Assembly: GCF_001421805.1 (NCBI RefSeq)
Contig: NZ_LMLC01000001.1
Span: forward strand, 1,054,001-1,118,000
DNA: 64,000 bases
Source of the DNA: Sphingomonas sp. Leaf34
Lineage (GTDB): Bacteria; Pseudomonadota; Alphaproteobacteria; Sphingomonadales; Sphingomonadaceae
Direction of reading: 5' to 3'
Below the pieces are notes generated by a model. That model did not search any database. It had not been told where the DNA came from and was given only the letters and a program-made list of their open reading frames with translations. Made by a program: the position numbers and the translations under genes. Shown one piece after another: positions 1 to 64,000 of the stretch. Position 1 is the stretch's first letter. Each line of letters opens with the position of its first letter.

Positions 1-735
1 GACATAGGCGACGACGTCCTCCGCGCCGGCTTCCTTCAGCGCCGCCGCCGCGTTGCACAGCGTGCCCGCCGAATCGACGATGTCGTCGATCAGAATGCAG
101 AAGCGCCCCTCGACCTCGCCGATGATGTTCATCACCTCCGACTCGCCCGCGCGCTCGCGGCGCTTGTCGACGATCGCGAGCGGCGCGTTGTCGAGTCGCT
201 TGGCCAGCACGCGCGCGCGGACGACGCCGCCGACGTCGGGCGACACGACCATCAGATTCTTGCCCTTGAACCGGGCGAGGATGTCCGCCGACATCACCGG
301 CGCCGCATAGAGATTGTCCGTCGGGATATCGAAGAAGCCCTGGATCTGGCCGGCATGCAGATCGACCGACAGCACGCGGTTCGCGCCCGCCACGGTGATC
401 AGGTTGGCGACCAGCTTGGCCGAGATCGGCGTGCGCGGGCCCGGCTTCCGATCCTGCCGCGCATAGCCCATATACGGGATCACCGCGGTGATGCGCCGCG
501 CCGACGCACGCTTGAGCGCGTCGATCATGATCAGCAATTCCATGAGGTTGTCGTTGGCCGGATAGCCGGTCGACTGGATCACGAACACGTCCTCGCCGCG
601 GACGTTCTCGTTGATCTCGACGAAGACCTCCTCGTCCGCGAAGCGCCGCACGCTGACGTCGGTCAGCGGAATCTCAAGATAGGCGGAGATTTCCTGCGCC
701 AGCGGCAGGTTCGAATTGCCGGTCATCAGTTTCAT
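1..735 (-). CDS. prs: Ribose-phosphate pyrophosphokinase, C-terminus cut by window edge
   Basis: Makes PRPP from ribose 5-phosphate and ATP in the cytoplasm, feeding purine, pyrimidine, histidine and NAD synthesis. The reverse strand reads [16 protein letters not shown] from ATG at 735 and stays open to the window edge, giving 245 of the usual 310 or so residues. Family landmarks are visible: a [15 protein letters not shown] stretch, the ATP-site [19 protein letters not shown], and the PRPP loop [10 protein letters not shown] close to the edge. It is divergent from gltX with a 121-bp gap in which I see no convincing promoter. The identification is secure; only the C-terminal fifth is missing. 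Confidence 0.97.
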
Positions 736-856
736 GAAAATCTTCCCCGCTCGATCACGCGAACCCCTTAGGCGCACGAATCGCCCGGTGAAAGGCCCGG
801 TGAAAGCGTTGCAGGCAAGGGTTTGCCCGTCGCCGCACTGCTATTAGAGCAACCAC

Positions 857-2182
857 ATGACCGTGATCACCCGTTTCGCCCCCTCGCCCACCGGCCGGCT
901 CCATGTCGGCAACATCCGCACCGCGCTCCACAACTGGATGTTCGCGCGCGCGAATGGCGGAAAATTCGTGCTGCGGATCGACGATACCGACCCCGAGCGC
1001 AGCGAGGAGCGCTTCGTCGAGGCGATCCGCACCGATCTCGCCTGGCTCGGGATGACGCCCGACGCGGAGGAGCGGCAGTCGGCGCGGTTCGCGCTGTACG
1101 AGGCGCGGTTCGCGACACTGGTCGCGAGCGGGCATGTCTATCCCGCGTACGAGACGACGCAGGAACTCGATCTGAAGCGCAAGATCCAGGCCGGGCGCGG
1201 GTTGCCGCCGATCTACGACCGCGCGGCGCTCGCGCTCGACGACGCGGCACGGGCCAGGCTGGAGGCGGACGGCGTGCGGCCGCATTGGCGGTTCAAGCTC
1301 GATCACGACTCGGCGATCGCCTGGGACGACCTGATCCGCGGCCCGGCGCATTTCGAGGCGAAGACGATGAGCGATCCGGTGATCCGCCGTGCCGACGGAT
1401 CGTGGCTGTACATGCTGCCATCGGCGATCGACGATGCCGAGATGGGCGTAACGCATGTGGTGCGCGGCGAGGACCATGTGTCGAACACCGCGCTCCAGTT
1501 GCAGATGTTCGCCGCACTCGGCGTCGCGCCGCCGCGGTTTGCGCATGAGGCGTTGCTGACGGGGGCGGAGGGCAAGCTGTCCAAGCGACTCGGCTCGCTC
1601 GGCGTCGATCATTTCCGCGCGGTCGGGATCGAACCGCAAGCGGTGCGTGCGCTGCTCGCGCGGATCGGCACCAGCGATCCGGTCGAGCCGATCGCCGATG
1701 CCGCGCCGCTGATCGCGGGGTTCGACTTTGCCCGGTTCGGCCGCGCACCGGCCCGCTTCGACGAGGCCGAGCTCGCGCAACTGAACGCGCGGATTCTCCA
1801 CGCGCTGCCGTATGACGACGTGGTCGCGCGGTTGCCGGCGGGCATGGGCGCGGCCGCTTGGGACGCCGTGCGGCCCAATCTGGTGACGCTGGCGGACGCC
1901 GCGGACTGGTGGGGCGTGATCGAAGGGCCCATCGCGATCGAGAGCGATACGGACGTCGCATATCTCGACAGCGCCGTGGCGGCGGCTGCGGCGATCGACT
2001 GGTCGAGCGATCCCTGGCACGCGCTGACCGCGCGGCTGAAGGACGAGACGGGGCGCAAGGGCAAGGCGCTGTTCCTGCCGCTGCGACGCGCGCTGACCGG
2101 GCGCGATCATGGGCCGGACATGGCGGCGTTGCTGCCGCTGATCGGGCGCGAGCGGGCGCTGGAGCGACTGGCGGCGCGGTAA
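857..2182 (+). CDS. gltX: Glutamyl-tRNA synthetase, short form
   Basis: Class I aminoacyl-tRNA synthetase that charges tRNA-Glu, and in many alphaproteobacteria also tRNA-Gln for later amidation. The protein has 441 residues. The Rossmann half opens with RFAPSPTGRLHVGNIRTAL, which contains the HIGH-type signature as HVGN. LRIDDTDPERS follows, and the second class I signature appears as KLSKRLG near residue 240. It is shorter than the roughly 470-residue E. coli GltX and resembles the second GltX type of Alphaproteobacteria. Whether it discriminates between tRNA-Glu and tRNA-Gln cannot be read from this sequence. Start ATG at 857 follows a weak AGAG ribosome-binding site. Confidence 0.95.
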   Translation: MTVITRFAPSPTGRLHVGNIRTALHNWMFARANGGKFVLRIDDTDPERSEERFVEAIRTDLAWLGMTPDAEERQSARFALYEARFATLVASGHVYPAYETTQELDLKRKIQAGRGLPPIYDRAALALDDAARARLEADGVRPHWRFKLDHDSAIAWDDLIRGPAHFEAKTMSDPVIRRADGSWLYMLPSAIDDAEMGVTHVVRGEDHVSNTALQLQMFAALGVAPPRFAHEALLTGAEGKLSKRLGSLGVDHFRAVGIEPQAVRALLARIGTSDPVEPIADAAPLIAGFDFARFGRAPARFDEAELAQLNARILHALPYDDVVARLPAGMGAAAWDAVRPNLVTLADAADWWGVIEGPIAIESDTDVAYLDSAVAAAAAIDWSSDPWHALTARLKDETGRKGKALFLPLRRALTGRDHGPDMAALLPLIGRERALERLAAR

Positions 2183-2269
2183 TCAAATGGTCGCGGCGGT
2201 CGAGGGCCACGTTGCCCTCCCGCCATGCGGGGCTGGCCTAGCCGGCTCCGCGCTCCTATCTTGGCGTGC

Positions 2270-2617
2270 ATGGGCTTTTTCAGTCGTTTCACGCCGATCG
2301 TCGCCTATCGCGACCTGCGGCTCTTCCTCAGCCAACGCCGCCCGTACGAGCTGGTGTTTCTCGTCGCGGCGCTCGGTGTCACCAGCTTCCTGATCTACGC
2401 GTTCATGAAGGACTCGTACGTCGAGCAGGAATACCGCCCGAAGATCATCTATGTCGAACAATGGCCCGCGGATCGCACCGATGCGCAGATCGTCGCGCAG
2501 CAGAAGATCGACGCACCGATCAAGGCCAAGGCGCTCGCCGAGCAAAAGGCGCGCGAGGACGCGCAGCGCGCCTCGTTCAAGCGGCTGGACGACAAGCTGA
2601 AGGCGATGGGGATCTGA
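2270..2617 (+). CDS. Small single-pass membrane protein, unknown function
   Basis: A 115-residue protein starting MGFFSRFTPIVAYRDLRLF. One hydrophobic segment, at about residues 30-46 (LVFLVAALGVTSFLIYAFM), is followed by a charged tail with a lysine- and glutamate-rich helix ending KRLDDKLKAMGI. An in-frame upstream ATG at 2225 would add 15 residues of poor quality, so the start at 2270 is preferred. The stop TGA overlaps the apparent CTG start of ribD by two bases, so the two are probably co-transcribed and translationally coupled. I do not recognise a named family. Confidence 0.75.
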   Translation: MGFFSRFTPIVAYRDLRLFLSQRRPYELVFLVAALGVTSFLIYAFMKDSYVEQEYRPKIIYVEQWPADRTDAQIVAQQKIDAPIKAKALAEQKAREDAQRASFKRLDDKLKAMGI

Positions 2618-3684
2618 CTCACGCTTCGGATGCTCGGTGGATGGGCGCCGCGCTGGCGCTGGCCGAGCGGTCTCGCGGGCGGACCGCACCCAATCCCAAT
2701 GTCGGGTGCGTGATCGTCGCCGACGGTCGGATCGTGGGGGGCGGCTGGACGCAGCCGGGCGGGCGACCGCACGCCGAAGCGATGGCGCTGGCCGAGGCGG
2801 GCGCGAGGGCGCGCGGCGCTACGGCGTACGTCACGCTCGAGCCCTGCGCGCACCAGTCGCAACGCGGCCCCGCTTGCAGCGACCTGCTGATCGAGTCGGG
2901 CGTGGCACGCATCGTCGCAGCGCTCGAAGACCCCGACGTACGAACCGCCGGCCAGGGCTTTGCCCGTCTCGAGGCGGCCGACATCACCGTCGCGCGCGGC
3001 ATCCGCCCGAACGAGGCGCGTCGTTCGATGGCCGGGTTCCTGACGCGCCAGGCGCTCGGCCGCCCCCATGTTACATTGAAGCTCGCGACCTCGCTCGACG
3101 GCTGTCTCGCGATGGCGGATGGATCGAGCCGCTGGATCACCGGTCCGCAGGCCCGCGCGCATGCGCATCTCGAGCGCAGCCGGCATGAAGCGATTCTCGT
3201 CGGCCGCGGGACATACGAGGCGGACGCGCCACGACTCGACGTGCGATTGCCGGGTTTGGAAGACCGCGCGCCGAACCGCATACTTTTATCCGCCACCCTA
3301 TTTCGTCATTCCAGCGAAAGCTGGAATATCCCCGTTGGAGAAAGCGACCGAACCCCACCGGGAGACCCCAGCCTTCGCTGGGGTGACGAAATTGGGAATT
3401 GGACCGTCATCGCCGAGCCGCACGCCATCGCCACCCTGCCCAACGTCGACCACATCCTCGTGGAAGGTGGCGCGGCCGTAGCGTCGGCGTTCCTCGCGGC
3501 CGATCTGGTCGACCGGCTCCTGCTCTACCGCGCGCCGATCCTGATCGGCGGCGGCCGCCCCGCACTCCGCGATATCGGCCTCACCGACCTGGCCGAAGCG
3601 CACCAACGCTGGACACCAGTCGATGCGCGGCAACTTGGCAGCGACCGGCTCGAGGTCTACGAGCGCGAACGAAACGAGGGATAA
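2614..3684 (+). CDS. ribD: Bifunctional riboflavin deaminase-reductase RibD with an in-frame repeat insertion
   Basis: Carries out two riboflavin-pathway steps: deamination of the diaminopyrimidine and NADPH-dependent reduction of the ribosyl side chain. The zinc deaminase domain shows HAEAMAL and PCAHQSQRGPAC; the reductase half begins HVTLKLATSLDGCLA and ends with VDHILVEGG and ILIGGGRPAL. Family members carry a short D-x-R-x-M stretch before APNPNVGC, here SDARWMGAALALA. Keeping it requires starting at CTG 2614, because no ATG, GTG or TTG occurs in frame between the preceding gene and ATG 2641. Residues around 231-260 (RHSSESWNIP, then SLRWGDE) are encoded by a palindromic repeat that keeps the frame. 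The stop overlaps ribE by one base. Confidence 0.92.
   Translation: MTHASDARWMGAALALAERSRGRTAPNPNVGCVIVADGRIVGGGWTQPGGRPHAEAMALAEAGARARGATAYVTLEPCAHQSQRGPACSDLLIESGVARIVAALEDPDVRTAGQGFARLEAADITVARGIRPNEARRSMAGFLTRQALGRPHVTLKLATSLDGCLAMADGSSRWITGPQARAHAHLERSRHEAILVGRGTYEADAPRLDVRLPGLEDRAPNRILLSATLFRHSSESWNIPVGESDRTPPGDPSLRWGDEIGNWTVIAEPHAIATLPNVDHILVEGGAAVASAFLAADLVDRLLLYRAPILIGGGRPALRDIGLTDLAEAHQRWTPVDARQLGSDRLEVYERERNEG
3301..3391. repeat. Family B palindromic repeat inside ribD
   Basis: The outer arms TTTCGTCA (3301-3308) and TGACGAAA (3384-3391) are complementary, and the inner arms CCAGCGAA and TTCGCTGG also pair, so the whole element can form a long cruciform. Copies of the same design lie between genes at 11145, 20619 and 54227. 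Here it lies inside the reductase domain of ribD without a stop codon or frameshift. Confidence 0.85.
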
Positions 3685-4295
3685 TGTTTACCGGAATCGT
3701 CACCGACATCGGCACCGTCACCACCGTGGAATCGCCCGGCGAAACGCGCGTGGTCGTCTCGACCGCCTATGATACCGCCACCGTCGATCTCGGCGCGTCG
3801 ATCGCGTGCTCGGGCGTCTGCCTCACCGTCGTCGACAAGGGACCAAACTGGTTCGCGGTCGACGTCTCGGGCGAGACGATCAGCCGCACCGCCACGGATC
3901 AGTGGACGCAGGGGCGCAAGTTCAACCTGGAACGCGCGATGAAGCTCGGCGACGAGCTCGGCGGGCATATCGTCACAGGGCATGTCGACGGTCTCGGCAC
4001 CGTCGTCGCGGTGACCGAGGACGGCGGCTCGCACCGCGTCACGATCCGCGCCGGCGCCGACATTGCGCCGTTCATCGCCCCCAAGGGCTCGGTGACGGTC
4101 GACGGCGTCTCGCTCACCGTCAACACCGTTCGCGACGTCGATGGAGAGGTCGAATTCGGCCTCAACATCATCCCGCATACCTGGGCGGTCACGACGCTCG
4201 GAACGATCCACGTGGAACAGTCGGTCAACATCGAGATCGACGTCCTCGCCCGCTACCTCCAACGAATGGAGCATTACCGTGCCTCTGCCCGCTGA
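3684..4295 (+). CDS. ribE: Riboflavin synthase, alpha chain type
   Basis: Dismutates two 6,7-dimethyl-8-ribityllumazine molecules to riboflavin, the last step of the pathway. The protein has 203 residues and two lumazine-binding repeats. The first opens with the diagnostic MFTGIVTDIGTV; the second begins near residue 98 around GHIVTGHVDGLGTV. The ATG overlaps the ribD stop (TAATG), and the 3' end overlaps the GTG start of ribB by 17 bp, so the rib genes form one translationally coupled operon. Codons near the 3' end (IHVEQS) contain a degenerate parS-like palindrome. Confidence 0.96.
   Translation: MFTGIVTDIGTVTTVESPGETRVVVSTAYDTATVDLGASIACSGVCLTVVDKGPNWFAVDVSGETISRTATDQWTQGRKFNLERAMKLGDELGGHIVTGHVDGLGTVVAVTEDGGSHRVTIRAGADIAPFIAPKGSVTVDGVSLTVNTVRDVDGEVEFGLNIIPHTWAVTTLGTIHVEQSVNIEIDVLARYLQRMEHYRASAR
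4204..4219. promoter_or_regulatory. Degenerate parS-like site inside ribE
   Basis: Matches the 16-bp parS palindrome TGTTCCACGTGGAACA at 14 of 16 positions, with differences at 4204 and 4206. It lies more than 45 kb from the origin candidate. The match could be chance, or a weak ParB site. Confidence 0.35.
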
Positions 4296-5448
4296 CCGTA
4301 CCGCCGAACTGTCGCGCCTCAAGCACGGCTATCTGTCGTCGCCGGAAGAAATCATCGACGAGGCGCGCAACGGCCGGATGTTCATCCTGGTCGATGACGA
4401 GGACCGCGAGAACGAGGGCGATCTGGTCATCCCCGCGCAAATGGCGACGCCCGAGAAGATCAATTTCATGGCCAAGTTCGGCCGCGGCCTGATCTGCCTC
4501 GCGCTGACCAGGGACCGCACCGAGGAACTCGGGCTCGAGCTGATGAGCCGCAACAACGGCACCCGCCACGAAACCGCGTTCACCGTGTCGATCGAGGCGC
4601 TCGAAGGCGTCACCACGGGTATCTCGGCGGCGGATCGCGCGCGCACCATCGCGGTGGCGGTCGATGCGACCAAGGGCAAGCCGGACATCGTCACCCCAGG
4701 CCACGTGTTCCCGCTGGTCGCGCGCGACGGCGGCGTGCTGATCCGCGCGGGACATACCGAGGCGGCGGTCGACGTCGCGCGGCTCGCCGGGCTCAACCCC
4801 TCAGGCGTGATCTGCGAGATCATGAACGAGGACGGCACGATGGCGCGGATGGACGACCTCGTCACCTTCGCGCAGTTCCACAACGTCAAGATCGGCACGA
4901 TCCGCGACCTGATCGCGTATCGCCGCCGCTACGACCATCTCGTCGAGAAGCGCGCCGAGGCCAGCTTCACCTCCGAATGGGGTGGCGACTGGACCGCGCT
5001 GACGTTCTGGAACAAGGCAACGGGCACCGAGCAGGTCGCGCTGGTCAAGGGCAGGATCGACCCCGCCACGCCGACGCTCGTCCGCATGCATGCGCTGTCG
5101 CCGTTCGCCGACATCTTCGGTGAATCGGGCGATCGCGGCCGTATCCTCGCGCGCTCGATGCAGATGATCGCGGACGAGGGCGCCGGCGTGATCGTAGTCA
5201 TCAACCGCCCGCGCAGCAACACCTTCACCTCGGCGGTCATGAAAAAGGCCGGTGCGGAGATCACACCGGATATGGAGGAGCTGCGCGATTACGGCGTCGG
5301 CGCGATGATCCTTACCGAACTCGGCGTGCACGACATGGTGCTGATCACGAACACGCATCACACGCTGGTCGGACTCGACGGCTATGGCCTGTCGATCGTC
5401 GGCGAACGGCGGATCGCGTCCCTGGATACCGAAGAGAGTTCAAACTGA
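4279..5448 (+). CDS. ribB: 3,4-dihydroxy-2-butanone-4-phosphate synthase with degenerate GTP cyclohydrolase II domain
   Basis: Converts ribulose 5-phosphate to the four-carbon riboflavin precursor. The protein has 389 residues from GTG 4279. The N-terminal RibB domain (about 1-215) carries the acidic metal-site segment [12 protein letters not shown], the [16 protein letters not shown] stretch and [22 protein letters not shown]. The C-terminal half aligns with GTP cyclohydrolase II, but the zinc-binding region reads [17 protein letters not shown] and lacks all three cysteine ligands. Cyclohydrolase activity is therefore very unlikely, and a separate RibA is expected elsewhere in the genome. 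The stop overlaps ribH by one base. Confidence 0.95.
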
Positions 5449-5870
5449 TGGCCCATCTCCTCATCGTCGAAGCGCGGTTCTACGATCACCTCAACGACCT
5501 GCTGGTCGAGGGTGCGAAGGCGGCGATCGAAGCCGCGGGCCACACGCACGAGACGATCACCGTGCCCGGCGCGCTCGAAGTTCCCGGCGCGATCGCGCTG
5601 GCGGCCGAGAGCGAAACGTTCGACGCCTATGTCGCGCTCGGCGTCGTGATCCGCGGCGAGACCTATCATTTCGAGATCGTCGCGGGCGAGAGCGCACGCG
5701 GGATCATGCAGCTGACGATGGACGGCCTGGCGATCGGCAACGGCATCCTGACCACCGAAAACGAGGCGCAGGCGCTCACGCGGGCAAAGCCGACCGAAGG
5801 CGACAAGGGCGGCGGCGCGGCGAACGCGGCGCTGGCGATGCTGGCGCTCAAGGACCGCTTCCTCGCATGA
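5448..5870 (+). CDS. ribH: 6,7-dimethyl-8-ribityllumazine synthase
   Basis: Condenses the pyrimidine and butanone-phosphate precursors to lumazine. The protein has 140 residues, a little shorter than most RibH. Visible motifs are [14 protein letters not shown], the substrate-loop [18 protein letters not shown], and [20 protein letters not shown] at 5448 overlaps the ribB stop. It is the last pathway gene of the rib operon. The GTG of the next small gene follows ten bases later, so DUF4169 may be co-transcribed. Confidence 0.97.
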
Positions 5871-5879
5871 GGTACGCGC

Positions 5880-6080
5880 GTGGGTGAAGTAATCAATCTG
5901 CGGCGCGCGCGAAAACAGCGGGCCCGGGCGGAGGCTTCCGCACGCGCGGACCAGAACCGGCAGCTGTTTGGCCGAACGGCGGCGGAAAAGACGACGGACG
6001 CAGCCGAGCACGCCCGGATCGAGGCGACGCTCGACGGCGCGCGACTCGAAACTCGCGAACCCGACAACCCCGTTCAATAA
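5880..6080 (+). CDS. DUF4169 family small basic protein
   Basis: A 66-residue protein from GTG 5880, preceded by GAGG. The pattern MGEVINLRRARKQRARAEA, then NRQLFGRTAAEKTTDAAEHAR and LDGARLE, is the characteristic sequence of DUF4169, a helical, arginine-rich alphaproteobacterial family of unknown function. It lies nine bases after ribH. The sequence gives no clue to its role beyond a basic character that could suit nucleic-acid or protein binding. Confidence 0.85.
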   Translation: MGEVINLRRARKQRARAEASARADQNRQLFGRTAAEKTTDAAEHARIEATLDGARLETREPDNPVQ

Positions 6081-6202
6081 CCTCACGCTGACGCCTCCCC
6101 CGGTGTTTATGCGGCGGGCCCCGTCCCTCCCCATCGGTGGCGAGGGACGGCCAAGCCGGTGACGCAAGGTATCGCGCCCGCTGTCCTTCGCAAAAACCCG
6201 AA

Positions 6203-6226
6203 ATCCTCCCCCGCCAGGGGGAGGAT
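6203..6226. repeat. Half copy of family A palindromic repeat
   Basis: A hairpin with a 10-bp stem, ATCCTCCCCC against GGGGGAGGAT, and a GCCA loop. It is one arm of the roughly 125-bp family A element seen whole elsewhere in the window. The rest of the 6081-6360 gap shows only a possible EcfG promoter. Confidence 0.75.
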
Positions 6227-6310
6227 TACAGGCGCGCGAGGATCGGGGCGTGGAACACGCGCGACGCTCGAAGCCGAATCCCCCGCCGCCGCCTCATCGC
6301 GCGCGCCGCA

Positions 6311-6335
6311 GGAACGTCCCGCCCGACGAACTGTT
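6311..6335 (+). promoter_or_regulatory. Possible EcfG (general stress) promoter
   Basis: GGAAC at 6311-6315 and TGTT at 6332-6335 are separated by 16 bp. The alphaproteobacterial general-stress sigma factor EcfG recognises GGAAC-N16/17-CGTT, so the -10 differs at one base. It lies 25 bp upstream of the DUF1206 start codon. This is pattern matching only. Confidence 0.3.
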
Positions 6336-6360
6336 GTGCCTGCGTAACAAGGGGGCTCTC

Positions 6361-7176
6361 ATGATCTCGGATGCAAATGCGACGTGGCTCGCCAAACTCG
6401 GCTTTGCCGCACGCGGCGTGGTCTACATCCTCGTCGGATGGTTCGCGGTCGACGCAGCATGGCACGGTGGCGAGGTCGCCGACAATCAGGGCGCGATCGG
6501 ATCGATGGCGGACGGGCCGTTCGGGCCGGTCCTGCTCGCGATCATCGCGGCCGGATTGCTCGGCTATGCGGTGTGGCGACTGACCGAAGCTGCGGCGAAC
6601 CCCGAACAGATTGGCCGCGACATCAAGGGCAGCCTCAAGCGGATCGGCCATGTCGTCAGCGGAATCGCGCATCTGATCCTCGCCTGGACCGCCGCCAAGC
6701 TCGCGCTGAAGACCGGATCGCGCGACGCGGCAGTCTCGCCCGGCGACGAGAGCGCGCGCGACTGGACCGCGTTGCTGCTCGACCAGCCCGCCGGACGGCT
6801 TCTGGTCGGTGCGGTCGCGATCGGCGTGCTGGTCGCGGCGTTCCAGCAGGCCAAAAAGGCGTGGGCCGGCGATTTCATCCACGACCTGCGCGGCGACGCG
6901 CCTGCCCCCGGCTATGTCTGCACGATGGGCCGGATCGGCTACGGCGCGCGTGCGATCGTGTTCCTGATCGTCGCCGGGTTGTTCGGCCTTGCCGCATGGA
7001 GCGCGCATGCCAGCGACGCAGGCGGCGTGGCCGATGCGCTGGAGAAGCTCCAATCGCAGCCGGGCGGCAAATGGCTGCTCGCTCTGACCGGGCTCGGCCT
7101 GGCGTTGTTCGGCGCCTATTCGCTCGTCGAGGCGCGCTTTCGCAGACTCCATGTGGACCTGCCCGGGACCGATTGA
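6361..7176 (+). CDS. DUF1206 family integral membrane protein
   Basis: A 271-residue inner-membrane protein with three related two-helix repeats. Each opens with a similar phrase: LGFAARGVVYILVGWFA, IGHVVSGIAHLILAWTA and IGYGARAIVFLIVAGLF. This triple-repeat pattern defines DUF1206, whose function is unknown. ATG 6361 has a good ribosome-binding site (AAGGGGG); an upstream in-frame ATG at 6250 would add a proline- and arginine-rich leader unlike the family. A possible EcfG promoter lies upstream, which would make it a stress gene. Confidence 0.88.
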   Translation: MISDANATWLAKLGFAARGVVYILVGWFAVDAAWHGGEVADNQGAIGSMADGPFGPVLLAIIAAGLLGYAVWRLTEAAANPEQIGRDIKGSLKRIGHVVSGIAHLILAWTAAKLALKTGSRDAAVSPGDESARDWTALLLDQPAGRLLVGAVAIGVLVAAFQQAKKAWAGDFIHDLRGDAPAPGYVCTMGRIGYGARAIVFLIVAGLFGLAAWSAHASDAGGVADALEKLQSQPGGKWLLALTGLGLALFGAYSLVEARFRRLHVDLPGTD

Positions 7177-7222
7177 GACGAGCCGATAGCGGATTGTTAA
7201 GGCGCGGATGCTAAGGGGCTGC

Positions 7223-7597
7223 ATGTACACGATCGGCTTCGACGTCCCGAACAAGACCCTGACGATCGTTACCGAAGGATTCTGGTCGGTCGCGACGACC
7301 GCGGTGTTCTCGGCAGAGTTGCTCGCGCGCGGCACCGCGGCGCGCCTGTATCACGGACGGTTCGTCGTGCTCGCCGATCTGCGCAAGGCGGCGATCCAGC
7401 CGTTGAAGGTGGTCGACGCGCTCGAGGCGATGATGCCCAAGGCGTTGAAGGTGACGTCCGCGCCGATCGCGGCGGTCGTCGCCTCGCATCTGGCCAAGCT
7501 TCAGACCGAACGCTATCTGAAGGCGGCGAACTGCCGGACGTTCCTCGATATCGACGCAGCGCGCGCCTGGCTGGCAAGCGACCACCACCCCGTCTGA
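7223..7597 (+). CDS. SpoIIAA/STAS-like small protein
   Basis: A 124-residue soluble protein starting MYTIGFDVPNKTLTIVTEGFWS. The beta-strand opening, then VLADLRKAAIQP and a final segment FLDIDAARAWLAS, resemble SpoIIAA-like proteins with a STAS-type fold. ATG 7223 is preferred over ATG 7208 because AAGGGG sits seven bases upstream. Its partner is unknown. It follows the DUF1206 gene by 46 bp on the same strand. Confidence 0.65.
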   Translation: MYTIGFDVPNKTLTIVTEGFWSVATTAVFSAELLARGTAARLYHGRFVVLADLRKAAIQPLKVVDALEAMMPKALKVTSAPIAAVVASHLAKLQTERYLKAANCRTFLDIDAARAWLASDHHPV

Positions 7598-7604
7598 CGA
7601 AGTT

Positions 7605-8099
7605 TTAGTCCTGCGGGGCCATGTCCCGCAACGCCGCTTCGACCTCTTCGACCGTGATGCCGAACGCGCCGGCCAGCCCCGACACCGACGCACCTCGATC
7701 GGCAAGCGTGCGGATTCGCGCGGTGTCGACAAGCGTCTTGTAGCTGCGCGTGTCGCGCTCCGTCTTCGTCTCCGCACCGCTGCGGGCGAGCGCGCCGGAG
7801 CGGCGCCGCTTGGAGATCTTCAGTGCCTCGACGTCGTTCGTCGGCGGTGCATCGAGCCGCGCCTGGATACGCTGTCCTTCCTCGATCCGCCGCGTCTCCC
7901 GCGCGCGCTCGCGCTCCTGCGACTGGAGGTCACGCTGGGCTGCGCGGGATTCGGATCGCTGTTCGGAGGCGGCAAGCCGCTCCTTCGCGCGCTGCTCGCG
8001 GTCCTTCGCGCGCTCCTCGGCGCGGCGCGCGGCGCGGTCGGCGGTACCGGGCATCAGCGGCCCCGTCCCCCTGCCCCCGCTCGGCCAACCGTCGGTCAT
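7605..8099 (-). CDS. Coiled-coil protein with possible C-terminal helix-turn-helix
   Basis: A 164-residue protein. Residues 20-85 are almost entirely charged helix rich in arginine, glutamate and glutamine (DRAARRAEERAKDREQRAKE), a likely coiled coil. A C-terminal segment at about 125-160 (IRTLADRGASVSGLAGAFGI, then TVEEVEAAL) resembles a small helix-turn-helix. A later start at MPGTADRA (8054) is also possible. The gene is convergent with the SpoIIAA-like gene, eight bases apart. I do not recognise the family. Confidence 0.6.
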   Translation of the reverse strand: MTDGWPSGGRGTGPLMPGTADRAARRAEERAKDREQRAKERLAASEQRSESRAAQRDLQSQERERARETRRIEEGQRIQARLDAPPTNDVEALKISKRRRSGALARSGAETKTERDTRSYKTLVDTARIRTLADRGASVSGLAGAFGITVEEVEAALRDMAPQD

Positions 8100-8200
8100 G
8101 CGTCATCCTGTCGTCACCGGTGCGCCCTCAGCGGCGCGGAAGCGCGCTGCTAGGCGATGGCGTCGCCGGTGACTAGGGGCCGCCCTTTACGGCCCCCCAC

Positions 8201-8310
8201 CGGGAAGTGTGCCGAAGGTGACGGAGGGGGAGGACACCAAACCAGGATGCGCGCGTGCTTCCCCGTCCGTCAGGCTGGCGCCTGCAACCTCCCCCTTGCG
8301 GGGGAGGATC
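8201..8310. repeat. Family A palindromic repeat, diverged copy
   Basis: Contains the diagnostic CCGAAGGTGACGGAGGGGGAGG, arm of about 22 bases around 8213-8234 and the terminal hairpin CCTCCCCCTTGCGGGGGAGG at 8287-8306. The left hairpin is degraded. It fills most of the gap between the coiled-coil gene and the Old Yellow Enzyme gene. Confidence 0.7.
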
Positions 8311-8324
8311 GGGCGTGAGCCGGG

Positions 8325-9413
8325 TTACGCGTTTGCTGTCTCGAGCGCCGGATAGTCGATATAGCCCTCGGGACCCTGGCTGTACCACGTCTTCGCATCG
8401 TCCTTGGCAAGCGGCGCACCGGTTCGCAACCGCTCGGGCAGATCCGGATTGGCGATGAACGTGCGACCAAAGGTGATCGCATCGGCATTACCCGAATCGA
8501 GCTCGGCCTGCGCCTCCTCAACGGTCGTGTAATCCGAGTTCACGACAAGCACGCCCTTGAACACCTTGCGGATCGCCGGGCTGAGCTTCGGCACGTCGGT
8601 CTTGCCGAACGTGCCATCGGGGCCGGGCTCGCGCAGTTCGAGGAACGCGATCCCCAGATCGGACAGCGCCTTGGCGGCGGCGGTGAACAGCGGCTCCGGG
8701 TTGCTGTCGTCGACACCCTGCGAATCGCCGTTCGGCGACAGGCGCACGCTGGTGCGATCGGCACCCGCGACCGAAATGACGCGCTCGGCGACTTCGCGAA
8801 GCAGACGAATACGGTTCTCGATCGAGCCACCATATTCATCGGTCCGCAGGTTGGCGTTGTCGCGCAGGAACTGGTCGATCAGATAGCCATTGGCCGCATG
8901 GATCTGCACGCCGTCGAAGCCGGCCGCCAGCGCGTTCTTCGTCGCCAGCTCGTAATCGTTCAGCAGACGCGGAATCTCGTTCAGCTCAAGCGGACGCGCG
9001 ACTTCGAAATCCTGCTTGCCCTCGAACGTGTGCGCCTGGCCTTCGGTCGCGGTCGCCGACGACGACACAGGCTGCGTGCCGATCACCGACGAATGGACCT
9101 GACGCCCCATGTGCCACAGCTGCGCGATGATGCGGCCACCCGCGGCGTGGACCGAGTCGGTGACGGGCTTCCAGGCGGCGACCTGCGCATCGGTCCACAG
9201 ACCCGGCGCGAACGGCCAGCCGAGACCCTCGCGGCTGATGCCGGTGGCTTCCGAGATGATCAGCCCGGCGCTCGCCCGCTGCGTGTAATACTCGACCATG
9301 ATGTCGGTCGGGACGGCGTCGCGGTCGGCACGGCCGCGCGTGAGCGGCGCCATGAGGATGCGGTTGGGCGCCTCGACGGCGCCGATCGTGAGGGGATCGA
9401 AAAGGCTTGGCAT
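8325..9413 (-). CDS. nemA: Alkene reductase, Old Yellow Enzyme family
   Basis: An FMN-dependent NAD(P)H oxidoreductase that reduces activated alkenes such as enones, nitroalkenes or maleimides in the cytoplasm. The 362-residue TIM barrel begins MPSLFDPLTIGAVEAPNRILMAPLTR. It carries IIAQLWHMGRQVHS and the signature HAANGYLIDQFLRD with N-x-RTDEYGGSIENR. Near the C-terminus ITFGRTFIANPDLPERL matches the phosphate-binding end of the family. AAGGAG precedes the ATG by five bases. The physiological substrate is unknown; the neighbouring EamA exporter diverges from it with a 50-bp gap. Confidence 0.93.
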   Translation of the reverse strand: MPSLFDPLTIGAVEAPNRILMAPLTRGRADRDAVPTDIMVEYYTQRASAGLIISEATGISREGLGWPFAPGLWTDAQVAAWKPVTDSVHAAGGRIIAQLWHMGRQVHSSVIGTQPVSSSATATEGQAHTFEGKQDFEVARPLELNEIPRLLNDYELATKNALAAGFDGVQIHAANGYLIDQFLRDNANLRTDEYGGSIENRIRLLREVAERVISVAGADRTSVRLSPNGDSQGVDDSNPEPLFTAAAKALSDLGIAFLELREPGPDGTFGKTDVPKLSPAIRKVFKGVLVVNSDYTTVEEAQAELDSGNADAITFGRTFIANPDLPERLRTGAPLAKDDAKTWYSQGPEGYIDYPALETANA

Positions 9414-9463
9414 GGAGACTCCTTAATGCCTGACGGGCGGAAGATAGGAGGCTACACGGCCGC

Positions 9464-10480
9464 ATGCATCGCCCCGACCTGCAAAGATTATCTAGTCTGC
9501 CCGATACGGCACGTGCGGTGTTGCCGCCTGCCCCGCGGCCTGCCCCGAGGCCCGCTTCGCCGCCTGCGCCGGGACTGATCGCGTTCGCCGCGCTGGTCGT
9601 CGCCAACGTCGCGCTGGCGTTCGGGCCGTGGTTCGTCCGCGCGACGGAAGTCGGGCCGGTTGCCGCGGGGTTCTGGCGGCTGACGCTGGCGGTGCCGTTC
9701 CTGGCCGTGCTCGCGGTCCAGCAGGGTGCGCGCCCGATCCGGCTCGGGTGGACGCTGTGGGCAGGGCTGCTCGCGGGCGGCGTGTGCTTCGCGGCCGATC
9801 TCGGCACGTGGCATCTCGGGATCCTGCGCACGACGCTGGCCAACGCGACGCTGTTCGGCAACGTCGCGACGCTGATCTTCCCGATCTACGGCTTCCTCAT
9901 CGCGCGCAGCTGGCCGACGCGGATGCAAGGATTCGCGCTGGCGCTGGCGGCGGCGGGGGGCGCGTTGCTGCTCGGGCAGTCGTATCAGCTCGATGCGAAG
10001 AACCTTGCGGGCGATCTGTTCTGCCTACTCGCGGGGCTGCTCTACACGGTCTATTTCATCCTGATGGCGCGCGCCCGCGCGACGCTCGCGCCGGTCTCGG
10101 CGCTGACGTTGTCGACGCTGGCGGGCATCGCACCGCTGCTCCTGTTCGCACTGGCGATGGGCGAGCGCGTGCTGCCGGCGCATTGGGGCCCGCTGATCGG
10201 GCTCGCGCTGTGCAGCCAGGTGATCGGGCAAGGCCTGATGATCTATGCGCTTGGCCGATTTACGCCGTTGGTGATCGGGATCGCATTGCTGATCCAGCCG
10301 GTGGTGGCGGGACTGGTCGGGTGGCTGGTGTACGGCGAATGGCTCGGTACGGCGGATCTGGCCGGCGTCGTGATGGTCGCGGTCGCGCTGGTACTCGTGC
10401 GCCAGGGCCCGCCGCGCGAAGCATTCCCTCTTGAAGACGCGCTTGATACGCCTGATCTGGAACGGCAGGAGACGGTATGA
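9464..10480 (+). CDS. EamA/DMT family transporter
   Basis: A 338-residue inner-membrane protein with about ten hydrophobic helices in two EamA repeats. Repeat one runs from about residue 37 (GLIAFAALVVANVALAFGPW), with the family phrase AAGFWRLTLAVPFLAV. Repeat two runs from about residue 185 (DLFCLLAGLLYTVYFILMA). The family exports metabolites or amino acids; the substrate cannot be inferred. A proline-rich N-terminal tail precedes the first helix. The stop codon overlaps the COQ9 start by four bases (ATGA), so the two are co-transcribed. Confidence 0.88.
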   Translation: MHRPDLQRLSSLPDTARAVLPPAPRPAPRPASPPAPGLIAFAALVVANVALAFGPWFVRATEVGPVAAGFWRLTLAVPFLAVLAVQQGARPIRLGWTLWAGLLAGGVCFAADLGTWHLGILRTTLANATLFGNVATLIFPIYGFLIARSWPTRMQGFALALAAAGGALLLGQSYQLDAKNLAGDLFCLLAGLLYTVYFILMARARATLAPVSALTLSTLAGIAPLLLFALAMGERVLPAHWGPLIGLALCSQVIGQGLMIYALGRFTPLVIGIALLIQPVVAGLVGWLVYGEWLGTADLAGVVMVAVALVLVRQGPPREAFPLEDALDTPDLERQETV

Positions 10481-11130
10481 CCCAGGATCTTACGCTCGAC
10501 GAAATCCGCGCCCTGCTCGCGCCCGGCATCGCCGCCAACGCGGCGTTCGACGGTTGGAGCGACGCCGCGCGCGACATGGCCGCGCAAGGCGCGGGGATCG
10601 ACACAGATGTCGCCGCGCTCGCGTTCAAGGACGGGCCGGTCGACATGATCGACGCGTGGTTCGCGCATATCGACGGCGTGATGCTCGTCGCGGTGCCACC
10701 CGAGCGCCTCGCGACGATGAAGATTCGCGACAAGATCACCGCGCTGGTCGAGGCGCGGCTCGATGCGACCTCGGCGGACCGCGAATCGCTGCGGCGCGCG
10801 CTGGCGATCCTCGCGCTCCCGCAGAACCTGGCGAAGGCGACGCGGCTCGGGTGGCGGACAGTCGACACGATCTGGCGCGCGGCTGGCGACGTCGCGACCG
10901 ACTATAATTACTACACCAAGCGGACGATCCTGCTCGGCGTGTACGCATCGACGATCACGATCTTCCTCGACGACGAGAGCGAAGGCCTCGCCGAAACACG
11001 CGCCTTTCTCGGGCGCCGCATCGCCGGGATCATGCAGTTCGAAAAGGCCAAGGCCGGTTTCCTCAAGCGGACCGAGCATGGGTTCAGCCTGTCGCGATTC
11101 GTCGGTCGTCTGCGCTATCCGACGGCTTGA
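10477..11130 (+). CDS. COQ9 family ubiquinone biosynthesis protein
   Basis: A 217-residue helical protein. The C-terminal two thirds match COQ9: an all-helical TetR-like body with the family phrase DVATDYNYYTKRTILLGVYASTITIFLDD around residues 140-165, and a final amphipathic segment. In eukaryotes COQ9 binds lipids and presents intermediates to the hydroxylase COQ7; bacterial members are assumed to act in ubiquinone synthesis at the inner membrane. It overlaps the transporter gene by four bases. Ubiquinone as sole quinone is usual in sphingomonads, so the role fits. Confidence 0.88.
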   Translation: MTQDLTLDEIRALLAPGIAANAAFDGWSDAARDMAAQGAGIDTDVAALAFKDGPVDMIDAWFAHIDGVMLVAVPPERLATMKIRDKITALVEARLDATSADRESLRRALAILALPQNLAKATRLGWRTVDTIWRAAGDVATDYNYYTKRTILLGVYASTITIFLDDESEGLAETRAFLGRRIAGIMQFEKAKAGFLKRTEHGFSLSRFVGRLRYPTA

Positions 11131-11144
11131 GCGCGGTACCCGAC

Positions 11145-11231
11145 CCCGTCATCCTGGGCTCGACCGAGGACCGAGCGCCACGAAGGGTGCGTTAAGTGGC
11201 TCTGGGTCCTGACGTTCGTCAGGATGACGGG
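11145..11231. repeat. Family B palindromic repeat
   Basis: The terminal arms CCCGTCATCCTG (11145-11156) and CAGGATGACGGG (11220-11231) are perfect inverted repeats around a 63-bp centre. It lies between the COQ9 stop and the feoA promoter and could end COQ9 transcription. Confidence 0.75.
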
Positions 11232-11284
11232 ACGGCGAGGCGATAGTAACCAGCGGCGGTTAGGGCTTCCCTTCCCCGAGCGTT

Positions 11285-11297
11285 ACTGATAATCAGT
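11285..11297. promoter_or_regulatory. Fur-box-like palindrome upstream of feoAB
   Basis: ACTGATAATCAGT is a perfect inverted repeat about a central base and ends six bases before the feoA start codon. Its GATAATC core matches the centre of classical Fur boxes. Iron-dependent repression of feo by Fur is well established in Proteobacteria, so the place and sequence agree. No clear -35/-10 pair is visible. Confidence 0.55.
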
Positions 11298-11303
11298 CGC
11301 ATC

Positions 11304-11579
11304 ATGGACACGCGCCCCGATCGATCCGTCAGCCTCGAAACCCTGCCGCGCAAGCAGCATGCGATTGTCGCCGCCATCGAATGGGCGCGACTCGCAGGGC
11401 CCGAGGCGCGCCGCCTGCGCGAACTCGGCTTCGACGAGGGTGTCGATGTCGAAGTGCTGCACCGCGCGACGCTGGGCCAGGGCCCGATCGCCTGCCGGAT
11501 CGGCCGCATGACCGTCGCGCTGCGCCGTGCCGTCGCGGGCGCGATCCAGGTCTCTCCCATGCCTGCCGCGGCCGAATAA
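11304..11579 (+). CDS. feoA: Ferrous iron transport protein A
   Basis: A 91-residue cytoplasmic SH3-like protein that assists FeoB in ferrous iron uptake. The core matches the family: ARRLRELGFDEGVDVEVLHRA followed by GPIACRIGRMTVALRRAVAGAIQV. It begins at ATG 11304, directly after the Fur-like palindrome, and ends nine bases before feoB, so feoAB is one operon. No feoC is seen. Confidence 0.93.
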   Translation: MDTRPDRSVSLETLPRKQHAIVAAIEWARLAGPEARRLRELGFDEGVDVEVLHRATLGQGPIACRIGRMTVALRRAVAGAIQVSPMPAAAE

Positions 11580-11588
11580 CACTTTAGA

Positions 11589-13478
11589 ATGAACGCAGCA
11601 CCGCTGGTCGCGCTGGTCGGCAATCCCAATGCCGGCAAGAGCGCGCTGTTCAATGCGCTGACGGGCGCGCGGCAGAAGGTCGGCAATTATCCGGGCGTCA
11701 CGGTCGAACGCAAGGTCGGGCGGCTGATGCTCGACGACGGGCGACCGGTCGAACTGGTCGACCTGCCCGGCGCGTACAGCCTCGAGCCCTCCTCCCCCGA
11801 CGAGCGAGTCACGCGCGACGTCGTCACGGGGACGCAGGATGGCGAGCGCCTGCCCGACGCGCTGGTCGTCGTCGTCGACGCCGCCAATCTCGACAATCAC
11901 CTGCGCTTCACGCTCCAGCTGATCGCGCTCGGCCTGCCCGTCGTGGTCGCGCTCAACATGGTCGATCTCGCCGAGCGCGACGGCCTAAAGCTCGATCCCA
12001 AGGTGCTCGAACGCGAACTTGGCGTGCGCGTGATCCCGACCGTCGCGGTGCGCAAACGGGGCCTCGACGAACTCAAGGCCGCGCTCTCCGGCATCGTCAT
12101 CAACGGCCCGATGCGGCTGCGCAAGTCCGACGGCCCCATATCTTTAGAGGGCGTGCAGGACGACATCGTCACGCTCCAGCGCCGCGCGCGCCAGATCGCC
12201 ACGTCCGCGACCGTATCCGAGACGACCGTCCGCCGCTGGACGCACATGCTCGACGCGGTCGCGCTGCACCCCGTCGCCGGGCCGATCCTGCTGCTGGCGA
12301 TCATGTTCCTGATGTTCCAGGCGGTGTTCAGCTGGGCCCAGCCGTTCATGGACGCGATCGACGCAGGGTTCACGGCGTTACAGGCGTTCCTGACGTCTGA
12401 ACTCGCCCCGTCGCTGCTGCGCTCGCTGCTGGTCGACGGCGTGATCGCGGGCGTCGGCGCGGTGATCGTGTTCCTGCCGCAGATCCTGATCCTGTTCCTC
12501 TTCATCCTCGTGCTCGAGGCGAGCGGCTACATGGTCCGCGCGGCGTTCCTGATGGACCGCGTGATGGCCAGCGTCGGGCTGTCGGGGCGTGCGTTCATCC
12601 CGCTGCTGTCGAGCTTCGCGTGCGCGATTCCCGGGATCATGGCGACTCGGACGATCGACGACGAGAAGGACCGGCTGACGACGATCCTGATCGCGCCGCT
12701 GATGACGTGCTCCGCGCGTCTGCCCGTGTACACGCTGATCATCGGCGCGTTCATTCCCAATACCCAGGTGCTGCCCTTCGTCGGTCTGCAGGGGCTGGTG
12801 ATGCTCGGGCTCTACGTGATGGGGATCGTCGGCGCGTTCGTCGCCGCGCTGGTGCTGCGCCGCACGGTCACCAAGGGCGTGTCGTCGGGCTTCATGATGG
12901 AGATGCCCAAATATCAGTGGCCGCAGTGGCGCGACGTCGGCATCGGCCTGTGGAGCCGCGCGCAGATCTTCCTGAAGCGCGCGGGCGGGATCATCCTGAC
13001 CTCGACGATCATCCTGTGGGTGCTGCTGAGCTTCCCCAAGCCGCCCGAACAGCCCGCGGGCGCCCCGAAGATCTCCGCGGTCGATTATTCGATCGCCGGC
13101 CGGATCGCCAACGGCATCGCCCCCGTGTTCGCCCCGATCGGCTTCAACCGCGACATCGTGCTGGCGCTGATCCCGGCGATGGCCGCGCGCGAAGTCGCGG
13201 TCGCCGCGATCGGCACCGTCTATGCGATCGACGATCCCGACAGCAACCAGGGCGGCAAGGCGATGATCGAGAACCTGCGCGGCCGCTGGAGCCTGCCCAC
13301 CGCGCTCGCCTTCCTGATGTGGTTCGTGTTCGCACCGCAGTGCATTTCGACGATCGCCGTCACGCGTCGCGAGACAAACGGATGGAAATGGCCGGCGTTC
13401 ATGGTTGGCTATTTGTTCGCCGCCGCCTACATCATGGCTGGCATTACATACTGGCTGGCGGTGTTCGCCGGCCTCTGA
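11589..13478 (+). CDS. feoB: Ferrous iron transporter FeoB
   Basis: Inner-membrane Fe(II) importer of 629 residues with an N-terminal G-protein domain: G1 GNPNAGKSA, the NYPGVTVE switch, G3 [10 protein letters not shown] and G4 NMVD. A helical spacer follows, then from about residue 225 a polytopic domain with Gate-like pairs ([27 protein letters not shown] and, near the end, [14 protein letters not shown]). The length is shorter than the roughly 770 residues of E. coli FeoB, which carries extra C-terminal sequence. It is preceded by feoA; ssb follows eight bases later. Confidence 0.96.
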
Positions 13479-13486
13479 GGGGCATC

Positions 13487-14074
13487 ATGGCAGGCAGCGT
13501 CAACAAGGTCATCATCGTCGGCAATCTGGGTCGCGACCCGGAGAGCAAGGCGTTCCAGAACGGCGGCAAGGTCGTCAACCTGCGCATCGCGACGTCCGAG
13601 TCCTGGAAGGACAAGATGTCGGGCGAGCGCAAGGAAAAGACCGAATGGCATTCGGTCGCGATCTTCAACGAGGGTCTCGCCAACGTCGCGGAAAAGTATC
13701 TGCGCAAGGGCTCGAAGGTCTATATCGAAGGCGCGCTCCAGACCCGCAAATGGCAGGACGCGCAGGGCCAGGACAAATACTCGACCGAGATCGTCCTGCA
13801 GGGCTTCAACAGCGTGCTGACGATGCTCGACGGCCCGAATGGCGGCCAGGGCGGCGGCGCAGGTGGTAGCCGCGGCGGCGGCGACGACTGGGCCGGCGGT
13901 GGCGGCGGCAACGACTTCGGCGGCGGTTCGTCGGGCGGCGGCGGTTACGGCGGCGGCGGTGGCCGTGGCGGCAGCGCACCCTCGGGTGGCGGTAGCGGTG
14001 GCGGGGCACGCGGCGGCAGCTTCGGCCAGACCGGCGGCTTCTCGGACGATCTCGACGACGACGTGCCGTTCTAA
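13487..14074 (+). CDS. ssb: Single-stranded DNA-binding protein
   Basis: Binds and protects single-stranded DNA and recruits partners through its acidic tip. The protein has 195 residues. The OB fold (about 1-112) runs [19 protein letters not shown] to [17 protein letters not shown] with the conserved [22 protein letters not shown] glycine-rich linker of about 70 residues follows, then the interaction tail [12 protein letters not shown] 13487 is the family start; the open frame upstream to 12620 is only a shadow of feoB. Sitting eight bases after feoB is unusual, and it probably also has its own promoter inside feoB. Confidence 0.97.
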
Positions 14075-14079
14075 GATCC

Positions 14080-15612
14080 GTGACGACGCCGTATTCCGTT
14101 CCGACGACCGCTATGTTCGACGAGGCCGAGCGCTCCCGCGTGATCTCGGCCTACGACGTCGCCGGTGCGCGTGCAAAAGGCCAGCTGGACGACATCGTGT
14201 CGTTCGCGGCCGAATTGTGCAGCGCACCGGTTGCGTTGCTGAGTCTGGTCGAGGAGGAGTATCAGCGGTTCCTCTCGCGCAGCGGCACCGATCTTGAACA
14301 GACGCCGCGCAGCATGTCGTTTTGTGCGCACGCGATGCACCATCATGACGTGATGGAGGTGCCCGACGCGCGCACCGATCCGCGCTTTACCGACAATGCG
14401 CTGGTGACCGGCGAACCCTATGTCCGATTCTATGCGGGTGCGCCGCTCGTCTCGAGCGAAGGCGTTCCGCTCGGGGCGCTATGCGTGCTCGCACCCGACG
14501 CCCGCGAGGGGCTGACACGGTTCCAGCGCGACGGGCTTACGCTGCTCGCCAAGGCGGCGATGGGACGGCTCGACGATCGCCGCACCGCGCGCGAACAGGC
14601 CGTTGCCGAGGCCGCGGCGCGGCGTACGCTGGAAGCGAGCGACCTGAAGTTCCGCACGCTTGCCGACACCATGCCGCAGATGGTGTGGTCGACGCTGCCC
14701 GACGGCTTCCACGACTATTTCAATGCCCGCTGGTACGAGTTTACCGGGACGCCCGTGGGTACGACCGATGGCGAGGGGTGGAACGACATGTTCCACCCCG
14801 AGGATCAGGACCGCGCCTGGGCCGTCTGGCGACAATCGCTCGACACGGGCGAACCCTACAACATCGAATACCGGCTGCGACATTTCGACGGGACCTATCG
14901 CTGGGTGCTGGGCCGCGCATTGCCGGTGCGGGACGAGCGCGGCGCGATCCAGCGCTGGTTCGGGACGTGCACCGACATCCACGAACAGAAGCTCGCCTAT
15001 GAAGAGCGCGAGGTCATCAGCCAAGAGCTGAGCCACCGCATCAAGAACATCTTCGCGGTGATCGCCGGGCTGATCGCGTTCGCCGCGCGTGGCAAACCCG
15101 AATTCGCCGCGATCGCGACCGACCTGCGCCACCGCATCACAGCCCTTGGCCGAGCGCACGACTTCGTCCGGCCGCACAGCGCGAACTCGCGTCCCGCCGC
15201 CGCGCAGAACAGCCTGCACGGTCTGCTTCAGGAGTTGTTCGAGCCCTATCAGCGTGTCGATGGCCGCCGCGTGACGGTATCGGGCGACGATGTGACGATC
15301 GACGACCGCTCGGCTACGCCGCTCGCTCTGCTGTTCCACGAGCTGGCGACCAACGCGACCAAATATGGCGGGCTTTCGACCGAGCTCGGCACTGTGCGGA
15401 TCACTGTCGCGGCGGGGGACGGGACGGTGCGTTTGACATGGCGTGAGCAAGGCGGACCGGTGGTCGGCATGCCGACGACACCCGCAGGCTTCGGTACGCA
15501 GTTGATCGAGATGAGCGCCGTACGCCAATTGGGCGGCACGATCGAGCGCCAGTGGATCGGCGAAGGCCTGAACGTGATCCTCGACATTCCGAAAGCCGCG
15601 TTCAGTCGCTAG
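14080..15612 (+). CDS. GAF-PAS sensor histidine kinase of the HWE type
   Basis: A 510-residue soluble sensor kinase. The N-terminal GAF domain (about 25-170) contains RSMSFCAHAMHHHDVMEVPDA and FYAGAPLVSSEGVPLGALCV. A PAS domain (about 190-300) runs FRTLADTMPQMVWSTLPDG to YRWVLGRALPVRDE and ends WFGTCTDIHEQK. The phosphoacceptor is His319 in ELSHRIKNIFAVIAGL, typical of HWE/HisKA_2 kinases, followed by an ATPase with LLFHELATNATKYG. GTG 14080 is used, with ATG 14113 as an alternative. No membrane segments are visible. The neighbouring convergent single-domain regulator is an obvious partner candidate. Confidence 0.9.
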   Translation: MTTPYSVPTTAMFDEAERSRVISAYDVAGARAKGQLDDIVSFAAELCSAPVALLSLVEEEYQRFLSRSGTDLEQTPRSMSFCAHAMHHHDVMEVPDARTDPRFTDNALVTGEPYVRFYAGAPLVSSEGVPLGALCVLAPDAREGLTRFQRDGLTLLAKAAMGRLDDRRTAREQAVAEAAARRTLEASDLKFRTLADTMPQMVWSTLPDGFHDYFNARWYEFTGTPVGTTDGEGWNDMFHPEDQDRAWAVWRQSLDTGEPYNIEYRLRHFDGTYRWVLGRALPVRDERGAIQRWFGTCTDIHEQKLAYEEREVISQELSHRIKNIFAVIAGLIAFAARGKPEFAAIATDLRHRITALGRAHDFVRPHSANSRPAAAQNSLHGLLQELFEPYQRVDGRRVTVSGDDVTIDDRSATPLALLFHELATNATKYGGLSTELGTVRITVAAGDGTVRLTWREQGGPVVGMPTTPAGFGTQLIEMSAVRQLGGTIERQWIGEGLNVILDIPKAAFSR

Positions 15613-15638
15613 CCTTCTTTATGCCCCGCGGCGGCGTG

Positions 15639-16019
15639 TCAGACGATGCGAATGACGTCGTCGTGTTTGATCGGCCCGTCGTCGCAGGCCAACGCCGCCG
15701 CTGCCAGAATCGCTGCGTCGCTGAACGGCTTGCGGATATAGCCCAGGCAGTTGGCATCACCAATCTGCGCCGGGTTTGCCGTGACGAACACGACCTTGAC
15801 CCCAAAGTCGTCCGCCATGCGCTTGGCGATTTCGGGACCGGTCGGCCCGTCCCGCAAGTTGATATCGACAAAGGCGAAGCTGCATCCCGGGGCGAATGCG
15901 ATGGCACTCTCGCGGTCCGCCGCGATCCCCGCGACGTCGTACCCGGCGTCAACGAGAATCCTCTCCAGGTCGAGCGCGACGAAAATCTCGTCTTCGACAA
16001 TGAGGGCGGTCTTGGTCAT
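15639..16019 (-). CDS. Single-domain response regulator
   Basis: A 126-residue receiver domain without an output domain. It has the acidic pocket VEDE (residues 8-11), the phosphoacceptor Asp52 in FAFVDINLRDG, Thr80 and Lys97 in YIRKPFS. Such stand-alone receivers accept phosphate from HWE kinases or act as phosphate sinks. It is convergent with the HWE kinase, 26 bp away. Confidence 0.92.
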   Translation of the reverse strand: MTKTALIVEDEIFVALDLERILVDAGYDVAGIAADRESAIAFAPGCSFAFVDINLRDGPTGPEIAKRMADDFGVKVVFVTANPAQIGDANCLGYIRKPFSDAAILAAAALACDDGPIKHDDVIRIV

Positions 16020-16111
16020 CGGCGGAGTAACCAGTCGCAGACCGAAGGGTTCCGCCGGAACCTTGATTTAGATTAGCCGCTCTAGGATATCGAAGAATAT
16101 CGTGAAGATGG

Positions 16112-16711
16112 TTACCGCCGCAGCAGGAAGACGGCGTGCTCGGCCAGGAGGTTGGCGGTGCCCGCCCCCGTGCGTTTCTCGCCCGACAGGAACCATGCAT
16201 CCTCGACGATGATCCCGCGCGTTTTTACGAAGCTGCGGAAATCGTCGATCGTGACGTGGTGAATGTTGGGCGTGTCGTACCAGCGTTCGGGCAGTTGCCG
16301 CGTCACGGGCATCCGGCCGCCCCACAGCAGCGACAGCCGCACGCGCCACTGCGCGAAATTGGGGAAGCTGACGAACGCGCGTCGTCCGATCCGCAGCAGG
16401 TGATCGAGCACCAGATCGGGCGCGCGCGCGGTCTGCAGCGTCTGGCTGAGGATCGCGTAGTCGAAGCTGGCATCGGGATAGCCGGCGAGGTCGATGTCCG
16501 CATCGCCCTGGATCACCGACAGCCCGCGCGCAACCGCGGAGGCCACGTTGCGCGCGTCGAGCTCCAGCCCGCGCGCGTCGACGCCGCGGGTATCGCGCAG
16601 CGCCGCCATCAGCGCGCCGTCGCCACAGCCGATATCGAGCACGCGGCTGCCTTGCGCGACGTTCTCGGCGATGACGGCGAGGTCGGTGCGTAAGGTTTCA
16701 GGGGGCGTCAT
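16112..16711 (-). CDS. metW: Methionine biosynthesis protein MetW
   Basis: A 199-residue class I SAM methyltransferase fold protein paired with MetX in many Proteobacteria; MetW is required for full homoserine acetyltransferase activity in some of them. It shows SAM motif I as VLDIGCGDGALMAAL, then DYAILSQTLQTARAPDLVLDHLLRIGRRAFVSFPNF, the conserved MetW core, and WYDTPNIHHVTIDDFR. Its start ATG at 16711 overlaps the GNAT stop by four bases, completing the metX-GNAT-metW operon. Confidence 0.94.
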   Translation of the reverse strand: MTPPETLRTDLAVIAENVAQGSRVLDIGCGDGALMAALRDTRGVDARGLELDARNVASAVARGLSVIQGDADIDLAGYPDASFDYAILSQTLQTARAPDLVLDHLLRIGRRAFVSFPNFAQWRVRLSLLWGGRMPVTRQLPERWYDTPNIHHVTIDDFRSFVKTRGIIVEDAWFLSGEKRTGAGTANLLAEHAVFLLRR

Positions 16712-17142
16712 GGTGCGGTCCGTAACTGATCGGCAAGCCCGGGGGCGAGGCGCTCCATATAGCGATCGGCGCGGACCAGCGGGTGGAAGCCGAGCCCCGC
16801 ATAGACGCCGTGCGCTTCCGCGGTGACGAGCCCGATCCGCCGCAGCCCGGCAAACGAGGGATGATCGAGGAACCAGCCGACCATCCGCCGCCCCAGCCCC
16901 TGCCCGCGCACCGATTCCTCGACCCAGACGTCCGCCAGCCACGCAAACGTCGCATGATCGGTGATCATCCGCGCGAACCCGACCTGCGCGTCGTTGCGAT
17001 ATGCGCCGAGACAGTGCGATCCGGTGATCGCGCGCTCGACGAGCGCGCGCTCGATCCCCGGCGACCAGTAGCTGCTCGCCAGCCACCTGTGGATGCGGTC
17101 GATCTGCAACCGGCTTACGTCGTCCGAAAGGATGATCGTCAT
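16708..17142 (-). CDS. GNAT family N-acetyltransferase
   Basis: A 144-residue acetyltransferase. The acetyl-CoA loop is visible as [19 protein letters not shown], preceded by the beta strand [13 protein letters not shown] and followed by [17 protein letters not shown]. The substrate is unknown. It overlaps both neighbours by four bases (metX upstream, metW downstream), so it is translated as part of the methionine operon. A metabolic link to homoserine or methionine is possible but not shown. Confidence 0.9.
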
Positions 17143-18293
17143 CGCCCCGCCCTCAAAAATCCGTCGACGACCCGGTTGAGATCGGGTGCCTCGAGCAGGA
17201 ATGCGTCGTGGCCGTACGGGCTCGACAGCTCGACGAAGCTGACCGGCGCGCCGGCCGCGTTCAGGGCCTGGACGATCGCGCGCGACTCCGCCGTCGGATA
17301 CAGCCAGTCGGTATCGAAGCTGACGAGGCAGAACCGCGACCGGGTCGCGCGGAAGGCGTTGGCGAGCAGCCCGCCATGTTCCTCGGCCAGATCGAAATAA
17401 TCCATCGCGCGCGTGATGTAGAGGTACGAGTTCGCGTCGAACCGGTCGGTGAAGGCGAGCCCCTGGTGGCGCAGATAGCTCTCGACCTGGAAATCGGCGT
17501 CGAACCCGAACGATTTCGCGTCGCGCGCCTGGAGGCGGCGGCCGAATTTCTCGGTCAGGCCGGCTTCGGACAGATAGGTGATGTGCGCCGCCATCCGCGC
17601 GACCGCGAGCCCCGCGGTGGGCGCCGAATCATCGTGATAGTCACCCCCGCGCCAGTTCGGATCGGCCATCACCGCCTGGCGCCCGACCTCGTGGAACGCG
17701 ATGTTCTGCGCGGTGTGGCGCGCGGTCGAGGCGATCACGACGCACGCCTTGACGCGCTCGGGGAAGGTCGCGGGCCAGCTCAACGCCTGCATGCCCCCCA
17801 TCGACCCGCCGACGACCGCGTGGAGCACGCCGATGCCGAGATGATCGAGCAGCATCGCCTGCGCGCGGACCATGTCGCGGATCGTGATGACCGGAAACGC
17901 CATCGCCCAGGGCCGCCCGGTCGCCGGGTTGATCGTCGCGGGGCCCGACGAGCCCATGCAACTGCCGAGCACGTTAGCGCAGACGACGAAATGGCGCGCG
18001 GGGTCGATCGGCTTGCCCTCGCCGACCATCCGCGTCCACCAGCCGGGCTTGCCGGTGCGCGGGTGGTTGGAGGCGACGTGCTGGTCGCCGGTCAGCGCGT
18101 GGCAGATCAGGATCGCGTTCGAGGCGTCGGCGTTCAGTGTGCCATAGGTCTCGTACGCGATATCGACCGGCGACAGCAGCACGCCGCCATCGAGCCTGAG
18201 CGGCCCCGGCAGCGTGACGCGGCGCGCGAGGCCGAAGCGGCGGTCGGTCACGGGGTCGATGGTCGCAAGATCGAGCATGCCGCGCGCTACCAT
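17139..18293 (-). CDS. metX: Homoserine O-acetyltransferase
   Basis: Transfers an acyl group to homoserine in methionine synthesis; some MetX proteins use succinyl-CoA, so the acyl donor is uncertain. The 384-residue alpha/beta hydrolase has the family [14 protein letters not shown], the nucleophile elbow [14 protein letters not shown], the Asp site [10 protein letters not shown] and the catalytic His in YGHDAFLLE. Start ATG 18293 is followed by a second ATG at 18278; neither has a clear ribosome-binding site. I see no SAM riboswitch in the 36 bp before the family A repeat. Confidence 0.96.
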
Positions 18294-18332
18294 AAGCGGC
18301 CGCCGTCATACCAGCGCGCCGTCCACCTCCTA

Positions 18333-18456
18333 ATCCTCCCCCGCCAGGGGGAGGTGGCGCCGAAGGCGACGGAGGGGGAGGACCCGCAACGACGGTTTCC
18401 CTTGCCTCCCCCTCCGTCTGGCAAGCGCCAGCCACCCCGCCTTGCGGGGGAGGATC
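18333..18456. repeat. Family A palindromic repeat, full copy
   Basis: Terminal hairpins ATCCTCCCCCGCCAGGGGGA (from 18333) and GCCTTGCGGGGGAGGAT (to 18455) enclose two inverted arms, GGCGACGGAGGGGGAGG and CCTCCCCCTCCGTCTGG. This copy sits between the divergent metX and hisC genes, unlike most copies. Confidence 0.85.
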
Positions 18457-18457
18457 G

Positions 18458-18469
18458 CCCCCCCCCCCC
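18458..18469. repeat. Run of twelve cytosines
   Basis: A 12-base C homopolymer lies exactly at the junction of a family A and a family B repeat, 121 bp upstream of hisC. It is prone to length variation and to sequencing error. Confidence 0.8.
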
Positions 18470-18498
18470 GTCATCCGGACGAAAGTCAGGATGACGGG
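18467..18498. repeat. Short family B-type hairpin
   Basis: CCCGTCATCC (18467-18476) pairs with GGATGACGGG (18489-18498), with an inner GAC/GTC pair and a GAAA tetraloop. The termini resemble the 11145 element. It could act as a terminator or leader hairpin before hisC. Confidence 0.65.
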
Positions 18499-18589
18499 AG
18501 AGAAGAAGGGAAGCTCGACCCCGACCTTTCGCCACCGGCACACACAAGCATTTGCCACCGCGGCACCGCGCCCGCTATGCCCCGCGGCC

Positions 18590-19699
18590 ATGACAAACAT
18601 CATGCCCGCACCCGCGCCAAAGCCCTGGATTCTGGGGATCGCGCCGTACACGCCCGGTCGCTCGACGACCGACGATGGCCGCACGGTGATCAAGCTGTCG
18701 TCGAACGAGAATCCGCTCGGCACCAGCCCCGCCGCGAAGGCCGCGTTCGATGCCGCCGACCGGACGCTCGAACGCTATCCCGATGCGGGCGCGGTCGAAT
18801 TGCGCGAGGCGTTGGCGGCGCACTACGATCTCGATCCGGCGCGCGTCATCTACGGCACCGGATCGGACGAGATCCTGCATCTGGTCGCGGGCGCCTATGC
18901 CGGCCCCGGCGACGAGATCATCCATGTCCGCTTTGGTTTCGCGGTCTACGAGATCGCCACGCGCCGCGTCGGGGCCGAACCCGTCATCGTCGACGACCGC
19001 GACTATGCGACCGACGTCGATGCGATCCTCGCCGCGGTCACCGAGCGTACGCGCGTCGTGTTCGTCGCCAACCCCAACAACCCGACCGGCACCTTCACGC
19101 CGCGCGCGGAAATCGCGCGGCTGCATGCGGGCCTGCCGAAGTCGGTGCTGCTCGTGATCGACCAGGCGTATGCCGAATATCTGTCGCCCGATGAGGACGA
19201 TGCGGGTCTCGCGCTGGCGATGACCGAGGCGAACGTGCTCGTCACGCGGACCTTCTCGAAGATCCACGGGCTCGCCGCCGAGCGGATCGGCTGGGGCTAT
19301 GCCTGTGCGCCGATCATCGACGCGATGCACCGCATCCGCGCGCCGTTCAACGTGACCACCGCCGGCCAGGCCGCCGCGGTCGCAGCGCTCGCCGACACCG
19401 GCTTCGTCGACGCGACGCGTGCGCACAACGACACGTGGCGCGGCTGGTTCGTCGAGCAGATTGGCCAGATGGGCAATGCGGGGCTGCGCTGCGTGCCGTC
19501 CAAGGCGAACTTCGTGCTGGTGCTGTTCGAGGGCACGCTGACCGCCGACGCCGCCTATCACGGGCTGATGGAGGCGGGGTACATCGTCCGCTGGCTGCCC
19601 GGCCAGGGGCTGCCCAACGCGCTGCGCATCACGATCGGCACCGAAGCGGAGACGCGCGGCGTCACCGCGGCGCTGCGCGATCTGGTCGAGCGGGCCTGA
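18590..19699 (+). CDS. hisC: Histidinol-phosphate aminotransferase
   Basis: A PLP-dependent class I/II aminotransferase that makes histidinol phosphate; many family members also transaminate aromatic precursors. The protein has 369 residues. [19 protein letters not shown] is the HisC opening, [14 protein letters not shown] the cofactor loop and [13 protein letters not shown] the substrate Asn region. The Schiff-base lysine is near residue 224 in [16 protein letters not shown]. The TGATG overlap with the prephenate dehydrogenase gene and that gene's role suggest an aromatic aminotransferase function in tyrosine synthesis. ATG 18602 is an alternative start. Confidence 0.93.
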
Positions 19700-20607
19700 T
19701 GCTGCCGTTCGCGCGCGTCACGATCATCGGGCTCGGGCTGATCGGCTCGTCGGTGGCGCGCGCGGTGCAGGCGACGATGCCGACGGTCCGCGTCACCGGC
19801 TACGACGCCGATGCGCGCGTGCGTGAAACGGCGGATCGGCTGCGGTTCTGCGACGACGTCGCGGACTCGGCGGGTGCCGCGGTGATCGACGCCGACCTCG
19901 TGATCCTGTGCGTGCCCGTCGGCATCATGGGCGACGTCGCGCGCGAGTTCGTAGCCGAGCTTCCCGCGGATGCGATCGTCAGCGACGTCGGCAGCTGCAA
20001 GGCCGAGATCGTCCGCGCGCTGACCGACGCGCTGCCGGGCGCTACCGTGATCCCGGCGCATCCGGTCGCCGGCACCGAGCGCTCTGGCCCCGAAGCGGGC
20101 TTCGCGACGCTGTTCCGCAACCGCTGGTGCATCGTCACGCCGCCCGACGGCGCCGACCCGGTCGCGGTCGAGCGCGTCGCCGAATTCTGGCGGCGGCTTG
20201 GCGCGCAGGTCGAGACGATGGCGCCCGAGCATCACGACCGCGTCCTCGCGGTGACCAGCCATCTGCCGCATCTGATCGCCTACACGATCGTCGGCACCGC
20301 GGGCGATCTCGAGGAAGTGACTCAGTCCGAGGTCATCAAATATTCCGCGGGCGGCTTTCGCGACTTCACGCGGATCGCCGCGTCGGACCCGACGATGTGG
20401 CGCGACATCTTCCTCAACAACCGCGAGGCGGTGCTGGAGATGCTCCAGCGCTTCTCGGAGGATCTGAGCCAGCTCCAGCGTGCGATCCGCTGGGGCGACG
20501 GCGATGCGCTGTTCGACCTGTTCACGCGCACGCGGGCCATCCGCCGGAGCATCGTCGAACAAGGCCAGGACGACGACGTCCAAGATTTCGGTCGTACACA
20601 CGACTAA
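19699..20607 (+). CDS. tyrC: Prephenate/cyclohexadienyl dehydrogenase
   Basis: Oxidative decarboxylation of prephenate or arogenate towards tyrosine, NAD(P)-dependent. The protein has 302 residues. The N-terminal Rossmann motif is VTIIGLGLIGSSVARAV. VILCVPVGIMGDV, SDVGSCKAEIVRAL and PAHPVAGTERSGPEAG are the family active-site stretches, and HHDRVLAVTSHLPHLIAYTI includes the catalytic region. It has no chorismate mutase or ACT domain. It overlaps the hisC stop by one base, so the pair forms an aromatic amino-acid operon. Confidence 0.94.
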   Translation: MLPFARVTIIGLGLIGSSVARAVQATMPTVRVTGYDADARVRETADRLRFCDDVADSAGAAVIDADLVILCVPVGIMGDVAREFVAELPADAIVSDVGSCKAEIVRALTDALPGATVIPAHPVAGTERSGPEAGFATLFRNRWCIVTPPDGADPVAVERVAEFWRRLGAQVETMAPEHHDRVLAVTSHLPHLIAYTIVGTAGDLEEVTQSEVIKYSAGGFRDFTRIAASDPTMWRDIFLNNREAVLEMLQRFSEDLSQLQRAIRWGDGDALFDLFTRTRAIRRSIVEQGQDDDVQDFGRTHD

Positions 20608-20618
20608 ATGAATAACCA

Positions 20619-20715
20619 CCCCGGCGGAGGCCGGGGCCCAATTGGGAAGGCCAACGTGACGACGCGCGACGCATATTAGCGACGTCCCCCACTTGGGCCC
20701 CGCCCTTCGCTGGGG
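20619..20715. repeat. Family B-type palindromic repeat between convergent genes
   Basis: CCCCGGCGGAGGCCGGGG and the arm GGGCCCAATTGGG at the left pair with CCCACTTGGGCCC and CCCTTCGCTGGGG at the right. It fills the gap between tyrC and plsC, which are convergent, and may terminate both. Confidence 0.75.
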
Positions 20716-20722
20716 GAGGATG

Positions 20723-21403
20723 TCAATCCAGCGCGTTCATCGCCGCATGGACGCGCTCCTCGACCTCCTCGCGCGGCAGACCCGGCGGCACCACCTCGCC
20801 GAAGCGGAAGGTGATCACCCCCGGCCGCTTCAGGCCCTTTTTCGGCCATACCAGCCCGCTGTCGCACGCGATCGGCACCGTCGGCATCTTCAGCGCGCGG
20901 TACAGCCCCGCAAAGCCGGGCTTGAGCGGCGGACGCTCCCCCGGCGATACCCGCGTGCCCTCGGGGAAGATCAGGATCGAGCGGCCGGTGGCCTTGGCCG
21001 CGGTCGCCTCGCGCATCATGCTGCGCATCGCCGTCGCCGATGCCTCGCGGTCGACGACGATCGCCCCGTATTTGCGCGCCGCCCACCCCCAGGCCGGAAT
21101 ATCGGCGAGTTCGCGCTTGAGCACGATCGCCGGGCCGTCGAGCATCCGCTGCAGCTCGAGCGTCTCGAACATCGCCTGATGCTTGCACGCATAGAACGCC
21201 GGCTCGGTCGGCCGGGTCCCCTCGATCCGGACATGCACGCCGAGGATCACGCGCGCGCACCAGCGGTGAAACCGCGTCCAGATCGTCGAATGCACGATCA
21301 CCGCGCGCGACCCGAACAGCGCCGAGATCGGCACGCTCACCACGATCGGCACCGATCCCGAATAGAAAACGAGCATGAACGCCCAGTTGCGCAGCCAAAT
21401 CAT
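20723..21403 (-). CDS. plsC: 1-acyl-sn-glycerol-3-phosphate acyltransferase
   Basis: Membrane-bound acyltransferase that makes phosphatidic acid from lysophosphatidic acid. The protein has 226 residues with one N-terminal hydrophobic segment. The first catalytic block reads KHQAMFETLE, that is H-x4-E where most family members have H-x4-D. The glycerophosphate-binding block FPEGTRVSPGE and VPIACDSGLVWP are present. ATG 21403 is chosen because it gives an ATGA overlap with ydcF, as elsewhere in this operon; GTG 21421 would add six residues. Confidence 0.9.
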   Translation of the reverse strand: MIWLRNWAFMLVFYSGSVPIVVSVPISALFGSRAVIVHSTIWTRFHRWCARVILGVHVRIEGTRPTEPAFYACKHQAMFETLELQRMLDGPAIVLKRELADIPAWGWAARKYGAIVVDREASATAMRSMMREATAAKATGRSILIFPEGTRVSPGERPPLKPGFAGLYRALKMPTVPIACDSGLVWPKKGLKRPGVITFRFGEVVPPGLPREEVEERVHAAMNALD

Positions 21404-21936
21404 CCGCCAAATCCAATCCACAACGCGATCCGGCGAAGGATCAACTTGTTATATTCGTTGACCAAAGTCCCCAGCCGCGGCGTCCCCGGTACGCCATCCC
21501 CCAGGATGATCACCTTGTCGCCAAGCGCCGCGGCGAGCTCCATCCGGGCACGCGCGAGGTGCCAGTCCGACGTCACCAGCCGCACCGAGCGATAATTGTG
21601 CACGCGCACCCACCGCGCGGTCTCCTCCGCGTTCGAGCGCGTATCGACCGCGTCGGCGCCCAGATCGATACAGCATGCGAACAAGGCGGGCGAGGTCCGA
21701 TACTCGAGCGCGAGATCGATCGGGCGCACCCCCGGCGCGACGCCCGTCACGAGCATCCGCCTGGCCTGGTGATCGCGGAGCAACGCGATCCCGCGGTCGA
21801 TCCGCCCTGCCCCACCGGTCGGCACGACGATCGCATCCGAGGTGAAGCCGTTCAGCGGCTCGGGCAGCAGCAGCATGAACACCGCAAAACCGAACGCCCA
21901 GGCAAGCCCCATGATGCCGAACAGCCGGACGATCAC
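21400..21936 (-). CDS. YdcF family protein (DUF218)
   Basis: A 178-residue envelope protein with one N-terminal membrane helix (LFGIMGLAWAFGFAVFMLLL) and a periplasmic DUF218 domain. The family core is visible as DAIVVPTGGAGRIDRGIALL, LVTGVAPGVR, DTRSNAEETARWVR and LVTSDWHLARARMEL. E. coli ElyC and SanA of this family act in envelope and peptidoglycan integrity. Start GTG 21936 overlaps ftsX by four bases (GTGA), placing it in the ftsEX operon and supporting a cell-wall role. Confidence 0.88.
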   Translation of the reverse strand: MIVRLFGIMGLAWAFGFAVFMLLLPEPLNGFTSDAIVVPTGGAGRIDRGIALLRDHQARRMLVTGVAPGVRPIDLALEYRTSPALFACCIDLGADAVDTRSNAEETARWVRVHNYRSVRLVTSDWHLARARMELAAALGDKVIILGDGVPGTPRLGTLVNEYNKLILRRIALWIGFGG

Positions 21937-22829
21937 AGGATATGCCTCAGCGCGCGAACGATCGTCACGCGCGCCGCCAGCGTGGCGAGGACGACGAACG
22001 CGACGGGCAGGAGCGCGAGCAGCACCCAGTCGACCCCGTCGAGCGTCACCCCGCCGAGCAGGTCGGAGCCGAGCCCGTGCAAGCGGGTGCCGATGAAGGC
22101 GACCACCAGCAACGCGGCGAGCCCGCCGCCGACGCCGCCGATCGTCGCATCGAGCGCGATGCGTCGCTGGAACAGCCGCGCGACCTGGAGATCGGTCGAG
22201 CCGAGCATGTGCATCACCGCGATCGTCGCGTGATGCGTCTGGAGCCCCGCACGCGCGGCGAGCACGACGACCGCGGCGGTCGCGCTGGCCATCAGCAGGA
22301 CCAGCCCAAGCGCCAGCAGGGTCAGCGTGCGCATCACGTCGTTGACCGGCGACATCCAGCTTTCATGGCGATCGACGCGGAGAGCGGGGCTGAGGCGGCG
22401 GAGCGTGGCGGCGACGCGCGCGGCCGCCGCCACGCCGTGATCGGCGAGGTCGACATCGATCATCGCGGGCACGGGCAATTGCGGATCGGCACCATCCGCG
22501 CCGAGCCAGGGTTGCAGCAACCGGGTCAGGTCGGCGCGATCGACCGGTGTCGCGGTCGCGACCCCCGGCATCGCGCGCAACGCCGCCAGCGCGCGCGCCG
22601 CCACCGCATCACGCTGCGCCGGGTCGCCATCGACGATCTGCACCGTCAACCGCCCCGCCAATTGGCGGTCGAGCAGCCGCGCCGCCCCCGCAGTCGCCAG
22701 CCCCAGCGCGGCGGCGAGCATCGTCAGGAACAGCATGATCGCCATCACCCACGTCATCGCGCGCAGCCCGCCCGCCTCGTCGAGCACGCGGCGTTCGGCC
22801 GAAGACCGGGCTTTGGTCGCGCGACTCAT
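21933..22829 (-). CDS. ftsX: Cell division protein FtsX
   Basis: Permease-like partner of FtsE; the pair controls peptidoglycan hydrolases at the septum. The protein has 298 residues and four predicted membrane helices: one near residues 25-50, then three between 165 and 290. A periplasmic loop (about 55-160) begins LDRQLAGRLTVQIVDGD. The cytoplasmic loop THHATIAVMHMLGSTDLQVARLFQRRI is the FtsX-type coupling helix region. It overlaps ftsE by four bases (ATGA). Confidence 0.93.
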   Translation of the reverse strand: MSRATKARSSAERRVLDEAGGLRAMTWVMAIMLFLTMLAAALGLATAGAARLLDRQLAGRLTVQIVDGDPAQRDAVAARALAALRAMPGVATATPVDRADLTRLLQPWLGADGADPQLPVPAMIDVDLADHGVAAAARVAATLRRLSPALRVDRHESWMSPVNDVMRTLTLLALGLVLLMASATAAVVVLAARAGLQTHHATIAVMHMLGSTDLQVARLFQRRIALDATIGGVGGGLAALLVVAFIGTRLHGLGSDLLGGVTLDGVDWVLLALLPVAFVVLATLAARVTIVRALRHIL

Positions 22830-23557
22830 GAATCGGGCCGCGTCGGCGGATAGCGGAGCGACCCCGTCGGATCGAGCAGCCGTCCGCGATCGAGCCGCAT
22901 CATCTGCGCACCCGGGATTCGCCCGAGCAGGTGAAAATCGTGCGTCGCGACCACGACGGTCGTGCCCAGCTTGTTGAGCGATTCGAACAGATGCAGCAGC
23001 CGCTCGGCCATATCGGGATCGACATTGCCGGTCGGCTCGTCCGCGACCAGGATCTCGGGCCGCGCGATGACCGCGCGCGCGATCGCCACACGCTGTTGCT
23101 CGCCACCCGACAGCGTCGCCGGGCGCGCGGTGGCGCGATCACCAAGCCCGACCCATGTGAGCATCTCGCGCACCGGTTGCTGGATATCGGCCTCGGGCAT
23201 GCCGGCGACCCGCAACGGCAGCGCGATGTTATCCCAGGTCGACAGATGCGGGACGAGCCGGAAATCCTGGAACACCACGCCGATCCGCCGCCGAAATCCC
23301 GGCAGGCGATCACGCGACAACACCACCGCATCCTCGCCGAACAGCCGGATCACCCCGCGCGTCGGGCGCTGCGCGAGATACAGCAGCTTGAGCAGCGAGG
23401 TCTTGCCCGCGCCGCTCGCGCCGGTGAGAAAATAGAACGCACCGCTGCGCAGCGTGAAGCTGATGTCCGACAGCGTCTCGGGCCCGGCGTCGGGCCCCGA
23501 GTCCGACTCGGTTCCGTAGCGGAGCCCGACATTTTCGAATTGGACGATATTCGCCAT
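22826..23557 (-). CDS. ftsE: Cell division ATP-binding protein FtsE
   Basis: ABC ATPase of the FtsEX division complex at the inner membrane. The protein has 243 residues from ATG 23557 (MANIVQFENVGLRYG). It shows Walker A GASGAGKTS, the Q-loop VVFQDFRLVPHLS, the signature TLSGGEQQRVAIARA, Walker B ILVADEPTGNVD and the switch His in ATHDF. The open frame continues to 24010, but that extension is only antisense to the divergent gene. It is the first gene of ftsE-ftsX-ydcF-plsC. Confidence 0.95.
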   Translation of the reverse strand: MANIVQFENVGLRYGTESDSGPDAGPETLSDISFTLRSGAFYFLTGASGAGKTSLLKLLYLAQRPTRGVIRLFGEDAVVLSRDRLPGFRRRIGVVFQDFRLVPHLSTWDNIALPLRVAGMPEADIQQPVREMLTWVGLGDRATARPATLSGGEQQRVAIARAVIARPEILVADEPTGNVDPDMAERLLHLFESLNKLGTTVVVATHDFHLLGRIPGAQMMRLDRGRLLDPTGSLRYPPTRPDS

Positions 23558-23709
23558 GACGTGGTTGCGCCCGCTCTCGCCCGCTTGATGCCCGTATCCG
23601 CGCTTTCGCATGAAAGCGCGCGCCGCTTCAAGCTTGCCACATATGCGGACAGCGTGCTTATTCGGGACGAGAACGGTCGCGCTCCGGCGGCCGCTGGTGA
23701 AGCGTGTCC

Positions 23710-24513
23710 ATGATCCTTCAATGTCCCGAGTGCAGCACCCGCTATCTGGTGCCCGACAGCGCGATCGGGACCGACGGACGCACCGTCCGCTGCGCCAACT
23801 GCAAGCATAGCTGGTTCCAGGCACCCGCGCCGGTGGTCGAGGATGCGCTCGACCTGCCCGAGCCGACCCCGCAAGCGCCGATGCCCGCGCCGCTTGCGCC
23901 GTTGCCCCGCGCGCGCCTGGCCGACGCAGCCGAACGATTCGCCCCACCGCCCACCGTGCCGCCCGCCGCGCCAATCGCTGCGGCTCCGGTTGCAGCGCCG
24001 GCGCGAGCACCGGCCGATGCCGAGCCCGCGTTCGTCGCGCCGACCTTCGCCACGATCGCCGAACAGCCGTCGTTCCGTCCGCGCCGCAACACGACGCGCC
24101 GCTGGACGATCGTCGCGGTGATCGCCGGGCTGCTGATGCTGCTTGCGGCCGGCGCGATCGTCTATCTCGGCGCGCCCGGAGTTGCCGCCAAGCTGGGCAT
24201 CGGCGTCGCGACCGACGAGAGCCCGCTGCGGTTGCGCGACAATCCGATCGAACGGCGCGAACTGGATAACGGCTCGGAGCTGTTCGCGGTCAGTGGGCAG
24301 GTCACCAACCCATCGGATCAGCGCCAGCGCGTACCCGACATCCGCGCCGAACTCCGCGATGCGCAGGGGCGGCTCGTCTATAGCTGGACGATCACGCCGC
24401 AGCAGCGGACGCTGGCGCCGGGCGGCGCGATCGATTTCAACTCGGCAACGCTGAACGTGCCCGCCAACTCCAAGCGGCTCGAACTGAGCTTTGCAGGCGA
24501 CGCGACGCGCTAA
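23710..24513 (+). CDS. MJ0042-type zinc-ribbon membrane protein (DUF3426)
   Basis: A 267-residue protein. The N-terminal zinc ribbon MILQCPECSTRYLVPDSAIG with CANCKHSWFQ (two C-x2-C pairs) is the MJ0042 motif. A long alanine- and proline-rich linker (about 40-130) leads to one membrane helix (TIVAVIAGLLMLLAAGAIVYL) and a periplasmic DUF3426-like beta domain (LFAVSGQVTNPSDQRQRVPD). GTG 23704 would add two residues; ATG 23710 fits the family. It is divergent from ftsE. Function unknown. Confidence 0.85.
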   Translation: MILQCPECSTRYLVPDSAIGTDGRTVRCANCKHSWFQAPAPVVEDALDLPEPTPQAPMPAPLAPLPRARLADAAERFAPPPTVPPAAPIAAAPVAAPARAPADAEPAFVAPTFATIAEQPSFRPRRNTTRRWTIVAVIAGLLMLLAAGAIVYLGAPGVAAKLGIGVATDESPLRLRDNPIERRELDNGSELFAVSGQVTNPSDQRQRVPDIRAELRDAQGRLVYSWTITPQQRTLAPGGAIDFNSATLNVPANSKRLELSFAGDATR

Positions 24514-24620
24514 GCTGCGCCGATCGACGACTTTATCGCAAAGGCCGTTGCGTCGCGTTCAAACCCTTGCTAGTGGCGCTCGCCTACCAGCTACCGGGTC
24601 CGCCCGGTGATGTTTCATGG

Positions 24621-24707
24621 GCGGCCATGGCGGAACTGGTAGACGCGCAACGTTGAGGTCGTTGTGGGCGAAAGCCCGTGGAAGTTCGAGTCTTCTTGGC
24701 CGCACCA
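24621..24707 (+). tRNA. tRNA-Leu(GAG)
   Basis: The acceptor arms GCGGCCA and TGGCCGC pair fully. The anticodon stem CAACG/CGTTG encloses loop TTGAGGT with anticodon GAG. A long variable arm (GGGCGAAAGCCC) marks a class II tRNA, and the T arm is GGAAG-TTCGAGT-CTTCT. Discriminator A and a genomically encoded CCA end the gene at 24707. It reads leucine codons CUC and CUU. Confidence 0.95.
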
Positions 24708-24804
24708 TTTTTCCCGATAGAGTAAACACCCCCCTTGAGGGTCCCCCCATTCGTCGGCGACTCTTGCCTCGGTTATGCGTTGGCGCCGGCGTGGAGGAAA
24801 TTGC

Positions 24805-24957
24805 ATGAGTTCGATCGACGACACGATCATCGACACGCCCGATGGCCCGATGACGTTTGCGCAATGGAAGAAGAAGAACCCGGTCCAGCTGCCCTCGCGC
24901 CGGACCAAGGGGAAGAAGCTGCCCAACAAGGTGAAGCTCACCACCGACGAAACATAG
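24805..24957 (+). CDS. Small conserved-looking protein, 50 residues
   Basis: MSSIDDTIIDTPDGPMTFAQ opens the protein, followed by WKKKNPVQLPSRRTKGKKLP. It is strongly basic in its second half. ATG 24805 has a clear GGAGGAAA ribosome-binding site five bases upstream, and codon use is like that of neighbouring genes, supporting translation. Function unknown; no family recognised. It lies 97 bp after tRNA-Leu. Confidence 0.6.
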   Translation: MSSIDDTIIDTPDGPMTFAQWKKKNPVQLPSRRTKGKKLPNKVKLTTDET

Positions 24958-24970
24958 GCCGGCCAAGAGC

Positions 24971-24994
24971 ATCCTCCCCCGCCAGGGGGAGGGT
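24971..24994. repeat. Half copy of family A palindromic repeat
   Basis: The hairpin ATCCTCCCCC-GCCA-GGGGGAGGGT fills the gap between two convergent small genes and may serve as a terminator. Confidence 0.7.
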
Positions 24995-25249
24995 CTAGTG
25001 CCGCCCCGCCCCGGTCCCAGCCCCCTGCTTCGCCCGGATCATCCGCGCCTGAAACTTTACCCGCTGCCAGAACGTCGCATCGTCGAGCCGCCATTGGCGG
25101 ATCGCCTGCGTCGCCAGCGACTCGATCAGCGCCTCGCTCGCCGTCGCATCCTGTTTGGCGAATTCGCGCGCGAGGTCCTCGACGCACGGACCGTGATCGC
25201 TGAAGTCGCGCGGCGGCGTCATGGGTGCGGCCTGGCTCGGCATCGGCAT
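24995..25249 (-). CDS. Hypothetical protein, 84 residues
   Basis: Starts MPMPSQAAPMTPPRDFSDHG at 25249 after GGGAGACAGAGAC. The remainder is amphipathic helix (CVEDLAREFAKQDATASEAL, then IESLATQAIRQWRLDDATFW). A longer start at 25306 would run into the preceding 1671-residue gene. It lies 19 bp downstream of that gene and may be the last cistron of its transcript. No family recognised. Confidence 0.55.
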   Translation of the reverse strand: MPMPSQAAPMTPPRDFSDHGPCVEDLAREFAKQDATASEALIESLATQAIRQWRLDDATFWQRVKFQARMIRAKQGAGTGAGRH

Positions 25250-25268
25250 GTCTCTGTCTCCCTGTGTG

Positions 25269-28200
25269 TCATCGCCGACCGCCGAACAGCGCGCGCGTCG
25301 CGCCACCGATCATGGTCTGGTCGAACTTCAGCCGCATCGTCACGTACGGCCCCTGCCGCGTGTAGCGGTCGTCATCGAAGTCGCGGTCGCGGTAGCCCGA
25401 CACGTTGTAGCCCGCGCTGATCCACGTGTTGGCCGCGGGCGATACGCCGACCGAGGGACCGCCGCTCCACGACCAGGCGCCGCGCGACCAGGCATGCTGC
25501 ACCGATCCGCTCACGCCGATGTCGAACCGCGTGCCGACATCTTGGCGCAGTTCGAACCCGGTGACGTCGATATACCCGTCATATTTGTCGTCGGCGAACC
25601 GCCCCGCGACGTATTTCGCGCCGTAATACACCGTCGCCTCGGTGCCGTGGCCGAGCCCTTCGGGGCCAGTGCGATAGTTCACCGCGAGGTTGTTGATGAT
25701 CCGCGACGTCACCTGATCGCCACCGCCATAGGCGGGTACGCCGAGCGCGTTGGAGTCGGTGAACCCCGCATCTGCGCTCTCATGCCGCAGCTCGAGCCGT
25801 TCGAGTAGCGACCAGCGGCTGTCGAGCGGCCGGAAGGCGAGCGCCAGATCGGCGGTGGCATAGGTCGCGACCGCGCCGGTCGTGTCGGTGATCGTGTACG
25901 CCTTGATGCTCGACGCGAGCGTCTTGCCCTGTCCCAAGGTGCGCAGGAAGTTGGTGGTGATCCCCCAGCGATCGCCGCTGTCGGCGTTGCGGTATTCGAG
26001 CCGCCCGTTCACCGACCAGCGCGCCTGGCGGTAGGTCGCCCCCAGCGTCACCGCGGCGTAGTCGCCGTTGGTCTGGTCCTGCCCGACATAGCCGCCCGAG
26101 GTGACCGGCTGGAACGCGTTGACCACCGCACCGTCGGGGATCTGGCCCTTCAGCGTGTTGCTCGCGTCGAGCGTCCCGTCGACGGTCCAGTTCTTGCCGA
26201 GCGGCACCGACTGGCTGAGGCCGTATTGCGCATAGGTCCGCGCGCCGTTTTCCCCGATCGCCTGCTGGTTGAGCGTGCTCATCAGCTTGGCGCCGGTCCA
26301 GGGCGCGACGTCGACGCCGAACTGCTTGGTATGCGCGACATAGCCGTCGCCATTGGCGATCTCATAGCCACCGATCAGGCGGATGCCGGGCTTGATCCGG
26401 TAGGCGAGCTGGATCTGGTGGCGGATCGGGAAGTCGACGCTGTCGCTGGCGCCACCCGGTGCGAACTGCGTCTGGCCGGACAGCGTCACCTTGTCGCCGA
26501 ACAGCAACTGCGTTCCGCCGAGCGTCAGCAGGCGGCTATCGCGATCCCTGCCATCCATGCCGCGATCGGATGCGTACTGCCCACCGACGAAGATCGTGCC
26601 CGTGTCGCGGCGATATTCGACGCGAACGTCGGCAGCGGTGCGCGTACCGGCACTGTCGAGCTGTTGCTGGTGCCATACCACTCCGGTCAGGCTGATCCGG
26701 TCGGTCAGCCGCAGCCGGCCGTCGAGACCGAATTTGCGCGTCCCCGCCTCGACCAGATTCTGCTGGCCGACACCGAAGGCGGTATCCTGCTGCCGGGCAT
26801 AAGCGAGCAGGTCGAGCTTCGTCCCGTGGTGATCGACCTCGGCGAGATAGGCGAGACCTTCGCCGAGCCCCGCCCGGCCGCCCTTGGCGATCTCGCCGCG
26901 CAATTCGGTGGTGGCGGTCACGCGCGCCTTGATATCCGCGCCGAGCACGGTGGCCTTGCCGACGGTCTCGTCGCGAATGACCGCGGCGCCGACCTCGACG
27001 CGTCCGTTCGCCAGCTTGGTCGCGACGCGCGCGGCGGCGGCGAGCTTGGCCGACCGGCCGCCCTCGACCTCATAGTCCGCGACGATGAACACCGGATTGA
27101 GGCTGCTGTCGCGGCTCAGGATCGGCTGGCGAAAGCGCACCGTGCCCATCGCCGTGTCGATGTCGTAATCGATGTGGCGCGTCAGCTGCGTGCTCGCAAG
27201 GATCAGCTCCGAACGGAACCGGTCGCGCGTCTCGAGCCGCAGCTTGTCGCTGTTCGGCACGATGTTGCGCCCCGCCAGACGGTATGGACCGCTCAGGCCG
27301 TTGCCCTGGATCTCGTCACGCGAATACAGCGTGTCGGTATGCGCCGCGAAGCCGGTCGCGCGAACCCGCTTGCCCTCATAGGCGGTCTTGATACCGTTGA
27401 GCGTGCGGTTGTAGCGGGTGAGCTGCGTGTCGGTGAAGCCGGTCTCGAAATCGCCGAACAGCGCGTAAAATTCGCGACGCTCGAGCCGCAGATACAGCTT
27501 CCGCCGGGTCGCCGCATCATAGCCCTGGCGCGAACCATCGCCGTACACGGTGTAATAGCGATCGGGATCGATCGTGCCGAGCAGCCCGCGCGCAGGATCG
27601 TATTTGCGGTCGCTGTCATACGCGATCGTCGCCAGCCACGACCCCTTGACGCGCCCCTTGGCGTAGAAGGCGAGCTGGCCATCGGTGATCACGCTGCCGC
27701 GCTGCGCGCGTGGCAGGCCCGACTGGCGCTTGCTTAGCATGTCGTAGCCGACCGAGCCCGCGCCGAAACCGACCACGACCCACTGCTTGGCGGCGGCGGC
27801 GAGCCAGGCGCGCACCTCGTTGCGGTGGATGACCTTGTCCTCGGTCAGCGCGACGACGACGTGGACCGCGCCGGCCTGCGTGGTCGGCTGGAGCGTGAGG
27901 AAGGCGAGCCCGTCGTCGCCGACCACCAGCGCGGTGGTGGCGGAGCGTTCGCGCCCGGCGAGGTGGCGACCCTGTTCGAGCTCGGCCTCGACCGCGGCGG
28001 TATAAGGCTGGTCGACGGTGAACGGCACCAGCGTACCCGCGCGGACCGGGCGCCCGGTCTTGTCGGTCACGCGGACCGCGATCAGCGGGCGGGTCAGCCC
28101 GTCGGCGACGAGCCGGCTGCTGGCGGCGTCGAACACCGCGCGGACGCCGGCGCCGGAATAATGGATCGTCCGGTCGAGGATCTTCACGACGCTCCCGTCG

Positions 28201-30284
28201 GCGGCGAGGACGCGCGCCTGGAGCCTGTTGTCACCGTCGACCAGCGGGATGCCGGTCCAGCGCGAGACTGCGATCTTCGTACCATCGCGCGCGTCGGTGC
28301 CGTCGAACGCGAGCGGTTCGACCTGCTTGCCGTTGATCGTCAGCGCGACGCGCTGGCCTGGCCCGTGCTTGACGACCGCCCGGACGATCGGCGCGCGCGG
28401 GTTGTGGTCGGCGAGGGGGAACAGCCAGTCGACCCCTTCTGTCTGCGCGCCCGCCAGCCAATCGCGGCTACCGGCAGCGGTCGCGTCGTCGAGGATCGCG
28501 ACGGGCAGGCCGGCGTCGGCGGCGGCGGTCTTGCCGGTCGGCTTGAGCTGGAAATCGACGCGTTTGAGCAGGCCTCCATCCCCCTCGACAAAGCGCGAGA
28601 TCGGGCTGTTCGCCTGGCGCGTATCGATGTCGCAGGCGACCGGCGCATGCGTCGCAGGGATGCTGGAGGTGTCGATCTGGACAACGTGCCGTCCGGCTCG
28701 GACCCCCTCGAAATGGTACAGCCCGTCGCGATCGGTAACGACGAAGGTGCCGTCTTCCATCAACAGCCGGATTCCAGCCACGCCCTTGCGCTTGTCGACC
28801 GGATCGCCACAATTGCCCTCGGTCACCCGGCCGATGATCGTCATCGCATCGGTGAACAGCAGCGGACGCAGCCGCACGGAGGCGGCAGCTTCGTTGCTGG
28901 TGATGGTGCCCTGCCCGGCGACCCGCGCGCGATTGAGTGCCTCACCGGTGGGTGCGCCCGGGGCGATGCTGACGACGTATTTCAGCTCGGTCGAGGCGCC
29001 CGCGGCAAGCACGGGGATGACGAAATCGAGATTGCGGCCATCGGACGACACGGTCGGCTCGTCCCCGCCCCGCGCGGAATTGCGTTCGTAGCGCAGGCCG
29101 CGCGGCAGCGTGTCGGCGACGTGCAGCCCGCGGGCAGGGACCGAGTCCCGGTTGGTGATGCGGAGCAGATACTGGACGAAATCACCCGGCGATGCCTCGC
29201 GCACCGAGGCGACTTTCGTGAGCAACAGCGTGCCCGCGCCGGGGCTGTCGAGCGGGATGTCGGCGGAGAAAGGCTCGGGCGTGGACAACGTCAGCGCGCC
29301 GCCGAAACTCGTATCGTTGAGGATGAAGCCGCGCCCCTGCCGGTCCTTCAGCGCGGCCAGCGTGGCGCGATCGACGGTGGACGGCGCGGTATAGGTTCCG
29401 GGCGGCGCGACCTTCAGGCGATACCGTCCCGGCGCGGTCAGCGGGAAGCGATATCGCCCAGCCTCGCCCGGATACACACGGCCGCTCGCGTCGGTCACGC
29501 TCTCGCCGGTGACGACCGTCGAAGGATAGCGGCTGACGCCGTCGTCGCCGAACACCGTGGCGGGCTGGCCAGTCTCGTCGACCAGCGACACGGTCGTGCC
29601 GTCGACCAGCGCGCCGGTCCGCGAATCGAACGTGTAGCCGGCCGGATCGATCAGCAGCGACGCCATCGAGGCGAGGCTGTAGCCGTCCTCGGCGAACCCC
29701 AGCTTGATCGTCGCGCCGCGCAGGTTGCGGATGTCGCACGCGGCGAGTTCGGGGTGCTTGCCGGTTGCGCTGGCGGGGATGCCACCGGCGAAGATGCCGC
29801 TGTCGACCGCGGTTTCGGTCAGTGTCAGCGTCGTGTGAAGGGTGCCGACATCGACGGCGATGGCCGACGTCTCGCGCACCGCCGGATCATGATTGCCGGC
29901 CTGGTTGTCGAGCACCAGGATCATGTCGGCATAGATGTCGATCGCCGCGACCCAAGGCGATGCGGCATAGGTCGCGGCATCGATCGGCGCAGGCGTGAAC
30001 AGGAAGCTGGGGGTGGTCTGGCATGTGGCGCCGGTCATCGCGTAATTGGGCGGCGGCAGACGAAAGGTGAGCGTCGTCGGACGCTTCGCCCGGTTTACGT
30101 CGAGCACGACCGTGTTGGACGGGATCGCCCGTACCCCCGACGCGCTGCCCGCGTCGTCGAACGACAGCGTCGCAGTATTCTGGACCCGCGTCTGGGCGGC
30201 CGCCGGCGCAATGCCGATGACGAGCCCGAGCATCAGCGTCAGGAGCAAGGCGCACAGGCGCAAGAGGCGGCGGAATCTGGGCAT
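25269..30284 (-). CDS. Giant exported DUF11 protein with predicted C-terminal outer-membrane barrel
   Basis: A 1671-residue protein. The signal peptide ends APAAA at residue 30. Next comes a short module, TRVQNTATLSFDDAGS to SNTVVLDVNRA, shared with two upstream gene products. About residues 350-470 form a DUF11-type domain (SPGDFVQYLLRITNRDSVPA, VADTLPRGLRYERNSA). About 478-545 form a carboxypeptidase-regulatory/SdrD-B-like fold (IIGRVTEGNCGDPVDKRKGV, DRDGLYHFEGVRAGRHVVQI). From about residue 830 to the end the sequence alternates aromatic and polar strands (REFYALFGDFETGF, RHIDYDIDTAMGTVRFRQPI), as expected for a large barrel, ending YVTMRLKFDQT. No TonB box or plug domain is seen. Export of the neighbouring DUF11 proteins is a hypothesis only. 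Confidence 0.8.
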   Translation of the reverse strand: MPRFRRLLRLCALLLTLMLGLVIGIAPAAAQTRVQNTATLSFDDAGSASGVRAIPSNTVVLDVNRAKRPTTLTFRLPPPNYAMTGATCQTTPSFLFTPAPIDAATYAASPWVAAIDIYADMILVLDNQAGNHDPAVRETSAIAVDVGTLHTTLTLTETAVDSGIFAGGIPASATGKHPELAACDIRNLRGATIKLGFAEDGYSLASMASLLIDPAGYTFDSRTGALVDGTTVSLVDETGQPATVFGDDGVSRYPSTVVTGESVTDASGRVYPGEAGRYRFPLTAPGRYRLKVAPPGTYTAPSTVDRATLAALKDRQGRGFILNDTSFGGALTLSTPEPFSADIPLDSPGAGTLLLTKVASVREASPGDFVQYLLRITNRDSVPARGLHVADTLPRGLRYERNSARGGDEPTVSSDGRNLDFVIPVLAAGASTELKYVVSIAPGAPTGEALNRARVAGQGTITSNEAAASVRLRPLLFTDAMTIIGRVTEGNCGDPVDKRKGVAGIRLLMEDGTFVVTDRDGLYHFEGVRAGRHVVQIDTSSIPATHAPVACDIDTRQANSPISRFVEGDGGLLKRVDFQLKPTGKTAAADAGLPVAILDDATAAGSRDWLAGAQTEGVDWLFPLADHNPRAPIVRAVVKHGPGQRVALTINGKQVEPLAFDGTDARDGTKIAVSRWTGIPLVDGDNRLQARVLAADGSVVKILDRTIHYSGAGVRAVFDAASSRLVADGLTRPLIAVRVTDKTGRPVRAGTLVPFTVDQPYTAAVEAELEQGRHLAGRERSATTALVVGDDGLAFLTLQPTTQAGAVHVVVALTEDKVIHRNEVRAWLAAAAKQWVVVGFGAGSVGYDMLSKRQSGLPRAQRGSVITDGQLAFYAKGRVKGSWLATIAYDSDRKYDPARGLLGTIDPDRYYTVYGDGSRQGYDAATRRKLYLRLERREFYALFGDFETGFTDTQLTRYNRTLNGIKTAYEGKRVRATGFAAHTDTLYSRDEIQGNGLSGPYRLAGRNIVPNSDKLRLETRDRFRSELILASTQLTRHIDYDIDTAMGTVRFRQPILSRDSSLNPVFIVADYEVEGGRSAKLAAAARVATKLANGRVEVGAAVIRDETVGKATVLGADIKARVTATTELRGEIAKGGRAGLGEGLAYLAEVDHHGTKLDLLAYARQQDTAFGVGQQNLVEAGTRKFGLDGRLRLTDRISLTGVVWHQQQLDSAGTRTAADVRVEYRRDTGTIFVGGQYASDRGMDGRDRDSRLLTLGGTQLLFGDKVTLSGQTQFAPGGASDSVDFPIRHQIQLAYRIKPGIRLIGGYEIANGDGYVAHTKQFGVDVAPWTGAKLMSTLNQQAIGENGARTYAQYGLSQSVPLGKNWTVDGTLDASNTLKGQIPDGAVVNAFQPVTSGGYVGQDQTNGDYAAVTLGATYRQARWSVNGRLEYRNADSGDRWGITTNFLRTLGQGKTLASSIKAYTITDTTGAVATYATADLALAFRPLDSRWSLLERLELRHESADAGFTDSNALGVPAYGGGDQVTSRIINNLAVNYRTGPEGLGHGTEATVYYGAKYVAGRFADDKYDGYIDVTGFELRQDVGTRFDIGVSGSVQHAWSRGAWSWSGGPSVGVSPAANTWISAGYNVSGYRDRDFDDDRYTRQGPYVTMRLKFDQTMIGGATRALFGGRR

Positions 30285-30296
30285 CAGGGGTCCGCT

Positions 30297-30325
30297 CCCG
30301 GCACGCGTCGCTCACGCGTGCCGGG
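30297..30325. promoter_or_regulatory. Inter-cistronic hairpin in the DUF11 operon
   Basis: CCCGGCACGCGT pairs perfectly with ACGCGTGCCGGG around the loop CGCTC: a 12-bp stem between the 376-residue gene and the giant gene. There is no T-tract on the transcribed side, so mRNA stabilisation or partial termination is likelier than a full terminator. Confidence 0.75.
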
Positions 30326-30357
30326 ATTGGCCTTTCCTTTCGGGTGTGAGGGTGGGT

Positions 30358-31488
30358 CTAGTTGATCGTCACGCGGAAGCTGGCGGCGACCGACGTGCTG
30401 CCGAGCAGCGTCGGGATCGTCGCCGTCACCTTCTTCGTCGAGGGATCGTACGAGCCGGTGAAGTTCGTGCCGAGGATCGCGGTCCCATTGTCGTTGGCGA
30501 TGAAGCCGGCCACCGTGCAAATCGGTGCGATGCCGGGCACGCCGATGACGATCGAGCCCGCCTGATACGTCGTATTCGCCGGGATGATGTCGGTCAGGTT
30601 GACGTTGTTCGCTGGCGTCAGCGCCGTCGCATTGGTGACGATCAGGCAATATTGCACGACCGCACCGGGGATCGCCTTGGGCGTGACGAGCCCCGAAACC
30701 GGATCCGAGATCACGATTTGCGACTTGTTCACGCTGAGCGCGACGTTGCGCGTGGTGATCTCATAGCCGAGCGACGCCCGGCCCTGACCATTATTGGCGA
30801 AGTCGAGACCGAGGCCATCGGAGTCGTTGTCGGCGAACACGATATCGACGACGTTGTCGTCGTTCAGCGCGACGCTGGCGGCCAGCGGTGCGCCCTGCGC
30901 CGCACCATCGCCCCCGGCGGCGACCTGCGTGATGAGGGTGATGCCGGCGAGCGACGCGGCCTGATCGTTCGGGATGTCCGCGACGATGAACACGACGGCC
31001 GACTGATCGGCGGGCAGTTCGTTGATGTACGTCGCGGTATCGGCGCCTGCGTCATAGGTGCCGTTGCCGTTCGAATCGACATAGATCTTGACGTTGGTCA
31101 CTTCGAAATTGTCACCGGCAAACAGGTTCTGGATCGGCAACTGGCTGGCCGACAACAGGAAGTCCTGCGTACCGTTGGTGTTGTTGGTCACCTTGAACGT
31201 CGTCACCGCCGCGGTCTGGCCGATCGCGACCTGCGTGTTGGCGGGCTGGTTGGTGGTGACGGTCAGGTTGACCTTGCGGTCGACCACGAAGCTGGTCGTG
31301 TTCGACGTGGCCGACTGCTGGACGCCGTTGACCGAATAGCTGGCCTGCGCGGTGTTGGTGACGGCCGTGCCCGCCGCTGTGCCGGCTGGCCCTGGCGCCT
31401 GCGCGCTCGCCGTATTGGTCGCGATACCAAGCGACACGACCGCGGCCGTACCGGCCATCAGCGTGCGGATTACCCCTTTTGCGTACAT
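30358..31488 (-). CDS. Exported DUF11-type protein, 376 residues
   Basis: The signal peptide runs to about residue 29 (TNTASA). The mature protein opens with the shared module GTAVTNTAQASYSVNGVQ to TSNTTSFVVDRK. A middle domain (about 85-245) holds acidic loops VDSNGNGTYDAGAD (137-150) and DNDSDGLGLD (220-229) that look like calcium sites. A C-terminal DUF11-type domain (about 250-376) contains PGAVVQYCLIVTNATALTPA and LTDIIPANTTYQAGS. The only two mature cysteines, 281 and 324, could form a disulfide. It is rich in Asn and Thr. The hairpin directly downstream suggests it may be the most abundant product of the operon. Confidence 0.82.
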   Translation of the reverse strand: MYAKGVIRTLMAGTAAVVSLGIATNTASAQAPGPAGTAAGTAVTNTAQASYSVNGVQQSATSNTTSFVVDRKVNLTVTTNQPANTQVAIGQTAAVTTFKVTNNTNGTQDFLLSASQLPIQNLFAGDNFEVTNVKIYVDSNGNGTYDAGADTATYINELPADQSAVVFIVADIPNDQAASLAGITLITQVAAGGDGAAQGAPLAASVALNDDNVVDIVFADNDSDGLGLDFANNGQGRASLGYEITTRNVALSVNKSQIVISDPVSGLVTPKAIPGAVVQYCLIVTNATALTPANNVNLTDIIPANTTYQAGSIVIGVPGIAPICTVAGFIANDNGTAILGTNFTGSYDPSTKKVTATIPTLLGSTSVAASFRVTIN

Positions 31489-31541
31489 TTCGAATTATTC
31501 CTTCTCTGTGGATTGCGAGGACTGAGTCGACGAAGGCGCCC

Positions 31542-32045
31542 TCATTTCAGGACGGCCTGGAACGCGAACTGACCTTGCGAACCGGCCGCCAACGGGCTTG
31601 CGAGGCGCCACCGGACGCTGGTGACATCGTTGGGGTTCGCCGCGCGCGTGCTGCCGTCGAGGCTGCGGACGCGCAGGGTGGCGAGCGAACCGAAAGTCTT
31701 GCCGTCGACCGACACGTCGGGCGCGGGCGAACCGGGGCTGGCAGACCGATAGGCGATCTGGCGCGGCAGCGGGTTGTCGAGCACCACGTTGCTGAGGGGC
31801 TGCGGACCCGTGTTGCGATAGGCGAGGACGAAGATGACCTTGTCGCCCGGCGTCACCTTCGATGGCTTGACCAGCGCGATCCGCGTGGTGCCATCGGCGG
31901 CGGCACTACGGCTCTCGACGAGGATGCTGCTGGTGACCTGCAACGGGCCTGCCGCAGCGGCGACCAGCGCTGCGGGGGTGGCGGCGGCAGTGGCCGCCAG
32001 GACGGCGGCAATCATCGGACGCGTGATCATGGCTATGCTCCTCAT
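31542..32045 (-). CDS. Exported single-domain DUF11-like protein, 167 residues
   Basis: The signal sequence (AAVLAATAAATPAALVAAAA) is followed by one Ig-like DUF11-type domain: TPGDKVIFVLAYRNTGPQPL, NVVLDNPLPRQIAYRSASPG, and a final LAAGSQGQFAFQAVLK strand. Start ATG 32045 overlaps the upstream gene by four bases; a second ATG at 32030 is possible. It lacks the shared N-terminal module of its neighbours. A periplasmic or surface location is inferred from the signal peptide; the function is unknown. Confidence 0.8.
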   Translation of the reverse strand: MRSIAMITRPMIAAVLAATAAATPAALVAAAAGPLQVTSSILVESRSAAADGTTRIALVKPSKVTPGDKVIFVLAYRNTGPQPLSNVVLDNPLPRQIAYRSASPGSPAPDVSVDGKTFGSLATLRVRSLDGSTRAANPNDVTSVRWRLASPLAAGSQGQFAFQAVLK

Positions 32046-33064
32046 TGGATCTTGGTCTTGAACTGGACGGTGTGGACGGCGGCGGCGGCGACCTGGCCGA
32101 GCGCGACGGCGATAGCGGGCCCCTGGGCGCTGCTCCCCTGCACGCCGGTCGCGTCGAAGCGGCCCGCGTCACCGTCCTGCGCGTCGCTCAGCGGCGCGCC
32201 ATCGAGCGTCAGGCTCCCCGCCACGAAGACGGTGCCCGCAGGAATCGGATCGACGATCCGCGCGCCGGTCACGGCGTCGGCAAAGCGCGCCTCGAGCGTG
32301 TAGGTGATCACCGAATCGCGGACCGCGGACTGCGATCCGTCGGCGGCGCGCACCGACTGTGTCTTGAACAGCGTCGGGCCGGCACTTGCAGTCGTCAGCG
32401 GCACGACGACGCTGGCCGCCGCGCCGGTCGGTCCGACCACCGCATCGCCGCCATCGTCGCCACGTCCTGCATACCCGCTGCCCGGTGCTCCCGAGCCCGT
32501 CGTCGACCGTGCCGTGATCGTGAGCGTCGCCGCCGCGCCACCGGCTGGCGCAGGATCGCCGGACGTCACGAGCACCGCGAACAGCTTGATCGACTGTCCC
32601 GGCGTGAGGACGGGCGTCAGCGCGTTGACCGGCGTCAAATCCTTGGTCGGATCATAGAGCCCGTCGCCATCGGCATCGACGACCAGGGCCTTCAGCGTGA
32701 CTGCACCCGGAATCACGCTGGCCGCGATCGCGAAGGATTCTGCGCCGTTGTTGCGGTTGGTCAGCGTCAGCGGAACGATCGTGGGCCGCGGCATCACCAC
32801 GATCGCGCCCTGCCCGTCCCGCACGAGCGCGACGTCGAGGCGTTCGGCAACGATCAGCGTCACCGTGTTCGATGCGATCGCCTGCGTCTCGCCGACCGCA
32901 TCATAGCGGAGCGCGGCCGTATTGACGATCGGCGTCCCGGCAGGCGTTTCCGCCACGGCCGGCTCCGACAGCAGCATCGCGACCGCGGCAACCAGGCCAC
33001 ACGCAACTCCGCCGTGGCATGTCAGCCGACTTGCACTGCAATTCAAGGAAATGCCCCGACCCAA
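32042..33064 (-). CDS. Exported DUF11-type protein, 340 residues, first gene of the operon
   Basis: A paralogue of the 376-residue protein. The signal peptide ends near PAVA (residue 38). The shared module GTPIVNTAALRYDAVGET to SNTVTLIVAERL follows, then a domain with NRNNGAESFAIAASVIPGAV and the acidic loop DADGDGLYDPTKD (130-142). A C-terminal DUF11-like domain has RDSVITYTLEARFADAVTGA and DPIPAGTVFVAGSL. The start is probably TTG 33064, with GGGGG five bases upstream; TTG 33046 is also possible. It overlaps the 167-residue gene by four bases. Confidence 0.8.
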   Translation of the reverse strand: MGRGISLNCSASRLTCHGGVACGLVAAVAMLLSEPAVAETPAGTPIVNTAALRYDAVGETQAIASNTVTLIVAERLDVALVRDGQGAIVVMPRPTIVPLTLTNRNNGAESFAIAASVIPGAVTLKALVVDADGDGLYDPTKDLTPVNALTPVLTPGQSIKLFAVLVTSGDPAPAGGAAATLTITARSTTGSGAPGSGYAGRGDDGGDAVVGPTGAAASVVVPLTTASAGPTLFKTQSVRAADGSQSAVRDSVITYTLEARFADAVTGARIVDPIPAGTVFVAGSLTLDGAPLSDAQDGDAGRFDATGVQGSSAQGPAIAVALGQVAAAAVHTVQFKTKIQ

Positions 33065-33309
33065 TTCGACCCCCGTCCTTCGACGACGACCAGATCGGGC
33101 ACTTCAGCTTAATCAAATACTACAAAGTCGTATCGGCCTGTTATTCCGTGAAATATTCGTTCTTCCCTACAAGATCGGTTATGAAGATCATCTTGGCCTT
33201 TATTGAATAGAACCGACATTTATCGCAAAATGGTTGTATGCATCGATAACCTATGCGTGTCCGCCCCTCATCGCGTGAAGGGTTGCAGAGCCTTTCCGGT
33301 TCACCCTGA
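33065..33309. other. AT-rich leader of the DUF11 operon
   Basis: The gap between the MarR-like gene and the first DUF11 gene is clearly less GC-rich than its surroundings. A 7-bp hairpin (CCCCTCA 33264-33270 with TGAAGGG 33276-33282, loop TCGCG) lies just after the regulator's stop. Several TATTC/TAAT-like boxes are present, but no -35/-10 pair with proper spacing stands out. It probably holds the operon promoter. Confidence 0.5.
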
Positions 33310-33771
33310 TCAGCGGCGCAATAGTCCACGCAAATAGGCGCGCATCGCCTGGTCACCCGCATGGCTGAGCGAAATCTCGACGCGTCGGCGATCGGCCGGA
33401 TCGATCACCCGATCGATCAGCTTGAGCTTGTGGAGATGTTCGATCCACCGCTGCGAGGTCGTGACGGGGGCGTCGGACATGCTCACCAAGGCCTTGATGT
33501 TCATCGGCTGGCGATCGTCGCGCGAGACGAACAGCGCGAGCAGCATGTCCCAGGCGGGCTCGTGGAACAGTTCGGCAGGCAGGAATTGTCGCCGCATCCG
33601 CCGGTCCGAAAGCACCGCTTCGGCACGGGCAATAAGCGCCGCTTCGCTCGGTTCATCGCCGGTCGGCTCGGGATCGGCAGCATGGGCCACGCGACCGTTG
33701 AACTCCTCAGCAACCGCCGACAATTTGGCGGTGAGATCCTTGATCAAATCGACGACCGACTCGTTCTTCAC
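33310..33771 (-). CDS. MarR-like winged-helix regulator
   Basis: A 153-residue protein from GTG 33771, with GGGGAG six bases upstream. The N-terminal third is acidic and helical. The winged helix spans about 75-150: FHEPAWDMLLALFVSRDDRQ, the recognition-helix region SDAPVTTSQRWIEHLHKLKL, and the wing IDRVIDPADRRRVEISLSHAG with the D-x-R-D/R-x-R/V pattern of MarR proteins. It lies upstream of, and in the same direction as, the DUF11 operon and is a candidate local regulator, but no operator is evident. Confidence 0.82.
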   Translation of the reverse strand: MKNESVVDLIKDLTAKLSAVAEEFNGRVAHAADPEPTGDEPSEAALIARAEAVLSDRRMRRQFLPAELFHEPAWDMLLALFVSRDDRQPMNIKALVSMSDAPVTTSQRWIEHLHKLKLIDRVIDPADRRRVEISLSHAGDQAMRAYLRGLLRR

Positions 33772-34216
33772 TAAAGGCTCCCCTTTTGCCCATTTTCAAC
33801 GCAGCATTCGCTCCGCCGATCCCTCGATCCCTCGATCCCTATGGTCCTCTCCAGCACCGCGAGGCCGTTCATGTCGGACATGATCGAGATCCCTCGGCCC
33901 GTGAAACACCTGGATACGTTGGCAAAATGGTGCGCTGGATTTGCGCCGCTTGTCGACAGCTTGCGTGCGATTTAGCCAATGTATCCTGATATTTTTCCAA
34001 AATGGCGCGATTCACACCGCATTTGGCACCGATTACACGTCGATCCCGCTGGTATTCTGGGCCCTATATTAACCATTATGATTTCAATTGTCTTGATATG
34101 AGGCAATGCTGACGCTGTTTGCCGACCAATACTATGGTATACTTTCCTGTCGGCGCCGTATTGCAGCGCGGAACACGCCACTGGTGGGGTGGCGTCAGGA
34201 TGCAAAGGATCAAACG
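33772..34216. other. AT-rich intergenic region between divergent genes
   Basis: 445 bp without a convincing gene and visibly less GC-rich than the rest of the window. TCCCTCGATCCCTCGATCCC at 33820-33839 is a small direct repeat (CTCGATCC twice). TATACT at 34138-34143 would suit a -10 box for the 53-residue gene, with only a weak CTGTTT at -35 (34115-34120, 17 bp away). Otherwise I see nothing recognisable. Confidence 0.5.
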
Positions 34217-34378
34217 ATGATCGCGACCCGGGTATATGCGTTATTGCAGGAAGCCTGTTCGGCGCTCGAGACGTCGGAGGATCATGCGATCGCCGCCTAT
34301 GTCGGCTTCGCCATGGCCCTCGTCGAAGAAAAATACGGCGTGGGACAGGATCATCTCGACACCGCCGTTTGCGACTGA
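34217..34378 (+). CDS. Small protein, 53 residues, unknown
   Basis: The sequence opens MIATRVYALLQEACSALETS and continues EDHAIAAYVGFAMALVEEKY. It reads as two amphipathic helices. AAAGGAT lies six bases upstream of the ATG, a fair ribosome-binding site. The composition looks like coding sequence, in contrast to the AT-rich flank. An upstream in-frame ATG (34106) would add a poor 37-residue leader. Function unknown. Confidence 0.55.
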   Translation: MIATRVYALLQEACSALETSEDHAIAAYVGFAMALVEEKYGVGQDHLDTAVCD

Positions 34379-34559
34379 CGGCCCCGCGCGCGCGATCGCC
34401 GGCCCGGCCATTGCCGCGGCGATGACCGAGCGCCGTGACGTAGTGCGGAATTTTATGGCGGGGCGACCTGCGGATTGTTGGTATCGGCGCCGTCTATATT
34501 CATTCACCGTGCGTTGAGTGGTCGATTCGCGTGCCATCCGGCGCGAATGAAAGGACGTC

Positions 34560-35672
34560 GTGCCCGCTTCCCTGCCTGCCGCTTTGCCGGCGTATCTCCC
34601 AGTGCATATCCCAGTGCATATCAATGCCGTCGGTACTGCCGTTCCCGATCATGACATCCATGCCGCGTTTATCGCCTGGGCGCGCAACCGTATTGATGCG
34701 CGATCAACCAAGGTGTTCGATCGGATGGCCTCGCGATCGGGCATCGGCCATCGCTGGTCGGTTCTGCCGCCGACCGCCGATGGTGGCTCGCCGATCGACG
34801 ATGCCGGGTTCTACGCGACCGAGCCGCATCCCGGTACCGCAGCGCGGATGACGTTATATGCCGAACATGCGCCCGATCTTGCGATCCGCGCGATCGAGGC
34901 ATTGCGCACAAAGATCGCCATCGACGGCATCACCCACTTGGTCGTCGCGAGTTGCACCGGGTTCGTCGCGCCGGGGATCGACCAGATCATCGCGCGGCGG
35001 CTCGGGCTCGCGTCCAGCGTCGAGCGACTGCTTGTCGGCTTCATGGGGTGCTATGCGGCGGTGGTCGCCTTGCGCAGCGCGCGCCACATCGTCCGGTCCG
35101 AGCCGCATGCGCGCGTTCTGGTCGTCACCGTCGAGCTCTCGACGCTGCATCTCCAGCCGGCAACCGAGATCGAGCCGCTGTTGGCGATGCTCCAGTTCGG
35201 CGATGGTGCCGCCGCCGCGCTGGTCACCGCGGCGCCGACCGGCTTTGTCCTCGGCACGCCATTCGCAGCGGCACTGCCCGAGACCGAGACGCTGATCCGC
35301 TGGGACGTCACCGACGCGGGGTTCGCGATGCACCTGTCGGGCGAGGTGCCCGGACGGATCGCGACGGCATTGGCGGATACCGCGTTTCGCACGATCGTCA
35401 GCGATGGCCAGCCGCCCGCATCGATCGACGGCTGGGCGGTGCATGCCGGCGGGCGATCGATCCTCGACGCGGTCGAACATGCAATGCAGTTGAAACCCGA
35501 TGCGCTCGATCAATCGCGCGCCGTGCTGGCGGAGAACGGCAACATGTCGTCGGCGACGCTGATGTTCGTGTTCGAACGATTGCTCGCCGGGCCGCCCGTC
35601 GCACATGGCGTCGCGCTTGCGTTCGGTCCCGGACTGGCAGCGGAGGGCTTCGGGTTCCGGAGCGCGCCATGA
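34560..35672 (+). CDS. Type III polyketide synthase (chalcone synthase-like)
   Basis: A 370-residue homodimer-type ketosynthase that extends an acyl-CoA with malonyl-CoA and cyclises the product. The catalytic triad is complete: Cys132 in VVASCTGFVAPGID, His295 in WAVHAGGRSILDAV and Asn328 in ENGNMSSAT. SRSGIGHRWSV and LQFGDGAAAALV also match the family. GTG 34560 has AAAGGA six bases upstream. The next two genes overlap it and each other. By analogy with srsABC of Streptomyces, the product may be an alkylresorcinol or alkylpyrone phenolic lipid; the substrate cannot be read from the sequence. Confidence 0.93.
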   Translation: MPASLPAALPAYLPVHIPVHINAVGTAVPDHDIHAAFIAWARNRIDARSTKVFDRMASRSGIGHRWSVLPPTADGGSPIDDAGFYATEPHPGTAARMTLYAEHAPDLAIRAIEALRTKIAIDGITHLVVASCTGFVAPGIDQIIARRLGLASSVERLLVGFMGCYAAVVALRSARHIVRSEPHARVLVVTVELSTLHLQPATEIEPLLAMLQFGDGAAAALVTAAPTGFVLGTPFAAALPETETLIRWDVTDAGFAMHLSGEVPGRIATALADTAFRTIVSDGQPPASIDGWAVHAGGRSILDAVEHAMQLKPDALDQSRAVLAENGNMSSATLMFVFERLLAGPPVAHGVALAFGPGLAAEGFGFRSAP

Positions 35673-36349
35673 CGCTCGCCCAGCGCAGCCAGGCCGAAGA
35701 ACTGATGGACGCGGACGATCTGGACGCCGCGACCTATGCCGATGTCGTCGGCGACCTCGCCACCGTCAACACCGTGACGATGGCGCGCCGCCCGACGCTC
35801 GACTTCATGGCGCGGGCGATGGCGGGACGAAGCAGCATTCGCCTGCTCGACGTCGGCTTTGGTGACGGCGACATGCTTCGCCGCATCGCGCGCTGGGCCG
35901 CGGTGCGCGGTATCGCGGCGGAGTTGGTCGGCGTCGATCTCAACCCGCGCAGCGAACAGGCGGCGCGCGCGCATGGCGGCGATATCCGCTATGTCACCGG
36001 CGACTATGCCGACCTTGCCGACGAACCCTGGGACGTCATCGTCAGCAGTCTCGTCGCGCATCACATGACCCACGATCAGCTCGTCGCGTTCCTGCGGTTC
36101 ATGGAGACGCATGCGCGCGCCGGGTGGTTCGTCAATGATCTCCACCGCCACGGGTTCGCGCATTGGGGCTTCCCGATTCTCGCCACCCTCGCACGCTGGC
36201 ATCCGATCGTGCGCCATGACGGCACGGTGTCGATCGCGCGGAGCTATCGCCCGGACGAATGGCCGCCGTTGCTCGCAGAGGCCGGCATCACCCAGGCGAA
36301 GGTCCGCCGCATCTTTCCGTTTCGGCTATGCGTCGAACGCCTGCGCTGA
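35669..36349 (+). CDS. SAM-dependent methyltransferase of the PKS operon
   Basis: A 226-residue class I methyltransferase. Motif I is LLDVGFGDGDMLRRIARW, followed by VGVDLNPRSEQAARAHGG and WDVIVSSLVAHHMTHDQLVA. It begins at ATG 35669 in an ATGA overlap with the polyketide synthase. It probably methylates the PKS product, by O- or C-methylation, with no sequence basis for choosing. It overlaps the FAD gene by 22 bp. Confidence 0.88.
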   Translation: MTLAQRSQAEELMDADDLDAATYADVVGDLATVNTVTMARRPTLDFMARAMAGRSSIRLLDVGFGDGDMLRRIARWAAVRGIAAELVGVDLNPRSEQAARAHGGDIRYVTGDYADLADEPWDVIVSSLVAHHMTHDQLVAFLRFMETHARAGWFVNDLHRHGFAHWGFPILATLARWHPIVRHDGTVSIARSYRPDEWPPLLAEAGITQAKVRRIFPFRLCVERLR

Positions 36350-37416
36350 TCGTCGGTGGCGGGCTCGCCGGCGCTGCGACCGCCATCGGACTGGCCCGTG
36401 CAGGCCTGCCGCACCTGCTTGTCGAGCGATCGCGCGAGACGGGCGACGCGATCTGCGGCGGGTTTCTGAGCTGGCGAACGCTGGAGACGCTCGCCGCGCT
36501 CGGGATCGATCCGGATGGGCTGAACCCGCAGCGCGTTACGCGCGCCCGGATCTTCGCAGGCAATCGCTGCGCGGAAGCCGATCTGCCCCACCCCGCGGTC
36601 TCGGTTACGCGCCACCGGCTCGATACCGTCATGCTGGCCGAAGCCGCGCGACTGGGCACCGCCATCGAACGCGGCGTCACCGTACGCGAGATTGACGGGA
36701 CGACGGTTCGCCTCGCCGACGGCACGACGATGGCCACCGACACGCTGTTCCTGGCGAGCGGTAAGCACGACGTTCGCGGCGCGGCACGCCCCGAGGAGGC
36801 GCGCGGCGCCGACCCGACCCTGGGGATCCGGGTACGGATCGTCCCCTCGCCCACGCTGGCCCGATCGCTCGCGAGCTGCATCGAGCTGCATCTGTTCGAC
36901 CGCGGCTATGCCGGTCTGGCGCTGCAGGAGGACGGCACGGCGAATCTGTGCATGGCGGTCCACCGCTCGCGGCTTCAGGCCGCCGGCTCCCCCGCGCAAC
37001 TGCTCGAAGCGCTCGGCCGCGAAACGCCCATGCTCGGCGAATGGGTCGCGCTGATCGACCCGAAAGCCTCGATCGATGCGATCGCCAACGTGCCCTATGG
37101 CTGGCGCCAGCGCACCGGCGTCGACGCGGTGTTCCGGCTCGGCGACCAGGCGGGCGTGATCCCCTCGCTCGCCGGCGAAGGCATGGGTATTGCGCTCGCC
37201 AGCGGAGTCGCGGCCGCCACCGCCTACACACGAGGCGGCCCCGACGCTGCATCCGCATGGCAAGTGGCGTTCGCCCGCCGCCTGGCCCGCCCGATCGGTA
37301 TTGCCGGCATCGTCCGTCACATCGCCGAAAGCGAGCGCGCCGCGTGGCTGCTCCCCGTCATGCGACCGACCTTGATCCAGATCATCGCCAACGCAACCAG
37401 ACTGGGGCTATCTTGA
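36328..37416 (+). CDS. FAD-dependent oxidoreductase of the PKS operon
   Basis: A 362-residue flavoprotein of the geranylgeranyl reductase/PHBH-like group. The N-terminal FAD motif is LIVGGGLAGAATAIGLARAG, and the second FAD block is VFRLGDQAGVIPSLAGEGMG. It begins at ATG 36328, inside the methyltransferase gene. It likely hydroxylates or reduces the polyketide-derived ring or chain as the last tailoring step, as SrsC does in Streptomyces (a parallel in gene order, not proof). An upstream start at 36259 would add 23 residues of poor quality. Confidence 0.87.
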   Translation: MRRTPALIVGGGLAGAATAIGLARAGLPHLLVERSRETGDAICGGFLSWRTLETLAALGIDPDGLNPQRVTRARIFAGNRCAEADLPHPAVSVTRHRLDTVMLAEAARLGTAIERGVTVREIDGTTVRLADGTTMATDTLFLASGKHDVRGAARPEEARGADPTLGIRVRIVPSPTLARSLASCIELHLFDRGYAGLALQEDGTANLCMAVHRSRLQAAGSPAQLLEALGRETPMLGEWVALIDPKASIDAIANVPYGWRQRTGVDAVFRLGDQAGVIPSLAGEGMGIALASGVAAATAYTRGGPDAASAWQVAFARRLARPIGIAGIVRHIAESERAAWLLPVMRPTLIQIIANATRLGLS

Positions 37417-37441
37417 AATCCGTCCCGCCAGCACGAGATGC

Positions 37442-37858
37442 ATGTTCATGGATCAACTCAATCTTTCCGAGGCCGAATGGCGCAAGCGGCTCACCCCGGA
37501 ACAATATCATGTGCTGCGTGAGGCCGGTACGGAACGTGCCTTTGCCGGCGTTCTGACCGACAACAAGGCCGATGGCATCTATCGGTGTGCAGCCTGCAGC
37601 AACGCGTTGTTCGACAGCGCGGACAAATATGATTCCGGGTCGGGCTGGCCGAGTTTTACCCAGCCGATCGGCCCTGACGCCGTCACGGATCATGCCGATC
37701 GCAGTCACGGCATGACTCGCATCGAGACGCGATGCGCGCGCTGCTACAGCCATATGGGGCATGTCTTCCCGGACGGCCCGCCGCCGACCGGGCAGCGTTA
37801 TTGCATGAACTCGCTGTCTCTCGAGTTCCGGCCGCGCAAAGCAAACGCCGCGGCTTGA
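37442..37858 (+). CDS. msrB: Peptide-methionine (R)-S-oxide reductase
   Basis: Repairs oxidised methionine (R form) in proteins. The 138-residue protein has zinc pairs IYRCAACSNALF and ETRCARCYSHMGH, the substrate stretch SGSGWPSFTQPI, and the catalytic cysteine Cys121 in RYCMNSLSLEF. GSGWPSF replaces the usual GCGWPSF, so the resolving Cys seen in many MsrB proteins is absent. No signal peptide, hence cytoplasmic. ATG 37448 is an alternative start. Confidence 0.95.
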   Translation: MFMDQLNLSEAEWRKRLTPEQYHVLREAGTERAFAGVLTDNKADGIYRCAACSNALFDSADKYDSGSGWPSFTQPIGPDAVTDHADRSHGMTRIETRCARCYSHMGHVFPDGPPPTGQRYCMNSLSLEFRPRKANAAA

Positions 37859-37902
37859 TGCCGCTTGTAGGGCGGAGGCATCGCGCGTAATTCTGCGGTC
37901 AC

Positions 37903-40083
37903 ATGGCTCGTACGCGTTCTGCTTCCCCGTCCGGTCGGCCCCCGTCTACCCCAGCGTCTCGCTGGCGGCGGCGGCTCGTCGTCTTCCTGCAGCTGTGTAT
38001 CGGGATTGGCGTGCTCGCGCTCGGCGCGCTGGCGATCGCGGTCTATATCGCGATGTCGCAACTGCCGAGTTTCGACAGCCTGAAATCGTCGCCCAACGGC
38101 CAGATGATCCGCGTCCATGCCGCCGACGGCACGGTGATCGTGTCGATGGGGCCGAGCTTCGGCGAATGGCTGCCCTATTCGCAGATTCCGCAGGTGATGC
38201 GCGACGCGACCGTCTCGGTCGAGGATCGCCGCTTCCGCTCGCATATCGGGATCGATCCGGTCGGCGTTGCCCGGTCGGTGAAGGTGCGGTACGACCGCGG
38301 CCACTGGACGCAGGGCGGCTCGACCATCACGCAACAGCTCGCGCGGACGGTGTTTCTCAACAACCAGAAGAAATTCGGCCGCAAATTCCGTGAAGGCATT
38401 CTGGCGTTCGCGCTCGAATGGAAGTTTTCGAAGGATCAGATCCTCGAACTCTACCTCAACAAGGTCTATTATGGCGGCGGCGCGTACGGGATCGACGCCG
38501 CCTCGCGCAAATTCTTCGGCCACGGCGCGGATCATCTGAGCCTGGCCGAGGCGGCGGTGATCGCCGGCCTGGTGAAGGCACCGTCGAACTATTCGCCAAC
38601 CGCCGACGCCGAAGCCGCGGTCGGTCGCGCGGGCGTAGTGCTCGAGACGATGCGCGAGACCGGCGCGATCACCGCCGAGCAGGCCGCCGATGCCGATGTC
38701 AGCGGGCTGAAGCTCGCGCCCGAACCCAAGCAGAACAGCGTCCGCTACTTCACCGACTGGGCGCTGCCGCAGCTCGATACGCTGATCGACGAGACGACCG
38801 AGCCGCTCGAAGTCTGGACGACGCTCGACCTCAACATGCAGCGCCAGGCCGACGAGGCGATCCGCGCCAATGCGCCGCCGGGCGCGCAGGGCGCGCTGGT
38901 CGCGCTCGACCGCGGCGGCGAAGTGCGCGCGATGGTCGGCGGCAAGGATTACGTCTCGTCGATCTACAATCGCGCGACGCAGGCGGTCCGGCAGCCGGGC
39001 TCTTCGTTCAAGCTGTTCGTGTATCTCGCGGCGCTGGAGGCGGGCCACAAGCCCGAGGATTCGATCGTCGACGAACCCGTCACGATCCAGGGCTGGAGCC
39101 CGCGCAACGATTCGCGGCGCAATTCCGGCGCGGTCAGCCTGCGCACCGCGTTCGCCTATTCGCTCAACACCGTGGCGGCCAAGCTCGGCCAAGAGGTCGG
39201 CTTCAACACGGTCGCGGACATGGCGCGGCGGTTCGGCATCACCACGCCGGTCAACGTGCACCCGTCGATGGTGCTGGGCACCTCCGAGGTCCGCGTGATC
39301 GACATGACGCGCGCGTTCGCCTCGGTCGCCAACAAGGGCGTCGCGGTCACGCCGTACGGGATCACGCGCGTCACCGCGAACGGCCAGACGATCTATACGC
39401 ACGAGGTCGATCGCAGCCATCTGCTGGTCGCGCCCTATGTCGCTGCCGAGATGACCGACCTGTTGCAGACCGCGGTCAACACCGGCACCGGCCGCGCCGC
39501 GCAGATCGGCCGCCCCGTCGCAGGCAAGACGGGCACGACGAGCGCGTCGAAGGACGGCTGGTTCCTGGGCTTCTCGAGCGGGATCACGACGGGCGTCTGG
39601 ATGGGGCGCGACGATGCCAAGCCGATCGCCGGCCTTCACGGCGGCACCGCGCCCGCCAAGGCCTGGGCGGCGTTCATGAAGCCCGCGACCGCCAACCGTC
39701 CGATCGAACAGTTCGATACACAGGTGACGTTGCCCGAATGGCAGCTCGAACCCGACGAGCAGAGCTATTTTGGCCAGCCCGACAATGGCCAGATGGCGGT
39801 CGACGCGGACGGCAATCCGATCGAGCAGGGGCAGCCCCCCGTGCCGACCGATGCGCAGACCGGCGACACGATCCCGCGGCCCGACGCGGATCAGCCGCCC
39901 GAGACGCCGGCAGCCCCGCCCCAGCAGTTGAATCAGGACTGGATCGACCGGGTCACCGGGCGCGAACGACGCGATCCGTCACCCGCCGGGCGTCAGCCGC
40001 TCCAACGCGACGTCCCGCGCGATCAGGTCCAGACTCAGCGCTTCCAGAGCGACCGGAGTCAGGACGACCTTCCGAACCAGTGA
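37903..40083 (+). CDS. Class A penicillin-binding protein (PBP1)
   Basis: Bifunctional peptidoglycan glycosyltransferase and transpeptidase anchored in the inner membrane. The protein has 726 residues. A short basic tail precedes one membrane helix (about 28-50). The GT51 domain carries TVSVEDRRFRSHIGID with the catalytic Glu, QGGSTITQQLARTVFLNN and LNKVYYGGGAYGI. The transpeptidase domain carries SxxK in GSSFKLF, SxN in YSLNTV and KTGTTSASKDGWF. A proline- and glutamine-rich tail of about 100 residues ends the protein. The last 25 bp overlap the convergent ygjP-type gene. Confidence 0.95.
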   Translation: MARTRSASPSGRPPSTPASRWRRRLVVFLQLCIGIGVLALGALAIAVYIAMSQLPSFDSLKSSPNGQMIRVHAADGTVIVSMGPSFGEWLPYSQIPQVMRDATVSVEDRRFRSHIGIDPVGVARSVKVRYDRGHWTQGGSTITQQLARTVFLNNQKKFGRKFREGILAFALEWKFSKDQILELYLNKVYYGGGAYGIDAASRKFFGHGADHLSLAEAAVIAGLVKAPSNYSPTADAEAAVGRAGVVLETMRETGAITAEQAADADVSGLKLAPEPKQNSVRYFTDWALPQLDTLIDETTEPLEVWTTLDLNMQRQADEAIRANAPPGAQGALVALDRGGEVRAMVGGKDYVSSIYNRATQAVRQPGSSFKLFVYLAALEAGHKPEDSIVDEPVTIQGWSPRNDSRRNSGAVSLRTAFAYSLNTVAAKLGQEVGFNTVADMARRFGITTPVNVHPSMVLGTSEVRVIDMTRAFASVANKGVAVTPYGITRVTANGQTIYTHEVDRSHLLVAPYVAAEMTDLLQTAVNTGTGRAAQIGRPVAGKTGTTSASKDGWFLGFSSGITTGVWMGRDDAKPIAGLHGGTAPAKAWAAFMKPATANRPIEQFDTQVTLPEWQLEPDEQSYFGQPDNGQMAVDADGNPIEQGQPPVPTDAQTGDTIPRPDADQPPETPAAPPQQLNQDWIDRVTGRERRDPSPAGRQPLQRDVPRDQVQTQRFQSDRSQDDLPNQ

Positions 40084-40733
40084 AGCCCCGCGCCGTGCGT
40101 GCGTAGCCAGACGCGCGCCGGGGTCGGATCCTCGCCGTAGAGCTGCTCGACTAGCGCGTGGAAGACCGGCGCGTGGTTCATGTGGACACGGTGCGCGACC
40201 TCGTGCGCGACGGTGGCGCGGCGCACCCAGCCCGGCGCTAGGATCAGCCGCCAGCTATAGCGGATGACACCGCTCGACGCGCAGCTGCCCCAGCGGCCCT
40301 TGGCATCGCCGACCGCGACATACGCGACGCTGACCTTCGCCTTGGCGGCGTATTCGGCGGTTTCGGTCTCCAGCACGGCGAGCGCGGTGCGTTTGAGCCA
40401 CGCCTCGACACGGCGCGCGATCGTTTCGGGGGGGCCCGACAGCGACAGGACCGCCCCGTCGCGAACGACGGTACGGGGGCGTCCGGGGGTCCATGCGATC
40501 GTCAGCGGCTCGTCCGCGACCGTCACGACCGCGCCGGGCACGAACGGGCGAGGGGAGGGGAGCAGCGCACGTTGCTCGGCGATCCAGTCCGCCTTCTCCT
40601 CCGCCCAGGCCAGCGCCTGCTTGAGCGCGGCGCGCTTGGGCAGGACGAGTCGTGCCCGGCCGCTCGCGGGATCGATCGACAGACGCGCGCGGCGGGCGCG
40701 TGGATGACGGACGATCTCGAGGCCTTCGATCAT
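40059..40733 (-). CDS. YgjP/DUF45 family zinc metallopeptidase-like protein
   Basis: A 224-residue protein with the WLM-type zincin motif AHEVAHRVHMNH. The DUF45 phrase GRWGSCASSGVIRYSWRLIL precedes it and HGAGLHWFG is the C-terminal end. The substrate is unknown. It is the third gene of an SCO-YcgN-YgjP cluster, 37 bp after ycgN. Its 3' end overlaps that of the PBP gene by 25 bp. Confidence 0.9.
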   Translation of the reverse strand: MIEGLEIVRHPRARRARLSIDPASGRARLVLPKRAALKQALAWAEEKADWIAEQRALLPSPRPFVPGAVVTVADEPLTIAWTPGRPRTVVRDGAVLSLSGPPETIARRVEAWLKRTALAVLETETAEYAAKAKVSVAYVAVGDAKGRWGSCASSGVIRYSWRLILAPGWVRRATVAHEVAHRVHMNHAPVFHALVEQLYGEDPTPARVWLRTHGAGLHWFGRSS

Positions 40734-40770
40734 CGGGGGATCATCGCGTGATCATCAGACGCGCACCGGC

Positions 40771-41205
40771 TTACAGTTCGCGCTCGATCACGTGATATTC
40801 GAGCTCGCCCGCCTCGTCCTCGCTGATCGTCCAGCCGCGGACCGACTGCTTGGCGCGGTGGACCGCCTCGCGGTCGCCGCACACGAGATAATGCCATTCG
40901 GGCAATTGCTCGCCCGCCGCGCGCAACCGGTACGCGCAGGTCGAGGGCAGCCAGTCGATCCCGCGGACGTTACCCGTCGTCAGCCGTACGCATTCGGGGA
41001 CATAGGCGTGGCGGTGGCGGTAATCGGAGCATTGCCCGCTGCGCCGGTCGAGCAGACGGCACGACACGTTGGTCGGCACAAGCTCGCCGGTATCCTCGTC
41101 CTCGAGCTTGTGGATGCAGCATTTGCCGCAGCCGTCGCACAAGGCCTCCCACTGGCCGCGATCGAGCTGGTCGATCGGCGTATCTTCCCAGAAGCGCGCG
41201 CTCAT
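40771..41205 (-). CDS. YcgN family cysteine-cluster protein (UPF0260)
   Basis: A 144-residue protein with the cluster CDGCGKCCIHKLEDEDTG, then NVSCRLLD, CSDYRHRHAYVPECVRLT and STCAYRLRA, a pattern expected to bind iron-sulfur or zinc. The family function is unknown. It overlaps the SCO gene by four bases (ATGA). Confidence 0.92.
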   Translation of the reverse strand: MSARFWEDTPIDQLDRGQWEALCDGCGKCCIHKLEDEDTGELVPTNVSCRLLDRRSGQCSDYRHRHAYVPECVRLTTGNVRGIDWLPSTCAYRLRAAGEQLPEWHYLVCGDREAVHRAKQSVRGWTISEDEAGELEYHVIEREL

Positions 41206-41783
41206 CGGGCCCAGCGCTTGATTTCCGTCACCACCGCGTCGGGCCCTTGTTCCTGTGGCAGCAAAGCAAGGGGCTTGCCGTCCGGGCTCATCAGATAGGC
41301 CTGGCGCGAGTGGTTTACGAGGTATCCGCCACCCGGCGACGGGTCGCCCTTGCTCGAATACACCGCGTATTCGGTCTTGATCGCCGCGATCTGCGCGTCG
41401 GTGCCGGTCAGCCCGACCATCCGTGGGTGGAACGCCGCAACGAACTGCTTGAGCACGGCGGGCGTGTCGCGCGCCGGATCTACCGTCACGAAGACGGGCA
41501 CGATCTTGGCGGCAAGCGCGGGGTCACTCGTTTCGAGCTGTTTCACCGCGGCGCCGATCGCCTGGACATCCGTCGGACACACATCGGGACAGAAGGTGTA
41601 GCCGAAATACATGATCCGGTATTTGCCGGCAAAACTGCGCTCGGTGACGGTCTGCCCGTTCTGGTCGGTCAGCGTGAAGGCGCCGCCGATCCGGGCACCT
41701 TCGAGCGGCGGTTTGGCGGGGGGCGAAGACGCGGTGCACGCGGACAGCGCAAGCGCGGACAACAGGAGGAAACGCATGGTCAT
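41202..41783 (-). CDS. SCO1/SenC family copper chaperone lipoprotein
   Basis: A thioredoxin-fold protein that delivers copper to the CuA site of cytochrome oxidase or acts as a thiol reductant. The 193-residue product has a lipobox LSAC in ALALSACTASSP. The copper motif CPDVCP follows YFGYTF, and the distal His is in LVNHSRQAYLM. Either ATG 41783 or 41777 may be used. The extended frame to 41891 lacks a signal sequence. Location: periplasmic face of a membrane. Confidence 0.92.
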   Translation of the reverse strand: MTMRFLLLSALALSACTASSPPAKPPLEGARIGGAFTLTDQNGQTVTERSFAGKYRIMYFGYTFCPDVCPTDVQAIGAAVKQLETSDPALAAKIVPVFVTVDPARDTPAVLKQFVAAFHPRMVGLTGTDAQIAAIKTEYAVYSSKGDPSPGGGYLVNHSRQAYLMSPDGKPLALLPQEQGPDAVVTEIKRWAR

Positions 41784-41862
41784 GATGCCGCCAGCCTTGA
41801 TCTGTTCGCTAGTGCGGCGCAAGCGTTGCCCCATATCCAGGACGAACCAAGGAAGTGTCTCG

Positions 41863-42471
41863 ATGCGTATTCGCCTGATCCTCGCCGCCACCCTCCTGAC
41901 GCCGGCGCTGGCGTGCGTCGCGGCGCCCGCGTTCGCGCAGGGTCAGTCGGAGGGGTACAAGTTCCTCTCCGCGGTGCGCGATGCCAAGAACAACGACGTG
42001 CTCGAGATGCTCGGCCGGCCCGGCAGCAACATCATCAACACGCGCGACGTGACGAGCGGGGAGGGGGCGCTGCACATCGTCATCAAGCGCAGCGACGAGG
42101 TGTATCTGCGCTTCCTGCTGCAGAAGGGTGCGGATGCGAATTTGCGCGACGGGAAGGGCAACACGCCGCTGCTGCTCGCGGTGACGCTCGGACAGACCGG
42201 AATGATCCCGATCCTGACCGCGGCAGGGGCGAACCCGAACCTCGGCAATTCGGCGGGCGAGACCCCGCTGATCCGAGCGGTGCAGCGTCGCGATGTGGCC
42301 ATGATCCGGACGTTGCTGACCGAAGGGGCCGATCCCGACCAGGCGGATATCATCGCGGGCATGTCGGCACGCGACTATGCCAAGCAGGACGGCCGCAACC
42401 CCGTGGTGACGAAGATCCTCGCCGACGCCCCAAAGAAGGTGAAGAAGGCGGTCTCGGGCCCTAAATTCTGA
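41863..42471 (+). CDS. Secreted ankyrin-repeat protein
   Basis: A 202-residue protein. The signal peptide ends near AAPAFAQ (residue 26). Three to four ankyrin repeats follow: GEGALHIVIKRSDEVYLRFL, GNTPLLLAVTLGQTGMIPIL, AGETPLIRAVQRRDVAMIRT, and a degenerate last repeat ending MSARDYAKQDGR. AAGGAAG lies before ATG 41863. A periplasmic binding or protection role is possible; the partner is unknown. Divergent from the SCO gene. Confidence 0.88.
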   Translation: MRIRLILAATLLTPALACVAAPAFAQGQSEGYKFLSAVRDAKNNDVLEMLGRPGSNIINTRDVTSGEGALHIVIKRSDEVYLRFLLQKGADANLRDGKGNTPLLLAVTLGQTGMIPILTAAGANPNLGNSAGETPLIRAVQRRDVAMIRTLLTEGADPDQADIIAGMSARDYAKQDGRNPVVTKILADAPKKVKKAVSGPKF

Positions 42472-42477
42472 TTCTTC

Positions 42478-42600
42478 ATCCTCCCCCGCAAGGGGGAGGT
42501 GGCTGGCGCTTGCCAGACGGAGGGGGAGGCAAGCGATACATCTGCTCCGTGTCCTCCCCCTCCGTCACTTTCGGTGCCACCTCCCCCTGGCGGGGGAGGA
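42478..42600. repeat. Family A palindromic repeat, full copy
   Basis: The ends ATCCTCCCCCGCAAGGGGGA and CTCCCCCTGGCGGGGGAGGA frame the inner arms CCAGACGGAGGGGGAGG and CCTCCCCCTCCGTCACT. It lies between the convergent ankyrin and mmcB genes. Confidence 0.85.
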
Positions 42601-42606
42601 GTCGCG

Positions 42607-43116
42607 TCAGAACGCCAGCCCGTCCGCATCCGGGTCCATCTGCGCGATCAACCGCCGCGCCGCGCGCCGCGCAAACGCCAGCGTGCCGCGCTTGCGGACA
42701 TGCGCGGGCAAAGGGGTGGTATGCGCCTCGCGCACGATCGCAGCGTCGTAGCGGTCCGCGACGATGATCCCGGTGCGCTCGGGCAGGAACGCAGCCCCGT
42801 GCAACGGCCCGACGTCGAACCCCGCGGGTACCGCCCAGAAATAGCGATCGCAATGCGCGAGATAATCGGGCCACTTCCCGTCGCCGAGCAGATCAGCGCG
42901 CGACACCTTGATCTCGACGATGACGATCTGCCCGCGCGCATCCACCGCCATCAGGTCGGCGCGGCGGCCACCATCGAGGGGCACTTCGGTCATCGCGGCC
43001 AGATCGTGACGCAGCAGCATCCGGATCACGCCGCGCGCGACGTCGGCGGCGCACATTATGGCATCGGGGGGCGATCCCGGTTTGTCGATGCAGGAGTCCG
43101 GCGGCATGTCGAGCAT
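42607..43116 (-). CDS. mmcB: MmcB family DNA repair protein
   Basis: A 169-residue protein with a PD-(D/E)xK-like nuclease core: RRADLMAVDARGQIVIVEIK followed by VSRADLLGDGKWPDYLAHCD, and VPAGFDVGPLHGAAFLPERTG. MmcB of Caulobacter is a DNA-damage-linked putative endonuclease acting with ImuABC-type repair. ATG 43116 is preferred over TTG 43134. No LexA box is evident upstream. Confidence 0.88.
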   Translation of the reverse strand: MLDMPPDSCIDKPGSPPDAIMCAADVARGVIRMLLRHDLAAMTEVPLDGGRRADLMAVDARGQIVIVEIKVSRADLLGDGKWPDYLAHCDRYFWAVPAGFDVGPLHGAAFLPERTGIIVADRYDAAIVREAHTTPLPAHVRKRGTLAFARRAARRLIAQMDPDADGLAF

Positions 43117-43209
43117 GGCCCGGAAATAGAACAATCCGCGAACGAGGCAAGCTCATTCACGGATTGTGGTATCACTGGCGGCGACTAATCGCCCGAGAGT
43201 GCGACGCGC

Positions 43210-43857
43210 TCAGCGATAGAAGACGTGGTTGCCGATCGAGGCGACCTTGATCGCGCGAACCGAAGGACGGCGATCGGCGGTGTTGAAGTAGAGCGCCTTC
43301 TGGGCGGGGCTGTTCCACGCATCGGCGAGCGCGACCTTGGCGACTGCGATCGCGGTGCGATAGGCGGTGCCGGCGTTGATCGTGGGGATCTGGCCACCGC
43401 GGACGAAGCTGAACTGGCCACGCTGCTTGACGACGGCGCAGACGTCGGTGGGGAAACGACCCGACTTGGCGCGGTTGATGATGACTTCGGCGACGGCGAG
43501 CTGGCCGGTCAGCGGCTCGCCCTTGGATTCGAAATAGATCGCGCCGGCAAGGCACTGGAGCGCATCGTCGGCGGCGGCGCTGTCCTGCGCGGCGACGGCC
43601 TGGGCGAGCGTGTCGAATTCTTCGGCTTCGGCCGTGGCAGCGTTCTCGGCGACAGGCTCGACGGTGGCAACGGGCGTTGCGACTGGAGCGATCTGCGGAA
43701 CATTCTGCGGGGAGAGGGCGTTTAGATTGGCAAGAGCAGTAAGGTTGGTCGTCGAGCGATCGATACCGGTTGCCTTGCCGGGAGCGCTGTTGCCGAGCAG
43801 ACCGGCGAGAGAGAAGGTCATGACCGCGATCGTCGCAGCCCGCTGAAGAATCGTCAT
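43210..43857 (-). CDS. SleB-type cell wall hydrolase
   Basis: A 215-residue exported protein with an N-terminal hydrophobic segment (ATIAVMTFSLAGLLGNSAPG). A low-complexity linker rich in Ala, Val and Pro (about 35-95) leads to a Hydrolase_2 domain: CLAGAIYFESKGEPLTGQLA, VAEVIINRAKSGRFPTDVCA and VVKQRGQFSFVRGG. The family are lytic transglycosylase-like peptidoglycan hydrolases. Two cysteines (about 101 and 139) could form a disulfide. Start ATG 43857. Confidence 0.9.
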   Translation of the reverse strand: MTILQRAATIAVMTFSLAGLLGNSAPGKATGIDRSTTNLTALANLNALSPQNVPQIAPVATPVATVEPVAENAATAEAEEFDTLAQAVAAQDSAAADDALQCLAGAIYFESKGEPLTGQLAVAEVIINRAKSGRFPTDVCAVVKQRGQFSFVRGGQIPTINAGTAYRTAIAVAKVALADAWNSPAQKALYFNTADRRPSVRAIKVASIGNHVFYR

Positions 43858-44010
43858 TCAAACTTATTCAGATGCGGTTGAACCACGGAAGCAATCGTAC
43901 AAGCCGATCGTCCGAGCATCCACCCGACTGCGTAACTGATCCGGATCGCACCCGTCCCAGCACAACGCCAATCAATGTTGCAATTCCCCTCTATTGGGGG
44001 GGCTTTCGAG

Positions 44011-44337
44011 TCAATCGTTCAGGATCGTTTCAGCGGCGAACCGTTCCGCCGCTGCGATATCCACCTCGATGACCCACAAATCCGGGTCGCGCGCACGCCG
44101 GCGCCGCCAATAGCCATCAAGGTCGTCGGGCGGAGTCGAGTCGATCAATGCGGTGCGTCCATCGGGTCCGATTCCGCGCTCCAGCAGCCGGGGAAGGGCG
44201 GCTTTGTCGACTGCGATGACGAGGATCGCGCCCCCCTGAGCATCGCCTTTCGCCATCACCGCGCCGAATCCGCCGGCGTCGTTGACGCGGCGGAGGAGCG
44301 CGCTGACGAGCACGCCGCTGGGTAGCCGACCGCTCAT
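44011..44337 (-). CDS. DUF1491 family protein
   Basis: A 108-residue cytoplasmic protein. The family pattern is visible: LPSGVLVSALLRRVNDAGGF, AKGDAQGGAILVIAVD and a terminal RRARDPDLWVIEVD. Function unknown, restricted mostly to Alphaproteobacteria. It overlaps the thioesterase stop by four bases (ATGA) and is the last gene of ptsN-thioesterase-DUF1491. Confidence 0.87.
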   Translation of the reverse strand: MSGRLPSGVLVSALLRRVNDAGGFGAVMAKGDAQGGAILVIAVDKAALPRLLERGIGPDGRTALIDSTPPDDLDGYWRRRRARDPDLWVIEVDIAAAERFAAETILND

Positions 44338-44795
44338 GCCGGCGCACGATATCCGGGCAGGCCCGCGAGCGCGATCCGCGAGCGCATGAACGTGCCGGTC
44401 CCGCGCGCCGCCTCTTCGCCGTCCGCATCGATCAGCCGCGCATCGGCGACGAACACGCGCCGCTTGCCGCTGATCCAGCGTCCTTCGGCGATCACCGGCC
44501 CGACCTTCAGCGGACGCGTGAGCAGCAGGTTGAACGCGGTCGTCAGCAGGAAACGATCGGTGACGAGGCTGTTCGACGCGTAGAACGCCGCATCGTCGAG
44601 CATCTTGAAATAGCTCGTCCCGTGCGCGGCGCCGCCCGCATGATAATGCCGCTCGTCGATCGTGAAATGGATCCGCGCGACGCCCACCTCGGGGATTTCG
44701 AGCGAGGACTCGAAGAACCGATTGATCGGCGCCTGCGCGTAGAGCGACTCGAGCGACCGGAAATGCGCGTCTGCGCCGGCCGACTCAGGCGGCAT
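44334..44795 (-). CDS. PaaI-type acyl-CoA thioesterase
   Basis: A 153-residue hotdog-fold protein. HAGGAAHGTSYFKMLDDAAF is the family active-site helix (usual HGGxxxxxxDxA spacing), followed by FLLTTAFNLLLTRPLKVGPV and EGRWISGKRRVFVADARL. The substrate is unknown. ATG 44795 overlaps the ptsN 3' end by 11 bp, so the genes are coupled. Confidence 0.88.
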   Translation of the reverse strand: MPPESAGADAHFRSLESLYAQAPINRFFESSLEIPEVGVARIHFTIDERHYHAGGAAHGTSYFKMLDDAAFYASNSLVTDRFLLTTAFNLLLTRPLKVGPVIAEGRWISGKRRVFVADARLIDADGEEAARGTGTFMRSRIALAGLPGYRAPA

Positions 44796-45261
44796 CGCGC
44801 ACTTCGTCGGCAGTGAACAGCGCGTACAGCGCATCGGGCGATCCGGCGCCGCGCAGTTTTTCGAGGAATGCCTTGTCACGCAGCCGCCGGGAAACGCGCG
44901 CGAGCGCCTTCAGGTGCACCGCGCCCGCATCGGTCGGCGACAGCAGCATGAAGACGAGGTCGACCGGCAGATCGTCGACCGCCTGAAAATCGACGGGTTG
45001 CGCCAACCGGACAAAGACACCGGTGACCTGCTCCAGCCCGTCGAGCTTGGCGTGGGGGATCGCAACGCCGCCACCAAACCCGGTCGAGCCGAGCTTTTCC
45101 CGCGCACTCAGTCGTTCGGCGACCGTCTTCGGATCGGCAGCGATCATGTCCGACGCGACCGCGGCGAGATGCTGGAACACCGCCTTCTTATTGGTGGCGA
45201 TCACGCCCCTCTGCACCGCGTCGGGACGCAGCATGTCGCTGAAATCGGTCATGGTCTTCAT
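44785..45261 (-). CDS. ptsN: Nitrogen-related PTS EIIA component
   Basis: Phosphocarrier of the PTS-Ntr relay, which adjusts metabolism rather than carrying sugar. The protein has 158 residues from ATG 45261. The phospho-acceptor His70 lies in GGGVAIPHAKLDGLEQV, preceded by REKLGSTGFG; VDLVFMLLSPTDAGAVHLKA is the family core. A TTG at 45270 and an ATG at 45252 are alternative starts. It lies 93 bp downstream of hpf, the usual neighbour (rpoN-hpf-ptsN in many Proteobacteria); rpoN is not in this window. Confidence 0.94.
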   Translation of the reverse strand: MKTMTDFSDMLRPDAVQRGVIATNKKAVFQHLAAVASDMIAADPKTVAERLSAREKLGSTGFGGGVAIPHAKLDGLEQVTGVFVRLAQPVDFQAVDDLPVDLVFMLLSPTDAGAVHLKALARVSRRLRDKAFLEKLRGAGSPDALYALFTADEVRDAA

Positions 45262-45354
45262 GTGTCTCAAGCGCCCCCGCGCGTGCCCGCCTTAGCGGGT
45301 TGCGCGGGGGCGTAAAGGTACGGCCGCAAGACCTGCGCCTTTATGGACCCTTCT

Positions 45355-45954
45355 TTACTGCGGAGGGGAGGCCACCGCGCGCTGTGGCTCGACCCAGCCG
45401 ATCGTGCCGTCGCCGCGGCGATAGACCATGTTGTGCGCGCCGGTGCCCGCATTCATGAACAGCAACGCGGCCGTATTGCGCAGATCAAGCATCATCACCG
45501 CATCGGAAACGCTCGCCTCGGGGATATCGACCCGCGTCTCGGCAATGATCAGCGGTGCGTCCGCGACATCGTCCTCCTCGATGCTCTCCTGGAACAGCGT
45601 GTAGCCGGCATTGTCGTAGCCGTTGCTCTCGGCCATCGCGACCGCTTCGCCCGCGTGGCGATCCTTCAGCCGGCGCATATAGCGGCGGAGCTGCGTCTCG
45701 ATCTTGGCCGCGGCGCCATCGAATGCGGCGCGGGCGTCATAGGCTTCGGAATGCCCCTTGAGCACCAGGCCCTTCATCACGTGCGCGACGATATCGCATT
45801 TGAAACCCGCATCGTGCGGTCCCTTGCCGAACGTCACTTCCGCCGAGATGGCGCGCGCGAAATACTTGTCGGCGATACCCTGGAGTCGGTCTTCCACATG
45901 GCTGTTCAGCGCTTCGCCAGTGTCAACCTGATGACCAGAAATCCGGATATCCAT
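45355..45954 (-). CDS. hpf: Long-form ribosome hibernation promoting factor
   Basis: Binds the 30S decoding centre and dimerises ribosomes into 100S particles in stationary phase. The protein has 199 residues: N-terminal S30AE domain (MDIRISGHQVDTGEALNSHV, YMRRLKDRH) and a C-terminal dimerisation domain (VSDAVMMLDLRNTAALLFMN, GTIGWVEP) that marks the long form. AAGGAGA stands seven bases before ATG 45954. Confidence 0.95.
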   Translation of the reverse strand: MDIRISGHQVDTGEALNSHVEDRLQGIADKYFARAISAEVTFGKGPHDAGFKCDIVAHVMKGLVLKGHSEAYDARAAFDGAAAKIETQLRRYMRRLKDRHAGEAVAMAESNGYDNAGYTLFQESIEEDDVADAPLIIAETRVDIPEASVSDAVMMLDLRNTAALLFMNAGTGAHNMVYRRGDGTIGWVEPQRAVASPPQ

Positions 45955-46015
45955 TGTCGTCTCCTTAACCGCGTTACAGTCTTCGGGCGGTCCTGTTGGC
46001 TCCACCCTGCCGGCG

Positions 46016-46711
46016 TCATCCGGACGCCACGGCCCCCCAAATCGGATCCTTGATCCCCTTCATAAACGCCGCATGCGCCGCAAGGTCTCCCTCGCTCACC
46101 GCGAAAACACGCGGCGGGCGAACGACCCGAGGCGCCTGTGCGACGACCGGAGTCGAGGCGGTGATGGTCGTGTCGCCGAGCAGCCCTAGGCCGATCTGGC
46201 GGCCGCCCATCAGCTCGACATAGACCTGCGCGAGCAGCTGCGCGTCGAGCAGCGCACCGTGCAGCACGCGGTGGCTGCGATCGATTCCGAAGCGCGAGCA
46301 CAGCGCGTCGAGCGAATGCTTGGCGCCGGGATGACGGCTGCGTGCGATCTGCAGCGTGTCGACCATCCGCTTCATGTGGATGATCTGGCGACCGCATTTG
46401 GTCAGCTCGCCGTTGAGGAACGAGAAATCGAAGCCGGCATTGTGCGCGACCATCGGCGCGTCGCCGACGAATTCGAGAAGATCCTCGACCGCATCGGCAA
46501 ACCGGGGCTTGTCCGACAGGAATTGCTGGCTGAGCCCGTGGACGTTGAACGCCTCGACCGGCATGTCGCGCTCGGGATGGTAATACGCGTGGAAGGTACG
46601 ACCGGTCTCGACCCGGTTGACCATCTCGACGCAGCCGATCTCGACCATGCGGTCGCCGCCTGAAAAACTGAGGCCGGTGGTTTCGGTATCGAAGACGATC
46701 TCACGCATCAT
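46016..46711 (-). CDS. dnaQ: DNA polymerase III epsilon subunit
   Basis: Proofreading 3'-5' exonuclease of the replicase. The 231-residue protein has DEDDh residues in VFDTETTGLSF (Exo I), VAHNAGFDFSFLNGEL (Exo II) and HRVLHGALLDAQLLAQVY (Exo III). A C-terminal extension of about 60 residues would bind the alpha subunit. ATG 46711 or 46708. It lies 12 bp after coaE in the aroE-coaE-dnaQ operon. Confidence 0.96.
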   Translation of the reverse strand: MMREIVFDTETTGLSFSGGDRMVEIGCVEMVNRVETGRTFHAYYHPERDMPVEAFNVHGLSQQFLSDKPRFADAVEDLLEFVGDAPMVAHNAGFDFSFLNGELTKCGRQIIHMKRMVDTLQIARSRHPGAKHSLDALCSRFGIDRSHRVLHGALLDAQLLAQVYVELMGGRQIGLGLLGDTTITASTPVVAQAPRVVRPPRVFAVSEGDLAAHAAFMKGIKDPIWGAVASG

Positions 46712-46723
46712 GATGGTATCGGC

Positions 46724-47299
46724 TCAGATTCCCAAGGACGCAAGCACCGCACGGACCTGCGCGCGGGTTTCGTCGAAGCTGGTGTCGGTATGGATGACAT
46801 GATGCGCGCGCGCGCGCTTCTCCGCGTCGGGGGTCTGGCGCGCGAGAATCGCGGCGAATTTCTCCGCGGTCATGCCGGGCCGCGCGAGAACGCGCGCGCG
46901 CTGGACGTCGGGCGCGGCGGACACGACGACGATCACGTCGACTCGCCGGTCGCCACCGGTTTCGAAGAGGAGAGGGACGTCGAACACGACTCGCGTGCCG
47001 GCATGCTTCGCCAGGAACGCGGCGCGCTCTTCGCCGACCGCCGGGTGGACGATCGCTTCGAGCCGCGTGATCGCGGCATCGTCGCCGAACACCGCGGCGC
47101 CGAGCTTGGCGCGGTCGACCGCGCCGTCTGCGGTCGAGCCGGGGAAGGCCGCTTCGATCGCAGGGACCAACCGGCCACCGACACCCTGCAACCGGTGTAC
47201 GGTCGCATCGGCGTCGAACACCGCCACGCCTTCGTCCGCGAACATCGTCGCGACCGCCGATTTGCCCATGCCGATCGAGCCGGTCAGCCCGATGATCAT
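46724..47299 (-). CDS. coaE: Dephospho-CoA kinase
   Basis: Last step of coenzyme A synthesis. The 191-residue P-loop kinase opens [20 protein letters not shown] (Walker A). [13 protein letters not shown] and [20 protein letters not shown] are family blocks. It overlaps aroE by four bases (ATGA) and leads into dnaQ. Confidence 0.96.
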
Positions 47300-48108
47300 T
47301 TGACCAGCAACGCCCGGAGGTTCTCGTCACGATCGCGCGGTGGTTCCACGTGGAACAATATCTCAAACGCAACCGCTGCCTGGCCGATCAGCATCTCCAG
47401 CCCGTCGACCGTTTCGAGATCGCGCGCACGTGCCGCCTTGAGCAGCGCGGTTTCGAGTGGCGCATAGACGATGTCGTAGACCAGCGAATCCGGGTCGAGC
47501 GCGCCGAGATCGATATCGAGCGGCGGTTGACCCATCATGCCGAGCACGCTGGCGTTGACGAGCAACCGCGAGGGCGGGGCGGCAGGACCGATCGGCAACG
47601 CCTGGCCCTTGAGCCCGAACGCCGACAGCAACGCCGCCCCCTTCAGCGGATTGCGGTTGAGGATCGTGACGGGGCCGACGCCCATCCGCGACAACGCGAA
47701 CAGGATCGCGCGCGCCGCGCCGCCCGCGCCGATTACCGTTACCGGCTGGCCGGCGATGTCGAGATCGTCGATCGGCGCCCAAAATCCTGCCGCATCGGTG
47801 TTGGTGCCGATGCAGTCGCCCGCCTGGTTGCGGAACACGGTGTTGATCGCGCCGATCGACCCGCGGACGTCGCCGGGGTCGGAGACATGGTCGAGCGCGG
47901 CGAGCTTGTGCGGCATCGTGATGTTGCACCCGCGCCAAGCGGGATCAGCCTTGTGCGCGGCGAAATAGGCAGGGAGATCGTCGGGTGTAACGAGCTTGTG
48001 GCGATAGTCGGCGTCGATCCCGAGCGCCTCGAGCCAGAAGCCGTGGATCAGCGGCGATTTCGACTGCGCGATCGGATCGCCGATCACTTCGGCATAAGGT
48101 CGGGTCAT
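47296..48108 (-). CDS. aroE: Shikimate dehydrogenase
   Basis: NADPH-dependent reduction of 3-dehydroshikimate in the aromatic pathway. The protein has 270 residues. The shikimate site [36 protein letters not shown] (catalytic Lys), [11 protein letters not shown], and the cofactor loop [19 protein letters not shown] are all visible. The 3' end encodes [10 protein letters not shown], because a parS palindrome overlaps this stretch. Confidence 0.96.
47342..47357. promoter_or_regulatory. parS site inside aroE
   Basis: GGTTCCACGTGGAACA matches the 16-bp parS palindrome except at the first base; the inner 14 bp form a perfect inverted repeat. It lies 2.5 kb from the origin candidate. Confidence 0.82.
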
Positions 48109-48124
48109 GCAAGGCTCCGTGTGT

Positions 48125-48140
48125 CCCCGCGACGGCGGGG
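48125..48140. repeat. Short family B-type half element
   Basis: CCCCGC-GACG-GCGGGG, followed by ATCCAGTCTGG, resembles one arm of the family B elements. It sits in the gap upstream of aroE. Confidence 0.5.
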
Positions 48141-48198
48141 ATCCAGTCTGGAAGCCGGTTTAATCTACCGCGTCGGAATTGCCATGCACCGGCCTACG

Positions 48199-48322
48199 AT
48201 CCTCCCCCGCCAGGGGGAGGTAACGCCGAAGGCGACGGAGGGGGAGGGCACGGAACAGCGTTTCGCCTACCGCCCCCTCCGTCAGGCTGACGCCTGCCAC
48301 CTCCCCCTTGCGGGGGAGGATC
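48199..48322. repeat. Family A palindromic repeat, full copy
   Basis: Ends ATCCTCCCCCGCCAGGGGGA and CTCCCCCTTGCGGGGGAGGA, inner arms GGCGACGGAGGGGGAGG and CCCCCTCCGTCAGGCTG. It fills the gap between the aroE start and the maf stop, both on the minus strand. Confidence 0.85.
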
Positions 48323-48334
48323 GGAAATTTCGTG

Positions 48335-48925
48335 CTACGCCGGCAACTCGCCGCGCACGCGCAGGAAATCGAGGACGTTGAGCAGCGGCATCCCCAGCAC
48401 CGTGAACTGGCTGCCTTCGATCTTGGCGAACAGCTGCGCACCCGGCCCCTCGATCCGATAACAGCCGACGCAGCCGGAGATCGCCGGCCATTCCGCATCC
48501 AGATACGTCTCGATGAACGCCTCGGACAGCGGCCGGACGTGCATCTTCGCGCGCTCGACATGCCGCCAGATCGCGGTGCCGTTCTCCGCGATGACTGCCG
48601 CACTCCAGAGATCGTGGCGCTTGCCCGCCATCAGCCGGAGATGCGCCGCTGCATCCGCCCGGTCGATCGGCTTGTCGAGGATCGTGCCGTCCTCCAGCGC
48701 GACCAGCGAGTCGCTGCCCAGCACGAGATGGCCCGGCATCCGCGCCGACACCTTCAACGCTTTCAGCTCGGCCAGCGCGTCCGCGAGATCGCGCGGCGAC
48801 AGGTCGCGGAGCGCCGCCTTCGCCGCATCCTCGTCGACGCCGGCGAACGTCGCGTCGAACGGCACGCCGGCCGCGGTCAGCATCGCGTGGCGCGAGGCGC
48901 TTTGCGAGGCGAGGATCAGGCTCAC
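48335..48925 (-). CDS. maf: Maf family nucleotide pyrophosphatase
   Basis: Hydrolyses modified or non-canonical nucleoside triphosphates. The 196-residue protein from GTG 48925 opens VSLILASQSASRHAMLTAAG. It has LVLGSDSLVALEDGTILDKP, KRHDLWSAAVI, the C-terminal GCYRIEGPGAQLFAKIEGSQ and VLGMPLLNVLDFLR. The GTG overlaps the ppsR stop (GTGA). The open frame upstream to 49339 is a shadow of ppsR. Confidence 0.94.
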   Translation of the reverse strand: MSLILASQSASRHAMLTAAGVPFDATFAGVDEDAAKAALRDLSPRDLADALAELKALKVSARMPGHLVLGSDSLVALEDGTILDKPIDRADAAAHLRLMAGKRHDLWSAAVIAENGTAIWRHVERAKMHVRPLSEAFIETYLDAEWPAISGCVGCYRIEGPGAQLFAKIEGSQFTVLGMPLLNVLDFLRVRGELPA

Positions 48926-49761
48926 GCCTCGGCCTTTGCGAGGTCGTCGCTTCGCCGCTGGTTGCACAGCGCGATGATCGCCGCCGCGGTTTCCTCGATC
49001 GACCGGCGCGTGACGTCGATCACCGGCCAGCCATTGTCCGCGAACATCCGCCGCGCAAAGGCTAGCTCTCGCATCACCGCCTCCTCCTCGACATAGGAGG
49101 TATCGGGCGCCTGGTGGAGCGACAGCAATCGGTTGCGCCGCACCTGGATCAGCCGGTCGGCACTCGTCGTCAGCCCGACGATCAGCGGCCGGCGGAGCGC
49201 ATAGAGAATCTTCGGCGGCGGGCTCTCGACCACGATCGGGATGTTCGCGGTCTTGTACCCACGGTTGGCGAGATAGATCGAGGTCGGCGTCTTCGACGAA
49301 CGTGACACGCCCGCCAGCACGATATCGGCCTCTTCCCATTCCTCCCAGGCGATCCCGTCGTCATGCGCGATCGTCCACTGGATCGCATCGACACGCGCGA
49401 AATAGGCTGCGTCGAGGACGTGCTGGCGGCCCGGTCGCGCCTTGGCCTGCTGCCCCAGCAACCCCGAAAGCGCGTCGTTGACCGGGTCGAGCGGGGCCAC
49501 CGCGGGTAGCCCCAGGGCCAGACACCGCTGCTCCAGGATCCGCCGCGTCGCGGGGTTCACCAGCGTGAACACGACCAGCCCCGGGTTCTGCGCAATCTCC
49601 TGGAGGATCCGCTCGAGATGCGCCTCGGTCCGCACCATCGGCCAGAAATGGCGGACCGTTTCGACATCATCATATTGCGCCAACGCCGCCTTCGCGATGT
49701 TCTCCAGCGTCTCACCGGTCGAATCCGACAACAAATGGAGGTGGAGCCGCATCATCGGCAT
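48922..49761 (-). CDS. ppsR: PEP synthase/pyruvate-phosphate dikinase regulatory protein
   Basis: Bifunctional kinase and phosphorylase that inactivates and reactivates PEP synthase or PPDK by an ADP-dependent mechanism. The protein has 279 residues. It opens RLHLHLLSDSTGETLENIAK; the P-loop is GVSRSSKTPTSIYLANRGYK, with YVEEEAVMRELAFARRMFAD and WPVIDVTRRSIEETAAAI near the end. GGGGAT precedes ATG 49761; ATGs at 49755 and 49752 are alternatives. The first DnaA box of the origin candidate is 36 bp upstream. Confidence 0.94.
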   Translation of the reverse strand: MPMMRLHLHLLSDSTGETLENIAKAALAQYDDVETVRHFWPMVRTEAHLERILQEIAQNPGLVVFTLVNPATRRILEQRCLALGLPAVAPLDPVNDALSGLLGQQAKARPGRQHVLDAAYFARVDAIQWTIAHDDGIAWEEWEEADIVLAGVSRSSKTPTSIYLANRGYKTANIPIVVESPPPKILYALRRPLIVGLTTSADRLIQVRRNRLLSLHQAPDTSYVEEEAVMRELAFARRMFADNGWPVIDVTRRSIEETAAAIIALCNQRRSDDLAKAEA

Positions 49762-50083
49762 TTTATCCCCAGCTGAAGGGGCGTTGCGCGTGAATCTGTG
49801 GATAACATGGGGAGAACGGCTAGCGTAACTCGTCCGCCTCGCCAAGCGACGGTGGCACCGTGGATAACAGCGATTCTATCCACACGGTCGCACACAGCGG
49901 CGCATTTCATCCACAGGCTGTGGGTAACGGGGAGCCTTGAATCGAATCAGCGCGTTTGAGGCGGTGCTCTAGGGTCAAGCTGTTGGCAATTCCGGGATCA
50001 CCGCATAAGTCCCGGGTTCAACCGCCCAACCACTGCAACAACCTATTTCTTGAATCTTCTTATAGTAGAAGAAGGGTGCTCCG
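49762..50083. other. Chromosomal replication origin candidate (oriC)
   Basis: A 322-bp non-coding gap between ppsR and hemE. It holds five DnaA boxes in 131 bp, five GANTC sites and an AT-rich stretch at 50041-50073 next to hemE that could be the unwinding element. In Caulobacter crescentus the origin also lies beside hemE, and parAB-parS, rho, mnmEG and dnaQ-coaE-aroE-maf are common origin neighbours in Alphaproteobacteria. No typical CtrA box (TTAA-N7-TTAA) is seen. Confidence 0.85.
49797..49927. promoter_or_regulatory. DnaA box cluster
   Basis: Relative to TTATCCACA: 49797-49805 is a perfect match on the minus strand; 49859-49867 (minus), 49876-49884 (plus), 49907-49915 (plus) and 49919-49927 (minus) each differ at one base. 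Orientations are mixed, as in other origins. The first box is close enough to the ppsR start to affect its transcription. Confidence 0.85.
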
Positions 50084-51133
50084 CTGACCGATCCGACCTC
50101 CAATTCGCCAACCTTCAAGCCACTCCTGGCGACTCTTCGCGGGGCGCGTCAGGCCGTGCCGCCGCTGTGGCTTATGCGGCAGGCGGGCCGCTACCTCCCC
50201 GAATATCGCGCGTTGCGTGCCGAGAAGGGGGGATTCCTCGCGCTGGCGACCGATCCCGACGCCGCGGCCGAGGTGACGCTCCAGCCGATCCGCCGGTTCG
50301 GGTTCGATGGCTCGATCCTGTTCTCGGACATCTTGATGATCCCCTGGGCGCTTGGCCAGGATCTGAGCTTCGGCGTGGGCGAGGGGCCGCGGCTCGAACC
50401 CGCGCTAGTCGATCATGCGCTCGATCGATTGCAGCCGGTCATGGGGCGGCTGGAGCCGGTCTACGGCACCGTCGCCAAGGTCGCCGGGGCATTGCCGCCC
50501 GAAACGACGTTCCTGGGCTTTGCAGGCTCTCCCTGGACGGTCGCGACCTATATGGTGGCGGGCAAGGGCAGCAAGGATCAGTCCGAAACGCGGCGCTTTG
50601 CCTATCGCGATCCTGAGGCGTTCGGCGCGATCATCGATGCGATCGCCGACAATACGGTCGAATATCTCGCGCGGCAGATCGAAGCGGGCGTCGATGCGGT
50701 CCAACTGTTCGACAGCTGGTCGGGAAGCCTCAGCCCTGCGCAGTTCGAACGCTGGGTGATAGCCCCGACCGCGTCGATCGTCGCGCGCCTCCATGCGCGC
50801 TGCCCCGGCGTTCCGGTGATCGGCTTTCCGAAGGGGGCAGGGGGCAAGCTCCCCGCCTATGCGCGCGAAACGGGCGTCGATGCGATCGGGCTCGACGAGA
50901 CGGTCGATCCGGTCTGGGCGCATGCCTCGCTGCCGGCGGACATGCCCGTGCAGGGCAATCTCGATCCGCTCGCGTTGATCGCGGGCGGTGCGGACCTCGA
51001 TATGGCGATCGACCGTATCTTCGCGGCGTTCGTCGAGCGGCCGCACGTCTTTAATCTGGGCCATGGTATCCTGCCCGACACGGCCGTGGAGCATGTCGAG
51101 CAACTCATCGCCCGCGTCAGGAGCACGACATGA
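50084..51133 (+). CDS. hemE: Uroporphyrinogen decarboxylase, apparent CTG start
   Basis: Decarboxylates uroporphyrinogen III to coproporphyrinogen III in heme synthesis. From CTG 50084 the product has 349 residues and opens TDPTSNSPTFKPLLATLRGA, matching the family N-terminus (PLLATLRG then PPLWLMRQAGRYLPEYRA). GSILFSDILMIPWALGQDL and GFAGSPWTVATYMVAGKGSK are further family blocks. The first ordinary start, GTG 50156, would remove 24 residues including PLLATLRG. The stop at 50066 excludes anything earlier, and GAAGGG stands seven bases before the CTG. It overlaps hemJ by four bases. Confidence 0.93.
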   Translation: MTDPTSNSPTFKPLLATLRGARQAVPPLWLMRQAGRYLPEYRALRAEKGGFLALATDPDAAAEVTLQPIRRFGFDGSILFSDILMIPWALGQDLSFGVGEGPRLEPALVDHALDRLQPVMGRLEPVYGTVAKVAGALPPETTFLGFAGSPWTVATYMVAGKGSKDQSETRRFAYRDPEAFGAIIDAIADNTVEYLARQIEAGVDAVQLFDSWSGSLSPAQFERWVIAPTASIVARLHARCPGVPVIGFPKGAGGKLPAYARETGVDAIGLDETVDPVWAHASLPADMPVQGNLDPLALIAGGADLDMAIDRIFAAFVERPHVFNLGHGILPDTAVEHVEQLIARVRSTT

Positions 51134-51591
51134 GCGGTTTTCTCGGAGCGGCCTATGATTGGGTTAAGGCCGCGCACCTGATCTTCGTGATCTTCTGGAT
51201 GGCCGGGCTGTTCATGCTGCCGCGCTATCTCGTTTATCACCAGGAGGCGGTGACCGCCGGCAATGTGGCCGAGGCGGCGAACTGGGTCGAGCGCGAGGGC
51301 AAGATCCGCCACATCATTCTGACGCCGGCGATGATCGTCGTCTGGGTGCTGGGGATCGCGCTGGCGCTGAACCTTGGGCTGGCGGATGGCGCGCAGGGGC
51401 TGGGGTGGCTGCACCTCAAGCTGCTGCTCGTGTTCCTGCTGACAGGCTATCATGGTTGGACGGTCGGGTATGCGAAGAAGCTCGCGGCAGGGAAGCCCAC
51501 GCTGACGGGCAAGCAGCTGCGGATGCTCAACGAAATCCCCGCGCTCGCGGTGACGCTGATCGTCGTGCTGGTAATCGTAAAGCCGTTCTGA
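51130..51591 (+). CDS. hemJ: Protoporphyrinogen oxidase HemJ
   Basis: Membrane protein that oxidises protoporphyrinogen IX in bacteria lacking HemG/HemY. The protein has 153 residues and four predicted helices. The conserved N-terminal His is in VKAAHLIFVIFWMAGLFMLP, followed by RYLVYHQEA; HLKLLLVFLLTGYHGW and the final LNEIPALAVTLIVVLVIVKP match the family. Overlap ATGA with hemE. Confidence 0.93.
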   Translation: MSGFLGAAYDWVKAAHLIFVIFWMAGLFMLPRYLVYHQEAVTAGNVAEAANWVEREGKIRHIILTPAMIVVWVLGIALALNLGLADGAQGLGWLHLKLLLVFLLTGYHGWTVGYAKKLAAGKPTLTGKQLRMLNEIPALAVTLIVVLVIVKPF

Positions 51592-51599
51592 CCTTCTCA

Positions 51600-51722
51600 A
51601 TCCTCCCCCGGCAGGGGGAGGTGGCTGGCACTTGCCAGACGGAGGGGGCGGCAAGGGTAACCTCTGCTTCGTGTCCTCTCCCCGTCACCTGCGGTGACAC
51701 CTCCCCCTGGCGGGGGAGGATT
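51600..51722. repeat. Family A palindromic repeat, full copy
   Basis: Ends ATCCTCCCCCGGCAGGGGGA and CTCCCCCTGGCGGGGGAGGA, with the inner arms CCAGACGGAGGGGGCGG and CCTCTCCCCGTCACCTG. Located between hemJ and rho, which run in the same direction. Confidence 0.85.
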
Positions 51723-51898
51723 ACTGCCCTCCCGTCTCCGCTTGACTAACGGCCCCCTCAATTCTACCTCGATCCCCAGCACGGCCTCCTGGCGTCCTGC
51801 CCGGTCGTGTGGTCCTGCCTGTTCGGCTCGCCCAGTTCCGCTTTCCAGCGCACGCGCAGACCGAACCTGTTCCCGTTGATCGCTATCCGGAAATCCCC

Positions 51899-53155
51899 AT
51901 GCATCTCAAAGACCTGAAGAAAAAGAAGCCTGCCGAGCTGGTGAGCATGGCGGAGGAGCTCGGAGTCGAAAGCGCCTCGACGCTGCGCAAGCAGGACCTG
52001 CTGTTCGCGATCCTGAAGGTGCAGGCGGACAATGGCGACCAGATCATGGGGCTCGGCACGATCGAAGTGCTGCCCGACGGGTTCGGCTTCCTGCGCTCGC
52101 CCGAGAGCAACTATCTCGCTGGGCCGGACGACATCTACATCTCGCCGAACCAGGTGCGGAAGTTCGGCCTGCGCACCGGTGACACGGTTGAGGGCGAGAT
52201 CCGCGGGCCGAAGGATGGCGAGCGCTATTTCTCGCTGGTGAAGCTGACCGCGGTCAATTTCGACGACCCCGACGTCGTGCGCCACCGCGTCAATTTCGAC
52301 AATCTCACGCCGCTCTACCCCGAGAGCAAGCTGACGCTCGATCCCGCCGACCCGACCGTCAAGGACAAGTCGGCGCGCGTCATCGATATCGTTTCGCCGC
52401 AAGGCAAGGGCCAGCGCACGCTGATCGTCGCGCCGCCGCGCGTCGGCAAGACGGTCATGTTGCAGAACATGGCCAAGGCGATCACCGACAATCACCCCGA
52501 GGTGTTCCTGATCGTCCTTCTGATCGACGAGCGCCCCGAGGAAGTCACCGACATGCAGCGCAGCGTGAAGGGCGAGGTCGTCAGCTCGACGTTCGACGAA
52601 CCCGCGCAGCGCCACGTGCAGGTCGCCGAGATGGTGATCGAAAAGGCCAAGCGCCTGGTCGAGCACAAGAAGGACGTGGTGATCCTGCTCGACTCGATCA
52701 CGCGTCTGGGTCGTGCCTACAACACTGTCGTGCCGTCGTCGGGCAAGGTCCTGACCGGCGGTGTCGATGCGAACGCGCTGCAGCGTCCGAAGCGCTTCTT
52801 CGGTGCCGCGCGCAACATCGAGGAGGGCGGTTCGCTCTCGATCATCGCCACCGCGCTGATCGACACGGGCAGCCGCATGGACGAGGTGATCTTCGAGGAG
52901 TTCAAGGGCACCGGCAACTCGGAAATCGTGCTCGACCGCAAGGTCGCGGACAAGCGCATCTTCCCGGCGCTCGACGTCGGCAAGTCCGGCACGCGCAAGG
53001 AAGAGCTGCTGGTCGACAAGGCCAAGCTCTCCAAGATGTGGGTCCTGCGTCGCATCCTGATGCAGATGGGCACGATCGACGCGATGGAGTTCCTGCTCGA
53101 CAAGATGAAGGATTCGAAGACCAACGAGAATTTCTTCGATTCCATGAATCAGTGA
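51899..53155 (+). CDS. rho: Transcription termination factor Rho
   Basis: Hexameric RNA-dependent ATPase that ends transcription. The 418-residue protein opens [20 protein letters not shown]. The RNA-binding cold-shock domain contains [20 protein letters not shown]. Walker A is [12 protein letters not shown], Walker [17 protein letters not shown], and the Q/R loops [20 protein letters not shown]. The stop is immediately followed by a long perfect hairpin. ATG 51899 fits the family; an in-frame ATG at 51809 does not. Confidence 0.97.
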
Positions 53156-53200
53156 TCGATGCGAGTCCCGCTGCACGCTGCAGCGGGACTCGCATCGATC
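53154..53200. terminator. 22-bp perfect hairpin after rho
   Basis: GATCGATGCGAGTCCCGCTGCA pairs over all 22 bp with its complement around the loop CGC, starting inside the rho stop codon. There is no T-tract after it, so it is more likely a 3'-end stability element than an intrinsic terminator. Its arms are not shared with repeat families A or B. Confidence 0.7.
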
Positions 53201-53228
53201 CGGCCGGCGGGGCATAGCCCCGACCGAC

Positions 53229-53249
53229 GACATGGGCTTTGCCCATGTC
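53229..53249. repeat. 9-bp hairpin in the rho-terC gap
   Basis: GACATGGGC-TTT-GCCCATGTC is a perfect inverted repeat and the middle one of a hairpin series between rho and terC. Confidence 0.6.
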
Positions 53250-53270
53250 CGCCAAACGGACCGACCCAAA

Positions 53271-53310
53271 AAAGCGGCACGCGAGAGCAATGGCTTTCGC
53301 GTGCCGCTTT
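53271..53310. terminator. Likely intrinsic terminator of rho
   Basis: AAAGCGGCACGCGA pairs with TCGCGTGCCGCTTT across a 12-base loop: a 14-bp GC-rich stem ending in TTT. Confidence 0.7.
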
Positions 53311-53378
53311 GCTATTAACCCCTTCGAAATCCGCCACCCCCGCGCACCGGCGGTGGCCCGTCACCGGGAGCTGACATC

Positions 53379-54113
53379 TTGAGTATCATCGCCATGCTGG
53401 CCACCGCCGCATCGGGAGTCGCCGGACCCGGCTCGCCGCTGGAGATCTGGCAGCACATCGTCGCCGACTTCTCCAACCTCGGCGATCCGAAAGCGCTGGC
53501 CGCGTTCGGATCGGTCCTGATGATCGACCTCGTCCTCGCGGGCGACAATGCGATCGTCGTCGGCGCGCTCGCCGCGGGGCTTCCCGCCGACCAGCGCAAG
53601 AAGGTCATCCTGATCGGCATCGGCGCCGCGCTCGTCCTGCGCATATTCTTCGCGCTGATTGTGACCTGGCTGATGGGTATCGTCGGGCTGATCTTCGCGG
53701 GCGGCCTGCTGCTGCTGTGGGTCAGCTGGAAGTTCTGGCGCGAAATCCGCGAGGGCGCGCAGAACGCCGGCTCGGAGGAAATCCAGGGCGACGAGCACTC
53801 CGGGATCAAGTCGTCGAAGGGCTTTGCCAGCGCCGCCTGGGCGGTCGCGGTCGCCGACGTGTCGATGAGCCTCGACAACGTCCTCGCGGTTGCGGGCGCG
53901 GCGCGCGAGCATCCGGGCATCCTCGTCATCGGCCTGTTGCTGTCGGTCGCGATGATGGGTCTGGCGGCGAACTACATCGCGCGCGTCATCAACAAGTATC
54001 GCTGGATCGCCTATATCGGCCTCGCGGTGATCCTCGTCGTCGCGGTGAAGATGATCTACGAAGGCTGGGTCGGCACTGGCGAAACGCTCGGGATCATCTC
54101 GCTGCTCGGCTGA
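53379..54113 (+). CDS. TerC family integral membrane protein
   Basis: A 244-residue inner-membrane protein with about seven helices. The acidic metal-like motifs LMIDLVLAGDNAIVVGALAA and DVSMSLDNVLAVAGAA mark the family (TerC/Alx/YjbE). TerC-type proteins export manganese or assist membrane-protein metalation. Start TTG 53379, with GGGAG eight bases upstream, is preferred; ATG 53394 has no ribosome-binding site. I see no yybP-ykoY riboswitch in the leader. Confidence 0.88.
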   Translation: MSIIAMLATAASGVAGPGSPLEIWQHIVADFSNLGDPKALAAFGSVLMIDLVLAGDNAIVVGALAAGLPADQRKKVILIGIGAALVLRIFFALIVTWLMGIVGLIFAGGLLLLWVSWKFWREIREGAQNAGSEEIQGDEHSGIKSSKGFASAAWAVAVADVSMSLDNVLAVAGAAREHPGILVIGLLLSVAMMGLAANYIARVINKYRWIAYIGLAVILVVAVKMIYEGWVGTGETLGIISLLG

Positions 54114-54134
54114 TCGCGCCGTTCTCGAAATAGC

Positions 54135-54172
54135 AAAAAGGCCTCGCCGGGATCGTCCGGCGAGGCCTTTTT
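54135..54172. terminator. Bidirectional intrinsic terminator after terC
   Basis: AAAAAGGCCTCGCCGG pairs with CCGGCGAGGCCTTTTT around GATCGT: a textbook terminator readable from both strands, between the convergent terC and dienelactone hydrolase genes. Confidence 0.93.
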
Positions 54173-54226
54173 CATGTCCGTCGCTGGCTCGTCATGCCGG
54201 GCGTTTCCCGCCCCGACACAGACCCT

Positions 54227-54326
54227 ATCGTCATCCCCGCGCAGGCGGGGATCCATATTCCCAAAGGGCGGCGATTTTTAAGCGACGCCAGCCAGTATGG
54301 ATTCCCGCCTTCGCGGGAATGACGAT
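54227..54326. repeat. Family B palindromic repeat
   Basis: ATCGTCATCCCCGCG at the left pairs with CGCGGGAATGACGAT at the right; inner CAGGCGGGGATCCATA and TATGGATTCCCGCCTT also pair. It is the intergenic relative of the element inside ribD. Confidence 0.88.
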
Positions 54327-54349
54327 GGTTGAGGGGAGGGCGTGCGCCC

Positions 54350-55051
54350 TTAGCCCAGATGCTCCGCGAAGAACGTGGCCGTCCGCTCGTCCGCCAGCTT
54401 CGCCGACGCGTCCGACCGGCGCTCGCCGAACTCTGTCGCGAAGCCGTGATCCTCGCCCGCGTAATCGTAGATCGTGACTTTGGGGTGATCGTCGAGCCCG
54501 GCATGCATCGCCGCCTGCGCATCCTTGTCGACGAAGTGATCCTCCTCGGGAACGTGGAGCAGCACCGGATGCGCGATCGCATGCTTCTCACCGAGCAGCC
54601 CGTCGATCCCGACGCCATAATAGCCGACGCTCGCATCGACGTCGGTGCGCGCCGCGGTCATGAACGCGAGGCGTCCGCCGAGGCAGTAGCCGACCACGCC
54701 GACCTTGGTTCCGTCACCCAGTTCGGCACGCGCCGCGCGGATGCTCGCCTCGATATCGGCGATGCCCTTGTCCTGGTCGAACTGGCCCATCAGTTCGAGT
54801 GCCCGGTCGAACTCGGGCTTGATGTCGGGATCGAGCTCGATGCCGGGCTCGAGCCGCCAGAACAAGTCGGGCGCGATCGCCAGATAGCCGGCTTCGGCGA
54901 GCGTATCGCACTTGCGGCGGATCCCGGCGTTCACGCCGAAGATCTCCTGGATCACGACGATCGCGGCCTTGGGCGTGCCGGCCGGGGTCGCGCGATACGC
55001 GGTGAAGTCGCCATCGCCGGCGAGCGTCGAGATCGTGGTGGTGTTCGTCAT
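54350..55051 (-). CDS. Dienelactone hydrolase family protein
   Basis: A 233-residue alpha/beta hydrolase from ATG 55051, preceded by a perfect AGGAGG. The family nucleophile is the Cys in VGVVGYCLGGRLAFMTAA, the acid is in HVPEEDHFVDKD, and the catalytic His in GEDHGFATEFG. VVIQEIFGVNAGIRRKCDTL is the N-terminal signature. The substrate is uncertain: many members are not involved in chloroaromatic degradation, and no such genes are nearby. It overlaps ogt by four bases. Confidence 0.9.
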   Translation of the reverse strand: MTNTTTISTLAGDGDFTAYRATPAGTPKAAIVVIQEIFGVNAGIRRKCDTLAEAGYLAIAPDLFWRLEPGIELDPDIKPEFDRALELMGQFDQDKGIADIEASIRAARAELGDGTKVGVVGYCLGGRLAFMTAARTDVDASVGYYGVGIDGLLGEKHAIAHPVLLHVPEEDHFVDKDAQAAMHAGLDDHPKVTIYDYAGEDHGFATEFGERRSDASAKLADERTATFFAEHLG

Positions 55052-55521
55052 AGCAATCCTCCTTGCGGCCGTTCGTGGTCGAGCAGCCTGGATTTCGTGA
55101 TGGGGCCGTTGCCCGCGGAATACGCACCAAGCCTGCCCCCGGCTCCCAGAATTCGGTGGCAGGGGACGACGATCGGAAACGGATTGCGCGCGCACGCCTG
55201 CCCGATCGCGCGCGGGCTCGACCGGATCGCCTTGGCGAGCGCGCCGTAGCTCGCGGTCTGGCCGTAGCCGATGTCGACGATTCCCTGGCGGAGGACCGCG
55301 CCGCGGTCGGTAGGCGAGGGGGCGAGCGGCAGGTCGAACGCCGTCAGCCGCTTCGCGAAATACGCCTCGATCTGTCGCAATGCCTCGCGGATTGCAGGCG
55401 CATCGCTCGGGACGGCCTCGCCACTCGCAAGTATCGCAATCGAGTCGATTAGGTCCGCGGTACCGGTCACGCGGACCAGCCCGATTGGCGTTGCGATCGA
55501 GGCGGCATCGCGCGCATACAT
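55048..55521 (-). CDS. ogt: Methylated-DNA-protein-cysteine methyltransferase
   Basis: Suicide repair protein that takes alkyl groups from O6-alkylguanine. The 158-residue product has the acceptor Cys121 in FPIVVPCHRILGAGGRLGAY and the DNA-binding helix GYGQTASYGALAKAIRSSPR. ATG 55521 is chosen; ATG 55563 would add 14 residues. Neither has a strong ribosome-binding site. First gene of an ogt-dienelactone hydrolase pair. The open frame to 56763 is antisense to mnmE. Confidence 0.9.
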   Translation of the reverse strand: MYARDAASIATPIGLVRVTGTADLIDSIAILASGEAVPSDAPAIREALRQIEAYFAKRLTAFDLPLAPSPTDRGAVLRQGIVDIGYGQTASYGALAKAIRSSPRAIGQACARNPFPIVVPCHRILGAGGRLGAYSAGNGPITKSRLLDHERPQGGLL

Positions 55522-55577
55522 GGCCTTGCTATGCAGCGCCCCGATCGGCCGCTCAAGCGTCATCGGGGGTGCCGCAC

Positions 55578-55811
55578 ATGAAGATGAATATCGAGATCGA
55601 ATGTACCCCGGAAGAGGCGCGCCGCGCGGTCGGCCTACCCGATCTGACGCCGATCCATGATCGCTATGTCGCGATGATGATGGACGCGATTCCCGACGGC
55701 CAGATGAAGCCCGAGATGCTCGAATCGATGATGCGCGGGTGGCAGCCGATGGGCGAGGCGGGGATGGCGATGTGGAAACGCCTGTTCGACACCGCGACGA
55801 AAAGCAGCTGA
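55578..55811 (+). CDS. Small DUF6489-like protein
   Basis: A 77-residue protein: MKMNIEIECTPEEARRAVGL, PDLTPIHDRYVAMMMDAIPD, then MKPEMLESMMRGWQPMGEAG. The opening and the methionine-rich helix recall DUF6489, a short alphaproteobacterial family upstream of mnmE; the assignment is from memory. It ends seven bases before mnmE and is probably co-transcribed. Confidence 0.72.
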   Translation: MKMNIEIECTPEEARRAVGLPDLTPIHDRYVAMMMDAIPDGQMKPEMLESMMRGWQPMGEAGMAMWKRLFDTATKSS

Positions 55812-55818
55812 GTTTCCC

Positions 55819-57096
55819 GTGAAAACGATCTTCGCGGTATCGAGCGGGCGCCCGCCAGCGGCGATCGCCGTCGTCCGGGTGAGCGGGCCGCACGCGTTCG
55901 CAGCAGCGCTGGCGCTGGCAGGGCCGCTGCCCGCGCCGCGTCATGCGAGCCTGCGGGGCTTGCGCGATGCGGACGGCGCGTTGCTCGACCGCGCGCTGGT
56001 CATCGTCTTCCCCGGCCCCAACACCGCGACCGGCGAGGATCTCGTCGAGCTCCACTGCCACGGCGGTCGCGCGGTGATCGCCGCGGTCGAGCAGGCCTTG
56101 TCCGCGGTTGCCGGGCTTCGTCCCGCCGAGCCTGGTGAGTTCACCCGCCGCGCGCTGACCAACGGTCGCATCGACCTCACCGAAGCCGAGGGCCTCGCTG
56201 ACCTGCTCGAAGCCGAAACCGAGGGGCAGCGCGTCGCGGCAATGACCGCGGCGGAAGGGCGGGTAAGCCAAGCGGTGCGCGGCTGGATGGACTCGGTCGC
56301 GATGCTGTCCGCGCGGATTGAGGCGATACTCGACTTTGCCGACGAGGACGACGTCGCCAGCGACGGCGCGGCGTTCGACGCGATCGTCGCCGGGGTGGAT
56401 GCGCTTGCCGACGAGATCGAAGCGGTGGTCGCCGCACCGCCGGTCGAGCGGCTCAAGGACGGCCTGCGTGTCGTGATCGGCGGCCCGCCCAACAGCGGCA
56501 AGTCGACATTGCTCAATCTGCTCGGCGAGCGCGATGCGGCGATCGTCTCGCCGATCTCGGGGACGACGCGCGACCGGATCGAACTGCCCGTGACGCGCGA
56601 CGGCGTCGCCTATGTGCTGACCGATACCGCGGGGCTGATCGACACGCAGGATCCGATCGAGGCGATCGGCGTGACGCGTGCCGAGGATGCGCTGGCCGCT
56701 GCGGACATTGTCCTCTGGCTGGCCGACACGCCACCGCCGCGCGCCGACGCGATCTGGATCCACGCGCGCGCCGACCTGCCGGGGCGGGGCGAGATCCCGG
56801 CGGGCCGCGCGCTCGCCATCGCGCAGACCGATCGCGGGTCGCTCGATCGGCTATGGGCGGCCTTGCATACGCGCGCGGCGGCGATGCTCCCGCGCAGCGA
56901 CGCGATCGCGCTCAAGGCGAAACAGCGGCGGCAATGCGGTCTCGCCGTCGACGCGCTGCGCTACCCCGGCTTGGATGCGCTCATCGTCGCCGAGCACCTC
57001 CGCGAGGCCCGCGCGATCCTCGCTGGCGTTCTCGGCCTCGACGCGACGGGGGAGATGCTCGACGCGCTGTTCGGGCGTTTCTGCATCGGTAAGTGA
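55819..57096 (+). CDS. mnmE: tRNA modification GTPase MnmE
   Basis: With MnmG, installs the aminomethyl group on wobble uridine 34. The 425-residue protein from GTG 55819 has the folate-binding domain (MKTIFAVSSGRPPAAIAVVR, LVELHCHGGRAVI), a helical domain, the G domain (GGPPNSGKSTLLN, SGTTRD, DTAGLI) and the C-terminal CIGK motif carrying the catalytic Cys. The stop abuts a perfect parS palindrome. Confidence 0.96.
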   Translation: MKTIFAVSSGRPPAAIAVVRVSGPHAFAAALALAGPLPAPRHASLRGLRDADGALLDRALVIVFPGPNTATGEDLVELHCHGGRAVIAAVEQALSAVAGLRPAEPGEFTRRALTNGRIDLTEAEGLADLLEAETEGQRVAAMTAAEGRVSQAVRGWMDSVAMLSARIEAILDFADEDDVASDGAAFDAIVAGVDALADEIEAVVAAPPVERLKDGLRVVIGGPPNSGKSTLLNLLGERDAAIVSPISGTTRDRIELPVTRDGVAYVLTDTAGLIDTQDPIEAIGVTRAEDALAAADIVLWLADTPPPRADAIWIHARADLPGRGEIPAGRALAIAQTDRGSLDRLWAALHTRAAAMLPRSDAIALKAKQRRQCGLAVDALRYPGLDALIVAEHLREARAILAGVLGLDATGEMLDALFGRFCIGK

Positions 57097-57112
57097 TGTT
57101 CCACGTGGAACA
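57097..57112. promoter_or_regulatory. parS site between mnmE and mnmG
   Basis: TGTTCCACGTGGAACA is a perfect 16-bp palindrome, extended to 20 bp (GATGTTCCACGTGGAACATC, 57095-57114). ParB, encoded 3.3 kb away, is the expected ligand. Confidence 0.95.
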
Positions 57113-57150
57113 TCTTTGACGCGCTCCCTGCGCCGTTCTAGGGCGGTGGC

Positions 57151-58986
57151 ATGTTCGATGTAGTGGTGGTTGGCGGTGGCCATGCCGGAACCGAAGCCGC
57201 AGCCGCGGCGGCGCGCAGGGGCGCGCGCACCGCGCTCGTGTCATTCGACGCGCGGCATATTGGCGCCATGTCCTGCAATCCTGCGATCGGCGGCCTCGGC
57301 AAAGGGCATATGGTTCGCGAAGTCGACGCGTTCGACGGATTGATCGGACGCGCCGCAGACGCCGCCGCGATCCACTACCGCATGCTCAATCGCAGCAAGG
57401 GATCGGCCGTCCAGGGGCCGCGCATCCAGGCCGATCGCCGGCTATATTCGCAGGCGATCCAGACGATGCTGGCGGCGACCGCGGGGCTGTCGATCGTCGA
57501 AGGCGAGGCGACCGCGCTCCATTTCGAGGGCGACCGCATGGCGGGTGTCGTGCTGGCGGACGGTGCCATCGTAAAGGCGCGCGCGGTCGTGCTGGCGACG
57601 GGCACGTTCCTAGGCGGCCGCATCTTCCGCGGCGACGATCGCGAAGAGGGCGGTCGCATCGGCGAGCGCGCGGCCAAGCCGCTGGCCGATCAGCTGCGGG
57701 CTCGCGACCTGCCGATGGCGCGGCTGAAGACGGGGACACCGCCCCGGCTCGACGGTCGCACGATCGACTGGGGCGCGCTTGCCGAGCAGCCCTCCGACCT
57801 CGATCCCTGGACGATGTCGCCGATGACCCGCGCGCGTCCGCTCCCGCAGATCGCCTGTGCCATCACGCGCACGACCGACCGAACCCACGCGATCATCCGC
57901 GAGGCGTTCCACCGCTCGCCGCTGTTCACCGGTGCGATCGAGGCAGCGGGCCCGCGCTATTGCCCCTCGATCGAGGACAAGGTCCACCGCTTCGGCGACC
58001 GCGACGGGCACCAGGTCTTCCTCGAACCCGAGGGGCTCGACGACGCGACGGTCTATCCGAACGGGCTGTCGACGTCGCTCCCGGTCGAGGTCCAGGCTGC
58101 GATGCTGGCGAGCATCCCCGGTCTCGAACGCGTGCAGATGACAATGCCGGGCTATGCGGTCGAGTATGACCATATCGATCCGCGCGCGCTCGACACCCGG
58201 CTGGCGCTCGGTGCGATCGACGGCGTGTTCTGCGCAGGCCAGATCAACGGCACGACGGGGTATGAGGAAGCGGCAGGCCAGGGGCTCGTCGCCGGGCTCA
58301 ACGCCGCGGCCTATGCGTGCGACTTGGCGCCGGTGATCCTCGATCGCGCGTCGAGTTATCTGGGCGTCATGATCGACGACCTCACGTTGCAGGGCGTGAC
58401 CGAGCCCTATCGGATGCTCACCGCGCGCGCCGAGTTCCGCCTGTCGCTGCGGGCAGACAATGCCGAGACGCGGCTTGGGGCGATCGCAGAAGCGGCAGGG
58501 TGCCTTGGAGCCGAGCGTCTCACGCACCAGCACGCGCTGGCCGGGCATCGCGCCCGCTTCCGATCCTCGCTCGACTGCGAACGCACCGCGACCCATGTCG
58601 CCGACCAGGGGGCGGGGATCGGCCGTGACGGCGCGCGGCGGACGGCGTTCGACTGGCTCCGGTTCGACGGCGTGACGCTCGCGCACGTCGCGCCGGATGC
58701 CGCCACTGCCATTCCGACCGCGGTCGTTGACGAAGTCTTAGAGGACGCCCGCTACGCGCCGTATATCGAACGGCAGGCGCAGGAGGTCGCGCGGCTGCGC
58801 GCCGACGAGGCGATCCGCCTCCCCGAGGATCTGGCCTATGACCGCATACCCGGCCTGTCGAACGAGATGATCGATCGCCTGAGCGCCGCCCGCCCGACCT
58901 CGCTGGCCGCCGCAGCCCGCGTCCGCGGCATCACGCCCGCCGCGCTGTCAGCGGTCTTATTGCATACGAAACGAGTGCCAGCATGA
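57151..58986 (+). CDS. mnmG: tRNA uridine-5-carboxymethylaminomethyl synthase MnmG
   Basis: FAD- and NADH-dependent partner of MnmE. The 611-residue protein has the FAD motif [53 protein letters not shown], the C-terminal catalytic [20 protein letters not shown], and the tRNA-binding helical end. ATG 57151 fits the family. Overlaps rsmG by four bases. Confidence 0.97.
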
Positions 58987-59600
58987 CCGAAGACGCAAAG
59001 ACTTGGGTCACCGACCGGTTCGGCCCCGAGGCGACCGAGCGACTGGCGGCGTTCGTCGACATGGTCGTCGCGGAGGCGCCGCACCAGAATCTGATCGCGC
59101 CGTCGACGATCCCGACGATCTGGGATCGCCACGTCGTCGACTCGCTCCAGCTCGTCGCGCTCGCGGGCGCCGACACGGGTGCAAAACGCTGGCTCGATAT
59201 CGGCACCGGCGGGGGCTTTCCCGGCATGGTCGTCGCGCTCGTACGCGAAGGCCCGGTCGATCTCGTCGAGCCGCGCCGTCGCCGGGCCGACTTCCTCCAG
59301 CTCTGCATCGCCCGTCTCGGGCTCGGCGGGCAGGTCCGCGTCCACGCGTCGAAGGTCGAGAATGCGACCGCCGACGCCGCGATCATTTCGGCGCGCGCGG
59401 TTGCGTCGCTGCAAAACCTTTTGCGTGGCGCCGCGCACTGCGCCACAAAGGAGACGCGGTGGCTGCTTCCTCGGGGGCGTCTCGATGAGGAAGAGCTGGC
59501 CGCGCTCAAACAGCATTGGCGGTTTATGTTCCACGTGGAACAAAGCGTCACGAACCCGGAGTCGTCTATCGTGGTTCTGGATACGGTGAGCGCGCGATGA
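58983..59600 (+). CDS. rsmG: 16S rRNA (guanine-527-N7) methyltransferase
   Basis: Methylates G527 in the 530 loop of 16S rRNA. The 205-residue protein has [20 protein letters not shown] and DSLQLV, the SAM loop [17 protein letters not shown], and [12 protein letters not shown]. Its C-terminal MFHVEQS is encoded by a parS palindrome. It overlaps mnmG and parA by four bases each. Confidence 0.95.
59527..59542. promoter_or_regulatory. parS site inside rsmG
   Basis: TGTTCCACGTGGAACA, a perfect 16-bp palindrome within the last 25 codons of rsmG, 55 bp upstream of the parA start. Confidence 0.95.
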
Positions 59601-60379
59601 TCACCATCGCGGTCGCCAATCAAAAGGGTGGAGTCGGCAAGACCACCAGCGCCATCAATCTCGCGACCGCGTTGGCGGCGACGGGCATGCGCGTGCTGCT
59701 GGTCGATCTCGATCCGCAGGGCAACGCATCGACCGGACTCGGCATCGGTCACTCCCAGCGCGAACGCTCGAGCTACGACGTCCTCGTCGGCGAGACCTCG
59801 ATCGAAGAGGCGGTGGTGCATACCCGCGTACCGCGGCTCGATATCGTCCCGGCAACGGTCGACCTGTCGGGAGCCGAGATCGAGCTGGTCGATTTCGATG
59901 CGCGCACGCACCGGCTCGATCGCGCGGTGAAGGCGGCGCAGGGGCCATGGGACATCGCGCTGATCGATTGCCCGCCGTCGCTCGGCTTGCTGACGATCAA
60001 CGCGATGGTCGCGGCGGATTCGTTGCTTGTGCCGTTGCAGTGCGAGTTCTTCGCGCTCGAGGGGTTGTCGCAGTTGTTGAGCACGGTCGAGAGGATCCGC
60101 CAGCGGTTCAATCCGGGCCTGTCGATCCTGGGCGTTGCGCTGACGATGTTCGATCGGCGCAACCGGCTGACCGACCAGGTCTCGGCCGACGTCCGTGCTG
60201 TCTTGGGGAAAGTGGTGTTCGAAACGGTGATCCCGCGTAACGTGCGGCTGTCGGAGGCGCCAAGTCACGGGCTGCCCGCGCTGATCTACGATCACCGCTG
60301 CTCGGGTTCGCAGGCGTATATCGCCCTTGCGCGTGAGCTGATCGGTCGATTGCCCGCTACCGCGCAGGCCGCGGCATGA
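59597..60379 (+). CDS. parA: Chromosome partitioning ATPase ParA
   Basis: Moves ParB-parS complexes to separate newly copied origins. The 260-residue protein has the deviant Walker A in ANQKGGVGKTTSAINLATAL, DLDPQGNASTGLGI, Walker B-type DIALIDCPPSLGLLTINAM and LQCEFFALEGLSQLL. It starts in an ATGA overlap with rsmG and overlaps parB likewise. Confidence 0.97.
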   Translation: MITIAVANQKGGVGKTTSAINLATALAATGMRVLLVDLDPQGNASTGLGIGHSQRERSSYDVLVGETSIEEAVVHTRVPRLDIVPATVDLSGAEIELVDFDARTHRLDRAVKAAQGPWDIALIDCPPSLGLLTINAMVAADSLLVPLQCEFFALEGLSQLLSTVERIRQRFNPGLSILGVALTMFDRRNRLTDQVSADVRAVLGKVVFETVIPRNVRLSEAPSHGLPALIYDHRCSGSQAYIALARELIGRLPATAQAAA

Positions 60380-61272
60380 GCGAGAACAAGCGCGGCCGCC
60401 CGGGGCTGGGCAGGGGCCTCAACGCGCTGCTCGGCGAGATGGCACGCGAGGCACCGGTGTCGGCCGATGGGGCGTCAGCGCTGCAATCGTCGGGCGTCCG
60501 GATGCTCCCGGTCAGTTCGCTGTCGCCGCATCCCGACCAGCCACGTCGGCATTTCGACGAGGCGATGCTCGACGAACTTGCGGCGTCGATCGCGTCGCGC
60601 GGGCTGATCCAGCCGATCGTCGTCCGGCCCCACGGGCATGATTTCCAGATCGTCGCGGGCGAGCGGCGCTGGCGTGCGGCGCAGCGCGCGCGGCTGCACG
60701 AGGTGCCGGTGGTCGTCCGCGACTTCGACGACGCCGAGACGCTCGAAATCGCGCTGATCGAGAACATTCAGCGCGAGGATCTCAACGCGATCGAAGAGGC
60801 GCAGGCCTATCAGCGGCTGGCCGGCGAATATGGCCACACGCAGGAGGTGCTCGCCAAGATCGTCCACAAGTCGCGCAGCCATGTCGCGAACCTGCTGCGC
60901 CTGCTCGAACTGCCCGCGCAGGTCCAGTCGCAGGTGGTCGATGGATCGCTGTCGATGGGCCATGCGCGCGCGTTGCTCGGATCGCCCGACGTCGAGACGC
61001 TCGCGGATCAGGTGGTCGCGCGCGGGCTGTCGGTGCGCGAGACGGAGAAGCTGGCGCGCGACGCAAAGCCTGGCCGAAACCGCAGCGGCAAGCCGGCCGA
61101 GGCGCGGATCCCCGATGCGGACATCGCGGCGCTGGAGCGGCAACTGGCGGACCTTCTGGGGTTGCAGGTGCGCGTCGCGCATACCGAGACCGGCGGCACG
61201 CTGACGCTCAGTTACTCGACGCTCGATCAACTCGACATGGTGTGTCAGCGGCTGACGGGCGGGGCGATCTGA
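60376..61272 (+). CDS. parB: Chromosome partitioning protein ParB
   Basis: CTPase that loads at parS and spreads along DNA. The 298-residue protein has an N-terminal ParA-activating tail (RGRPGLGRGLNALLGEM), the CTP-binding fold (VAGERRWRAAQRARLHEVPV, ENIQREDLNAIEEAQAYQRL), the helix-turn-helix KIVHKSRSHVANLLRLLELP, MGHARALLGSPD, and a C-terminal dimerisation helix. No alternative role is likely. Confidence 0.97.
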   Translation: MSENKRGRPGLGRGLNALLGEMAREAPVSADGASALQSSGVRMLPVSSLSPHPDQPRRHFDEAMLDELAASIASRGLIQPIVVRPHGHDFQIVAGERRWRAAQRARLHEVPVVVRDFDDAETLEIALIENIQREDLNAIEEAQAYQRLAGEYGHTQEVLAKIVHKSRSHVANLLRLLELPAQVQSQVVDGSLSMGHARALLGSPDVETLADQVVARGLSVRETEKLARDAKPGRNRSGKPAEARIPDADIAALERQLADLLGLQVRVAHTETGGTLTLSYSTLDQLDMVCQRLTGGAI

Positions 61273-61285
61273 TCTCGACCCCGCT

Positions 61286-61355
61286 CCGTTCGTGCTGCGC
61301 GAAGTCGAAGCGCCTGCGCTCGGGACCATCCTTCGACTTCGCTCAGGACGAACGG
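61286..61355. repeat. Family C inverted repeat between parB and holA
   Basis: CCGTTCGT plus CGAAGTCGAAG at the left pair with CTTCGACTTCG and ACGAACGG at the right. The sequence CCTTCGACTTCGCTCAGGAC is a repeat type I know from many Gram-negative genomes. The flanking genes are convergent, so it may also terminate transcription. Confidence 0.8.
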
Positions 61356-61365
61356 GGGACGGGCG

Positions 61366-62385
61366 CTAGTTACGCCGGGCGATCGCCTGCGATAGCGCGA
61401 CGACCGCCGCCTCGGCGACCACCCCACCGGCATTGCCCGGCGCCATGATCGCACGCTCGGCCGTCCGGACCCTCTGGATCGCGGTCGCGAGCATGACGGG
61501 CGTCCAGCGGCGTAGCGAGCGCGCGGTGCTCGCCTCTTCCTTGAAGAACACGCGGTGCCGCTTCATCACCGCATCGACCGACTCCCCGCGGTCGATCTCG
61601 CCGCGCATGTCGGCGAGCGCGATCAGGCGGCGGACGAGCTGGCGGAGCCACGGGATCGGCGACGTCCCCGCCTCTTCGAGCACGGCCAGTTCGGCGCCGA
61701 GATCGTCGACGCGTCCCTCGATCACCGCATCGATTGCGCGGCTCATCTCCGCATCGCCGAGGTCGGCGCCGACCGCGTCAAGCGCGTGATGATCGAGGTC
61801 CACCGGCCGATCGGGGGCGGCGTCGAGGTAAAGCGCAAGCTTCTCGATCTCGCGAGAAATGACGGCGCGATCGCCGCCGGTCGTGTCGACCAGCCGTCGC
61901 GCGACGCCGGGGGCAGGGCGCAGCCCGTTCTCGCCCGCGATCGTCGTCGCCAGCCGCTCGGCATCCTGCGCGGTCGGCGCGTAGCAGGCGAACGCCATCG
62001 CGCGCGGCGAGTCGATCGCGAGCTTGACGATCTTCGCGGTCGACTTGACCGTCGGCGCGATCGCCACGACCGGGTTGCCGACACGCTCTGCGGCCAGCAG
62101 GTTGGTGAACGCCTCAAGGCTTTCCTCGCCCGCCGATGCGACGCGGACGAACCGCGCTCCCGCGAACAGCGACAGCGAGGCGGCCTCGTCGGTCAGCCGG
62201 CCGGGATCACTCTTGAGTGTCGCGCCGTCGAGATCGACGCGCTCGGCATCCGCCCCCATCGCCTTGGCGAGCACGCGTGCGAGGTCGCTCGCGCCGGCCT
62301 CGTCGGGGCCGTGCAGCAGGTACAGGCGAACCTCCGACCCCGGTTTGGCCAGCGCACCGCGAATCTGGCCCGCGGACGCCTTCAC
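61366..62385 (-). CDS. holA: DNA polymerase III delta subunit
   Basis: Clamp-loader wrench subunit that opens the beta ring. The 339-residue protein from GTG 62385 has [77 protein letters not shown] and a helical C-terminus. GTGA overlap with lptE. Confidence 0.93.
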   Translation of the reverse strand: MKASAGQIRGALAKPGSEVRLYLLHGPDEAGASDLARVLAKAMGADAERVDLDGATLKSDPGRLTDEAASLSLFAGARFVRVASAGEESLEAFTNLLAAERVGNPVVAIAPTVKSTAKIVKLAIDSPRAMAFACYAPTAQDAERLATTIAGENGLRPAPGVARRLVDTTGGDRAVISREIEKLALYLDAAPDRPVDLDHHALDAVGADLGDAEMSRAIDAVIEGRVDDLGAELAVLEEAGTSPIPWLRQLVRRLIALADMRGEIDRGESVDAVMKRHRVFFKEEASTARSLRRWTPVMLATAIQRVRTAERAIMAPGNAGGVVAEAAVVALSQAIARRN

Positions 62386-62912
62386 TTCGCCGGCGCGGTG
62401 CCCTGCGCCGCGCCGACGGCAGGCGTATTGCGCGCGTACAGCGCGATGCGCGCGACGATCTGGTCGGCGACGATCTGCGACAGGCGTTCGAGCGCGGTGT
62501 TCTCCGCCGCGATCGTCGCATATTCGGAGCGGACGACGTCGATGCCGGCATCCGAGCCCGCGGTGGCGTCGAGCAGAACCGAGCCGTCGCCGATCCGTAC
62601 CAGCTGATAGCGCGCGCGCAGTGTCCGGCGTTCGCGCGAGACGCTGTCGTCGGTCCGCACGCCGAGCCCGCTAATCTGGTCGTCGAGGCGGATATCGATC
62701 CGGTACAGCGCCGGCGCGCCGTTCGAGGGCAGGCGATCTCTGAGAGCCGTCGCCATCAGCCAGCCGTTCTTGCCCGCGATCGGCGCGATCTCGACCTGGC
62801 CGAGCGCGCCCGCGACCGGACCGCTGCTGCCCCCCGCATAGAGCGGATGCAGCCCGCAGCCGGACAAGAGCGGTGCCAGCGCCAGCGCGCCGAGGATCGC
62901 CAGCCGCTTCAT
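62382..62912 (-). CDS. lptE: LPS assembly lipoprotein LptE
   Basis: Outer-membrane lipoprotein that plugs LptD in lipopolysaccharide (here perhaps sphingolipid-associated) transport. The 176-residue protein has a lipobox LSGC in [17 protein letters not shown], the family CGLHPLY opening, and [20 protein letters not shown]. It stands between leuS and holA, as in other Proteobacteria. ATGA overlap with leuS. Sphingomonads lack LPS in many species, so the gene is of interest. Confidence 0.92.
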
Positions 62913-64000
62913 GCGACGATGTTCACGAGACGGTCGGGCACGACGATCACTTTCCGGGGCGCTTTGCCCTCGAGCAGGCGGACGATCTTCTCCGAGGCGA
63001 GCGCGGCCGCCTCGACCTCGTCCTTGGGCGCGCCCTTGGGGAACACCAGCGTATCGCGCAGCTTGCCGTTGACCTGCACCGCGATCGTGACCTCGTCGTC
63101 GACCAGCATCGCCGGATCGACGATCGGCCAGGCGGCGTCGGCGATCAGGCCGTCATTGCCCGCGGTCGCCCAGGCTTCCTCGGCGACGTGCGGGACCATC
63201 GGACTGACGAGCAGCAGCAAGGTCCGCACGGCCTGTTCGCGATCCGCGGAGGGTGCTGCCTTCTCGATCGCGCTGCACAGCGAATAGAGCCGCGCGACGG
63301 CCTTGTTGAACTGCAAGGCATTGATATCGCTCTCGATACCGACCGTGGTGCGATGGCACAGCTTGCGCAACGCCATGTCGTCTGGCCGAGTATAAGCCAT
63401 CCCATCGTCAGCGGATAACGGAGGACTATCGACCTCTACGACGCGCCAGAGACGCTGGACGAACCGCCACGCACCTTCGATGCCGGACTCGCTCCAGGGG
63501 AGATCGCGCTCGGGGGGCGAGTCGGAGAGCACGAACCAGCGCACCGCGTCGGCGCCGTATTGGTCGACGATCGGCTCGGGATCGACGGTGTTCTTCTTCG
63601 ACTTCGACATCTTCTGTACGCGACCAACGTCTATTTCGGTGCCGTCCAGCAATGTTGCGCCCGTCGGCGTTCGGATAATCTCAGCCGGAGAATAATACCA
63701 AGTGTGCGGTATTGGCTGACCCTCGTCATCAAGGGCGCCAGCCATCGAAAAGTGCGTACGCGAATACGTCTCGTGCGTGACCATGCCTTGCGTGAACAGC
63801 CCGGCAAACGGCTCGGCGATGTCGAGCATGCCGATATGCTTCAGCGCGCGCGTCCAGAAGCGGGCGTACAGCAAGTGCAGGATCGCATGCTCGACGCCGC
63901 CGATATACTGGTTGACCGGCAGCCACTTCTCCGCACCCGTCCGGTCGAACGGCTTGGCGTCCGGCTGGCTGGCGAAGCGGATGAAATACCACGACGAATC
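62909..64000 (-). CDS. leuS: Leucyl-tRNA synthetase, C-terminal part
   Basis: Class I synthetase that charges tRNA-Leu. 363 codons are present; the 5' part lies beyond the window edge, where the frame reads [40 protein letters not shown], the KMSKS loop [20 protein letters not shown], and the anticodon-binding and C-terminal domains ([20 protein letters not shown]) are visible. It is first in leuS-lptE-holA. Confidence 0.96.

Follow-up and report, generated by a model that had tools for sequence, protein, structure and literature searches.

A Sphingomonas operon of divided CLIPPER (DUF11) domains as a candidate for a covalently joined surface fibre

Introduction

What would four neighbouring genes for exported, DUF11-type proteins build together when the last of them ends in a giant predicted barrel? 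The locus that raises this question lies in a window (the whole stretch of DNA analysed) of 64,000 nucleotides from Sphingomonas sp. Leaf34 (contig NZ_LMLC01000001.1, positions 1,054,001 to 1,118,000). An initial annotation of the window suggested that the system was undescribed. This holds within the searched libraries, but the DUF11 domain itself (PF01345) is now described as CLIPPER, with a 2025 structure (PDB 9IFR) that contains a Lys-Asn isopeptide bond (PMC12617251). An Asp presumably assists formation of this bond; it is printed as Asp748 in the CLIPPER paper and would be Asp749, the aligned residue, if counted from Lys715. As reported there, the bond residues are not universal among DUF11 domains (PMC12617251). 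Our favoured reading, which we consider rather likely, is that the four proteins assemble into a surface fibre, in which donor hairpins complement split CLIPPER domains and an interchain Lys-Asn isopeptide bond forms.

The Operon and Its Distribution

All four genes lie on the minus strand and match the open reading frame list exactly, as annotated. S340 (32042..33064; 340 aa, TTG start) encodes an exported subunit with a putative N-terminal donor hairpin and a C-terminal acceptor, a truncated DUF11/CLIPPER domain. S167 (31542..32045; 167 aa), which begins in an ATGA overlap, has one truncated DUF11 domain as its acceptor and lacks a donor. S376 (30358..31488; 376 aa), the proposed main subunit, combines a donor hairpin, a middle Ig-like domain, and an acceptor. 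BIG (25269..30284; 1671 aa) has an N-terminal donor, an Ig-like stalk that includes one complete DUF11 domain, and the C-terminal giant barrel. The signal peptides attributed to all four proteins are of the Sec type when the N-termini are read by eye; they end in A-x-A type sites, and no lipobox cysteine is seen by eye on the subunits. The assignment of DUF11-type domains to all four is upheld by the NCBIfam DUF11-repeat model TIGR01451 (28-33 bits against a cut-off of 24) but only in half by Pfam DUF11 (PF01345), which exceeds its cut-off in the 1671-aa and 167-aa proteins only. Similarly, a stretch of BIG described as regulatory-peptidase-like is present but falls under Pfam’s cut-off (SdrD_B, 5.5e-5; CarboxypepD_reg, 1.7e-4). 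At E <= 1, TIGR01451 matches only the four operon genes in this Sphingomonas genome, which thus shows no fifth subunit.

The four genes do not separate in other genomes. The order S340-S167-S376-BIG is kept in 40/40 loci, in 117/120 loci by a strict script, and in 71 of 80 named genomes. The three misses among the 120 are a locus cut by the contig end (L142), one without S167 at that place (L077), and one whose over-long ORF start made it fail the script (L100). Six of the nine misses among the named loci lie at contig ends by coordinates (L206, L235, L241, L248, L249, L253), and no S340 was detected in the other three (L214, L218, L226). Of 296 genomes sampled from the order, 77 have the barrel part of BIG (70 with E below 1e-100), as do 133 of 397 genomes of the family, some of the latter being fragments or only distant barrel relatives. 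Related operons are also found outside the class, and a pattern scan of named genomes returned 433 relatives. The residue and co-evolution analyses below use 191 operon rows, composed of the window, the 117 loci, the 71 named loci, and two loci, L257 and L259, that lie outside the class. Some genomes enter twice, and at 80% identity the rows amount to an effective number of 128.

A MarR-like gene upstream, itself under Pfam’s cut-off, was considered as a linked regulator and rejected: a homologue stands at the same place in 1/117 loci, and any hit was obtained in two loci.

A fifth, acceptor-only protein adjoins 18 of 40 operons (chosen at the 40 loci as similar proteins of 560-760 aa). The Lys pattern of the acceptors is present in 15/18 of these proteins, as is the Asp pattern. 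A domain scan of seven found a P-domain in four and a CshA_NR2 adhesin domain in one. There is also a second operon type that is divided in a like manner, into acceptor-only, donor-plus-acceptor, and donor proteins.

Truncated Domains and N-Terminal Hairpins

The initial annotation had missed a feature common to the small proteins: their C-terminal DUF11 domains are all cut short at the same place. By profile comparison, the C-terminal domains of S340, S167, and S376 match DUF11 profiles with 90-98% probability, and all six comparisons end, at the last query column, on template position 84/133 or 98/134. For the S340 acceptor (32045..32383, minus strand; residues 228-340, with Lys234 and Asp272), the hhalign probabilities are 97.6 and 97.4%, ending at 84/133 and 98/134, respectively. 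The S376 acceptor (30361..30747, minus strand; residues 248-376, with Lys255 and Asp300) was assigned by profile comparison, and that of a relative was modelled. On these alignments, the three domains end short of the last β-hairpin, whereas the internal domain of BIG is full-length in one chain (Pfam 3-109 of 114). The small proteins stop right after the last strand and carry no LPXTG-type C-terminal signal. Pfam places an equivalent stop, 84/114, at the C-termini of two subunits from another operon type.

The N-termini of S340, S376, and BIG resemble the hairpin that is absent from the acceptors, since their NTA...SN motif is the one that closes intact DUF11 repeats. The putative donors, all on the minus strand, span residues 43-72 of S340 (32849..32938; GTPIVNTA...SNTVTLIV, with Asn48), 40-70 of S376 (31279..31371; Asn45), and 32-64 of BIG (30093..30191; Asn36); all three follow on the signal peptide, that of BIG directly. 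Hairpin profiles alone gave no significant match to DUF11 (E 0.04-0.44 in five right-register comparisons, with the sixth misplaced), and a control window of S340, 150-190, outscored them (E 0.024). A hairpin-only HMM, which is too short as a model, reached at least 5 bits at the N-terminus in 10/118 S340, 3/118 S376, 0/118 BIG, and 0/118 S167 proteins, with a background of 1/587 ORFs. A chimera test, in which each of 150 segments was joined to an acceptor profile as the donor, placed the donors high. With the S340, S376, and S167 acceptors, respectively, the S376 donor came 1st, 2nd, and 4th and the S340 donor 4th, 4th, and 7th. The BIG donor was 5th for both S340 and S376 and was not among the best 8 of 150 for S167, where segments of DUF11 cores took the top three places. 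Non-donor segments at BIG 225 and S340 246 scored on par with the donors, and the ranking lends support to the pairing, not proof. Mean-field DCA on the 191 rows brought out no donor-acceptor pair, with none above Z 6 between the S376 acceptor and the BIG donor. Good scores went to the positive control, the core and hairpin of BIG itself, but equally to pairs not expected to touch, and the analysis was set aside as uninformative.

The non-significant hairpin profiles and the missing co-evolution signal would fit ordinary surface proteins, in which each short DUF11 domain is stable by itself, each hairpin is part of the next domain in its own protein, and BIG is an unrelated anchor. A confidently ordered S376 hairpin in the model described below, where it has no partner in trans, would suit this account as well. 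Such proteins would not be expected to share one truncation across three families, strict linkage, and active residues divided between chains, and we regard the account as very unlikely.

A Predicted Domain Made from Two Proteins

Divided domains would allow the pieces to click together, because each protein bears the domain part that its neighbour lacks. When a relative’s S376 was tethered to the N-terminus of its BIG, AlphaFold predicted that the two proteins form one Ig domain, in which the relative’s equivalent of the BIG hairpin completes the S376 acceptor. All 50 of the 50 structural matches listed end at residues 426-438, within or just past the BIG hairpin, and span the disordered linker. 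PDB 9IFR aligns on the joined model over 120 of 123 residues at 2.5 Å. The tether of ~50 residues between the partners biases the model toward a joined domain, and the bound BIG hairpin has a moderate pLDDT of about 64-72; the own hairpin of S376 is well ordered (about 96). Modelling supports but does not prove hairpin complementation between chains.

A donor and an acceptor also occur in one chain in S340 and S376. These small proteins could fill their own acceptors with their own hairpins, as circularly permuted domains, leaving S167 and BIG as the only pair in trans and yielding no polymer; donor and acceptor counts would balance in this arrangement as well. However, the match ranges put the BIG hairpin, not that of S376, in the S376 acceptor of the relative’s tethered model, and completion in cis is impossible for the acceptor-only and donor-only proteins of the second operon type. 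We consider it improbable, and complementation between chains remains our preferred reading.

Isopeptide-Bond Residues

The complete internal DUF11/CLIPPER domain of BIG (28851..29237, minus strand) aligns with PDB 9IFR (phmmer E 0.0061) at all three bond residues, as Lys357, Asp391, and Asn451. In the divided domains, Lys and Asp sit on the two acceptors S340 and S376, and Asn on the donors, nearly invariant over the 191 operon rows. The acceptor Lys is found in 191/191 S376 and 189/191 S340 rows (two gaps), and the Asp in 188/191 (two Ala, one Glu) and 187/191 (two Ser, two gaps), respectively. The donor Asn is present in 191/191 S376, 188/191 BIG (two Ser, one gap), and 181/191 S340 rows (seven Ser, three gaps). 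S167 differs, with Glu44 and Asn91 at the bond columns of the window protein and Lys and Asp missing at the tested columns in 190/191 rows. Two loci of one genus (L139 and L141), counted as one event, have lost the Asp from both acceptors and the Asn from two donors; their S376 donor retains Asn despite the Asp loss, and the internal domain of BIG keeps all three residues. At one locus (L064), the internal domain of BIG lacks the bond residues at the aligned columns.

With the domain split over two proteins, its bond would join chains. Alternatively, the hairpins might complement their acceptors without a covalent bond, as in chaperone-usher pili, with Lys, Asp, and Asn serving packing or hydrogen bonds only. 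Several observations agree with this: S167 retains the same truncated fold by profile yet lacks Lys and Asp in all but one row, Ser replaces Asn in seven S340 donors, four of which still have intact Lys and Asp on both acceptors, and DUF11 domains do not universally carry the bond residues. It would leave the near-invariance of the three 9IFR bond residues on the split parts, and the joint loss of Asp and Asn in one genus, harder to account for. We rate purely non-covalent joining as doubtful and retain the interchain bond in the proposal.

The Predicted Barrel of BIG

The roughly 840 residues of barrel-like strands noted in BIG are borne out by AlphaFold2, which predicts its last 843 residues (25269..27800, minus strand) as a strand-rich outer-membrane barrel with a plug-like insert (mean pLDDT 79, pTM 0.77). 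The model has 39 strands of at least 6 residues, counted outside the small insert at model residues 186-223. At E <= 1e-5, Foldseek gave 25 matches, each an outer-membrane protein or complex by its title; SprA of type 9 secretion is matched at E 5.1e-5 with a TM of 0.18. The A1 profile gave no sequence match to PDB chains at E <= 10, and the family is a giant barrel without a Pfam or NCBIfam model.

The ushers FimD and PapC rank with the best structural matches (Z about 10-12.7). Together with the plug-like insert, this would suit a BIG that acts mainly as a usher-like exporter, its fibre released or loosely held, a view that concerns the barrel only and is compatible with the assembly proposed here. 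However, AlgE, VDAC, and Tom40 tie within about 1-2 Z, the Pfam usher model (PF00577) has no match in the genome (control matches in E. coli), and BIG itself bears a donor hairpin. An exporter in this sense is unlikely. Membership of BIG in the usher family was rejected, as no sequence match exists and the Pfam scan of BIG found no usher family.

Proposed Assembly

Following Sec export of the subunits, the hairpin of one protein would enter the acceptor of the next, after which the acceptor Lys and Asp and the donor Asn would react spontaneously to give an isopeptide bond linking the two chains, just as they do inside intact CLIPPER. The likely chain would have BIG at its base, followed by repeating S376 and then S340, and at loci that encode it the adhesin-like fifth protein would form the tip. 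As an acceptor without bond residues, S167 is probably a chaperone that shields donor hairpins in the periplasm or a cap that ends the chain. The barrel would fix the base of the fibre to the outer membrane and might also let subunits pass. The earlier reading, in which the barrel serves the small proteins as anchor or exporter for a fibre or adhesin, is partly supported: it fits the split domains, the division of Lys and Asp from Asn, and the adhesin-like fifth protein, but it offered no mechanism. A dispersal of the four genes, which would have counted against it, was looked for and not seen.

Comparison with Known Systems

The operon has in common with CLIPPER the domain family, the three bond residues (Lys, Asp, and Asn, in BIG’s intact domain), and the near-complete alignment of the joined model. 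The difference is that CLIPPER bonds within one chain, whereas the domain of the operon is divided between two proteins; the word “split” is absent from the main text of the CLIPPER paper (PMC12617251). The archaeal threads of Sulfolobus, as described, combine donor-strand complementation with a proposed isopeptide bond between subunits, as the operon would, but they bond an N-terminal amino group to an Asn two subunits away and have no outer membrane (PMC9715654). No word beginning with DUF occurs in the main text of that paper.

Type 1 and P pili of the chaperone-usher pathway also pair donor-strand complementation of Ig-like subunits with a large outer-membrane barrel, a likeness that depends on the fibre proposed for the operon. 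In the operon, however, the donor is a hairpin, the acceptor bears the bond residues, and the barrel protein bears a donor; the genome has neither a usher match nor a match to the PapD-like chaperone PF00345 (control matches in E. coli), which is also not found in the four proteins. Among seven other carriers, one has a usher match elsewhere in its genome. The type V pili of Bacteroidota and the sortase pili of Gram-positive bacteria are surface fibres built from Ig-like subunits, in some cases with isopeptide bonds; the former need lipoprotein processing and a protease, and the latter a sortase. The Sphingomonas operon differs in having no lipobox by eye and no match to sortase PF04203 in its genome (control matches in three genomes). 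In the available description of F-ENA appendages, DUF11 is found in the anchor protein only. A link to type 11 secretion was considered because a paper named DUF11 and was rejected; as far as the consulted text goes, that literature concerns DUF560 and DUF1194 and has no bearing on the operon.

SpyTag/SpyCatcher was made in the laboratory from a CnaB domain. The operon resembles it and related split isopeptide pairs (PMC6539128) in that an Ig-like domain is split and a spontaneous isopeptide bond would join the two halves. Its pair would differ in being natural and CnaA-like, with the Asn on the donor. We give about an even chance to a natural SpyTag/SpyCatcher counterpart in a Gram-negative fibre, in which autocatalytic, sortase-free isopeptide locking between chains would start from the BIG donor and a catalytically dead S167 would keep donors unreacted until export.

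If true, the assembly would represent a new route to a covalent pilus in outer-membrane bacteria, without a sortase or a classical usher. It would also provide natural split isopeptide pairs for protein ligation, possibly with a built-in off-switch protein, and would give many operons of DUF11 proteins a testable role.

Operon Organization and Distribution

The four genes lie where the initial annotation had placed them, all on the minus strand, and encode exported proteins of 340, 167, 376, and 1671 residues (S340, S167, S376, and BIG, the last ending in a predicted giant barrel). The first two genes, those of S340 and S167, overlap by ATGA. All four proteins pass the NCBIfam cut-off for the DUF11 repeat, and BIG and S167 pass that of Pfam DUF11. 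The repeat is found at only these four places genome-wide, even at E <= 1; the four-gene set thus appears self-contained. A tRNA-Leu (gag) gene lies just past the operon end (24621-24707, plus strand). Upstream of S340 is a MarR-like regulator gene (33310-33771, minus strand) that scores under the Pfam cut-off; among 117 other loci, one has a homologue at this position. At 34560-37416 (plus strand) stands a row of genes that, judged by eye from their motifs, presumably encode a type III polyketide synthase, a methyltransferase, and an FAD-dependent enzyme.

Among named relatives, the nearest found belong to Sphingomonas and include strains of S. faeni and S. aurantiaca, with 90-94% identity in the barrel. 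Of 296 genomes in the order, 77 have the barrel part (70 below E 1e-100), as do 133 of 397 in the family, counts that include some fragments and merely distant barrel relatives. Within the genus the operon is patchy, with 20 genomes listed without a match versus five with one, the five including the strain’s own genome and one fragment.

A gene-neighbourhood check across relatives upheld the expectation that the four genes stay together. The order S340-S167-S376-BIG was found in all of the first 40 loci and, with a strict script, in 117 of 120 loci taken from strong matches of the order and family barrel searches. Of the three misses, L142 runs into a contig end, L100 failed through an over-long ORF start, and L077 lacks S167 here. 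All four genes also stand in order in 71 of 80 named genomes; six of the nine misses fall at contig ends and three have no detected S340. One locus, L214, holds the set S167-S376-BIG, and a few (L107, L243, L108, and L112; the first two probably one contig) carry a second S376 inside or beside the operon. Related sets occur beyond the class (e.g., L257-L266); of these, L257 and L259 pass the script with all four genes in order.

The Barrel

The last 843 residues of BIG gave a strand-rich AlphaFold2 model (pLDDT 79, pTM 0.77) with 39 strands of at least six residues and a small insert resembling a plug. In Foldseek and VIA-align searches, ushers, LptD, SlpA, AlgE, and other barrels rank together, ushers reaching Z 12.7 without a clear lead. 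By sequence, this part matches no PDB chain and has no Pfam or NCBIfam coverage at E <= 1. The genome has no match to the usher, PapD, or sortase families.

Truncated DUF11 Domains and N-Terminal Hairpins

By profile comparison, S340, S376, and S167 each end in a DUF11 domain (90-98% probability) that stops early. In six of six comparisons the protein runs out at column 84 of 133 in the intact-repeat profile or at 98 of 134 in BIG’s intact domain. A search with the latter put the end at the same point (median 97-98 of 135) among matches reaching the C-terminus, which number 116 for S340, 34 for S376, and 31 for S167, each of 118. The missing segment is a hairpin, which in intact repeats reads ‘...GSVTNTA...NNSASATVTV’. 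Similar stretches form the mature N-termini of S340 (‘GTPIVNTA...SNTVTLIV’), S376 (‘GTAVTNTA...SNTTSFVV’), and BIG (‘TRVQNTA...SNTVVLDV’); by eye, the N-terminus of S167 has none. Hairpin profiles alone (33-41 columns) fell in the correct position in five of the six comparisons without reaching significance, and one control window outscored them.

The pairing of such a donor hairpin with a truncated acceptor domain was modeled by folding S376 of one relative (L101) and the first 95 residues of its BIG as a single chain (AlphaFold, 72 alignment rows). S376 occupies residues 1-350, an unstructured linker with the BIG signal peptide about 350-400, and the BIG hairpin 404-430. All 50 structure matches listed by VIA-align end at model residues 426-438; 34 begin at 218-225 and so span one Ig-like domain, and the others span two or more domains. 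The one-domain matches include bacterial pilins (BcpA, SpaD) and collagen adhesins, as well as alpha-macroglobulin and AP2 mu. PDB 9IFR, a DUF11 crystal structure, aligns over 120 of 123 residues at 2.5 Å (model residues 219-432). Because these ranges run into the BIG hairpin, the S376 acceptor and the hairpin are predicted to form one complete domain, an outcome that the tether favours. The BIG hairpin has moderate pLDDT (about 64-72), and the hairpin that belongs to S376 itself is ordered in another part of the model (about 96).

Isopeptide-Bond Residues

Costa et al. (PMC12617251) gave DUF11 the name CLIPPER and solved one such domain, which has a Lys715-Asn806 isopeptide bond with Asp748 as the presumed catalyst. 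BIG’s intact domain aligns to the 9IFR chain (E 0.0061) with Lys, Asp, and Asn all in place, the Asp being 749 by count from the alignment versus 748 in the paper. In the split parts, acceptors hold Lys and Asp and donors hold Asn. Across 191 operon rows, the S376 acceptor retains Lys in 191 and Asp in 188, and that of S340 in 189 and 187 (two gaps each); the donor Asn is kept in 188 (BIG), 191 (S376), and 181 (S340). S167 lacks both Lys and Asp in 190 of 191 rows; its Lys column is mostly Glu (142) and its Asp column mostly Asn (179). This Asn is placed opposite the acceptor Asp by profile alignment, and an Asp stands one column earlier in 37 of 191 rows, the S167 studied here included.

Two genomes from a single genus, L139 and L141, have Ala (S376) and Ser (S340) in place of the acceptor Asp, and Ser in place of the donor Asn of BIG and S340; the S376 donor Asn and BIG’s internal domain are unchanged. 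This joint loss, counted as one event, would be compatible with a shared reaction. L129 has Glu for Asp in S376 and Ser for Asn in S340. Four further rows (L064, L145, L147, and L259) have the S340 donor Ser with both acceptors intact, L064 also lacking the bond residues in BIG’s internal domain.

Related Operons and Proposed Tip Proteins

A second operon type adjoins distant barrel relatives in the same bacterial family (L155, L157, L160, L161, and L168). Its first protein (448-538 residues; out of view in L155) has an acceptor only, the second (598-792) a donor and an acceptor, the third (740-978) a donor, and the last (1166-1432) a barrel with no visible donor. In two acceptor-only proteins, Pfam DUF11 covers positions 1-84 and 8-84 of 114 and ends one residue short of the C-terminus. 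A script finds 28 such C-terminal acceptors, of which 12 are in these relatives, 11 in loci outside the family, and five in proposed tip proteins. Beside the barrel relative of eight loci (L153, L158, L159, L162-L165, and L167) stands a giant DUF11-repeat protein of 2000-2900 residues, some of these ending, by eye, in an OmpA-like domain; they perhaps represent the same fibre or chain made as a single protein.

The proposed tip proteins are fifth, acceptor-only proteins of 582-737 residues beside the operon in 18 of the first 40 loci. Pfam searches of seven found a proprotein-convertase P-domain in four and a CshA_NR2 adhesin domain in one. The fifth protein at L063:13038-14969 joins CshA_NR2 with SpaA_3 domains, both typical of Gram-positive surface proteins.

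Proposed Assembly

We favour, with moderate confidence, a covalently self-assembling fibre built by hairpin complementation of split DUF11/CLIPPER domains and anchored on the barrel. Neither split DUF11/CLIPPER domains nor this operon came up in a literature search with poor coverage of subscription papers and none of bioRxiv preprints. The nearest system found in print, the archaeal threads (PMC9715654), also uses donor-strand complementation but has a different isopeptide bond. We infer that BIG would form the base of the fibre and that S376, whose donor Asn and acceptor Lys are invariant in the 191 rows, would be the repeating unit. S340 would sit farther out. S167, as an acceptor unable to react, may protect donor hairpins or terminate the chain; the S340 donor Asn, the least strict (seven Ser), would suit pairing with it. 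Where encoded, an adhesin-like tip protein would stand at the end of the fibre.
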